This document shows positions 1 to 43,245 of a stretch of 43,245 nucleotides of DNA, piece after piece. The position numbers and the translations under genes were made by a program. Position 1 is the stretch's first letter. Each line of letters begins with the position of its first letter. The DNA is taken from positions 1 to 43,245 of the forward strand of contig JANYEX010000262.1 in the NCBI GenBank assembly GCA_025359725.1, given 5' to 3'. The notes under the pieces were generated by a model, which had not been told where the DNA came from, searched no databases, and saw only the letters and a program-made list of their open reading frames with translations. The DNA is from Chitinophagaceae bacterium (lineage in GTDB: Bacteria; Bacteroidota; Bacteroidia; Chitinophagales; Chitinophagaceae).

Positions 1-238
1 TTTCACTTTTTAATACACGAGTCTATGTGTACTTTAAATGCAACGTTTTTTACCTTATTTTTCTTTTTCTATGTGACTATTGTGTCTAGGTAGAAAAAAG
101 GCTTTGCTTAGGATGTTGATAAATATGCGTAAGGTCAGTTAGTAAAATATACTTTTATCATACCCCTGATATACTGTACCTGCTAACATTTCCAAATTGA
201 TTTTCACCATATTTATCCTCAAAATAAACAACACAACA

Positions 239-646
239 ATGAAATATGCTATTGGTACAAAGGGAAGCCCCATCGCATTGAAGACACCTCCGCTTTCTTC
301 AGAATATACCATGCGCGCAGACGTGAAAGACGGTAAAGAAATATTAGTTTGCACAGTAGGTAAAACTGTTTTACACTACGATTATCGCTGCTTAGACGAT
401 TTGCACGCTATGCTACAACAGCACGGCGACTGGATGGAACTTGGTAGTGCTGACGAACAGAAACCCGCAAAAGAAGGAACGGTTGAGGCATGGGGACGTT
501 CGGAAAACAACCCCTTTGGCGGTTGGTACGGCTTAAAGAAAGGCCTTAGAGGCAGATTTGGCATGTACATCCCCCCTTTGATGGAAGCCTTAGGTTTGGC
601 AGAGGTAACCCACGAGGCTAAAGGAAACAAAAAGAAAGCACTATAA
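239..646 (+). CDS. Conserved hypothetical protein (small, basic C-terminus)
   Basis: ORF 197-646; more plausible ATG at 239 (MKYAIGTKGSPIALKTPPLSSEY...). No function recognised with certainty. Confidence 0.6.
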   Translation: MKYAIGTKGSPIALKTPPLSSEYTMRADVKDGKEILVCTVGKTVLHYDYRCLDDLHAMLQQHGDWMELGSADEQKPAKEGTVEAWGRSENNPFGGWYGLKKGLRGRFGMYIPPLMEALGLAEVTHEAKGNKKKAL

Positions 647-778
647 AAGAGCCCTATCGGCACAATGGTTTAATAAAAGCCTAGGCAATGTTTAATGATA
701 AAATAAATCAAATCTTCCCTCTGTTTATTTGAAGAATTACTCAGTATTGCCTTTCATACCACATACTCACCTTGCTTG

Positions 779-2002
779 ATGAAGAAAACAAATACTTCCA
801 TTTTTACCTTGGCTATCGTCGTAGCAGCTCTTGGTTATTTCGTAGATATTTACGACCTATTATTATTTGGTATCATCCGAAAACCTAGTCTTATTTCTTT
901 AGGATTAACGCCCGAACAAGTACTCACAGAAGGCGAGAAGATTATCGGCATACAAATGATTGGGTTGCTGATTGGTGGCTTTTTGTGGGGAATTATGGGT
1001 GATAAACGAGGTAGATTGAGTGTACTGTTTGGATCTATACTACTGTATTCTGTAGCCAATATAGCCAATGGAATGGTGACGAATACAACACAATATGCGT
1101 GGTGTAGGTTTATTGCAGGCATTGGGTTAGCAGGAGAATTGGGCGCAGGAATTACGTTGGTAAGTGAGTTAGTGCCTAAAGAAAAGCGTGGCGTTGCTAC
1201 TTCGTTGGTGGCAGGCGTAGGCTTAACGGGGGCTATTTTTGCTTATTTCATGAAACAGACAGTACATGACTGGCGGTGGTGCTACTACATTGGGGGTGGC
1301 ATGGGCTTTATGTTGTTACTGCTACGAGTGTCGGTGTTTGAGAGTGGAATTTACACATCTGTTAAAGAAAGTGATGTGCAAAAAGGGAATATCCTGATGC
1401 TTTTTAATAGATGGGATAGGTTTTTTTGTTATTTAAAATGTATAGCTATCGGGCTGCCCAACTGGTTTATTATAGGCATATTGATAAGCTTTTCGGACAA
1501 GTTTGCAACTGTTATGAGTATTAAAGAAACAGTAGATCCGGGCAAGTCAATTATGGTTGCTTATGTGGGTATATCCATTGGCGATGTATTGATTGGCTTT
1601 GTGAGTCAGTGGCTAAAAAGCAGGAAGAATGCACTGTATATTTTTTATGGATTAACGATAATTTCGATGATATCATACTTTAACCAAACCAACGGAACAG
1701 CCAACGGCATGTACCTTAATTGTTTAGGCTTAGGGTTTTCTGCGGGCTTTTGGGCAATATTTGCAACGATGGGTACCGAACAGTTTGGCACCAACCTAAG
1801 AGCTACTGCTGCTACCACCATACCCAACATAGTACGCGGCACATTACCCCTAATAATTTTGTTGTTTAAGTATCTGCGCGAGGCAACAAATTTCATTACA
1901 GGCGCATCTATCACGGGGGCTATCTGTATAACTTTGGGACTGATGGCAGTGTTCTTTAGCAAAGAAACATTTGGAAAAGACCTAAACTTTGTTGAGATGT
2001 AA
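779..2002 (+). CDS. MFS transporter
   Basis: About 407 aa, multiple hydrophobic segments, MFS loop motif GDKRGR in GGFLWGIMGDKRGRLSVL. Confidence 0.85.
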   Translation: MKKTNTSIFTLAIVVAALGYFVDIYDLLLFGIIRKPSLISLGLTPEQVLTEGEKIIGIQMIGLLIGGFLWGIMGDKRGRLSVLFGSILLYSVANIANGMVTNTTQYAWCRFIAGIGLAGELGAGITLVSELVPKEKRGVATSLVAGVGLTGAIFAYFMKQTVHDWRWCYYIGGGMGFMLLLLRVSVFESGIYTSVKESDVQKGNILMLFNRWDRFFCYLKCIAIGLPNWFIIGILISFSDKFATVMSIKETVDPGKSIMVAYVGISIGDVLIGFVSQWLKSRKNALYIFYGLTIISMISYFNQTNGTANGMYLNCLGLGFSAGFWAIFATMGTEQFGTNLRATAATTIPNIVRGTLPLIILLFKYLREATNFITGASITGAICITLGLMAVFFSKETFGKDLNFVEM

Positions 2003-2106
2003 TATTATATTTGCGCCACTTCACACAGCCCCAAAAAACACGCTTACAGGTAGGGGTTCGCCCCTGAAATAAATAATGCGATGGTTTTACTTTGATAGAT
2101 TAGGAT

Positions 2107-3180
2107 ATGCAAATAGGAAACGAAGGGGTGGCAGACGAAACAACTACTGAACAGAATAAACAAAAGGTTTTAATTATTCGCTTATCATCCATTGGTGATA
2201 TAGTATTAGCATCGCCAGTAATACGTTGTGTAAAGCAACAATTACCCAATGCTGAGGTACATTTTTTGAGTAAAAAGTCTTTCAAAGCAGTTACAGAGGC
2301 AAATCCACATATTGATAAATTCTATTACTTTGACAAGAATCTTTCCGACTTAATTGATGAGTTAATCATAGAGAAATATGACTTCGTAATAGACTTACAC
2401 AAGAACTATCGAACTTTCAAGATAAAGCATGCATTAAAAACAAAGTCATATACCTACAAAAAAGAGACGCTAGCCAAGTTTCTGCTTACCAAGCTTCACA
2501 TTAACCTGATGAGTGGCAGGCATATTACCGACAGAAGTATGGATACTGTTGCCCCTTTAGGTGTGGTAAATGATGGTAGAGGGTTAGATTATTTTATTCC
2601 ATCTGATATTCATATTACCATCGCAGATTTGCCCACACAGCATCGGTTTGGCTATATAGCCATCGTAATCGGGGCGTCTTATTACACTAAAAAACTTCCT
2701 GCACACAAGCTACAGGAACTATGCACATCCATAGATTATCCGATAGTATTGGTGGGGGGTAAAGAAGACATTGCGGAAGGAGAAGAAGTAGCAAAAGTTG
2801 CCCCCTTTAAAATATACAATGCCTGCGGGAAGTTTAGTTTACACGAATCAGCATGGTTAGTAAGGGAAGCTAAACTGGTTATATCGCATGATACGGGTCT
2901 ACTTTATATTGCTTGTGCCTTTAATAAGAAGGTATTTGCTATTTGGGGCGGCACCTCTCCAAAGCTTGATGTAGAGCCTTATTACTCGGTAAACAGCTTA
3001 GGTGATTTGAATAAAAATCTATATAAAAACTTTATTGTACCCAAGTTATACTGCCAACCATGCAGTAATTTTGGAACAAAGACATGCCCTAAAGGACACT
3101 TTAGATGTATGGAAAATCAAGACATTGCTAAAATTGCAAACACTGCGATACATACCGTGAAAGGAGCAGAAAAAGTATAA
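2107..3180 (+). CDS. Glycosyltransferase family 9 (heptosyltransferase-like)
   Basis: N-terminal KVLIIRLSSIGDIVLASPVIRCVKQQLPNAEVHFL and C-terminal ISHDTGLLYIACAF...WGGTSP typical of GT9. Confidence 0.88.
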   Translation: MQIGNEGVADETTTEQNKQKVLIIRLSSIGDIVLASPVIRCVKQQLPNAEVHFLSKKSFKAVTEANPHIDKFYYFDKNLSDLIDELIIEKYDFVIDLHKNYRTFKIKHALKTKSYTYKKETLAKFLLTKLHINLMSGRHITDRSMDTVAPLGVVNDGRGLDYFIPSDIHITIADLPTQHRFGYIAIVIGASYYTKKLPAHKLQELCTSIDYPIVLVGGKEDIAEGEEVAKVAPFKIYNACGKFSLHESAWLVREAKLVISHDTGLLYIACAFNKKVFAIWGGTSPKLDVEPYYSVNSLGDLNKNLYKNFIVPKLYCQPCSNFGTKTCPKGHFRCMENQDIAKIANTAIHTVKGAEKV

Positions 3181-3205
3181 TTAGGGAAATAAACTTAGGC
3201 GAGGA

Positions 3206-3544
3206 TTATCTGACAATTTGAAACTTACCACTTTCTTCTATACTACCAGAAGCGTCTTTAAGCTGATAAATGTATAAACCTCTATACAAATTTTCTACTG
3301 GCACAGTAATTCTAGCTGAATTAACCACCTGACTATACACCCTTTTTCCAAGAAAATTATAGATATATAGTGTGTATGATTGATCGGTGTTTTTAAACTC
3401 AAAATTGATGTAAGAAGTAGCAGGATTAGGATAGAAACGAACAACTTTTATTACCTCATTACCACCATTAATTAGCTCGACACCTACAGCTTTTGAGCCA
3501 AGGCTGAGACAAATAAGTATGACAAAAAAGTAAAGCTTTTTCAT
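3206..3544 (-). CDS. Short secreted protein consisting of a signal peptide plus a T9SS type A sorting domain
   Basis: 112 aa; signal peptide MKKLYFFVILICLSLGSKA; VVRFYPNPATSYINFEF...YIYNFLGKRVYSQ...LYRGLYIYQLKDASGSIEESGKFQIVR matches the Por-secretion tail pattern. Confidence 0.82.
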   Translation of the reverse strand: MKKLYFFVILICLSLGSKAVGVELINGGNEVIKVVRFYPNPATSYINFEFKNTDQSYTLYIYNFLGKRVYSQVVNSARITVPVENLYRGLYIYQLKDASGSIEESGKFQIVR

Positions 3545-3760
3545 TAGATGAAAGAATGTTTTGTAAAAGTAACATTCAAAATTGATATATGAACAATAAA
3601 AAAGAAAAATTATTACTTTCCCATTTATTTAAGGGGTATTCTATTGATGACACATCTGAGTTTTCACCTTTTATTACCAAATTTTTCCTTAAACAAGTAA
3701 GGGTTATAAACGTTTTTAACAATGGAGGGCAGTTTGTCCTTCTTTACCTATTTTTACTTT

Positions 3761-4690
3761 ATGGAAACAGTTTTGATTACTGGAGGAACAGGAATGGTTG
3801 GTAAGCAACTAACAGAATTATTGGTTTTAAAAGGGTATGATGTAATCATTGTAAGCCGTAAAAAAATTATTGCAAGACGTCATGCAAGTATCAATTATGC
3901 GGTGTGGGATTTACAAAGTCAGACTATAGATAAAACAGCTTTCGAAAAGGCAGATTATATTATCAATCTTGCTGGTGCGGGAGTAGCAGATAAACGATGG
4001 ACAAACGCTAGGAAGAAAGAAATTGTCGAAAGTCGGACGAGGGCAGGTAGTACTATTGTAAAGGCATTAAAAACAATACCCAATAAGGTTAAATGCGTGG
4101 TAAATGCCTCTGCTATTGGTTGGTATGGGGCAGATACAGAAGAGAGTTTACGCAAGGAATTTTCTGAAGAAGCAGTAGCAGATACACAATATTTAGGAGA
4201 CACTTGCAAGCAATGGGAAGCAAGTATAGAACCCATTACGCAGTTAGGTATTAGGTTAGTTAAACTTAGAATAGGGATTGTTTTAAGCAACGGCGGGGGT
4301 GCATTAGCAGAGTTTAAGAAGCCTTTGAAGAACGGCATTGCTGCTATATTAGGTAATGGCAAACAGATAATTAGTTGGATTCATGTGGAAGATTTATGCC
4401 GTCTATTTGTTTATGCAATAGAAAACAACAACCTAAATGGGGCTTATAATGCAGTAGCTAGCAGCCCAGTTAGTAACGAAGAACTTACGCTCACACTTGC
4501 CAGAATCACAAGAGGTAATTCTTTTAAATCTTTTCATGTTCCCGCTTTTCTGTTAAAAATTATTCTTGGGGAAATGAGTATTGAGGTATTAAAGAGTGCT
4601 ACTGTTAGTAATCATAAGATTGCCTCTACTGGATTTACTTTCAAATTTCCTACAATTGAGTTAGCCTTGGAGGATTTAAAAGAAAGTTGA
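3761..4690 (+). CDS. TIGR01777-type NAD-dependent epimerase/SDR oxidoreductase (YfcH-like)
   Basis: Start METVLITGGTGMVGKQL; NLAGAGVADKRWT; NASAIGWYG; SWIHVEDLCRLF motifs. Confidence 0.9.
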   Translation: METVLITGGTGMVGKQLTELLVLKGYDVIIVSRKKIIARRHASINYAVWDLQSQTIDKTAFEKADYIINLAGAGVADKRWTNARKKEIVESRTRAGSTIVKALKTIPNKVKCVVNASAIGWYGADTEESLRKEFSEEAVADTQYLGDTCKQWEASIEPITQLGIRLVKLRIGIVLSNGGGALAEFKKPLKNGIAAILGNGKQIISWIHVEDLCRLFVYAIENNNLNGAYNAVASSPVSNEELTLTLARITRGNSFKSFHVPAFLLKIILGEMSIEVLKSATVSNHKIASTGFTFKFPTIELALEDLKES

Positions 4691-4773
4691 TAATGTGAGT
4701 ACATAATTTAAGCATTACTGGTATAATCAAATCATTTAACAACAATTTCCTTCATTATTCTTTATTTTGTTCA

Positions 4774-5805
4774 ATGCAAGTTCAGCAAAACGTTTCTTTA
4801 AAGCAATATAATACCTTTGGGATTGATGTTACCGCACAATCATTTGCAAGCTTTAGTAGCCTTGATGAACTTGAAGCTTTAACTGAATATAAACAGGAAC
4901 TTTCTTCTATCAATAAAATATCGCCCCTTTTAATACTAGGCGGTGGCAGCAATTTATTATTCACCAAAAACGTTGATGGACTTGTTTTAAAAAATGAATT
5001 GAAGGGAATAGAATTGGTGAATGAAGATGCCGATTATTGTTATGTAAAAGCAAGTGCTGGCGAGGCTTGGCATACGTTTGTAGAACATTGCATAGCTAAT
5101 AATTATGCTGGCTTAGAGAACCTAAGTTTAATTCCAGGTAATGTGGGTGCTAGTCCGATGCAGAATATTGGGGCTTACGGCGTAGAGATAAAGGATGTAT
5201 TTCATGAACTACAAGCTTACAATATCAATGAGAAAACTATTGTTAAGTTTAGTAATGCGGAGTGTAAGTTTGGCTATAGAGAAAGCATATTTAAGAATGA
5301 GGTAAAGGGACAATACATCATACTGAACGTAACCTATCGCTTGCGTAAAAATCCTTTGTTTAATACTTCTTATGGGGCTATTAATACAGAGTTGGAAAGG
5401 ATGGGTGCAAAAGAATTAACTATACAAAACATTTCCCAAGCTGTAATAAACATCCGGACAAACAAACTTCCAAACCCTAAAGAGATAGGCAATGCTGGTA
5501 GCTTCCTCAAAAATCCACAGGTTTCTAAGTTTCGCTGGCATGTAATATGGGAGGAATATCCAGATGTGGCTGCCTATAAAGTGGACGACTTACACTACAA
5601 ACTTGCAGCGGGATGGTTGATAGAAAAGTGTGGCTGGAAGGGTTTTAGAAGAGGAGATGCAGGATGCCATGCCAAACAAGCATTGGTATTAGTAAACTAC
5701 GGCGGTGCATCAGGGCAAGAAATACTTGATTTATCTGATGAGATAATTAAATCAGTGAAAAATAAGTTTGGAGTAGACTTGGAAAGAGAGGTGAATATCA
5801 TATAA
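4774..5805 (+). CDS. murB: UDP-N-acetylmuramate dehydrogenase
   Basis: QQNVSLKQYNTFGIDV, LGGGSNLLF, IPGNVGASPMQNIGAYGVEIKD, GNAGSFLKNP, AGWLIEKCGWKG. Confidence 0.96.
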   Translation: MQVQQNVSLKQYNTFGIDVTAQSFASFSSLDELEALTEYKQELSSINKISPLLILGGGSNLLFTKNVDGLVLKNELKGIELVNEDADYCYVKASAGEAWHTFVEHCIANNYAGLENLSLIPGNVGASPMQNIGAYGVEIKDVFHELQAYNINEKTIVKFSNAECKFGYRESIFKNEVKGQYIILNVTYRLRKNPLFNTSYGAINTELERMGAKELTIQNISQAVINIRTNKLPNPKEIGNAGSFLKNPQVSKFRWHVIWEEYPDVAAYKVDDLHYKLAAGWLIEKCGWKGFRRGDAGCHAKQALVLVNYGGASGQEILDLSDEIIKSVKNKFGVDLEREVNII

Positions 5806-5874
5806 AGGTTAACGAATAATGTTTAATGATTATTCCTATCATTAAACACTAAGCATTAACTATTAAACTTTAAA

Positions 5875-6384
5875 TTGATGAAAATATTTTTGGTTGGCAT
5901 GATGGGTAGTGGCAAAAGTTTTTGCGCTAGAAAGTTAGCGAAGAAGTTGAAAGTGCCTGTTTATGATTTGGACAACCTCATTGAGATAACTGAGGACATG
6001 ACTATTGCCGAAATCTTTGAGGAAGAGGGGGAAGCATTTTTCAGGAAGCTAGAAGCAGAGGTACTTCGTTGGTTTGGCGAGAAGAAAACATTTGTTTTAG
6101 CTACTGGCGGAGGCACGCCTTGTTTTCATAAAAACATTGAATGGATGAATAACAATGGCATCACCATTTGGCTTAATGAACCCATCAGTACTTTGGTGGA
6201 AAGATTGAAACCCGAAAAAGAACATAGGCCTTTGATAAAAGATTTATCCGACGAGGAATTAGGTAAATTCCTCACTAACAAATTAGCAGAACGCACCCCT
6301 TTTTACAGTCAGGCCAAACACACAATAAAATATTCTACCATTAAAGAGGCGGAGTTGGTTAAACTAATCAAAGAGAACGAATAG
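5875..6384 (+). CDS. aroK: Shikimate kinase
   Basis: Walker A FLVGMMGSGKS, DLDNLIE, FRKLEAEVL, LATGGGTPC, RPLIKDL. Confidence 0.93.
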   Translation: MMKIFLVGMMGSGKSFCARKLAKKLKVPVYDLDNLIEITEDMTIAEIFEEEGEAFFRKLEAEVLRWFGEKKTFVLATGGGTPCFHKNIEWMNNNGITIWLNEPISTLVERLKPEKEHRPLIKDLSDEELGKFLTNKLAERTPFYSQAKHTIKYSTIKEAELVKLIKENE

Positions 6385-6464
6385 TTGTTAGTTATTAGTG
6401 GTTAGTTGTCAGTGACTAAACACTAATTTCTAATAACTAATCACTAACAATTAATCACTAATTT

Positions 6465-6872
6465 ATGCACAAAGGATACATTAAAACTGCGGCTTTTTTG
6501 GGTGCTTTATCGGTAATGTTAGGTACTTTTGCTGCCCACGGATTAAAGCGGGTAGCTAACGACCAAACACTTTCTATCTTCGAAACAGGTACACGATACC
6601 AGTTTTACCATGTATTTGCATTGGCGTTGGCTGCGCTTTTATACAAAACTTACCCCAACAAACTAATCTCTGCATCGGGAGTATTGTTCATTTTAGGCAT
6701 CATTTTGTTTAGTGGCTCACTCTACATTTACACCTACAAAATCATTTACAATATAGCCACTTTAAACTGGATTGTGTTCCTCACCCCAATAGGCGGCGTA
6801 CTTTTTATAGCTGGTTGGCTGTGTCTTTCTCTGGGAATAAGAGATAGCAAAAGAAAGGAAAAAGAAGGCTAG
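6465..6872 (+). CDS. DUF423 family membrane protein
   Basis: GALSVMLGTFAAHGLK...FETGTRYQFYHVFALALAALL...LTPIGGVLFIAGW. Confidence 0.88.
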   Translation: MHKGYIKTAAFLGALSVMLGTFAAHGLKRVANDQTLSIFETGTRYQFYHVFALALAALLYKTYPNKLISASGVLFILGIILFSGSLYIYTYKIIYNIATLNWIVFLTPIGGVLFIAGWLCLSLGIRDSKRKEKEG

Positions 6873-7277
6873 TTTGATGCTGATTTACACCTAAACCCTG
6901 TGAATTTTGGATTATCTTTAGTATCTGTGCATCCTTAAATAGCGTGTTTTCGTAGCTTTTAAGTGCATCCTTTTGAAATTTTGGAACACACTTTTAAAAG
7001 AAAAAAGTAGACTAATTATACGATATCTAAAGGGTGAATAATACTAAATACACCCATCTTTTCAAACAGAAGCGTCTTCAGTAGATATAGAATATAACGT
7101 AGCAAGAAAAGTGACGCATAATAAAGATTGCTCGAACGATAAATAAATCCATCAACTTATTCCATGAACTATAAGAGTTATTCACCTAATAAAAAGCATT
7201 AACTTATACTATAATTTTTTCGCTTTATTTGCATCAATAGGATTTATTAATTCATACCCACATCAACAAAAAATAAA

Positions 7278-7814
7278 ATGATTTTATCCGACGCAAGAAT
7301 TTTAGAAGAAATGGCTTCTGGCACAATAAAAATAGAACCCTATCTACGCGATTGTTTAGGTAGTAATAGCTACGATGTTCATCTAGGAAAATGGTTAGCG
7401 ACCTACGATTCGGCAGAATTAGATGCCAAAAAACACAATACCATTACATACTTCGAGATGCCAGAAGAAGGCTTTTTGTTGTTACCTACTGCTTTTTATT
7501 TAGGCGTTACCGAAGAATATACGGAGACACATGCCCACGTTCCTTTTTTGGAAGGTAAATCTAGCACTGGTCGCCTTGGGATTGATATTCACGCAACGGC
7601 AGGCAAAGGCGATGTTGGTTTTTGTGGTAACTGGACACTAGAAATCTCGTGTAAGCAGCCAGTGAGAGTTTATGCTGGCATGCCCATTGGGCAGCTTATT
7701 TATTTTCCTGTGGATGGTGAAATAGAAGTAAAATACAACCAAAAGAAAAACGCAAAATATAGTGGACAGCCTAATAAACCAATTGAAAGCATGATGTGGA
7801 AGAATAAGTTTTAA
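7278..7814 (+). CDS. dcd: dCTP deaminase
   Basis: MILSDARILEEMASGTIKIEPY, SNSYDVHLG, EGKSSTGRLGI, HATAGKGDVGFCGNWTLEI, MPIGQLIYF. Confidence 0.95.
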   Translation: MILSDARILEEMASGTIKIEPYLRDCLGSNSYDVHLGKWLATYDSAELDAKKHNTITYFEMPEEGFLLLPTAFYLGVTEEYTETHAHVPFLEGKSSTGRLGIDIHATAGKGDVGFCGNWTLEISCKQPVRVYAGMPIGQLIYFPVDGEIEVKYNQKKNAKYSGQPNKPIESMMWKNKF

Positions 7815-7964
7815 GGCTACAGAAATTAACTGTTAACTATTTGAGGAGTTGACATGGTTAAAAAAGCAATTTTAATATGCTCAATGTCATAGTTATATTC
7901 TCATAAACTTGCTTTATATTGCGTCCTCACAAGTTTTTTATCAATTCACTAATATTATTAAAAA

Positions 7965-9032
7965 ATGAAAAAGTACAAACCGGGGGTTTTATTTGGAGAA
8001 GAGCTAGAGGCTCTTTTGCAAGATGCAAAACAAAATGAATTTGCATTGCCAGCAGTAAACACTATTGGTACAAACACAATAAACGCTGTATTGGAAACTG
8101 CAGCAAAGGTAAATTCGCCTGTTATCATTCAGTTTTCCAATGGTGGCGCACAGTTTATAGCTGGCAAAGGAATGCCAAACGGTAATTACGAAGCAAATAT
8201 TGCTGGTGGAATTTCTGGAGCCTTGCACGTTCATAATGTTGCAAAACATTATGGTGTGCCAGTGGTGCTTCATACTGATCATGCTGCCAAAAAATGGTTG
8301 CCTTGGATTAGCGGATTGATTGATGCTGGTGAACAATTTTATAAAGAAAAAGGACAGCCATTGTTTAGCTCACACATGCTTGATTTGAGTGAAGAACCAT
8401 TGGAAGAAAATGTTCATACATCAATAGAATTCTTCAAAAGAATGCAACCATTGGGTATGGCAATTGAAATAGAATTGGGTGTTACTGGTGGTGAGGAAGA
8501 TGGCGTTGATAACAGCGATGTTGAAAACGACAAACTTTACACCCAACCACAACACGTTGCTTACTGCTACGAAGAATTAGGTAAGGTTGGTAAATTATTT
8601 ACTATCGCTGCTGCTTTTGGTAACGTACACGGGGTTTACAAACCAGGTAACGTGGAGCTTAGACCAATCATTTTAAAGAACAGTCAGGATTATATTCAGA
8701 AAGAGTTTGGCACAGGTCCTAAGCCAGTTTATTTTGTATTTCATGGTGGTAGCGGAAGCCCTCAACATCAAATTAGAGAAGCAATCAGCTATGGTGCTAT
8801 CAAAATGAACATTGATACAGATTTGCAATGGGCTTTCTGGGACGGTATTCTTCAAAATTATAAAAAGAATGAAGGATACTTGCAAGGTCAATTGGGCAAT
8901 CCAGAAGGGGAAGACAAGCCAAACAAAAAGCATTACGATCCACGTATATGGTTACGTAAGGCAGAAGAAAGCTTTAACACACGTTTGGAAATTGCTTTCG
9001 AAGATTTAAATTGTATTAATAGAAACGCATAA
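7965..9032 (+). CDS. fbaA: Class II fructose-bisphosphate aldolase
   Basis: FALPAVNTIGTNTINAVLETAA, VVLHTDHAAKKWLPWI, FVFHGGSGSP, AISYGAIKMNIDTDLQWAFW. Confidence 0.96.
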   Translation: MKKYKPGVLFGEELEALLQDAKQNEFALPAVNTIGTNTINAVLETAAKVNSPVIIQFSNGGAQFIAGKGMPNGNYEANIAGGISGALHVHNVAKHYGVPVVLHTDHAAKKWLPWISGLIDAGEQFYKEKGQPLFSSHMLDLSEEPLEENVHTSIEFFKRMQPLGMAIEIELGVTGGEEDGVDNSDVENDKLYTQPQHVAYCYEELGKVGKLFTIAAAFGNVHGVYKPGNVELRPIILKNSQDYIQKEFGTGPKPVYFVFHGGSGSPQHQIREAISYGAIKMNIDTDLQWAFWDGILQNYKKNEGYLQGQLGNPEGEDKPNKKHYDPRIWLRKAEESFNTRLEIAFEDLNCINRNA

Positions 9033-9062
9033 TTTCTTTAGTAAATAGTTGTCTTTATAATG

Positions 9063-9092
9063 GGCAGCAGTCGTTAGGGCTGCTGCCTTTTT
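9063..9092 (+). terminator. Rho-independent terminator after fbaA
   Basis: GGCAGCAG-tcgttaggg-CTGCTGCC followed by TTTTT. Confidence 0.88.
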
Positions 9093-9192
9093 ATATAAAG
9101 GGCTTTCTAAAATCCGTGCTTGGCAAATTATCATTACCTTCACAGCTTCCTAAAAGCATATTTTAATTATTGGAACGCTACATTTAGAAGAT

Positions 9193-10095
9193 ATGGAAAA
9201 TATTTTTACAGGTTTAGAAGAAGATCAGCATCAGGAAGAAACAGGCAGAAGAAGCTGGTTTAAGCGTAGAAAAAAAGGCATATTAACTACTACTGCCGAG
9301 AAAAAGGAAACACCAGAAGGTTTATGGAATAAATGTCCTGAATGTAATTATATCTCTACCACAGCCGATTTAAAAGAAGACCTATTTGTTTGTGCAAAAT
9401 GTAATTATCATCACCGTATAGGTAGTGATGAATATTTCGATATACTATTTGATGGAGGAGAGTTTACTGAGATGTTTGATAACATCAGAAGTGTAGATAT
9501 GCTACATTTTACTGATTTAAAAAGCTACCAGAAGCGTCTGGATGATATTCATTCCAAAACTGATTTAAAGGATAGTATGCGTGTGGCAACAGGTACCGTA
9601 AATGGAGAAAGTTTGGTAGTTGCCTGTATGGATTTTGAATTTATAGGTGGTAGTTTAGGAAGCGTAATGGGAGAAAAATTTAGTAGAGCAGTTGATTATT
9701 GCATAGCTCATAAACTTCCATTCATGGTGATTAGTAAAAGTGGGGGTGCGAGAATGATGGAAAGTGCTTTCAGTTTGATGCAAATGGCAAAGACAAGCGG
9801 CAAGTTATCTCAACTTACTGATGCCAAACTTCCATACTTCTCTTTATTAACTGATCCTACTTTTGGCGGCATCTCTGCAAGCTTTGGTATGCTTGGTGAT
9901 TTGAATTTTGCAGAACCGGGTGCATTAATTGGTTTTGCAGGGCCACGGGTAATCAAGGAGACAATAAAAAAAGATCTACCACCAGGTTTCCAAAAGAGTG
10001 AATTCTTGGTAGAGCATGGCTTTTTAGATTTTATAGTAGATAGAAAAGTATTAAAAGACAAGTTATCCCAACTAATAGTATTGTTTAGAAACTAG
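9193..10095 (+). CDS. accD: Acetyl-CoA carboxylase carboxyltransferase subunit beta
   Basis: Zn finger CPECNYI...CAKCNYHHRI; SKSGGARMMESAFSLMQMAKTSG; LTDPTFGGISASFGMLGD; GPRVIKETI. Confidence 0.97.
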   Translation: MENIFTGLEEDQHQEETGRRSWFKRRKKGILTTTAEKKETPEGLWNKCPECNYISTTADLKEDLFVCAKCNYHHRIGSDEYFDILFDGGEFTEMFDNIRSVDMLHFTDLKSYQKRLDDIHSKTDLKDSMRVATGTVNGESLVVACMDFEFIGGSLGSVMGEKFSRAVDYCIAHKLPFMVISKSGGARMMESAFSLMQMAKTSGKLSQLTDAKLPYFSLLTDPTFGGISASFGMLGDLNFAEPGALIGFAGPRVIKETIKKDLPPGFQKSEFLVEHGFLDFIVDRKVLKDKLSQLIVLFRN

Positions 10096-10176
10096 AATAA
10101 GGCATAAGTCGTAGCTCATTAGGTATAGGTATATGCCTATACTTACGACTTATTACTTACGACTTATTACTTTTTC

Positions 10177-10620
10177 ATGGCAAAAGAAATGAATAACAGG
10201 CAGGCTTATTTCAACTACGCCATCGAAGATAAATTCGAGGCTGGGGTTGTATTATTAGGCACTGAAGTAAAAAGCATAAGAGAAGGAAAAGTAAGTTTCA
10301 ATGACGCTTTTTGTCTATTCGATAGGCACGAGCTGTGGGTTAGAGGATTATACATTGCAGAATATAAATTAGGTACAACCAACAACCATATAGCTGTTTA
10401 CGACCGTAAACTTTTGCTACATAAAAAAGAATTGAAGAAGTTAGAAGCCCGTATGAAAGAAAAAGGCTATAGTATTGTCCCCCTAAAAGTTTTCTTTAAT
10501 GATAAGGAACTTGTGAAAATAGAAATAGGTCTAGGAAGGGGTAAGAAAGATCATGACAAACGCCAAACAATAAAGGAACGAGATTCTAAAAAGGAAATAA
10601 AGCAATACTTGCTCAGATGA
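10177..10620 (+). CDS. smpB: SsrA-binding protein
   Basis: RQAYFNYAIEDKFEAGVVLLGTEVKSIREGKVSFNDAF, KLLLHKKEL, GLGRGKKDHDKRQTIKERD. Confidence 0.96.
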   Translation: MAKEMNNRQAYFNYAIEDKFEAGVVLLGTEVKSIREGKVSFNDAFCLFDRHELWVRGLYIAEYKLGTTNNHIAVYDRKLLLHKKELKKLEARMKEKGYSIVPLKVFFNDKELVKIEIGLGRGKKDHDKRQTIKERDSKKEIKQYLLR

Positions 10621-10640
10621 TAAGGTAGTTACTTCCTACC

Positions 10641-13121
10641 CTAATAATCTTTTTCTTTTAAACCCTTCTTTACTAATCTTTGGTAAACAGACATCCAGAA
10701 GCCGAATACAGTTACAATCACCCCTATCCATAGGATATTTATCATTGGGAATTCATATACCTTTAGAGTAATTAAATCTGTAATAGCAGCGCTTTCTTTT
10801 ACACCTAGCTCTAGTTTACCACTCTGTTGATCTAATACTTTATTAAATTGTAATACTAAGTTCTGAGAAATTACACTATCAGGCAGGTTTCTTAATTCAT
10901 TTCCTTTTAAGGCAATACCTGGTGAAGCCTTATATCGTCTGCCATCCTTGGCTATTACTTCCATATCCATAAATAAAGAAGTTTCTCCATCAAATAATTT
11001 GTCTTTTTGTGTAGAAGGGTTTATCTCAACCTTATGCAAAATCATCAAACCGCTGCTGTAAAACAAGGTATCCCCTACCTTTATTTCCCTACTTACAAAC
11101 TGCGCTGTATCTGCTGAATTATTTTCTTTATAAGAAGATATGTACACAAAAATATCCTTGTACCAATAATGTTTACTTGCAGGATTAGCTGCAAAACCTT
11201 CCATACCTTTATTGTTCTTTATCAAATCAGGATATAAAGAAAACGCATCATCTTTATTAGTCTTGGATATAAATTGTACATCAAAGAAGCGTTTACGTTG
11301 CTTTTCATTGAAAGTGTCTTTTACGTAGGTAACCATGTATTTACCCATGTCTGTAGCTATGCCTTTAAACAAAGTAATATTCTCGGCAGGGTCTTCCTTC
11401 TTATCCTTTTGAAAAACAGAAATACCAGTTGTGTTCCAACTAAGTACTGCTTTCTTACTCGAAGAGATTAGAATACCTATCAACACCAATCCAAATCCTA
11501 CGTGAGCTACAGATGCTCCAGCCGCTTTTATTTTCCCCTTCAATCCTAGCCATATATAACCTGCATTAGCTACTAACGCATAAACTGCGGCAAAAATCGC
11601 AACATGAATAGCTGACAAAAACCCTATTCCCTTTTTATCATAATTAATAGCTCCAAATAGACTGATTAATATACTTATTACCAAAGCAATAGCAGTAGGT
11701 AGTCCTATCTTTTTACTAAACATCCCTTTAGGTGTGTCCTTATATTTCAGGTATTGTGTTACCGCCGTCAACAAACCAACTATTATACAAACAAATATCT
11801 GCACCTGGTTATAGGCAAACACAGGATCTTCGGAAGGTGCAATCTTTTTATCGAACAGCTTATTATAGATAGGTACAGATGTCTTTATCATAATTAACAT
11901 AGCTGCTAAAAACAACACCAATGACCCAATAAACATCCAAAACTCTCGACTGTAAGTACTTTCCTCTTTATAAATAGTAGGAATGGATTTGTACCTAAAT
12001 CCGAACAAGATAAAAGCAGGGGTAACAAATACTAAAAGGAAAGACAACAACTGCGTATTCATGCCTAAATCGGTAAAAGCATGTACAGAAGTATCACCCA
12101 ATATACCGCTTCTAGTTAGGAAGGTAGAGTATAGAACCAATAGAAATCCTAGTATATAAAAAAGATAAGTAGAGCGAAGGCTGTACCCTGTGGTTTTATA
12201 AATCATATTTGTATGTAACCCTGCAACCACAATTAACCAAGGTACTAACGAAGCATTTTCAACAGGATCCCAAGCCCAATAACCACCAAAACTTAAACTT
12301 TCATACGCCCAAGCTGCCCCCATCATAATACCCAAACCAAGAATACCGCCGCTAAAGCCCGCCCAAGGAAGGGATTCTTTTATCCATTCATGTTTCTTAT
12401 TAACCAATCCGGTTATGGCATAAGCAAAAGGAACAATAGTACTGGCAAAACCAAGGAACAATATAGGAGGATGTATTACCATCCAATAGTTTTGTAGCAA
12501 TGTATTTAAACCTTGTCCATCTTTTATAAGTGTAAGATAATCGCTACGTAGTCCACCATTTACCACGTCCTGAAAGATGGGTGCATTATCCAAAATACCC
12601 TCATGTCGTAACAATGAAAAAGGACTACTTCCCAACTTTGCACCGAAGAAATAAAACCCAACCAACATACTGGATAAACAGAATTGTGCAAAACTGATCA
12701 CCATCAAAGTTCCCGCTTCCCACTCTTTTGCACGTCCTATTAACAACCATCCTAGAACACAATTCCAGAAGCTCCACAACATAAAGCTTCCTTCCTGCCC
12801 TTCCCAAAAGCAACTCAACAGATATTGAACCTGCAAGCCTTTGTCGCTATGTTCCCAAGCATATTTATACTCAAATAAGTGGTGAGAAATAATATAATAG
12901 AGCGTAGTAAATACAACTAATACAGATATGGTTTCTACTAAAAAACAAACTCTAGCAAATAATAGCCAACTTCGTTTCTCAATATTTCCAGATAGTCCAT
13001 CAGCTTTTATTTGATTGGACCAAAAGAAAGAAACGGTGGCAATAAGAGAAGAAATAAAAGAAAGTATGGTAAAGAAATGACCTATCTGACCGGGTAGTAA
13101 ATGTTCGCCTGTATAGTGCAT
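10641..13121 (-). CDS. ccmF: Cytochrome c-type biogenesis protein (CcmF/CcsA family)
   Basis: 826 aa polytopic protein with WWD-like region GGYWAWDPVENASLVPWLIVVAGLHT; HPPILFLGFA; FLTRSGILGDTSVHAF. Confidence 0.92.
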   Translation of the reverse strand: MHYTGEHLLPGQIGHFFTILSFISSLIATVSFFWSNQIKADGLSGNIEKRSWLLFARVCFLVETISVLVVFTTLYYIISHHLFEYKYAWEHSDKGLQVQYLLSCFWEGQEGSFMLWSFWNCVLGWLLIGRAKEWEAGTLMVISFAQFCLSSMLVGFYFFGAKLGSSPFSLLRHEGILDNAPIFQDVVNGGLRSDYLTLIKDGQGLNTLLQNYWMVIHPPILFLGFASTIVPFAYAITGLVNKKHEWIKESLPWAGFSGGILGLGIMMGAAWAYESLSFGGYWAWDPVENASLVPWLIVVAGLHTNMIYKTTGYSLRSTYLFYILGFLLVLYSTFLTRSGILGDTSVHAFTDLGMNTQLLSFLLVFVTPAFILFGFRYKSIPTIYKEESTYSREFWMFIGSLVLFLAAMLIMIKTSVPIYNKLFDKKIAPSEDPVFAYNQVQIFVCIIVGLLTAVTQYLKYKDTPKGMFSKKIGLPTAIALVISILISLFGAINYDKKGIGFLSAIHVAIFAAVYALVANAGYIWLGLKGKIKAAGASVAHVGFGLVLIGILISSSKKAVLSWNTTGISVFQKDKKEDPAENITLFKGIATDMGKYMVTYVKDTFNEKQRKRFFDVQFISKTNKDDAFSLYPDLIKNNKGMEGFAANPASKHYWYKDIFVYISSYKENNSADTAQFVSREIKVGDTLFYSSGLMILHKVEINPSTQKDKLFDGETSLFMDMEVIAKDGRRYKASPGIALKGNELRNLPDSVISQNLVLQFNKVLDQQSGKLELGVKESAAITDLITLKVYEFPMINILWIGVIVTVFGFWMSVYQRLVKKGLKEKDY

Positions 13122-13184
13122 GAATATTTTTTAATCAAGTATTATGTCGAAACAGTGAAAGCAAAAAGAAGTTCTATTGCAGCA

Positions 13185-13655
13185 TTAATAACTAGCTTTT
13201 TTCGCTGCAAGGCTGTCAGCACTTGTATAGCCATCGGAGGAAGAAGAAACCCCAGCTACTTGCGCTGCCTTGGAAGCAGCGGCGGCATCATCTTTGTATT
13301 TACTAGGACATTTTAATAATATGTCTTTACACTCAAAATGGTCGCCTTGCATCTTACCTTTCAGTACAATACGTTCGCTTTTTTCCATGTCTTGTGGCTT
13401 GGTATTGCGATATACAACTTTTACAGTATTTCCTAAGGTATCTACAGCAGTAAAAGTAAGGTAGTTAGGGTCTTTTGCAGCGTCATATTCCATTGGTTGG
13501 GTCTTATCTAGCTTAGCAATAAGGTTTACGAACTTACCTTCCTTTTGTTTAGCAGAAGCTATGGTTTCGTAAGTAGTCAGGTTACCCGTAAAACTTATCA
13601 ATACCGTAATGGCTATCACGATTAAAACCAACATTACTATATGTGTCTTCTTCAT
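13185..13655 (-). CDS. ccmE: Cytochrome c maturation protein CcmE-like
   Basis: N-terminal TM, YETIASAKQKEGKFVNLIAKLDK...VKVVYRNTKPQDMEKSERIVLKGKMQGDHFECKDILLKCPSKYKD; adjacent to ccmF. Confidence 0.85.
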   Translation of the reverse strand: MKKTHIVMLVLIVIAITVLISFTGNLTTYETIASAKQKEGKFVNLIAKLDKTQPMEYDAAKDPNYLTFTAVDTLGNTVKVVYRNTKPQDMEKSERIVLKGKMQGDHFECKDILLKCPSKYKDDAAAASKAAQVAGVSSSSDGYTSADSLAAKKASY

Positions 13656-13847
13656 CTGTGTTGTTTTAGAAGGCGCAAAAGTAACCTAAAATAAATTCTT
13701 TAAACCTGACTATTGTTATGATATACATAAATAGTTCTTTCTCAAGAAAAAGTTGGCTTGTCTAATTTTTACCAAAAACTAAGTTACCCTTATTTGCAAA
13801 AAAGAATGCATCCTATCTTTTTCTTATACTTTATACGGCGAAAAATA

Positions 13848-13973
13848 CTTTTCGAGGAGCTAGAAATTCTTTTCGAGAAGCTAGAAATACTTTTCGAGTC
13901 GCTCGAAAACCTTGTCGAGTCATTCGAAATACTTTTTGAGCCGCTAGAAAACCTTGTCGAGCCGCTAGAAAAG
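13848..13973. repeat. Array 1: six perfectly phased 21-bp dyad-symmetric tandem units
   Basis: Units start at 13848, 13869, 13890, 13911, 13932, 13953; consensus CTTTTCGAGNNGCTAGAAANN. Unit 3 contains the perfect palindrome TTTTCGAG-tcg-CTCGAAAA. Confidence 0.95.
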
Positions 13974-14195
13974 TAGTTTTTGTAATGCTTTATTTCAAGA
14001 AAAGACCTCTTTGTAAAAAATTTTAAAGAGAAAAATAAGTATGGCTAATTGAATATTTGCTAGAAGAGTTTGTTTGCTTTTATTGCCCCCTGCTTTGTAT
14101 GCAGCAAACAAAATGAAACTTTAAGTTAGCGAATAAGCTCCCTCAAAGTTTCATTATACACTAAACACATTCTGCTTTGCAACAATTAATAAATT

Positions 14196-14341
14196 ACCAC
14201 ATAGCCATATAAGGCACATAGTATTTGATATTAGTTTACATAAGTACACAAAAAAAGACATTTAGCAAGCTTAAATCTATGTGAACTATGAGTGCAACGT
14301 TGCTTATCTTTCTTTTTCTTATGTGGCTATTGTGGCTATGT
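14196..14341. repeat. Palindromic dispersed repeat of CACATAG/CTATGTG type
   Basis: Left ACCACATAGCCATATAAGGCACATAG (14196-14221); right CTATGTGAACTATG...CTTATGTGGCTATTGTGGCTATGT (14277-14341). The right half resembles 23-90 at the window start. Confidence 0.7.
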
Positions 14342-14414
14342 TGCAATTGATTGGTGCTTTTGTAGCAAACCTCATTGTGTTGAGTATAAAATGAATCAGG
14401 GGACAATACAAACA

Positions 14415-14450
14415 AAAGAGGCACTAGGAAAATAATCCTAGTGCCTCTTT
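14415..14450 (-). terminator. Terminator of the M1 aminopeptidase gene (bidirectional hairpin)
   Basis: AAAGAGGCACTAGGA-aaataa-TCCTAGTGCCTCTTT, perfect 15-bp stem. Confidence 0.9.
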
Positions 14451-14524
14451 AATTTAAACGATATGCTCAGTTGTTTCCTACAACATAAAACTCATATCTC
14501 ATAACTCATATCTCATAACTAACA

Positions 14525-17005
14525 TCACTTTGTCTTCTCAGTGATATAAGCAATTTGAGCATTAATGTCGTCCGCATTACCACCCTTGGCTTTAGCAGCT
14601 TCTTTCTTTTTTGCCAATTTCTTAAGCATCTCGTTTATAGGCTGAGCGGCACCATGTTGGGCTACCTTCTCGCGGAAAGTAACTACTGCATCAATGCCTT
14701 TTTTGAAGTTATCAGTATTATTTATTCTCTCTAAAAAGCTAATATAAGGTTGTGTAGCTGCAAATTGCTGACGTAAATCGCCGACACTTGTATAAGCTTT
14801 TGTTTCTGAATCGAAGTCTTTATCACCCTTCGTTAGTGTTTCTACAACCTTTAATGCAGCTTTCAATCTACCCTTAGCATCTTTACTCAATGTTGGCGAA
14901 AGGCTTATTGCCTTAGCCTCATCAACACTTGCAATAGCTTCTAATGCAGCACCAGCAACTGTATATGAACTATCATATACTGATGTCAAATACAAAGGCA
15001 AGTACTTAGTATCTTTTATTTTAGCAAGCTGATCAATAGCTACACTGCGTGTAATTCTACTAGGATCTTTACTTGCTATTAATTCTATTCTGCCAAGTGT
15101 TGAAGCATCTAAAGTGGTATCACCTAATTGCATGAGTGAAATATCACGTAATTTATAGTAAGGATCGCTCAATCCTCTCTTTAATAAATCGAAGGCAGCA
15201 GGATCGTTTTTGTGCTTGCCCGCATAAACCAATGCTTCTCGTCTGTCTAGGAATTTCTTAGCATAATTATATTGGTATATAAATTCTGACAAAGACTTAT
15301 TGTCTGTTTTATCCCAAAGCAAGTATTTATCACCATCAACATTAACCAAGTCTGGCTTAGATGGCACATCAAAAGAAAAGGTATCTGCCTTGTTACTCGC
15401 CCAAACGGTATGGCGTGTTTTTGTTCCGCCTACATATACATCAATGTCTATTGGCAATATAAATAGTTTGTCGGTGGTCTGTGTTTGTTTGATATAAACT
15501 GATTGTTTCTTGTTGTCTGCATCATAGCCATAGTTTATTTCTACTTTAGGATGACCGCTTCCAAAATACCATTGGTTAAAGAACCAGTTTAAATCTCTGC
15601 CAGTTACTTGTTCAAAAGCAAGGCGTAGTTTGTGCGCACTTCCATTACCAAACTTATTGGTGTTAAGGTATAGATTCAATGATTTAAAGAAAGCACTATC
15701 TCCTACATAATGACGCAACATGTTCAGCGTTCTACCACCCTTAGGATAACTTACATTATCGAAAACATCTTCTTTGTCATTGTAATAAAACCTCACCAAG
15801 TCCTTTTTAGCGTCTGCTTGATTGCTAAGATAACGCTGCGATTTAGAATAATTTTCATCACCCGCTACGTCTGCACCCCATTTATATTCTTTCCATAAGT
15901 ATTCGCTGTAGTCGGCAAAAGATTCATTTACGGTAATATTACTCCAGCTTTCGGCGGTAACCAAATCGCCAAACCATTGGTGGAATAACTCGTGGGAGAT
16001 AACATTTTCCCAATTGTTTCCATCAACCAATTCTCTTGCGTTTTGCTGTGCTTGTTCGGCGTGTAGTGTTGCTGTAGTGTTTTCCATTGCGCCAGCAACA
16101 AAATCTCTGCCCACCATTTGCGAGTATTTATACCAAGGATATTCAATGCCTGTTACTCTTTCACTAAAGAATTTAATCATCTCTGGCGTTAATCCAAATA
16201 TCTGACGGGCAACAGATTCATAAGGTTTTTCTACGTAGTAGTTAACTTCTTTTCCTTTATAAAAATCTTTTACTACCGCATATTTACCAATCCCCATAAA
16301 CATTAAATAAGGAGAATGCGGTAAATCCATCTTCCAGTAGTCTGTCCTTGTGCCATCTAGGTTCTTGGTAGATGATATTAATTTGCCGTTGCTCAGTGTT
16401 ACATATTTATCCTGTACCGTAATGTATATTTCGTCGGTTTGTTTTTGGTTTGGTTTATCTATTGTTGGTACCCACACAGAGTTTGACTCAGTTTCACCCT
16501 GCGTCCATATTTCTATTGGTTTAGCCGTATCCTCGCCTTTTGGATTGATGAAATATAATCCCTTAGCATCATTAATTGCGGAACTTCCTTTTTCCTTCAA
16601 TTCATTAGGCTTAGCCACATAATCAATGTAGATGGTATATTTTTCCCCCATCTTATAGGTCTTATCCAATTGTATTTTTAGAAATGAACTATCGTAATCA
16701 TATTTCAAAGAAATATTCTTACCCAAACTAACTAACTCTACTTTGTTGATGTTCATTCCCTTAGCATCAAGGGATAAACTATCTGTAGCGTAGAAATGTG
16801 GCTTCAAAGTAATCCAGGCTTTGCCATACATGTAACACTTTACATAGTCGAACTTTGCCTCAACCTTAGTGTGTACTAAGTCGTTTATCTTAGTGGCAGT
16901 AGCCCGATAAATCTTCTTCCAAGGTTCGTCTTTAGGGGTTTCGCCCTTTTGTGCAAAGCCTTTTGCTAGGCACAACACCAATACAATAGCAGATAATTTT
17001 CTCAT
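14525..17005 (-). CDS. M1 family metallopeptidase (aminopeptidase)
   Basis: Signal peptide; GAMENTTAT; HELFHQWFGDLVTAESWSNITVNESFADYSEYLW (HExxH...E); 826 aa. Confidence 0.93.
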   Translation of the reverse strand: MRKLSAIVLVLCLAKGFAQKGETPKDEPWKKIYRATATKINDLVHTKVEAKFDYVKCYMYGKAWITLKPHFYATDSLSLDAKGMNINKVELVSLGKNISLKYDYDSSFLKIQLDKTYKMGEKYTIYIDYVAKPNELKEKGSSAINDAKGLYFINPKGEDTAKPIEIWTQGETESNSVWVPTIDKPNQKQTDEIYITVQDKYVTLSNGKLISSTKNLDGTRTDYWKMDLPHSPYLMFMGIGKYAVVKDFYKGKEVNYYVEKPYESVARQIFGLTPEMIKFFSERVTGIEYPWYKYSQMVGRDFVAGAMENTTATLHAEQAQQNARELVDGNNWENVISHELFHQWFGDLVTAESWSNITVNESFADYSEYLWKEYKWGADVAGDENYSKSQRYLSNQADAKKDLVRFYYNDKEDVFDNVSYPKGGRTLNMLRHYVGDSAFFKSLNLYLNTNKFGNGSAHKLRLAFEQVTGRDLNWFFNQWYFGSGHPKVEINYGYDADNKKQSVYIKQTQTTDKLFILPIDIDVYVGGTKTRHTVWASNKADTFSFDVPSKPDLVNVDGDKYLLWDKTDNKSLSEFIYQYNYAKKFLDRREALVYAGKHKNDPAAFDLLKRGLSDPYYKLRDISLMQLGDTTLDASTLGRIELIASKDPSRITRSVAIDQLAKIKDTKYLPLYLTSVYDSSYTVAGAALEAIASVDEAKAISLSPTLSKDAKGRLKAALKVVETLTKGDKDFDSETKAYTSVGDLRQQFAATQPYISFLERINNTDNFKKGIDAVVTFREKVAQHGAAQPINEMLKKLAKKKEAAKAKGGNADDINAQIAYITEKTK

Positions 17006-17113
17006 AAATTTTATTTAGTAAGGTGCAAAATAGCAATTATTGCTAATTGACTTATTTTAATTGATAAACCACAGATAACGAAGGATAATTGGTAATGTTC
17101 GGTAGCATAACGT

Positions 17114-17563
17114 TTAAAATGGCAACTTATACTTCGTTTCATATTGAATAGGTACATTGAAATAGATACCCGACTTCCCCACCCTAGTTGTTCCCTTTAT
17201 GCCAATTAAGGCCTCTTTGTTTATAAATATATTGAACCCTTTTTTAATTACGTCCATCATATCAAAACTAACAGAGGCAGGCACTACAAACACCGATTTG
17301 CCCGCAATATGTATAGTGGTATCCAATAAGTAATTACCCAGATAGTTTTGATTGAGGAACACCTGACAATCAATCTTTTTCAGGTTCATACTAAAGTTGT
17401 TGGGGTTATAATAAACTAAATCAAGAGAAACCTTTGTTTTCGAGAACCCAATATGGTCTAGTTTAAGGTTTTTCATCTCGCGGTATTCAAAACTTTGTGG
17501 TTGTTTGCAGGCACAAAAAACAAGGAGGATAAGCAAGGGTAAGTAAGAAGTTATTTTTTTCAT
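17114..17563 (-). CDS. LEA type 2 family lipoprotein
   Basis: Likely start MKKITSYLPLLILLVFCAC (lipobox); SLDLVYYNPNNFSMNLKKIDCQVFLNQNYLGNY typical of the LEA14-like domain. Confidence 0.75.
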   Translation of the reverse strand: MKKITSYLPLLILLVFCACKQPQSFEYREMKNLKLDHIGFSKTKVSLDLVYYNPNNFSMNLKKIDCQVFLNQNYLGNYLLDTTIHIAGKSVFVVPASVSFDMMDVIKKGFNIFINKEALIGIKGTTRVGKSGIYFNVPIQYETKYKLPF

Positions 17564-17705
17564 AGATGCAATATTAGAAAAACTCTTTTCATCGGAACAA
17601 ATAAAAGTCTCATCCATCGGTTTTTAAGTCTTTTCCTAAATGATTAATTTGTATTTCAAAACACCTATTTGGTTGTGCAGGTTACAAATTTCAATCATCC
17701 TGTAA

Positions 17706-17831
17706 TACAATGCGGGATGGGATGCTACCAACCCTACACTCTCTGTAAGCGGGTTACAAGCAGGGGTATATCATCTGCGTATCGAAACAAGTGATGGTAA
17801 GGTTATTAGTGTTAGAATGGTGAAAAAATAG
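17706..17831 (+). pseudogene. 5'-truncated remnant of a T9SS-exported protein (C-terminal tail only)
   Basis: Frame reads YNAGWDATNPTLSVSGLQAGVYHLRIETSDGKVISVRMVKK*, preceded directly by an in-frame TAA; no start codon in the upstream part. Confidence 0.7.
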
Positions 17832-18107
17832 AAGAAAAATATGAACTATGAAATATGAATTTAAGCAATACTTATATTTAAACATGTCGGAAAAGAACAC
17901 CAACCTTTACCAAATAACCCCAATTTCTACTCCTGCTAATACCAATAATCACATTTGCGCGCAATGGATTGATTTTTTCAGCTTTTTTACTTTCTTTATG
18001 TTTGGTTTCACAAGGTTGTAGCTGGAAGGCAAAAAAGTTGATTATTTTTGTTAATACCTATCAAGGGTAGTATTGACGGTTATATTTACACATTAATTGA
18101 TTATAAA

Positions 18108-19295
18108 ATGAAATTTAAACACCTTCTTTATACCCTGTTACTTTGCTTTTTGATGGCTTTTAATGCCCTTGCGCAATCAGAAAAGGGCTTCATAAATGGT
18201 CACAATGCCTTTGCTTTTAATCTTTTCAGAAAGCTATATAGTCCTAAAGAAAATGTGTTCTTTTCACCCTACAGTATCAGGACCGCATTGGCTATGACGT
18301 ATGCAGGTGCTAAGAATCAAACGAAAAAACAAATGATGGATGTGTTGTATTTTGATACGAATCAGCTTAAAACCCACCAAACTTTTTTAGATTTCAGTAA
18401 AAAAATAAAAGCTATTAATGCTGATAGTGTAACTAAAATTTCAATTGCTAACGCCTTGTGGAAAAAAGAAAATTATCCATTTAAAAAAGATTATTTACAA
18501 CTGATAAACAAGTATTACGGTGCCTCTTTGTTCCCCCTGCCCACCAATGCAAAGCCCATAAATAATTGGGTATCTAAAAAAACTAATGGTAAAATAAATC
18601 AGTTGATTTCTGATAAAGATATTAACGCGTTTACAAGGTTAATTTTAACTAATGCCATTTATTTTAAAGGCGAATGGCAGAATAGTTTTAGGAAAGAAGA
18701 TACAAAAAAAGAGGTGTTTAAAACGCCAATGGGAGAGGGGGTAAACGTAGATATGATGTACAGGCGTGGGGACGTAAACTACTATGAAGACGAAGAAAAG
18801 CAGGCCATAAAGTTGCCGTATAAGGATGGATCAATGGTGATGACACTGATACTTCCTGCGGAAAATAGTTCAATAGAAAAACTTTCTAATAAACTAAATG
18901 ATTCGGTTTTGGCTAATCTAAACTATTTGGAAAAGCAAGTGGAAATATATGTTCCTAAGTTTAAGTTTACAGCAAAATATCAATTAGGGGATGTGCTATC
19001 AAGTATGGGGATGCCGGATGCGTTTGACAATAAAGCAGACTTTACGGGGATGGCTGGTGGCAGTAGTTTGATAATTGATAAAGTGATTCATAAAGCTTTT
19101 GTTGAGGTAAATGAAAAAGGAACAGAAGCTGCTGCTGCAACAGCAATTATGATGAGGATGACTTCATGCCTAGGATGTAGGGAACCTAAAAAGCTAGTTT
19201 TTAAGGCCGATCATCCTTTTTTGGCAATAATTACCGAAAGTAAAACAGGCAATATATTGTTTATGGGGGCAGTAATGAACCCTAATAAAGAGTAG
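18108..19295 (+). CDS. Secreted serpin family protein
   Basis: Signal peptide MKFKHLLYTLLLCFLMAFNALAQ; FSPYSIRTALAMTYAGAKNQT; NAIYFKGEWQNSF; hinge FVEVNEKGTEAAAATA; FKADHPFLAIITESKTGNILFMGAVMNP. Confidence 0.95.
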   Translation: MKFKHLLYTLLLCFLMAFNALAQSEKGFINGHNAFAFNLFRKLYSPKENVFFSPYSIRTALAMTYAGAKNQTKKQMMDVLYFDTNQLKTHQTFLDFSKKIKAINADSVTKISIANALWKKENYPFKKDYLQLINKYYGASLFPLPTNAKPINNWVSKKTNGKINQLISDKDINAFTRLILTNAIYFKGEWQNSFRKEDTKKEVFKTPMGEGVNVDMMYRRGDVNYYEDEEKQAIKLPYKDGSMVMTLILPAENSSIEKLSNKLNDSVLANLNYLEKQVEIYVPKFKFTAKYQLGDVLSSMGMPDAFDNKADFTGMAGGSSLIIDKVIHKAFVEVNEKGTEAAAATAIMMRMTSCLGCREPKKLVFKADHPFLAIITESKTGNILFMGAVMNPNKE

Positions 19296-19445
19296 AAAAA
19301 TAAATGACATTAATTTTTACTACATGTCAAATTCAATAAGGGATAAACACTTATTTAGTTGCTAGTTACTAAACTTCCAATAAATCTTTACCCACAATAA
19401 CCAATCCTTCTACTACTGAATGCATTAAAGATTTATTTTTACAAA

Positions 19446-20192
19446 ATGTCTAAGAAAGAATCGATGATAATAGGTCGGCAGCCGCTTGTAGAAGCCCTGC
19501 AAAGTGGGCGACTTATTGATAAGATACTGGTTCAGAAGAATGCCAGTGGGGAAGTACTATCGCAAATTAGAGCGTTGAGTAAGGAATATGATGTGCCGAT
19601 GCAGATGGTGCCTGCCGAGAAACTAAACTATATGACTAGGGCAAATCATCAGGGAGTTATTGCCCTTGCCGCCTTAGTAGAATACAAAGATTTAGATACT
19701 GTTTTAGAAGAGATAGAAACCAAAGGGGAAGTGCCACTATTGATAATGTTGGATGGCATAACGGATGTTCGGAACATTGGTGCCATTGCCCGCAGTGCCT
19801 ACTGTTGTGGGGCGCAAGCAATCATTATTCCCGATAAAGGTGTTGGCGCATTGAACGAAGAAGCAATGAAAAGCAGTGCAGGGGCGTTAGAACATATCCA
19901 CGTAATAAGGGTAAATAGCTTAATAAAAGCATTAGATAGTCTTCGTGAAAAGGGAATTGCTGTCTATACCAGCGAGATGAAGGCAGAGAAAAAGATATAT
20001 GAGCTACCACTAAAAGAACCCTGCTGTGTAATAATGGGTAATGAAGAAAGAGGGGTGCAACCCTATCTAGCAAAGGCTGCTGATGCATATTTTTCGATAC
20101 CGATGGCAACACAATTCGATTCTTTCAATGTGTCGGTAGCCGCAGGGATTATTTTATATGAAACAATGAAACAGAGACTAGTTATGAGTTAG
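19446..20192 (+). CDS. rlmB: 23S rRNA (guanosine-2'-O-)-methyltransferase RlmB-like (SpoU family)
   Basis: IIGRQPLVEALQSG; LDGITDVRNIGAIARSAYCCGA; CCVIMGNEERGVQ; SIPMATQFDSFNVSVAAGIILYE. Confidence 0.92.
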   Translation: MSKKESMIIGRQPLVEALQSGRLIDKILVQKNASGEVLSQIRALSKEYDVPMQMVPAEKLNYMTRANHQGVIALAALVEYKDLDTVLEEIETKGEVPLLIMLDGITDVRNIGAIARSAYCCGAQAIIIPDKGVGALNEEAMKSSAGALEHIHVIRVNSLIKALDSLREKGIAVYTSEMKAEKKIYELPLKEPCCVIMGNEERGVQPYLAKAADAYFSIPMATQFDSFNVSVAAGIILYETMKQRLVMS

Positions 20193-20285
20193 GAGTGATG
20201 AATGATGAGTTATTAGTACTTGGTTATAACTCATAATTTATAATTCATAACTGATAACTTACCTTTGCTGGCTTAAATTTAATGT

Positions 20286-21287
20286 ATGAACAACACGGAT
20301 ATCAGAAACAACTGGAGTTTAGAAGAGATTAAAGACATTTACAACACGCCGCTTTTGGAATTGATTTTTAAGGCGGCAAGTTTACATAGGAAATATAATG
20401 ACACGGCAGAGGTGCAGGTTTGTACTTTGTTGAGCATTAAAACTGGTGGATGTAGCGAAGACTGTGCTTATTGTCCGCAAGCAGCGCGTTATGATACGGG
20501 CGTAGGCGTGCAGGCGCTGATGAAAAAAGAGGAGGTGTTGGAATACGCCCAAAAGGCAAAGAATGCCGGAAGTACCCGCTTTTGTATGGGCGCCGCATGG
20601 AGAGAAGTGAGGGATAATAGAGATTTTGACCGTGTGTTAGATATGGTAAAAGGGGTGAATGAGATGGGAATGGAAGTGTGCTGCACATTAGGAATGCTTA
20701 CTGAAACACAGGCGAAGAAACTAGCAGAAGCAGGATTATATGCTTACAATCACAACTTGGATACAAGTAAAGAACATTACGAAGAGATTATTACCACAAG
20801 AACTTTTGAGGATAGGATAGAGACATTGGATAACGTACGCAAAGCAGGTGTATCTGTTTGTTGCGGTGGAATAATAGGTTTAGGGGAAACACATGAGGAC
20901 AGGATTAAGATGTTGCACACACTTGCTACAATGGAAACACATCCCGAAAGTGTGCCTATAAACGCTTTGGTACCTATAAAAGGAACACCATTAGCCAACA
21001 ATAAGAAGGTAGATATTTGGGATATGGTACGAATGATAGCTACGGCAAGGGTATTGATGCCTGCTACAATGGTTCGTCTAAGTGCGGGTCGTACAGATAT
21101 GAGTGTTGCAGAACAAGCTCTATGTTTTATGGCTGGTGCTAATTCGATTTTTGCGGGAGATAAATTGCTTACAACACCAAACCCAAGTTTTGATGAAGAC
21201 AATACAATGTTCCAATTATTAGGTTTAAAACCACGAAAGGCATTCAAGGAAGAAAAAGCTTATTTGCACGAAATGGTAGAGGCATAG
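20286..21287 (+). CDS. bioB: Biotin synthase
   Basis: Radical-SAM CxxxCxx[64 protein letters not shown]. Confidence 0.97.
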
Positions 21288-21319
21288 TATTGTAGGATTC
21301 CTTTATCAAACATAACAAT

Positions 21320-21829
21320 ATGAACTATTTCGAATTATTTGATATCCCTGTAAGGCTTTCGGTTGATAAGGATAGCATCAAGAAGAGATTCTATGAACTA
21401 AGTAGAAAATACCATCCCGATTTCTATTCGCAATCATCGGAAGAAGAGCAGGGAGAGGTATTACAAATGTCTGCTTTGTTGAATAAAGCCTTTAAGGTTT
21501 TTGGCAACCAGAATGAGACCATAAAGTATGTTTTGAAACTGAAAGGTTTATTGGAAGAAGAAGAAAAATACCAACTTAAATCATCATTTTTAATGGAAGT
21601 AATGGATGTAAACGAGCAATTGATGGATGCCAAGATAGATGGGAACGAAAAACAAATGGAAACATTAAAACAACAAATTGCCAACCTTCAATCAGAAATA
21701 TATGAACCTGTTAAAAACATTGTGGAACATTATTCGGAAAGTACTACTACTCAAAAAGAGTTGTTGCAAGTAAAGGAATACTATTTCCAGAGAAAATATC
21801 TAGATAGGATGCTTGCGAGTATTGCCTAA
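21320..21829 (+). CDS. hscB: Fe-S cluster assembly co-chaperone HscB-like (J-domain)
   Basis: NYFELFDIPVRLSVDKDSIKKRFYELSRKYHPDF (HPD motif), C-terminal helical domain. Confidence 0.88.
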   Translation: MNYFELFDIPVRLSVDKDSIKKRFYELSRKYHPDFYSQSSEEEQGEVLQMSALLNKAFKVFGNQNETIKYVLKLKGLLEEEEKYQLKSSFLMEVMDVNEQLMDAKIDGNEKQMETLKQQIANLQSEIYEPVKNIVEHYSESTTTQKELLQVKEYYFQRKYLDRMLASIA

Positions 21830-21912
21830 AAGCCGTGGTACTTAAAAAATAAATATACTTACTCTTTGATACTAAGGTACAACACCCCTATATTTGCACT
21901 CCAATTAAAAAC

Positions 21913-21996
21913 GCCCAGATGGCGGAATTGGTAGACGCAGCAGACTCAAAATCTGCCGTTCGCAAGGATGTGCAGGTTCGATTCCTGTTCTGGGCA
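21913..21996 (+). tRNA. tRNA-Leu (anticodon CAA)
   Basis: Acceptor GCCCAGA/TCTGGGC, D-arm GGCGGAATTGGTAGACGC, anticodon arm CAGA-CTCAAAA-TCTG, long variable arm, T-arm CAGGTTCGATTCCTG. Confidence 0.96.
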
Positions 21997-21998
21997 CG

Positions 21999-22032
21999 AA
22001 AAAGCTTCTGATTAATTTCAGAAGCTTTTTTT
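21999..22032 (+). terminator. Terminator after tRNA-Leu
   Basis: AAAAAGCTTCTGA-ttaatt-TCAGAAGCTTTTTTT. Confidence 0.9.
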
Positions 22033-22163
22033 ATTAGTACTACATTCCTTATTTTTTGTAGTAGAATGATTAAATTTGACACCAAAAGGGTTGTATTACT
22101 ACTAGTCTTAGGATACAATAAATATTTATAATACATTGCAACCCTTACAATAAAAACAAAGAT

Positions 22164-22676
22164 ATGACACCATTAGTGGGAATAGTTATGGGGAGCGATA
22201 GTGATTTGAATATTATGCAGGCAGCCGCAGATATTTTACAACAGTTTAATATACCCATAGAACTTACCGTTGTTTCTGCCCATAGAACTCCGCTCAGAAT
22301 GGTAGACTATGCCACAAAGGCGCAACAAAGGGGGCTTAAAGTAATTATTGCGGGTGCTGGCGGTGCTGCCCATTTACCCGGTATGATTGCTAGTATAACT
22401 ACACTTCCTGTAATAGGTGTTCCCATCAAATCTAGTAACTCTATTGATGGTTGGGATAGCGTTCTTAGTATTCTTCAAATGCCTAATGGGGTTCCTGTTG
22501 CTACTGTAGCATTAAACGCAGCCAAGAACGCTGGTATATTAGCCGCACAAATTATTGGCATTGCCAACAAAGAAACCAGTGCTGCCATTCATGCTTATAA
22601 AACTTTGTTACAAGAAGAAGTTCTAGAAAAAGTGGAAGGTTTAAAGGGCAAGTTCTTTAATGGGTATGATCGTTAG
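22164..22676 (+). CDS. purE: 5-(carboxyamino)imidazole ribonucleotide mutase
   Basis: VGIVMGSDSDLNIMQAAADIL; VVSAHRTPLRM; IAGAGGAAHLPGMIAS; GVPVATVALNAAKNAGILAAQI. Confidence 0.96.
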   Translation: MTPLVGIVMGSDSDLNIMQAAADILQQFNIPIELTVVSAHRTPLRMVDYATKAQQRGLKVIIAGAGGAAHLPGMIASITTLPVIGVPIKSSNSIDGWDSVLSILQMPNGVPVATVALNAAKNAGILAAQIIGIANKETSAAIHAYKTLLQEEVLEKVEGLKGKFFNGYDR

Positions 22677-22685
22677 TATCAGATA

Positions 22686-23219
22686 CTAATATTTCCGCCT
22701 AATCATTCTTTGCAATTCGCCAGAGGTATCATGATTTAAAAGCATGGTAAATAGTTCTGCTGTTGCTAAAGCATCCCCTGAGGCACGGTGTCTGTCATTT
22801 ACCCTGATATTTAGTTCGGTACATAATGTTCCCAAACCATACTTTGGTAATCCCGGAAATATCTTTTTAGACAATTTTATAGTACACAACTTATTTGTAG
22901 TAAGATCAAAACCTGCCAAAGCAAGTTCTTGCTTTACATAAGTATAATCGAAAGCTACATTGTGCGCAACAAATACCCTGTCTTTTAAAAGGTTGTAAAT
23001 GTTTTCTGCTAATTGCCCAAACATAGGAGCTGTAGCAACCATTTGGTCGGTTATACCCGTTAGCCCCTGTACATACTTTTGTATAGGCCTGCATGGGTTT
23101 ACCAACGTCGAGAATTTGCCTTCTACCTCGCGACCATTGTGTAATACGATGGCTATTTCCGTAATATTATTCCCTCCAACCAGACCGCCGGTGGTCTCTA
23201 TATCGACTATTGCAAACAT
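22686..23219 (-). CDS. DnaQ-like 3'-5' exonuclease (Pol III epsilon-type domain)
   Basis: FAIVDIETTGGLVGGNNITEIAIV; FVAHNVAFDYTYVKQEL; HRASGDALATAEL (DEDDh motifs). Confidence 0.9.
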   Translation of the reverse strand: MFAIVDIETTGGLVGGNNITEIAIVLHNGREVEGKFSTLVNPCRPIQKYVQGLTGITDQMVATAPMFGQLAENIYNLLKDRVFVAHNVAFDYTYVKQELALAGFDLTTNKLCTIKLSKKIFPGLPKYGLGTLCTELNIRVNDRHRASGDALATAELFTMLLNHDTSGELQRMIRRKY

Positions 23220-23295
23220 TTGTGGTTATTTTACTACTTTTTTTTCTTGACAACACAATTTTAAATACCAATCCCCCGTTATTGTATTAACTCGG

Positions 23296-23326
23296 TTATC
23301 CACAAAATAAACGAGTGTGTGGATAA
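23296..23326. promoter_or_regulatory. Inverted pair of perfect DnaA-box consensus sequences
   Basis: TTATCCACA at 23296-23304 and TGTGGATAA at 23318-23326, 22 bp apart start-to-start, in a 134-bp divergent intergenic region. Confidence 0.6.
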
Positions 23327-23353
23327 ACTGATTTAAAACTATATATAGACGTT

Positions 23354-23464
23354 ATGCCCAGAGAGGAAGTATCTAAAATTGACAGAGCTTTTAAAAATGT
23401 AGTACTCATTATTATGATTTATGCGGCTATTGCAGTAGCCTCGTACCTACATTTTAAAGGTTAG
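23354..23464 (+). CDS. Putative 36-aa single-pass membrane microprotein
   Basis: ATG...TAG encoding MPREEVSKIDRAFKNVVLIIMIYAAIAVASYLHFKG: charged N-terminus plus one TM segment, followed by a terminator-like hairpin at 23494-23524. Below the ORF track size cutoff. Confidence 0.5.
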   Translation: MPREEVSKIDRAFKNVVLIIMIYAAIAVASYLHFKG

Positions 23465-23493
23465 TTGCTGCATTTAGCAGCTTACACATTTGG

Positions 23494-23524
23494 AAAAAGA
23501 GCAGTACCTAGTGCTGCTCTTTTT
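23494..23524. terminator. Terminator between the small ORF and the convergent glycosyltransferase gene
   Basis: AAAAAGAGCAG-tacctagtg-CTGCTCTTTTT. Confidence 0.82.
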
Positions 23525-23576
23525 ATTTTATTCAGTAAACTAACTTTTTCATATCCTTTTTTAAATCTCTGTACAC

Positions 23577-24344
23577 TTAAACTTTTAATTTTCCCTTGTT
23601 CAATTCATAAAGATATTTATACTTCAACCAAGTGCATTTTGCATTTGAGTATGCAATGATAAAACCTTCTTTTCCATCCAAAAAACCTAGTAAGAAAATA
23701 TAAGGTTGTATAAAACCCGCAATTGGCGACAAATACCTTTTGATAAAAGTTGCTTTTTTACCTTTATCAAAATACTTTTTGGCACTTAACCTTGCATAAC
23801 TATATACTTTCCTATCATTTTCTTCCAGAGCCCTTATGGTATAATGTTCTAAATGTCCTTCTACAAATTGTTTGGAAATATTTTCACCAATCAATACTTC
23901 ATGAACCTGAGCCTTATCCCACGACCCTGTTTTTTTGTTGTATAAACGAAAAACTTTGTCTCTTCCAAAGTTGCCAAACCTTATTTTCTTACCTAAAAAA
24001 TAACTTTCTCTTTTAAAGCCATAGATAACCCCAGCATCCTCATTTTCTATTTTCTTAATGCTAGCAACTAGCGATTCGGTAATACGCTCATCTGCATCTA
24101 TCGCCAAAATCCAGTCGTTTTTGGTAGCTTCTGCTGCTGTATTGCGCGCATTTCCGTACCCTTTCCACCCAATTTTTATTACCGTAACTCCTTCTTTCTC
24201 CGCAATGGCCACGGTATTATCGCTACTTCCTGTGTCTGCTACAATAATATCATCCGAAACTTGTTTTGCCGTCTTTATACAATCGGCAATATTTACTGCC
24301 TCGTTTTTTGTAATAATGACAACTGAAATGGGTTTCATAAACAA
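23577..24344 (-). CDS. Glycosyltransferase family 2 (WaaE/KdtX-like)
   Basis: PISVVIITKNEAVNIADCIKTAKQVSDDIIVADTGSSDNTVAIAEKEG; ILAIDADERIT; VEGHLEHYTIRALEE. Confidence 0.9.
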   Translation of the reverse strand: MFMKPISVVIITKNEAVNIADCIKTAKQVSDDIIVADTGSSDNTVAIAEKEGVTVIKIGWKGYGNARNTAAEATKNDWILAIDADERITESLVASIKKIENEDAGVIYGFKRESYFLGKKIRFGNFGRDKVFRLYNKKTGSWDKAQVHEVLIGENISKQFVEGHLEHYTIRALEENDRKVYSYARLSAKKYFDKGKKATFIKRYLSPIAGFIQPYIFLLGFLDGKEGFIIAYSNAKCTWLKYKYLYELNKGKLKV

Positions 24345-24374
24345 TAATAATGGTAAATATAATGAAACAAAGGG

Positions 24375-25271
24375 TTAACTCCTGTGCAAGATGGCGCCTA
24401 ACTGTTTTACAATGTTTTTTAGCTTGATAAAACTTGTCAATTGAGGTGCTTCTAATAGACCATTATATTTATCACCACGTCGCAAATAACGCTTTGTAAG
24501 AACGCTCGATGTCATTCCCCATTTCATGATAAACTGATAATAGCCGTTGTTTTTTACCATTCTTTTGGTGGATTTAGAACCAAAATGATACACCCTGCTA
24601 TCCCCTAAACCTTTAAAAAGCCTTACTCCCAATTTCCAAAGTTTCATAGAGAAGTCTGGGTCTGAATACATTCCGGGAGAAAATTCGGTACTGTAACCAC
24701 CCACCAAATCCCAGACGGTTACGTGTACAATATTGGGCGGCCAGGTAGCACCACACCAATCATGGAAGGGTAGGGTAGCATATTCCTTCAATAAAGCCTC
24801 TTCCTTAAAACTTTTTATATCTGTTCCGTAGTCTTTTAGGATGGCACAATTGGAAGAAAACGTTGGTTCAATAGCAGTAGAAGAGAGGAAAAAGTAATGA
24901 TGCCCAATTGTTTCTATCTCATCAGCGAGTACTTTATCCCAATCGGGACAAACATACATGTCGTCATTTATATATAATATATAGGCTGTTTTTACCAAAC
25001 TTCTTCCCACATTCAATGCGTAACAAACACCTATATTTTTATCGCTTATGCTGTAATCAATATCTTTTTGCTGGGCAATCCATTCTTTCGAGCCGTCTTT
25101 TCCTTCGTTAATATGAACAATAATCTGGTGTTTATAAAACGAATTTTTCCTGATGCTCTCAACACAAAGTTTAAGATAGTCTAGGTTATTCCATGAAGGA
25201 ATTAGTATCGAAAATTTTGTTTTTTCGTCGTTTGATTGCCTTACTACGGAAATATTTTCATCAATCATCAA
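24375..25271 (-). CDS. Glycosyltransferase family 2
   Basis: KFSILIPSWNNLDYLKLCVESIRKN; AYILYINDDMYVCPDWD; FSPGMYSDPDFSMKLWKLGVRLF. Confidence 0.9.
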   Translation of the reverse strand: MMIDENISVVRQSNDEKTKFSILIPSWNNLDYLKLCVESIRKNSFYKHQIIVHINEGKDGSKEWIAQQKDIDYSISDKNIGVCYALNVGRSLVKTAYILYINDDMYVCPDWDKVLADEIETIGHHYFFLSSTAIEPTFSSNCAILKDYGTDIKSFKEEALLKEYATLPFHDWCGATWPPNIVHVTVWDLVGGYSTEFSPGMYSDPDFSMKLWKLGVRLFKGLGDSRVYHFGSKSTKRMVKNNGYYQFIMKWGMTSSVLTKRYLRRGDKYNGLLEAPQLTSFIKLKNIVKQLGAILHRS

Positions 25272-25417
25272 TGTCTTTTTTTACCCTGTATTTCACGTAA
25301 AAGAAAAATGAAATAAAAAATATTCGCTTAGGGAACTGAATATTAATTTTTTCAAATGACTACCCACTATTTGGTTTTTCTTCTTAACAACCTCCATAAT
25401 CTTTGCGTCGTTGTAAG

Positions 25418-25497
25418 GTGACGAGAAATCTCTCAGCGTATAGTTGACAGTTTATTAGTAAAACAACTTTACAAAACACAATTAGATTTCTCGTTAC
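25418..25497. repeat. Inverted-repeat element, GTGACGAGAAATCT...AGATTTCTCGTTAC
   Basis: 25418-25431 and 25484-25497 are complementary at 13 of 14 positions, 52-bp interior. Confidence 0.75.
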
Positions 25498-25549
25498 TTC
25501 AAAATGACACGCTATTAAACTTTGTAAGGTATCCATCGAAAATCATCCT

Positions 25550-25621
25550 GTCAGACTGAGCCTGTCGAAGTCGGGATAATATGTTTAACCTGATTGCGCT
25601 TCGACAAGCTCAGCGTGACAA
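25550..25621. repeat. REP-like palindrome (TGTCAGACTGAGCCTGTCGAAG ... CTTCGACAAGCTCAGCGTGACA)
   Basis: 22-bp arms with about three mismatches around a roughly 28-bp interior; REP-like sequence style familiar from Bacteroidota intergenic regions. Confidence 0.8.
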
Positions 25622-25901
25622 TCTTGTTGATTTTCGTAGTGTACATCACGTCATTCCAATTTTTTTTTTGCTCGCCAGATGAACCATTCGAAACGACGTT
25701 CACTATGTCTGCGATACCTTTATTACCTACCAACAGATAGTCATATTTTTTCAAAAATAACTTAGTGTTGCCAACTCATTCAAAATATTTTTTCACTCCG
25801 TAAAATTGGGGCTTGGCAAAAGGGCATTTTATTTCTTTGTAGATAAAAACCCATCCCGCCAAACATTATATAATTTTCGCCGTAGCGTTTCGGTGACTAA
25901 C

Positions 25902-25928
25902 CCTGTAAGGACTCAGAGCCCTTACAGG
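25902..25928. repeat. Intergenic hairpin CCTGTAAGG-actcagagc-CCTTACAGG
   Basis: Perfect 9-bp stem with a 9-nt loop. Confidence 0.7.
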
Positions 25929-26068
25929 ATTTTGATTTCTGCAAAAGTTATTTATACAGCCTTATCCGTTTGGTAATACCATCAGTAATATTAACACTTT
26001 TGCTATTAGCCACTCTCTTATTTTAAGTAAAATAAAACTCTTTGCAAACCACAATTATCAAAATACAT

Positions 26069-26340
26069 ATAAAAGAGACTTCTTTTACTCATCTAATAAA
26101 ATCGGATGACATAAAAGAGACTTCTTTTATCCATCTAATAAAATCGGATGACATAAAAGAGAGTTCTTTTACTCATCTAATAAAATCGGATGACATAAAA
26201 GAGACTTCTTTTATCCATCTAATAAAATCGGATGACGTAAAATAGAGTTCTTTTATGTCATCCGATTTTGTTGATGACATAAATTGAGTTTTTTAAGCCA
26301 TCTTGATTAATCGTATGACATAAATTGAGAATTTTTAGTC
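26069..26340. repeat. Array 2: 42-bp (2x21) tandem repeat, degenerating at its right end
   Basis: Unit ATAAAAGAGACTTCTTTTACTCATCTAATAAAATCGGATGAC at 26069, 26111, 26153, 26195; diverged unit at 26237 (42 bp) and 26279 (41 bp), partial at 26320. Confidence 0.95.
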
Positions 26341-26493
26341 AATGTAAACAGAAAAGAAGTAGATATTTAAAAAATAAAAAGTTTTTGAAAATCAAATATT
26401 TTTTGGAAATATTTATTTTTAAAAATAAAATTAATATGTAAGAACTTGTGTAGCTTGCAAAGATTATTTTAACGATTGATTAAAAACACATTT

Positions 26494-27450
26494 ATGAAAA
26501 GAACTTGGATTTATCTGCAAAACCCCTTCTTTAACTGTACCAAAAAGAACTTTAAGAAGGCAGTCAAAATTTCTGCCTACACCAATGCACAATTGTTTGC
26601 AAAGATTGGCGACCCATTTTATGCAGAACTTTACGCCGCTTACAACCCATTACATTTGGCATTGGTAGCTGCTTACAACATCTGGAAAGCACAAGGCGGC
26701 ACACAAAAAGGCAGCACGGTAACGCTAGACGATTTATTATTGTTGTTGAGCCCAGGAAAAAGTGGTTTGTGGAACAGGGCGGTGCAATTGCTTTACCCCG
26801 TGGGTAGTTCCATTTACACGGCAATATTTCCTAAAAAGATGAAACCCTTTAATACAGGTACAAAGCTGGAAAAGATTAACGCCGTCGCCACACTAGAAAT
26901 TGCCTTGACGGGCAAGGCTGGTTTAGCAACAACACTTACCGACGTAACAGCATTTTCAGCCTCGTTATCTACCGCCGAAACCGCACAATCGGGTAGCAAA
27001 GGCAGTACATCTACCGCAAGCGACAACGTAGAAATAGCAAGGGTAAACGCAATGGTGATGTTATATTCTATACTAGGAAAGTGCATTGGTAACATGGCTG
27101 AGACGCCAAGGTTAATTACCGTACTCTTTAACCTTAATGTTATCAGAAACACGCTGCAAACAATTTTTACTGGCGGCGTGAAGGCTAATCTTTTTGAAAC
27201 CATTGCCCAAAGAACATTTGCATTGGATGATACGATTGATGCGGGTAACGACGGCTTAGGATTGTTAGGGTTTTATCTAGCAGAAAATGCTGGTGACGGC
27301 CCTACGGGATATACGGTTATACATGTATTATCTACCAAAACTGATACAATTAATATCAGCGATTTTACAGGTAATACCACCAATAATTTCTTGTGTGTAG
27401 TAAACTTATCTGCTGTATCTGGTGGACATTACAACGTTAATGTAGCATAG
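26494..27450 (+). CDS. Hypothetical protein of unknown function
   Basis: Long ORF from 26476, better start MKRTWIYLQNPFFNCTKK at 26494; no recognised domain; terminator-like hairpin immediately downstream. Confidence 0.75.
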   Translation: MKRTWIYLQNPFFNCTKKNFKKAVKISAYTNAQLFAKIGDPFYAELYAAYNPLHLALVAAYNIWKAQGGTQKGSTVTLDDLLLLLSPGKSGLWNRAVQLLYPVGSSIYTAIFPKKMKPFNTGTKLEKINAVATLEIALTGKAGLATTLTDVTAFSASLSTAETAQSGSKGSTSTASDNVEIARVNAMVMLYSILGKCIGNMAETPRLITVLFNLNVIRNTLQTIFTGGVKANLFETIAQRTFALDDTIDAGNDGLGLLGFYLAENAGDGPTGYTVIHVLSTKTDTINISDFTGNTTNNFLCVVNLSAVSGGHYNVNVA

Positions 27451-27474
27451 GGAGTTGTTAGCGACATAAACTAT

Positions 27475-27512
27475 AAATGGCAAGTTTGATTCTTTCTTAC
27501 TTGCCATTTTTT
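27475..27512 (+). terminator. Terminator after the hypothetical gene
   Basis: AAATGGCAAGT-ttgattctttctt-ACTTGCCATTTTTT. Confidence 0.88.
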
Positions 27513-27618
27513 CTATATCAATCACCTTATTCGGAATTTATAAGAAATAGTAAAATTAGATAATAAAATTCTGCCAATTGAAATATATCTGATATTTTCG
27601 CAGCCCTAAATTCGCTTA

Positions 27619-28332
27619 ATGGAATCTACTAAAATTTATTTACAACTACTATATTGGCTAGTTTTATTGGCTGCTTGCGTATTAAGTTTCAATGAGGAAT
27701 ATTTTATTTCCGCTATTTTGAGAGATGCGTTAATGCCCGTTTTAATAGCTTATTTAATGGTAAGCTTAAAGCCAACCCACTCAGTCAAACTAAAGATTTT
27801 CTTCTTCCTTGCGCTTTTGTTTTTATGGGTTTCAGATATATTCAATGGATTTATAAATCAAGATTATTACGACCCTATTGTAAAAGATCCTTATCTGTAT
27901 GGATCTTTGGCATGCTATGGTGTAGCTAATATACTTTATTTGCTAAGTTTTTATCGTATAAGAAAAATTAGTCTAAACAAAGCAGTTGTAGCATCTGTAA
28001 CCCTTTTGTTAGGTATTATTTTAACTTATTTCCTCTTCTTTAAATTTATAAGTGCAGGGATAATTAAAGGTAATAAACCGCCGTTTATATTCTTTATGGC
28101 TACACAGATATTTGTGGCATCGTTTGCTGCAAATATTACCGACAGCAACAGTAAAAAGAAATTGTCTTTTAGTTATTTCCTGCCGGCTGCAATAGTTTCA
28201 GTTTTCGCTGCTGTGTTGTATGTATTTAATAAATACGGGATGAGGGAGCATCGCATAGAAGCCGTAGTTTTGTTGATGTATGGCTACGCACAGATGCTAA
28301 ATATCAATGGATTTAGGAAGACATCCAAATAG
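27619..28332 (+). CDS. Polytopic membrane protein, possibly YhhN/TMEM86 (lysoplasmalogenase) family
   Basis: 237 aa, about 8 hydrophobic segments, ALLFLWVSDIF-type motif; family assignment tentative. Confidence 0.6.
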   Translation: MESTKIYLQLLYWLVLLAACVLSFNEEYFISAILRDALMPVLIAYLMVSLKPTHSVKLKIFFFLALLFLWVSDIFNGFINQDYYDPIVKDPYLYGSLACYGVANILYLLSFYRIRKISLNKAVVASVTLLLGIILTYFLFFKFISAGIIKGNKPPFIFFMATQIFVASFAANITDSNSKKKLSFSYFLPAAIVSVFAAVLYVFNKYGMREHRIEAVVLLMYGYAQMLNINGFRKTSK

Positions 28333-28337
28333 GTAAT

Positions 28338-29612
28338 TTACACAACCCAATCGACAATTTCGTTAGCCCATTCTTTTCTGTAGGGTGTAGAAATCCTAAG
28401 ATAATTATCGGTGTAACCTTCCATTATCTCATTTTTATTAAACATTTCAAACAATACCTTTCTGGTAGTTCCTACATGTTGCTGTGTAAAATATTGCAAC
28501 TTCATAAAGCTGAGATTGCGTAAAGTTTTGTTTCTCTCATTCCTGATATGTATTGGCACAATGGGTTTTATATCCAACGCAGAAGTATTAGGTCTTTCAG
28601 AATAAGTAAATACATGCAGATAAGAAACATCTAGGCTATGTAAAAACTCGAATGTTTCATTGAATAACTCATCTGTTTCCCCCGGAAAGCCAACAATTAC
28701 ATCTACACCTATAGCACAATGTGGCATAACTTTTTTAATATGAGCTACCCTTTCAGCATATAGTTCACGCTTATATCGCCTTCTCATTGCAGCAAGAATT
28801 GTATTGCTACCACTCTGTAATGGTATATGAAAGTGAGGCATTATCTTATTGCTTTCAGCCACAAATTCTATTATTTCATTGGTAAGTAGATTGGGTTCTA
28901 TTGATGAGATTCTATATCTATCTATTCCTTCAACCTTATCCAATTCATGTAGAAGTTCTAAAAAGTCTTCATTGTTCTTTTTATTACCATCAGGGCCTTT
29001 ACCAAAGTCACCCAGATTTACCCCTGTTAATACAATCTCTTTAACTTCAGTTTTAGCAATTTCTTCAACATTCTTTAATACATTCTCAATGGTGTCACTT
29101 CTGCTCTTCCCCCTAGCCATTGGTATAGTACAAAAGGAACAGGTATAGTCGCATCCATCTTGCACTTTCAAGAAGGTTCTGGTACGATCATTAGCAGAAT
29201 AGGAAGCATTAAAACCCGTAACATCTTCTATTTCGCAACTACAAATCTTGGTACTATCCCCTTTTACAAATTCAGCAATATGCTGCACGATATTAAACTT
29301 CTCTGCAGCACCTAATACTAGGTTAACCCCTGGTATTTCTGCAATCTCTTTTGGCTTTAACTGGGCATAGCAACCAGTAATAACCACCATGCTCTCTGGC
29401 GATTCTCGCTGTATTTTCCTTACCAAATACCTACATTCTTTATCCGCATTATCCGTAACAGAGCATGTGTTGATAACATACACATCTGCTTGCTCATCAA
29501 AATGCTTTTTCTCAAAACCTTCATTCTCTAATAATCTGGATAGTGTAGATGTTTCCGAAAAATTCAGCTTGCATCCCAATGTATGAAAAGCGACAGAACG
29601 TTGTTTTTGCAT
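28338..29612 (-). CDS. mtaB: tRNA (N6-threonylcarbamoyladenosine(37)-C2)-methylthiotransferase MtaB
   Basis: VAFHTLGCKLNFSETSTL; VINTCSVTDNADKECR; VQDGCDYTCSFCTIPMARGKSRS; VGVDVIVGFPGET-like GVDVIVGFPGETDELF. Confidence 0.95.
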   Translation of the reverse strand: MQKQRSVAFHTLGCKLNFSETSTLSRLLENEGFEKKHFDEQADVYVINTCSVTDNADKECRYLVRKIQRESPESMVVITGCYAQLKPKEIAEIPGVNLVLGAAEKFNIVQHIAEFVKGDSTKICSCEIEDVTGFNASYSANDRTRTFLKVQDGCDYTCSFCTIPMARGKSRSDTIENVLKNVEEIAKTEVKEIVLTGVNLGDFGKGPDGNKKNNEDFLELLHELDKVEGIDRYRISSIEPNLLTNEIIEFVAESNKIMPHFHIPLQSGSNTILAAMRRRYKRELYAERVAHIKKVMPHCAIGVDVIVGFPGETDELFNETFEFLHSLDVSYLHVFTYSERPNTSALDIKPIVPIHIRNERNKTLRNLSFMKLQYFTQQHVGTTRKVLFEMFNKNEIMEGYTDNYLRISTPYRKEWANEIVDWVV

Positions 29613-29681
29613 CTGGCAAAAGTAATTATTAGTTAAATAGGAAATTATTAAAAGAGAAACATGTTTTATTTGATTTCAAAA

Positions 29682-32600
29682 CTAAACGATAGGAAGCCTG
29701 ATGATAAAAGTAGTGCCTTTGCCCACTTCAGTCTGAAAGCCAATATACCCTTTTAGTTTTTCTACAATTCCTTTGCTGATGGCCAATCCTAGTCCCGTAC
29801 CAGATGTTTTGGTAGTAAAATTGGGTTGGAAAATATGTTCTGCCATCACAGAGTCTATGCCCTTCCCGTTATCCTTAATGGTTATGGTTACATGGCTTTC
29901 AGCAATTGTTTGATTAATCTCAATATGGCAGATACCCTCTTCTACAGCCTCTATGGCGTTCTTAATAAGATTAGTAAATAAGCGGCTAAGCTGTGCTTTA
30001 TCTCCCATTATGTAAACAGCATTGTGCGAATTGTAGTCTATAATCACCGATTCAGACTGTTTATATAACTGAATTATCCCCTCCAATGTGCTACTAATGT
30101 CCATCTTCTCTGCCTTTGCATTATCTATATTGGCAAACTGAGAGAAGTCACTGGCAATCTTCGCCAATTGATCAATCTGGGTAATTAATGTAGTAGCTAC
30201 CCTTTGCGAAAGTTCTTTTGCATTAGGCATATCATCATCAATTGCCTTCTGCAAATATTGGATACTTAATTTCATGGGAGTTAGTGGATTCTTTATTTCA
30301 TGGGCTACCTGCTTTGCCATCTCTCGCCAAGCACTCTCTCTTTCGCTGCGAGCCAATGCCTCTGCACTCTCATCCAATTTCTGAACCATTTTATTATATT
30401 CTGCTATTAGCTCGCCAATCTCATCATCTTTATTCCATTTGATAGCTTCATTTTTCTTGCCAATGTTTACCTCTCTCATCTTGCTAGCAATAAGGCCAAA
30501 AGAAGCGACAACTCGCTGCGTAATAAGGAACGAAATAGCTCCTGCCAAGAGGAATATAAAGGCATTTAGGTTAATAATAGTAGCTATGAAACTAGAAATT
30601 TCCTGGTTTAATTCCAACTGCGAATTAAGATAAGGTATGTTGATGTAGGCGTAAACTTTACCGCCATCGTCTAAAACGGGCATGTACATACTTAGATATT
30701 CTAACTCGCCAATATTTTCTTTTTGTACGTACCGACTTCTACCATCATATTGTAAATGATAAAATGCTATGGGATTAATACGAGGGTTTAATAGCTCTTT
30801 ACTATAGATATGTGGCTGTGTAGAAGCAATCAGATTGCCCGACATACTATAAAAGTTTATATCCACATTGTGTGTTTCGGATACTTCAGCTATTTCTCTT
30901 TCAAAATCATTACTAAACCCTTCATTACTCATTGCTATACTATCATTGAGTAATTTCTGGGATTGTATCTGATGTAGTTTGCCTGAAATCTCATTGGCAA
31001 TAATGCCTATAGAAGTAGATAGTCGCTGCTGACTAGTATCATTAAATCTATTTATAAAATAAAAGATAGTAGCACTACCTATTACCACAAATGAGAAAAC
31101 ACTAGCCAAGATAACTGCGGTTTGAATCTGCACCTGCATACTTGGTCGCAGTTTACTTTTGAACGATACCAGATTAAGATTAGTCCTTAGTAAATAATCT
31201 CCCAAATGAAATATCCCAATGACTACCAAGAAGGTAAAAAACAAATAGGCAAACAAGGTTACTACTTCTAAAAAACGACTGTTTTCTTTTGCCACCACTA
31301 CCATCTTTCCATTGCCCCCATTGTACCATAGCTCATCTGAACTTCCGTTTGTTGTCTCCGCAAAATCGTAAGGAAGTAACTTAGTTGGCTTGATGGTAAG
31401 TGGAAAATCGTAATCGTTATATTTGGTTATTAGCTTCCCATTTATATATAGTGCTTGCGAATACTGATCATGCCCACCAAAGTCATTCTCCTCACCAGTC
31501 TGACTGAACAACACGGGATACAATGCTTCGCTCTTGTACATTTTGGGTTTTAAAACTAAGAATAAGTACCCCAAAGTATTAGTTGCCGAATCAATTGGAA
31601 GAGCATATAAATAACTAATTTGGTCGGGGCTATTTTTCCATGCATACAGGTTAGGTATGGCTGTATTTTTACTTCGTAAGGTAATAATAGCACTCAGCGA
31701 AGCATAGTTAAAGATAGTATCATCATTGTATAATGGTTGGTAAAACTGGTTAAAAGTATAGATGCTTGTCTCGAACCTATTTAAATACCCTGTAAAGTTC
31801 TCGTTAAGTATGCTATCCTTTATCTGTTTGTTTTTTTGTTCATCCAATAGCGAATGATAGTTGTTTGCCAATATTTTTGGGTTTATATTAGACACCGCCA
31901 CACTCAACACATTCTCGCCATTGGTTTCGCTTTGTAATACTAATCTCTCTGCTATTTTCTTTCGCTGCGCTAGGTTAACAGATTGGTTTTGCCAACTAAT
32001 TAGCAACGTTGTGGATAAGGCAAAGAACATGACCCAAAAGAGAAAGAATGAAGATTTTTGGACTGATAGACTTATGTCTTGTTTATTTTTATTGATTAAC
32101 AACAAATAAACTATCAGCCAAATTAATATCAGAACATTTAAGTTGGTTGAGGTATTGATGAAGAATGAGATGTAGATTAAGCCCGCAATTGCAGCAATAA
32201 CTAGTTGAACATAAATAAACGTTTTGGTTGCAATAATTGGTCGGAGTAGTATATGCGAGAAGTGGTAAAAGGTGATTCCTAAAAGTGCAAGCGTGACAAA
32301 ACTTACCACACTGAAAAGGTTGAGGCTGAAGAAATGTGTTACGTCAAAGGAGATTTTAGAATCTAGGATTAATGTACCGATGGTATTAGTGAGCATGAAT
32401 ACCAATAAAACCAATAGGATTATATTGAGGTATTTAATGAAAGGATACTTTAGATAAACCTTTGATGGAGTATAATTTAATGAATTAAACTTCCAGAAAC
32501 CCACTACCCAGAATATTAATCCTGCGTTTATCAACAAATCTCCTAGAGAGGGATGTAAAAAGTTGGAAGCATAAATGGATGGATCGAAAAGACTCAACTG

Positions 32601-33419
32601 ACTATAGTCAAACGGTATCGGAAACTTATAAGTGATGACACGAATTAGTAAAATAATGGCGACTAACAGCGAGGTTGCAATTAATACATTTTTCTCCTTG
32701 GCAACATCAGTAGCTACCCTATTAAAAAACAAGATGACCAGCAACACACAAATAAGGCGAAGGAATATGGTAAATAAATCGTACCCTATAGTTATATGTC
32801 CTTGCTTTAAACTTATCCTAAAAAGAATATCTTTTTGTGAATTAAGCACTGGGAAGGCATCTTTACTAGTACTTATTTCATAGCGTTCGCTCAATTTAGG
32901 GAAGCCATCAAAGTCGCAATGTAGGTATTTATTATCTATAAAGTATTTCCATTCAATGGGTATAACGGCTATTGAAATTGTCCTTTTGCCACCAATAAAT
33001 AGTGTTGTTTTTATTAGTTCTTGCTCTCCATTTTGCTTTACGGCAAAGTAGGAACCATCTTTATGCAGTAAGTCTTCGGGAGCAATTGTATAGATATTAC
33101 TATTCCAATAGGTAAGTATCGGACTACCTACATCATTCGTTTTGTATAGATATATCCCCAACGGCTGTTTTGTCAATGCAAGCTTTTTAGGAGAAGCTGT
33201 ATCTGCTATTAATTCTTGCAGCAAGGCAGTGTCATTAGCTATGCGGACTGCAATTTTTTCGGTGTTTATTATCTTGGCTTCTAGGCGGTCTTTTACTTTG
33301 TTAGGCGATGAATCGTACGCCCAATAGTTGGTAATTACGAACGAGATAGTACATATCCATGCTGCAATTATCAGCAGATAGCCATGTTTGTGTAACGATG
33401 TTCGTAATGTATGAATCAA
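29682..33419 (-). CDS. Large membrane sensor histidine kinase (NtrY-like, HAMP-HisKA-HATPase)
   Basis: 1245 aa; many TM segments; HAMP-like region VVASFGLIASKMREVNIG; MAKQVAHEIKNPLTPMKLSIQYLQKA; NLIKNAIEAVEEG; DNGKGID; GTGLGLAISKGIVEKLKG. Confidence 0.93.
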   Translation of the reverse strand: MIHTLRTSLHKHGYLLIIAAWICTISFVITNYWAYDSSPNKVKDRLEAKIINTEKIAVRIANDTALLQELIADTASPKKLALTKQPLGIYLYKTNDVGSPILTYWNSNIYTIAPEDLLHKDGSYFAVKQNGEQELIKTTLFIGGKRTISIAVIPIEWKYFIDNKYLHCDFDGFPKLSERYEISTSKDAFPVLNSQKDILFRISLKQGHITIGYDLFTIFLRLICVLLVILFFNRVATDVAKEKNVLIATSLLVAIILLIRVITYKFPIPFDYSQLSLFDPSIYASNFLHPSLGDLLINAGLIFWVVGFWKFNSLNYTPSKVYLKYPFIKYLNIILLVLLVFMLTNTIGTLILDSKISFDVTHFFSLNLFSVVSFVTLALLGITFYHFSHILLRPIIATKTFIYVQLVIAAIAGLIYISFFINTSTNLNVLILIWLIVYLLLINKNKQDISLSVQKSSFFLFWVMFFALSTTLLISWQNQSVNLAQRKKIAERLVLQSETNGENVLSVAVSNINPKILANNYHSLLDEQKNKQIKDSILNENFTGYLNRFETSIYTFNQFYQPLYNDDTIFNYASLSAIITLRSKNTAIPNLYAWKNSPDQISYLYALPIDSATNTLGYLFLVLKPKMYKSEALYPVLFSQTGEENDFGGHDQYSQALYINGKLITKYNDYDFPLTIKPTKLLPYDFAETTNGSSDELWYNGGNGKMVVVAKENSRFLEVVTLFAYLFFTFLVVIGIFHLGDYLLRTNLNLVSFKSKLRPSMQVQIQTAVILASVFSFVVIGSATIFYFINRFNDTSQQRLSTSIGIIANEISGKLHQIQSQKLLNDSIAMSNEGFSNDFEREIAEVSETHNVDINFYSMSGNLIASTQPHIYSKELLNPRINPIAFYHLQYDGRSRYVQKENIGELEYLSMYMPVLDDGGKVYAYINIPYLNSQLELNQEISSFIATIINLNAFIFLLAGAISFLITQRVVASFGLIASKMREVNIGKKNEAIKWNKDDEIGELIAEYNKMVQKLDESAEALARSERESAWREMAKQVAHEIKNPLTPMKLSIQYLQKAIDDDMPNAKELSQRVATTLITQIDQLAKIASDFSQFANIDNAKAEKMDISSTLEGIIQLYKQSESVIIDYNSHNAVYIMGDKAQLSRLFTNLIKNAIEAVEEGICHIEINQTIAESHVTITIKDNGKGIDSVMAEHIFQPNFTTKTSGTGLGLAISKGIVEKLKGYIGFQTEVGKGTTFIIRLPIV

Positions 33420-33443
33420 GTCGTACTATTTTATTTTCTCTTG

Positions 33444-33562
33444 ACCACAAGGAACACAAAGAAAAGAATCACAAGGGATACTAATTATGTAAGCTGGTTC
33501 ATCTGTAAAATACCCCTTCTTCTTAGTGTCTCTTTGTGCAAACCCTTGTGTGCTTTGTGGTT
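33444..33562. repeat. Inverted-repeat element ACCACAAGGAACACAAAG ... CTTGTGTGCTTTGTGGTT
   Basis: Imperfectly complementary arms at 33444-33461 and 33545-33562 in the kinase-mazG gap. Confidence 0.65.
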
Positions 33563-33566
33563 ACTT

Positions 33567-34343
33567 TTATCTTTTTGCTCTTTGTCTTTTTACCTCGTTC
33601 CACAGTTCATCCATTTCTGCGAGGGACATATCTGCCAAGTTCTTCTCTTTTTCCTTTGCCAATGATTCCATCTGTTGAAAACGATTAATAAACTTCACAT
33701 TTGTCTTTTCCAACACACCCTCTGCATCAATATTCAAAAAACGTGCATAGTTTATTAAGCTAAACAAAACATCACCAAACTCTTCTTCTATATGTGGTGT
33801 ATCTCCCTCTGCTATTGCCTCATGCAGCTCTGCCATCTCTTCTTCCACCTTCTTCCAAACGTCTTCTTTATTATCCCATTCAAACCCTACCTGCTTTGCT
33901 TTTTCTTGAATGCGTGTCGCTTTTACCATTGCTGGCAGCGATTTCGGCACTCCTTCTAGCACACTCTTTTTCCCTTTTCCTTCTTTTAGTTTTAGTTGTT
34001 CCCAGTTGCGCTTTACGTCTTCCTCATCATTTACGGTTACATCGCCATAAATGTGTGGATGCCTATGAATCAACTTTTTACTGATGCCCTCTACCACATC
34101 CTGCAAGGTGAATTGCCCTTGTTCAGCCCCAATCTTACTATAAAACAGCAGATGAAGCATGATGTCGCCCAGTTCTTCCTTTATCCCCTGCCAGTCTTCC
34201 GCTGTTATGGCGTCTGTCAGTTCGTACGTTTCCTCTATCGTTAGTGGGCGCAGGGTTTGTATCGTTTGTTTCTTATCCCAAGGGCATTTTTCCCTCAAGT
34301 CATCCATTATTTGTACCAGTTGCAAGAAGCTGTCTGAAAGCAT
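33567..34343 (-). CDS. mazG: Nucleoside triphosphate pyrophosphohydrolase MazG
   Basis: CPWDKKQTIQTLRPLTIEETYELTDAI; ELGDIMLHLLFYSKIG; RHPHIYGDV; EEFGDVLFSLINYAR. Confidence 0.96.
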   Translation of the reverse strand: MLSDSFLQLVQIMDDLREKCPWDKKQTIQTLRPLTIEETYELTDAITAEDWQGIKEELGDIMLHLLFYSKIGAEQGQFTLQDVVEGISKKLIHRHPHIYGDVTVNDEEDVKRNWEQLKLKEGKGKKSVLEGVPKSLPAMVKATRIQEKAKQVGFEWDNKEDVWKKVEEEMAELHEAIAEGDTPHIEEEFGDVLFSLINYARFLNIDAEGVLEKTNVKFINRFQQMESLAKEKEKNLADMSLAEMDELWNEVKRQRAKR

Positions 34344-34393
34344 GTATTTAGTTATGAGTTATGAGTTATTTTCCCCTATAAAATGTGTCAATA

Positions 34394-34765
34394 TTATCCT
34401 TCAAATATTAGGGTGTTATCTCCTATAAATTTCACTTTGTAAGTTAATGAATAGGTTTTTTCATACTTAATCTTTAGGGTATCTGATTTTATTTTGTAGC
34501 TGCAATAGTTAAAGTCGTCAACATAAAAGATTCTGTTTTTATCAATTTCAAAAGCTGCACTTGGTGCACTAGTATCAATATACCACCAAATACCTAGAAT
34601 CTTTTTACTCATAAGATTATTATCTACATTATTTACTACTTGTATAAGTGGAGTTGTATTGTTTATTGGACCATAAACAGCATGAGGTGTATTGTTTTCA
34701 TTTTTGAGTCCACATGATTGAAGGGCTATTAAAAACAGTAAAATAAACTTATTTATTAAATTCAT
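34394..34765 (-). CDS. Putative small lipoprotein
   Basis: MNLINKFILLFLIALQSCGLKNE: signal peptide with lipobox; 123 aa. Confidence 0.65.
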   Translation of the reverse strand: MNLINKFILLFLIALQSCGLKNENNTPHAVYGPINNTTPLIQVVNNVDNNLMSKKILGIWWYIDTSAPSAAFEIDKNRIFYVDDFNYCSYKIKSDTLKIKYEKTYSLTYKVKFIGDNTLIFEG

Positions 34766-35000
34766 TTGAGTAAAACTTATTTTTAAATTAATCCTCGAAA
34801 GTAAAGATAACTATCTACGATAAACAATCTTTTCTTACTCTAATCATCTTTTCTTACACCCAAAACACTTCTTTATTAGTACAACATACGTGCACGTAAA
34901 AGTTTATGAAGAAAAAACTAAATAGCAAATATTCATTTCAAAAATTAATTCTTTTTTTCCTATCCAATTACCATTTATACATGTTTATTTTTTCTTTATT

Positions 35001-35314
35001 AAAAGTAATGATATATCTCTTTTATACTGTATAATTACTTTAAAAACCTTAGTAACTGTTACTAATATGCCAATCTACGTAGTATGACTTTAAAACTCCG
35101 TAGATCGGGGTTAAATCTACGGAGATTCAGATTTAATCTACGGAGATTGAGTCCTAATCTCCGTAGATTAAACCCTAATCTCCGTAGATTGGAACATTAG
35201 CTACGTAGATTGCCTCCTCATCTACGTAGTATGCTTCTTGATCTACGGAGATTGAAACCTAATCTGCGTAGATTGTTTCCTAATCTCCGTAGATTTGAAA
35301 AAAAGTAATGATAT
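35001..35314. repeat. 14-bp direct repeat AAAAGTAATGATAT flanking Array 3
   Basis: Identical copies at 35001-35014 and 35301-35314, 300 bp apart. Confidence 0.85.
35072..35295. repeat. Array 3: eleven perfectly phased 21-bp units (14-bp near-palindrome + 7-nt variable spacer)
   Basis: Cores start at 35072, 35093, 35114, 35135, 35156, 35177, 35198, 35219, 35240, 35261, 35282; consensus AATCT[A/C]CG[T/G]AGATT. Confidence 0.97.
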
Positions 35315-35433
35315 TCAGGGTAAATTAGATGTTATAACCTAAATAATGAAGGAATAAAACTTTAAGTTTTCATTAATCAAACTACTAATTATCGTTTACA
35401 AAAAGAAGATTACTTGTGCTAAAGAAAAAAAAA

Positions 35434-35464
35434 TGCCCCGCAAAACGAGAAGTTCTGTAGGGCA
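35434..35464 (-). terminator. Probable terminator of the uspA-like gene
   Basis: TGCCC...GGGCA imperfect stem flanked by poly-A upstream and poly-T downstream. Confidence 0.6.
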
Positions 35465-35487
35465 ATAATTTTTTTTAGTTGTAAATG

Positions 35488-35904
35488 CTATTTATTCTCT
35501 ATCGGAGCTTTGATAAGCAATACAGGCAGGTTTGTTTGGTTTAACACCTTCTCAGCTACATGCCCAATAAAGAAATGTTCGTGTAAATTGTGTCCTTTGT
35601 TGCCTAATACTACCAAATCGGGCTTTAAATCTGCCACCGCTTGCAGTATTTCAACATAAGGAATACCAAAAAGAATCTCTTGTTTAATAGTAAGTTTTTT
35701 AGGATTTCGTTCGGAAACCCACGCTGACAGTTCTTCTTCTATCTGTTTAAAAGATATAGAAGCCATCTCCTCGTTTTGGGTTGCAACATGCACTACTGTA
35801 AGCGAAGCGTTCCGAACAATTGCGGTGTCGTAGGCATACTCAAAAGCATAAGAGGATGTGTTAGAGTAATCTACAGCACAAAGAATGTGTTTAATCAATG
35901 ACAT
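35488..35904 (-). CDS. Universal stress protein (UspA family)
   Basis: HILCAVDYSNTSSYAFEYAYDTA; LVVLGNKGHNLHEHFFIGHVAEKVLNQTNLPVLLIK. Confidence 0.93.
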   Translation of the reverse strand: MSLIKHILCAVDYSNTSSYAFEYAYDTAIVRNASLTVVHVATQNEEMASISFKQIEEELSAWVSERNPKKLTIKQEILFGIPYVEILQAVADLKPDLVVLGNKGHNLHEHFFIGHVAEKVLNQTNLPVLLIKAPIENK

Positions 35905-36122
35905 AACGAACGTTTTTATTAAAATTTATGGAACAAATCTATGGGATTTTGTTTCTCTGTCTATTTATTACTTGATAAATGAAAAGTTATTTCCGATTAA
36001 TGATGTTCAAGGAGAACAAATGTCATTATAAACTACACTTTGCCCCAATAGGTATAGTATTTTGCACAATGGGTTAATGTTAGAAGTGTTTGAAAGAGTA
36101 TTTTTACGAATAATTTAAAATA

Positions 36123-37820
36123 ATGAGATTAAAAGGGTTGCTTATTGCCTACTTGGCGTGTTTTATACTAATAAATGGCTACGGTCAGACTGTTGAAAAA
36201 GCTACTAACGCTACCACTCCCGAGGAAATGCGCTCACCAGAGAACGAGGTTTTTCAGTTTATGTATAGTGGTACTTGCACGGCTTGGCCTGATAGTTCTA
36301 AAACTAATTCTACTCTTTACTTATGGATTCCTGAAAGTTGTAAGCAACTAAAGGGGTTGTTGGTGTTGTGTACAAACGTGCCAGAACACATGCTGGTAGG
36401 GCATCCTGCTATCAGAAAAGTTTGCGAAGCGAATAATTTGGGTATTATATGGGCTACCCCCACTTTTGTTAATTTCAGGAAAATTACTGATAAGAATAAG
36501 AAAGTAATTAATATGGCACTGCTGCGCAAAACGACAGTAGATTTTTTGCAGCAGATGCTTACTGGCTTAGCAGAGACCTCTGGTTACCCCGAAGTAGCTA
36601 CCGTTCCATGGTTACCAATGGGAGAATCTGGTCATTTGTTGATGGTGGATGCACTGGTAGAGAATAGTCCAGAACGTTGTATTGCAGGTATTTACATTAA
36701 AAATAACCACCTAACACCACAAAATAGAGATGTGCCTACTTTGACTGCTTTTGGCACTTCGCAAGAATGGGGACAGGATAAAGTGGATATGCGCAATAGG
36801 TGGAACGACGTTGTTGGGGCTTACGAGGGTGTGCGTAACCAAAGAAGGCTGGCACCTAAATGGCCTTTGAGTTATGTAATAGATGGTACAAGTGGGCATT
36901 TCGATTGCTCGGAACGATTGGCTAATTATTTTGCTCATTATATAGATGTGGTAAGCAAAGCGCGCCTTTCGGATGATGGAAGTGCCGCATTAAAACCAGT
37001 GGAGCTAGACAAAGGGTTTCTGGCAGATATGCCTGTTCCGGGGCATGAGAACAAGCCAATATTGCCTTACACAACAAAGGATACAGGCTACCTTCCTTGC
37101 CCTTGGTATTTTGATAAGGCTTCTGCTGTCGAAGCACAATCTATTGCAAATATCAATTGGAAAGCTGCTACACAACTGCCTGGTTTCCTGAATGATAGTG
37201 GTAATGTTGCCCCTTTTATATTTAATGGAATATCTAAATTAACCCCGTACAAGTTCGAAGATGATGGGATAACATTTACCGTAAAAGGCATCATGTTAGA
37301 TAAGCTGCCCGACAACTTTGTAGGTGCCGGACAAACACTAGCAAAAGTAGCGTGGCAGCCAACAGTGGAATGGGTAAGTGGTCAGTTTAAACCATTGGGT
37401 AATAGCAGGTTTCGTATTGCACTAGATCGTTCTTGGCCTAATACGGCAAATTATATTGGGGCAAGACAACGTGGCACAGATACGATAAGGGCAATCTTTC
37501 AACCATGTGGGCTTACTTTACCCAAAAATACAGTAGGCACAGTGCAAAAAATTAGTTTTAGTAGCATTCCAGATGTAACTGTTGGTACTAAATCAGTGCC
37601 ACTAGTGGCTACTTCAGATGCACACCTGCCAGTAGGATTTTATGTTGTTGCAGGACCTGCAATTGTGGAAAATGGGAAGGTTGTGTTTACAAAAATTCCT
37701 CCTAAAAGCAAGTTCCCTATTGCTGTAACAGTGGCAGCATGGCAGTGGGGGAGAGGTACAGAACCGAAAGTAAAGATGGCTGAGATAGTAAAGCAAACAA
37801 TTTTTATTAAAGCACGATAA
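36123..37820 (+). CDS. Secreted protein with probable alpha/beta-hydrolase (esterase-like) domain
   Basis: Signal peptide MRLKGLLIAYLACFILINGYGQ; LKGLLVLCTNVPEHMLVG; WLPMGESGHLLMVDALVENSPERCIAGIYIKN nucleophile-elbow-like. Confidence 0.65.
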   Translation: MRLKGLLIAYLACFILINGYGQTVEKATNATTPEEMRSPENEVFQFMYSGTCTAWPDSSKTNSTLYLWIPESCKQLKGLLVLCTNVPEHMLVGHPAIRKVCEANNLGIIWATPTFVNFRKITDKNKKVINMALLRKTTVDFLQQMLTGLAETSGYPEVATVPWLPMGESGHLLMVDALVENSPERCIAGIYIKNNHLTPQNRDVPTLTAFGTSQEWGQDKVDMRNRWNDVVGAYEGVRNQRRLAPKWPLSYVIDGTSGHFDCSERLANYFAHYIDVVSKARLSDDGSAALKPVELDKGFLADMPVPGHENKPILPYTTKDTGYLPCPWYFDKASAVEAQSIANINWKAATQLPGFLNDSGNVAPFIFNGISKLTPYKFEDDGITFTVKGIMLDKLPDNFVGAGQTLAKVAWQPTVEWVSGQFKPLGNSRFRIALDRSWPNTANYIGARQRGTDTIRAIFQPCGLTLPKNTVGTVQKISFSSIPDVTVGTKSVPLVATSDAHLPVGFYVVAGPAIVENGKVVFTKIPPKSKFPIAVTVAAWQWGRGTEPKVKMAEIVKQTIFIKAR

Positions 37821-37836
37821 TATATAGCTACACCGT

Positions 37837-39357
37837 TTATTTTTTCTTAATACTCCAAAAGATAACCGCATCGTCAAACTTGGCAAGTGTGTCTAAGTGC
37901 CTATGTTTTTCCATTTCTTGCAATGAAATAATTGCAGGATTATAGAAGTCGTTCGTAAACCAAACAACGTAGTGAGGGTCTTCGTCGTAGTAGTCCTCTA
38001 AGTCTTGCTTTTGTGCAGGCTCTGGTAACCTATTGGTAGGCAATTTACTGTAAAAATAAACGGCATCGTTAGCGTTAGAATAGATGTCGTACTGTTGTTT
38101 AAAGAAGGCTTGCTTCTTCTCTAAAAACTGTACAATATCACTTTCTTGCCAATCTAGTTCGGTATAGCCAGGTATGCCAGCATCCTTTATCTGATTATGG
38201 AGGTCTATTGCAGCAGCTACTTGTTTTATTTGAAATAGAATAAATACTATTGAAAATAAAGTAATGAAAATCAATTTGTAAATATTCTTTTTAATAGATG
38301 ATATAAAAGTGGGTATCCAGAAACTAATTCCTACCAACAAAGGAATAAATGCTGGTGATAAAAGGCGGTTATTTATTCGCTCGTATTTAGAAATAGTACT
38401 TGTTTCGATGATGAACAAAATATAGACTAAAGCAAAAGTTATATTGATTACCTCGAAGGTAACTCGGTGCTTTTGCTTAATGTAATGGTATATAAATAAA
38501 CCAACAAGGCTTAATAAAACTAATATTCCTGTTGCAAGAGATATTACTGGGCTGTTTGAGGGAAGTTGAAACCATTGCAACACTGTTTCCCCAAAGTATT
38601 GAATATTTAACCATAGGGGGGTAATACTCTTTTGCCTAACACCTGTGAAGGTTCCGTTTTCATGTTGGTTTCGGATAAGATTTATCAGTAATAAAAGAAT
38701 TCCTACAGAAGCATAGACAACTAAGTGCATTAGTTTTTTGTCCCAAAGAATTTTTCTGTGAATGAATATTAACAACAACCCAGTTGCCAAAACACTAATG
38801 CCCGCAATGCGTGTATCGCAAGCAACAGCAGTAATTAGTGCAGGTATAAGTAGGTTTTTAAGGGTAGGGGAGAGGAGGTACTCTTTAAGGAAAACAATAA
38901 AAAAGTATGCTAGCAAAATAAAGAAAGTCTCACTCCAGAGCATCGTGTAAACATCAAGCAAACAGAAGCAAAAAGGAAGTATGCTAAGTATGCCCAATTT
39001 ATACCACCTATTATTCAACTGCTGTACAATACATCCGGTAATAAATATGACTAATCCAATTAAGAAGCCATTTAGCCAAGGCGCAATAGATTGTATATCA
39101 GCATTAAAAAGAAAAGAAAAGACAGCAAGAAAAGAGGGGTATCCCGCAGGGAAAATGATTAAAGGGGTGTCGTTAAACTCTGTTAATCCATTTCCTCTGC
39201 AAATATTGCTAGCAACACCAGCATAAGAAACAGAATCTGGCGACATCCCAATGCAATGATAACTTGTTAGCGTAAAAATAAATGCTGCACCTATTAAGGC
39301 CGCAAGAAGAGAATCGTAATTGTTTTTTAAAGTAAGAACAGGCGGTTGTTCCCTCAT
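37837..39357 (-). CDS. Polytopic membrane protein, GT-C (ArnT/PMT-like) glycosyltransferase candidate
   Basis: 506 aa, about 10 TM segments; early periplasmic loop with GMSPDSVSYAGVASNICRGNGLTEF...PAGYPSFLAVF. Confidence 0.65.
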   Translation of the reverse strand: MREQPPVLTLKNNYDSLLAALIGAAFIFTLTSYHCIGMSPDSVSYAGVASNICRGNGLTEFNDTPLIIFPAGYPSFLAVFSFLFNADIQSIAPWLNGFLIGLVIFITGCIVQQLNNRWYKLGILSILPFCFCLLDVYTMLWSETFFILLAYFFIVFLKEYLLSPTLKNLLIPALITAVACDTRIAGISVLATGLLLIFIHRKILWDKKLMHLVVYASVGILLLLINLIRNQHENGTFTGVRQKSITPLWLNIQYFGETVLQWFQLPSNSPVISLATGILVLLSLVGLFIYHYIKQKHRVTFEVINITFALVYILFIIETSTISKYERINNRLLSPAFIPLLVGISFWIPTFISSIKKNIYKLIFITLFSIVFILFQIKQVAAAIDLHNQIKDAGIPGYTELDWQESDIVQFLEKKQAFFKQQYDIYSNANDAVYFYSKLPTNRLPEPAQKQDLEDYYDEDPHYVVWFTNDFYNPAIISLQEMEKHRHLDTLAKFDDAVIFWSIKKK

Positions 39358-39686
39358 AAGTTAAGAATGCGATAAGTGCTAAGATATGGGTAAAATAGGG
39401 ACTAATCTGGATAATACAGAAAATGTAACAGCTAGAAACTTTGGGATAACCCAAAATAACGTTACAAACTATACCTCGGCATAACTTAATTTCCTAAAAC
39501 TAATGAAATGACACACATAAATTTACCCACATAATCAAAGAATCATTAATTTGGCGGTGTATTAGCATTTTAATCTTTTACATTTGCCGACTTACTGACT
39601 TCGATTGAGATTTGTAGTATGATTGGCAAGACTAAGAACCTTAAATAATTTAATTCCTTGCTCCGGCAAGGGTAAGTATAAACAAA

Positions 39687-40487
39687 ATGACAAGAATAAT
39701 AGGTGTAGCGAATCAAAAAGGAGGTGTGGGGAAAACAACAACCGCAATAAATGTGGCGGCAAGTCTTGCTGTACTTGAATACAAGACATTGTTGGTAGAT
39801 GCAGATCCGCAAGCAAATAGTACCACAGGTACTGGTTTTGATTTGCATAATATTACCAGCAGTTTGTATGATTGTATGGTTAATAATGTTAAGGCAGAGG
39901 ATGTAATTCTTAAAAGTGACATCCCTCATTTAGATGTTCTTCCTAGTCATATTGATTTGGTAGGGGCTGAAATTGAGATGATAAACTATCCCAACAGAGA
40001 AAATGTGATGAAAAAAATACTTGATGTAGTAAAGGACAGGTATGATTTTGTTATTATAGATTGCTCACCATCATTAGGACTTATTACTGTTAACTCATTG
40101 GTTGCTTCTAATGCCGTGATTGTACCTGTTCAGTGTGAGTTTTTTGCGTTAGAAGGACTTGGTAAATTATTGAATACCGTAAAGATTGTACAAAGCAGAT
40201 TGAATCCTAACTTACAAATTGAAGGTATTTTGATGACTATGTATGATGGAAGGTTACGTTTATGTAATCAGGTAGTAAGCGAATTGAGAAGGCACTTTGA
40301 CGACTTGGTTTTTGCTACAATCATTCATAGAAATAGTAAGCTTAGTGAAGCACCAAGCGTAGGAAAACCTGTTATTCTGTATGATGCTGACAGTAAGGGC
40401 GCAAATAACTATCTTAATCTGGCTAAAGAAATCTTGCAAAAGAACGAGATGACAAAAATGACAAATGAGGAAAGGATTTTAGTGTAG
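39687..40487 (+). CDS. parA: ParA family chromosome-partitioning ATPase
   Basis: RIIGVANQKGGVGKTTTAINVAASLA; LLVDADPQANSTTG; DFVIIDCSPSLGLITVNSLVAS. Confidence 0.97.
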   Translation: MTRIIGVANQKGGVGKTTTAINVAASLAVLEYKTLLVDADPQANSTTGTGFDLHNITSSLYDCMVNNVKAEDVILKSDIPHLDVLPSHIDLVGAEIEMINYPNRENVMKKILDVVKDRYDFVIIDCSPSLGLITVNSLVASNAVIVPVQCEFFALEGLGKLLNTVKIVQSRLNPNLQIEGILMTMYDGRLRLCNQVVSELRRHFDDLVFATIIHRNSKLSEAPSVGKPVILYDADSKGANNYLNLAKEILQKNEMTKMTNEERILV

Positions 40488-40587
40488 AATTAAGCTCAAA
40501 TACAAAAACTTCTATTCAACTGGTTTTTAATAATTAAACAAACATGAGCTAATAGCTAATTGCTAAAGGCTGAAAGCTACAAATAAG

Positions 40588-41505
40588 ATGGCATCACCCA
40601 AATTAAAGCAAGATTTACTTGGCAAAGGCATTCGCTCTTTGTTGAACAACATAGAGACTGATTTACAGACTACAGAAGGTAAACTTAAAAGTGAGGTTGT
40701 AGAGCAGGCAATTACTTCGCAGCGTATTCCTCTAGAAAAAATTGTATTAAACCCTAAACAACCTCGCCGAGATTTTGACGAAGTAGCACTGCACGAGTTA
40801 GCTGCATCCATCAAGTTGCACGACATTATCCAACCGCTTACTGTAACTAAACTTGCCGACGGAAAGTTTCAGTTAATAGCTGGTGAAAGGCGTTTTAGGG
40901 CAAGTAAACTAGCTGGCTTGCAAGATGTTCCGGTTTATGTCCGTCAGGCTAATGATAATGAGCTATTAGAGCTAGCCTTATTAGAAAACCTACAGAGAGA
41001 AAATCTCAATGCAGTGGAAATTGGGCTTAGCTACAAACGAATGATGGAAGAGCTAAACTTTACCCAAGAACAAGTTGCGGAACGTATGGGTAAAGAGCGA
41101 AGTACAGTGACCAATTACATTCGTTTGCTTAAACTTCCCCCAGATATTTTATTATCTATCCGTAATGGTGGTCTTTCCATGGGCCATGCAAGAGCGTTAA
41201 TAAATATTGATACCGTAGACAAGCAACTGTTTGTATTTCATGAGATCAAATCTAAAGAGTTAAGTGTTCGTCAGACAGAGGAACTTGTTAGAAATCTATA
41301 TAAAACAGATAAGCCAGCACAAGCGAAAAATAGTGCAGGTTTACCGCCTGCTTATAAAAAGATTGAGGATAACTTAGCTTCACATTTCAGTACTAAAGTA
41401 AAGATGGTTGTTGGAAAGAATGGAACTGGAAGTATCACACTTGAATATTTTTCTTTAGAAGAATTGAACAAGATATTAGATCAAATGAACGTTGTTGTTA
41501 GTTAA
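40588..41505 (+). CDS. parB: ParB/RepB/Spo0J family partition protein
   Basis: IVLNPKQPRRDFDEVALHELAASIK; LIAGERRFRASKLAGL; ALLENLQRENLNAVEI; MGKERSTVTNYIRLLKLP. Confidence 0.97.
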   Translation: MASPKLKQDLLGKGIRSLLNNIETDLQTTEGKLKSEVVEQAITSQRIPLEKIVLNPKQPRRDFDEVALHELAASIKLHDIIQPLTVTKLADGKFQLIAGERRFRASKLAGLQDVPVYVRQANDNELLELALLENLQRENLNAVEIGLSYKRMMEELNFTQEQVAERMGKERSTVTNYIRLLKLPPDILLSIRNGGLSMGHARALINIDTVDKQLFVFHEIKSKELSVRQTEELVRNLYKTDKPAQAKNSAGLPPAYKKIEDNLASHFSTKVKMVVGKNGTGSITLEYFSLEELNKILDQMNVVVS

Positions 41506-41511
41506 CACTTC

Positions 41512-42177
41512 ATGCTATTGAATCGTATTATATTATATCTTTTCTTTTTACTACTTTCTAATTGTTATTTATCAGCGCAGGTTGATACATTGCAAAAGAA
41601 CACAGGTAAGAATTACTTCACTGCCAAGGATTCCTTAAATGGAATGGTGGCAAAAGATGTGTCAGTAAGCAAAAAGCATAAACCCAGAATAGCTACACAA
41701 CGCTCTGCTTTATTTCCAGGATGGGGGCAAGCCTACAACAGAGAATACTGGAAGATTCCTCTTGCTTGGATTGCGGTAGGAATACCCGCTTATACTTTCT
41801 TTTACAATAATAGTTATTACAAAAAGACAAAGTTTGCTTACAGTGCAAGATATAAGGAATCCATAAACCCAAGTGATACGGGTGAAATACACTTAATTGA
41901 TCCTCAACTTAAAAATTTTGATTTATATTCCTTAGAGACTTACAGAAATTCATTTAGAAAAGATAGGGACTATTCAATTCTGTGGTTTGCTATCATGTGG
42001 GGTGTTAATGTGGTAGATGCCACCGTTTTTGCACACCTTAAGGACTTTGATGTTAGTAGCGATTTAAGTATGCATGTACGCCCATCGCTTAATATTGTTA
42101 ATGGTAGTCCGAATGTAAGTTTTGCCATCAATACCACAAAACCCCAACATAAACTTAGTAGTTTATACAAGTATTAA
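41512..42177 (+). CDS. DUF5683 domain-containing protein
   Basis: Signal peptide; ATQRSALFPGWGQAYNREYWKIPLAWIAVG; canonical location between parB and dapB. Confidence 0.87.
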   Translation: MLLNRIILYLFFLLLSNCYLSAQVDTLQKNTGKNYFTAKDSLNGMVAKDVSVSKKHKPRIATQRSALFPGWGQAYNREYWKIPLAWIAVGIPAYTFFYNNSYYKKTKFAYSARYKESINPSDTGEIHLIDPQLKNFDLYSLETYRNSFRKDRDYSILWFAIMWGVNVVDATVFAHLKDFDVSSDLSMHVRPSLNIVNGSPNVSFAINTTKPQHKLSSLYKY

Positions 42178-42216
42178 GCGTATTCGTCACTAAATGAAAT
42201 TAAAATAGAAAAATTA

Positions 42217-42933
42217 ATGAAAATAGCATTGATAGGTTATGGCAAAATGGGAAAGGCTATAGAAGAAATAGCATTAGAAAAAGGGCATGAAATCATACTT
42301 AAATTGGATATATCCAATCCTGAAGATTTTACTACAGAAAACCTTAGCAAATGCGACGTTGCTATTGAGTTTACAAGCCCTCATAGTGCCGTAGAGAACC
42401 TAAAGAAATGTTTTGCTGCTGGTTTGCCTGTTGTTTGTGGCAGTACAGGATGGCTGGCAGAATGGGATGCGATAGTAAAAGATTGCAATGATAATAATGG
42501 CGGGTTGGTATATGCCAGTAATTATAGCATAGGTGTTAATTTGTTTTTCGAGCTGAATACATACCTCGCTAAGTTGATGAATAAACACAAAGGATATGAA
42601 GTTTCTTTAGAGGAAATACATCATACACAAAAGAAAGATTCCCCAAGTGGCACAGCTATAACCCTGGCAGAACAGGTGTTGGCAAACATAACTACCAAAA
42701 AGCATTGGGTGAACCATTTAAGTGATGATGCCGAAGAGTTGGAAATTATTAGCGAAAGGATTAATCCAGCACCAGGTATTCATAAGATAAAATATCAATC
42801 TTCTATTGATGATATCGAGATAATTCATACTGCCCACAACCGTAAAGGGTTTGCGGGTGGTGCTGTCTTGGCAGCAGAATTTATAGTTGGCAAACAGGGA
42901 ATATTCAACATGAAACAAGTGTTAGGCTTATAG
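42217..42933 (+). CDS. dapB: 4-hydroxy-tetrahydrodipicolinate reductase
   Basis: MKIALIGYGKMGKAIEEIA; EFTSPHSAVENL; VCGSTGW; EIHHTQKKDSPSGTAITLAE. Confidence 0.97.
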   Translation: MKIALIGYGKMGKAIEEIALEKGHEIILKLDISNPEDFTTENLSKCDVAIEFTSPHSAVENLKKCFAAGLPVVCGSTGWLAEWDAIVKDCNDNNGGLVYASNYSIGVNLFFELNTYLAKLMNKHKGYEVSLEEIHHTQKKDSPSGTAITLAEQVLANITTKKHWVNHLSDDAEELEIISERINPAPGIHKIKYQSSIDDIEIIHTAHNRKGFAGGAVLAAEFIVGKQGIFNMKQVLGL

Positions 42934-42939
42934 TAATCC

Positions 42940-43245
42940 TGTCTCGTCCTAAAAAAAGTTTACATGTTTGTTATATAATCCTGTGATAAGTTTACGGGTG
43001 TTTTTAATCCTGCAATTGGTTTACAATAGTAGGTTGTTTTCAAGAATAGTTCTTTGATAATCTTTCTGTTTTATTTGTTTCTCTTGATTGATCAACTTCA
43101 TTTGGTGTGGCATATCCATGCTCGTGTATGGTCTTTGGGCATTGGACAAGTCCACCACATCCTTTAATAATGCTTTTGCATCTTTGATATTATCCACCTG
43201 ATAGGTTTCCAGATACTCGCCTTTCATGATGCCATTTATCCTTTC
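42940..43245. mobile_element. Partial IS element (IS3-like), running off the right edge
   Basis: Transposase tail at 43021-43245 plus a terminal region with repeated AATCCTG...GTTTAC motifs beginning near 42940. Confidence 0.7.
43021..43245 (-). CDS. IS3-family-like transposase, C-terminal part (gene continues beyond the window)
   Basis: Reverse frame reads ERINGIMKGEYLETYQVDNIKDAKALLKDVVDLSNAQRPYTSMDMPHQMK..., typical integrase-core C-terminus (ERxNGxxKxEYL...N..RPH/YxSL). Confidence 0.82.
   Translation of the reverse strand, partial: ERINGIMKGEYLETYQVDNIKDAKALLKDVVDLSNAQRPYTSMDMPHQMKLINQEKQIKQKDYQRTILENNLLL

Follow-up and report, generated by a model that had tools for sequence, protein, structure and literature searches.

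An intergenic array of eleven near-palindromes at an exact 21-bp pitch fits a described kind of bacterial satellite of constant size and variable sequence

Plasmid-origin iterons are direct repeats placed about two helical turns apart. Tandem repeats of 20-21 nt, constant in size and variable in sequence, have been described in Bacillus by Subirana and Messeguer in 2021, with Cyanobacteria and Actinobacteria also mentioned (PMC8161180). Their length was noted to equal two turns of the helix, and a polymerising protein or small RNAs were suggested, with no evidence for function; a characteristic short sequence was common to the repeats of the species shown (PMC8161180). Among short intergenic palindromes, REPs are 20-40-bp hairpins, most of them tagged GTAG or CGTC, that are linked to RAYT transposases (Di Nocera et al. 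2013, PMC3733652). Here we describe array 3, a repeat array in a window of 43,245 nucleotides (contig JANYEX010000262.1 of a Chitinophagaceae bacterium), which fits an intergenic satellite of the published 20-21-nt kind.

Coordinates of array 3, its borders and neighbouring genes, and the other arrays of the window.
Feature	Position	Strand	Description
Sibling array	13838..13972	.	Same class as array 3, unlike it in sequence (AAATACTTTTCGAGCCGCTAG); pitch 21/42 bp; weakly dyad-symmetric (p 0.026)
Dispersed element	26031..26332	.	302 bp, fixed ends; encloses array 2 (26069-26256; 42-bp, two alternating 21-bp near-palindromes)
MazG nucleotide pyrophosphohydrolase	33567..34343	-	Synteny anchor
123-aa ORF	34394..34765	-	No Pfam match; array 3 sits 307 bp upstream
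Perfect palindrome	35049..35065	.	17 bp, TTAGTAACTGTTACTAA; one pitch ahead of unit 1 of array 3; read from sequence
Array 3	35072..35295	.	11 units; 14-bp core AATCTNCGNAGATT + 7-bp spacer; 21-bp pitch
Right border of array 3	35296..35307	.	TGAAAAAAAGTA; read from sequence
Universal stress protein gene (usp)	35488..35904	-	Usp, PF00582; array 3 starts 193 bp past its stop

The units of array 3 start at 35072 + 21n (n = 0-10) with zero indels. Six of the eleven cores match the consensus exactly and the other five differ from it by 1-3 bases, chiefly at outer positions (AATCTACGTAGTAT, AAACTCCGTAGATC, TAGCTACGTAGATT, CATCTACGTAGTAT and GATCTACGGAGATT). By autocorrelation, self-identity is 0.72 at lag 21 and 0.68 at lags 42 and 63, with every remaining lag within 14-63 at 0.40 or below, and the window contains four adjacent pairs of exact cores versus 0.00 expected from 100 shuffles. 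The unit starts and lag identities confirm eleven 14-bp near-palindromes at an exact 21-bp pitch without an indel, as the initial annotation had it, and the ten spacer sequences listed there are all correct. Dyad symmetry of the unit is 0.62 versus 0.43 ± 0.04 (p = 0.002). ORF calls place the array in noncoding, intergenic DNA between usp and the 123-aa ORF, which itself stands upstream of mazG, and tRNA was the sole match in an Rfam search of the window. The source is an uncultured Chitinophagaceae; among named MazG proteins the closest, at 85% identity, belongs to a Chitinophagaceae MAG. Near gene starts, the window also carries 7/14-bp direct repeats of AGTTATG type (34350-34363, 10140-10172, 14489-14520, 20224-20259). 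They bring to mind the heptamer TAACTGA, which has been reported from Beggiatoaceae, Cyanobacteria and some Bacteroidetes (PMC4679880).

Two further eleven-unit arrays in the 3.36-Mb draft genome, at C112:6899-7122 and C252:1515-1738, are built on the core of array 3. Two cores at the array 3 spacing were found in 0 of 298 other family genomes, leaving the pattern in 1 of 299. No array in 12 congeners matched the array 3 sequence, and searches of plasmids, phages and viral contigs with it gave no match. At the place corresponding to the 17-bp palindrome ahead of unit 1, the two sibling loci carry similar yet different palindromes (GGCAA..TTGCC and GGAAACGATTACC). The three copies have a short right border in common, TAGAAAA at the siblings and TGAAAAA at array 3; TAGAAAA also borders an array of another species with similar outer bases (L180).

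Comparison of the 33 units from the three same-core loci bears out the view that a conserved core alternates with diverged spacers of fixed length. Information is 1.52 bits per column in the core versus 0.47 in the spacer; all the units agree at core columns C7, G8, T5 and A2, and positions 6 and 9 vary freely. Spacer identity is 0.41-0.53 versus 0.25 by chance, with no indel. The pitch is therefore retained despite spacer drift, as had been anticipated, and in the wider class it is likewise the pitch, not the sequence, that is constant. A near-palindromic 14-bp core with invariant positions resembles a dimer operator, and each array could be bound by its own sequence-specific dimeric regulator of adjacent genes. 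This we regard as improbable, given the unrelated genes next to the three same-core arrays (usp and the 123-aa ORF; cytidylate kinase and ThuA; an unknown gene and DUF6141), the many regulators that about 180 arrays would demand, and the unrelated core found at the usp locus of another species. A regulon reading was rejected on the unrelated neighbours.

The two half-sites of a unit behave independently, in line with the earlier suggestion that orientation is mixed or that each half of a palindrome mutates separately. Half-site identity between units (0.81) is not below that within a unit (0.78), and pairing within a unit is no better than across units. The inner positions 6 and 9 pair in 7 of the 33 units versus 13.5 expected, a deficit whose p-value is too small because the units are related by duplication, and pair covariation was absent from the 33 same-core units. 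Half-sites of array 3 type also occur at C263, in an array where they are mixed with a second half-site type on either side of the dyad. Both the interchange of half-sites between units and the mixing at C263 suit independent contacts by two protomers, not strand pairing.

These data bear on the idea of a transcribed series of tandem hairpins, acting in mRNA 3' stability, in termination or as an RNA sponge. Array 3 does fold far better than dinucleotide shuffles, with z about -13 on either strand, and related 52-nt arrays of Bacillus coagulans are reported to be transcribed (PMC8161180). However, in the array 3 family folding energies stay equal when the spacers are permuted or the cores reordered, so that the strong z-scores are due entirely to the palindromic core. 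As the permuted controls fold just as well, a hairpin function was rejected; the rarity of 6/9 pairing, the lack of covariation, the 15 of 34 arrays between divergent genes and the lack of an Rfam match count against it as well, and we consider an RNA element very improbable. Intrinsically curved or nucleosome-like DNA, built from phased AT/GC tracts, would agree with a unit of two helical turns, and a few arrays are individually phased at 10.5 bp. Over 36 arrays, however, the 10.5-bp AT/GC harmonic is not above column-permuted controls (KS p 0.83). For the class, this reading is largely refuted, and we give it almost no credence.

Array 3 has company in the window and elsewhere in the genome. 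The element that encloses array 2 has more copies at C18, C290 and C116/C53, with constant ends in several, and relatives in four congeners partly keep the ends and differ in their inner palindromes. The leader of the array 2 element (TAAAACTCTTTGCAAACCACAATTATCAAA, about 26036-26064) shows 90% identity across 30 bp to FDNYGSQRVLEKCGF at L225 (G003:C65:18604-18633), apparently the 3' portion of a gene for a GNAT acetyltransferase; the likeness may reflect capture or chance. One array locus is present in two assembled copies, closing C116 (L212) and opening C53 (L213) of G000, with flanks identical at 57 of 57 and 178 of 179 positions. The two alleles have arrays of 287 and 161 bp, and the difference of 126 bp is exactly 3 x 42 bp. 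A separate palindrome array of GTATGCGCATAC at L127:8021-8275 (G000:C16) slips out of phase once, by a single base near 8126, which shows that the pitch of the class is not absolutely rigid.

We surveyed the genus by an autocorrelation scan of sampled contigs. Among 48 noncoding arrays from 13 species, 38 have a pitch of 21, 41-42 or 62-63 bp, a count that leaves out arrays with a true unit of 7, 14, 15, 18 or 33 bp and one of 61 bp. Their sequences are quite different; they share the pitch and are often dyad-symmetric, with symmetry at p < 0.05 in 23 of 41 arrays where about 2 are expected, and without it in 18. Noncoding 21-bp arrays were absent from 239 kb of 12 other genera of the family, and eight samples from other families (103 kb) had none. 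Nor was a noncoding lag-21 array present in 80 named MazG loci, mainly of other Chitinophagaceae with a few of this genus; lag-42 matches at the far end of MazG loci, in A/K-rich-looking sequence, are probably coding. In the genome studied here, 218 kb of unselected contigs hold 12 arrays, about one every 18 kb, from which we estimate a total of some 180-185 intergenic arrays. Placement is 15 divergent, 12 tandem and 7 convergent (n = 34), against 46, 81 and 17 for background gaps from a crude ORF caller; confinement to gene 3' ends was rejected, as 15 of the 34 lie between divergent genes. In 16 consensus units no k-mer was clearly common to the array families. The pentamer AAATA, in 8 of the 16, is slightly in excess of the 95% shuffle limit of 7, uncorrected for multiple testing. 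Any one protein would thus need to rely on shape or on very limited sequence, and a single sequence-specific protein for the whole class is unlikely because no k-mer is clearly shared.

Arrays also recur at orthologous places with unrelated sequences. Downstream of the orthologous usp (L247:1501-1914), another species, G003, has a 14+7 array with core AAAGAC..GTCTTT, which is no more similar to array 3 than expected by chance (p 0.54). The gap with an array downstream of usp is present in both species, with a different array sequence in each. G001 has an array of a third sequence, placed upstream of its 123-aa ORF orthologue. At the congener loci seen, neither mazG nor the 123-aa ORF adjoins usp, and arrays may mark rearrangement breakpoints.

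We tentatively propose, with rather less than even confidence, that array 3 serves as a dyad-symmetric lattice of two-turn pitch for a putative dimeric DNA-binding protein of low specificity. Each unit would seat one symmetric dimer of an abundant protein with little sequence preference, and the pitch and inverted half-sites would be kept because of this seating. With units two turns apart, neighbouring dimers would lie on one face of the helix and could build a filament or patch over the intergenic region, with a role in architecture or local silencing. Gains and losses in multiples of 21 or 42 bp would keep an array homogeneous and allow its whole sequence to drift without loss of pitch. The step from a lattice to a protein filament is one that we infer. 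For the lattice we count the constant pitch of the class, the dyad symmetry of 23 of 41 arrays, the unrelated 14+7 array by the usp gene of G003 and the 126-bp allele step; against it stand the lack of a common 10.5-bp phasing to be read and the 18 of 41 arrays that are not measurably symmetric. The lattice explains the spacing, the independence of half-sites and the absence of indels.

The main rival view is of a functionless, selfish satellite that arises and changes by whole-unit slippage or unequal exchange, the 21-bp quantum coming from the geometry of copying or repair machinery and the dyad symmetry from exchange between inverted half-units. We hold this to be a serious possibility, if not a probable one. 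Copy number does shift by whole units in the C116/C53 alleles, sequence turnover is fast and species-specific, array 2 is part of a discrete dispersed element, and the arrays have neither a gene-function theme nor strict placement nor a shared motif; a selfish satellite remade by such exchange accounts for the turnover, and for alleles that differ in whole units, just as well as the lattice does. What it meets with difficulty is a pitch free of indels across diverged spacers in 33 units, as point indels should shift the pitch of an existing array unless arrays are often remade. With an assumed ratio of 1 indel per 10-20 substitutions, about 5-10 indels would be expected in the 33 units versus 0 observed, an expectation that depends on this ratio and is drawn from units related through duplication. 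The absence of indels slightly tips the balance to the lattice over the functionless satellite, a judgement that rests on the assumed indel-to-substitution ratio. The lattice may be extended to the whole genus, which would then keep about 180 lattices per genome with selection on geometry only (the 21-bp pitch and inverted half-sites) and sequence left free, a putative shape-reading protein forming sequence-independent filaments at set chromosomal places. This extension we regard as rather unlikely.

The initial annotation could name no known counterpart of array 3. This stands for its sequence, and a literature search on palindromic 21-bp arrays in Bacteroidota found nothing relevant; it does not stand for its kind, already published as 20-21-nt satellites (PMC8161180). 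Like those satellites, the class of array 3 has units of 20-21 nt (some 41 or 62), is noncoding, spans two helix turns and comprises several unrelated families of the same length per genome, with species-specific sequences. It differs in belonging to another phylum and in that many units are built from inverted half-sites in dyad symmetry and a spacer that varies freely. In the species shown, the published repeats share a short motif, whereas here AAATA alone is slightly above shuffles, before any correction for multiple testing. With REP/BIME elements array 3 shares short intergenic palindromes in many copies; unlike them, it forms long arrays of fixed pitch, has no GTAG or CGTC tag flanking its cores and has half-sites without pair covariation. 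A link to RAYT was not supported: this genome has two Y1_Tnp (RAYT-type) genes, and the 2.3-kb locus around one of them (L274) holds no array. Unlike iterons, array 3 was seen in no Rep gene or origin context and had no plasmid match, and arrays are many and spread across many contigs. A conserved near-palindrome with a variable spacer of fixed length recalls CRISPR, whose spacers are about 30 nt; the 7-nt spacers here are too short, and no cas gene is among the neighbours examined (Usp, the ORF of unknown function and MazG). To the known kind, these arrays add the dyad half-site design, an orthologous site occupied by an unrelated array, alleles that differ by whole units and a very high density in the genus. 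The genus offers a dense test case for bacterial satellites of fixed length and variable sequence, in which, through this density, the unrelated arrays at orthologous places and the whole-unit alleles, it becomes directly testable whether sequence or pitch is selected.
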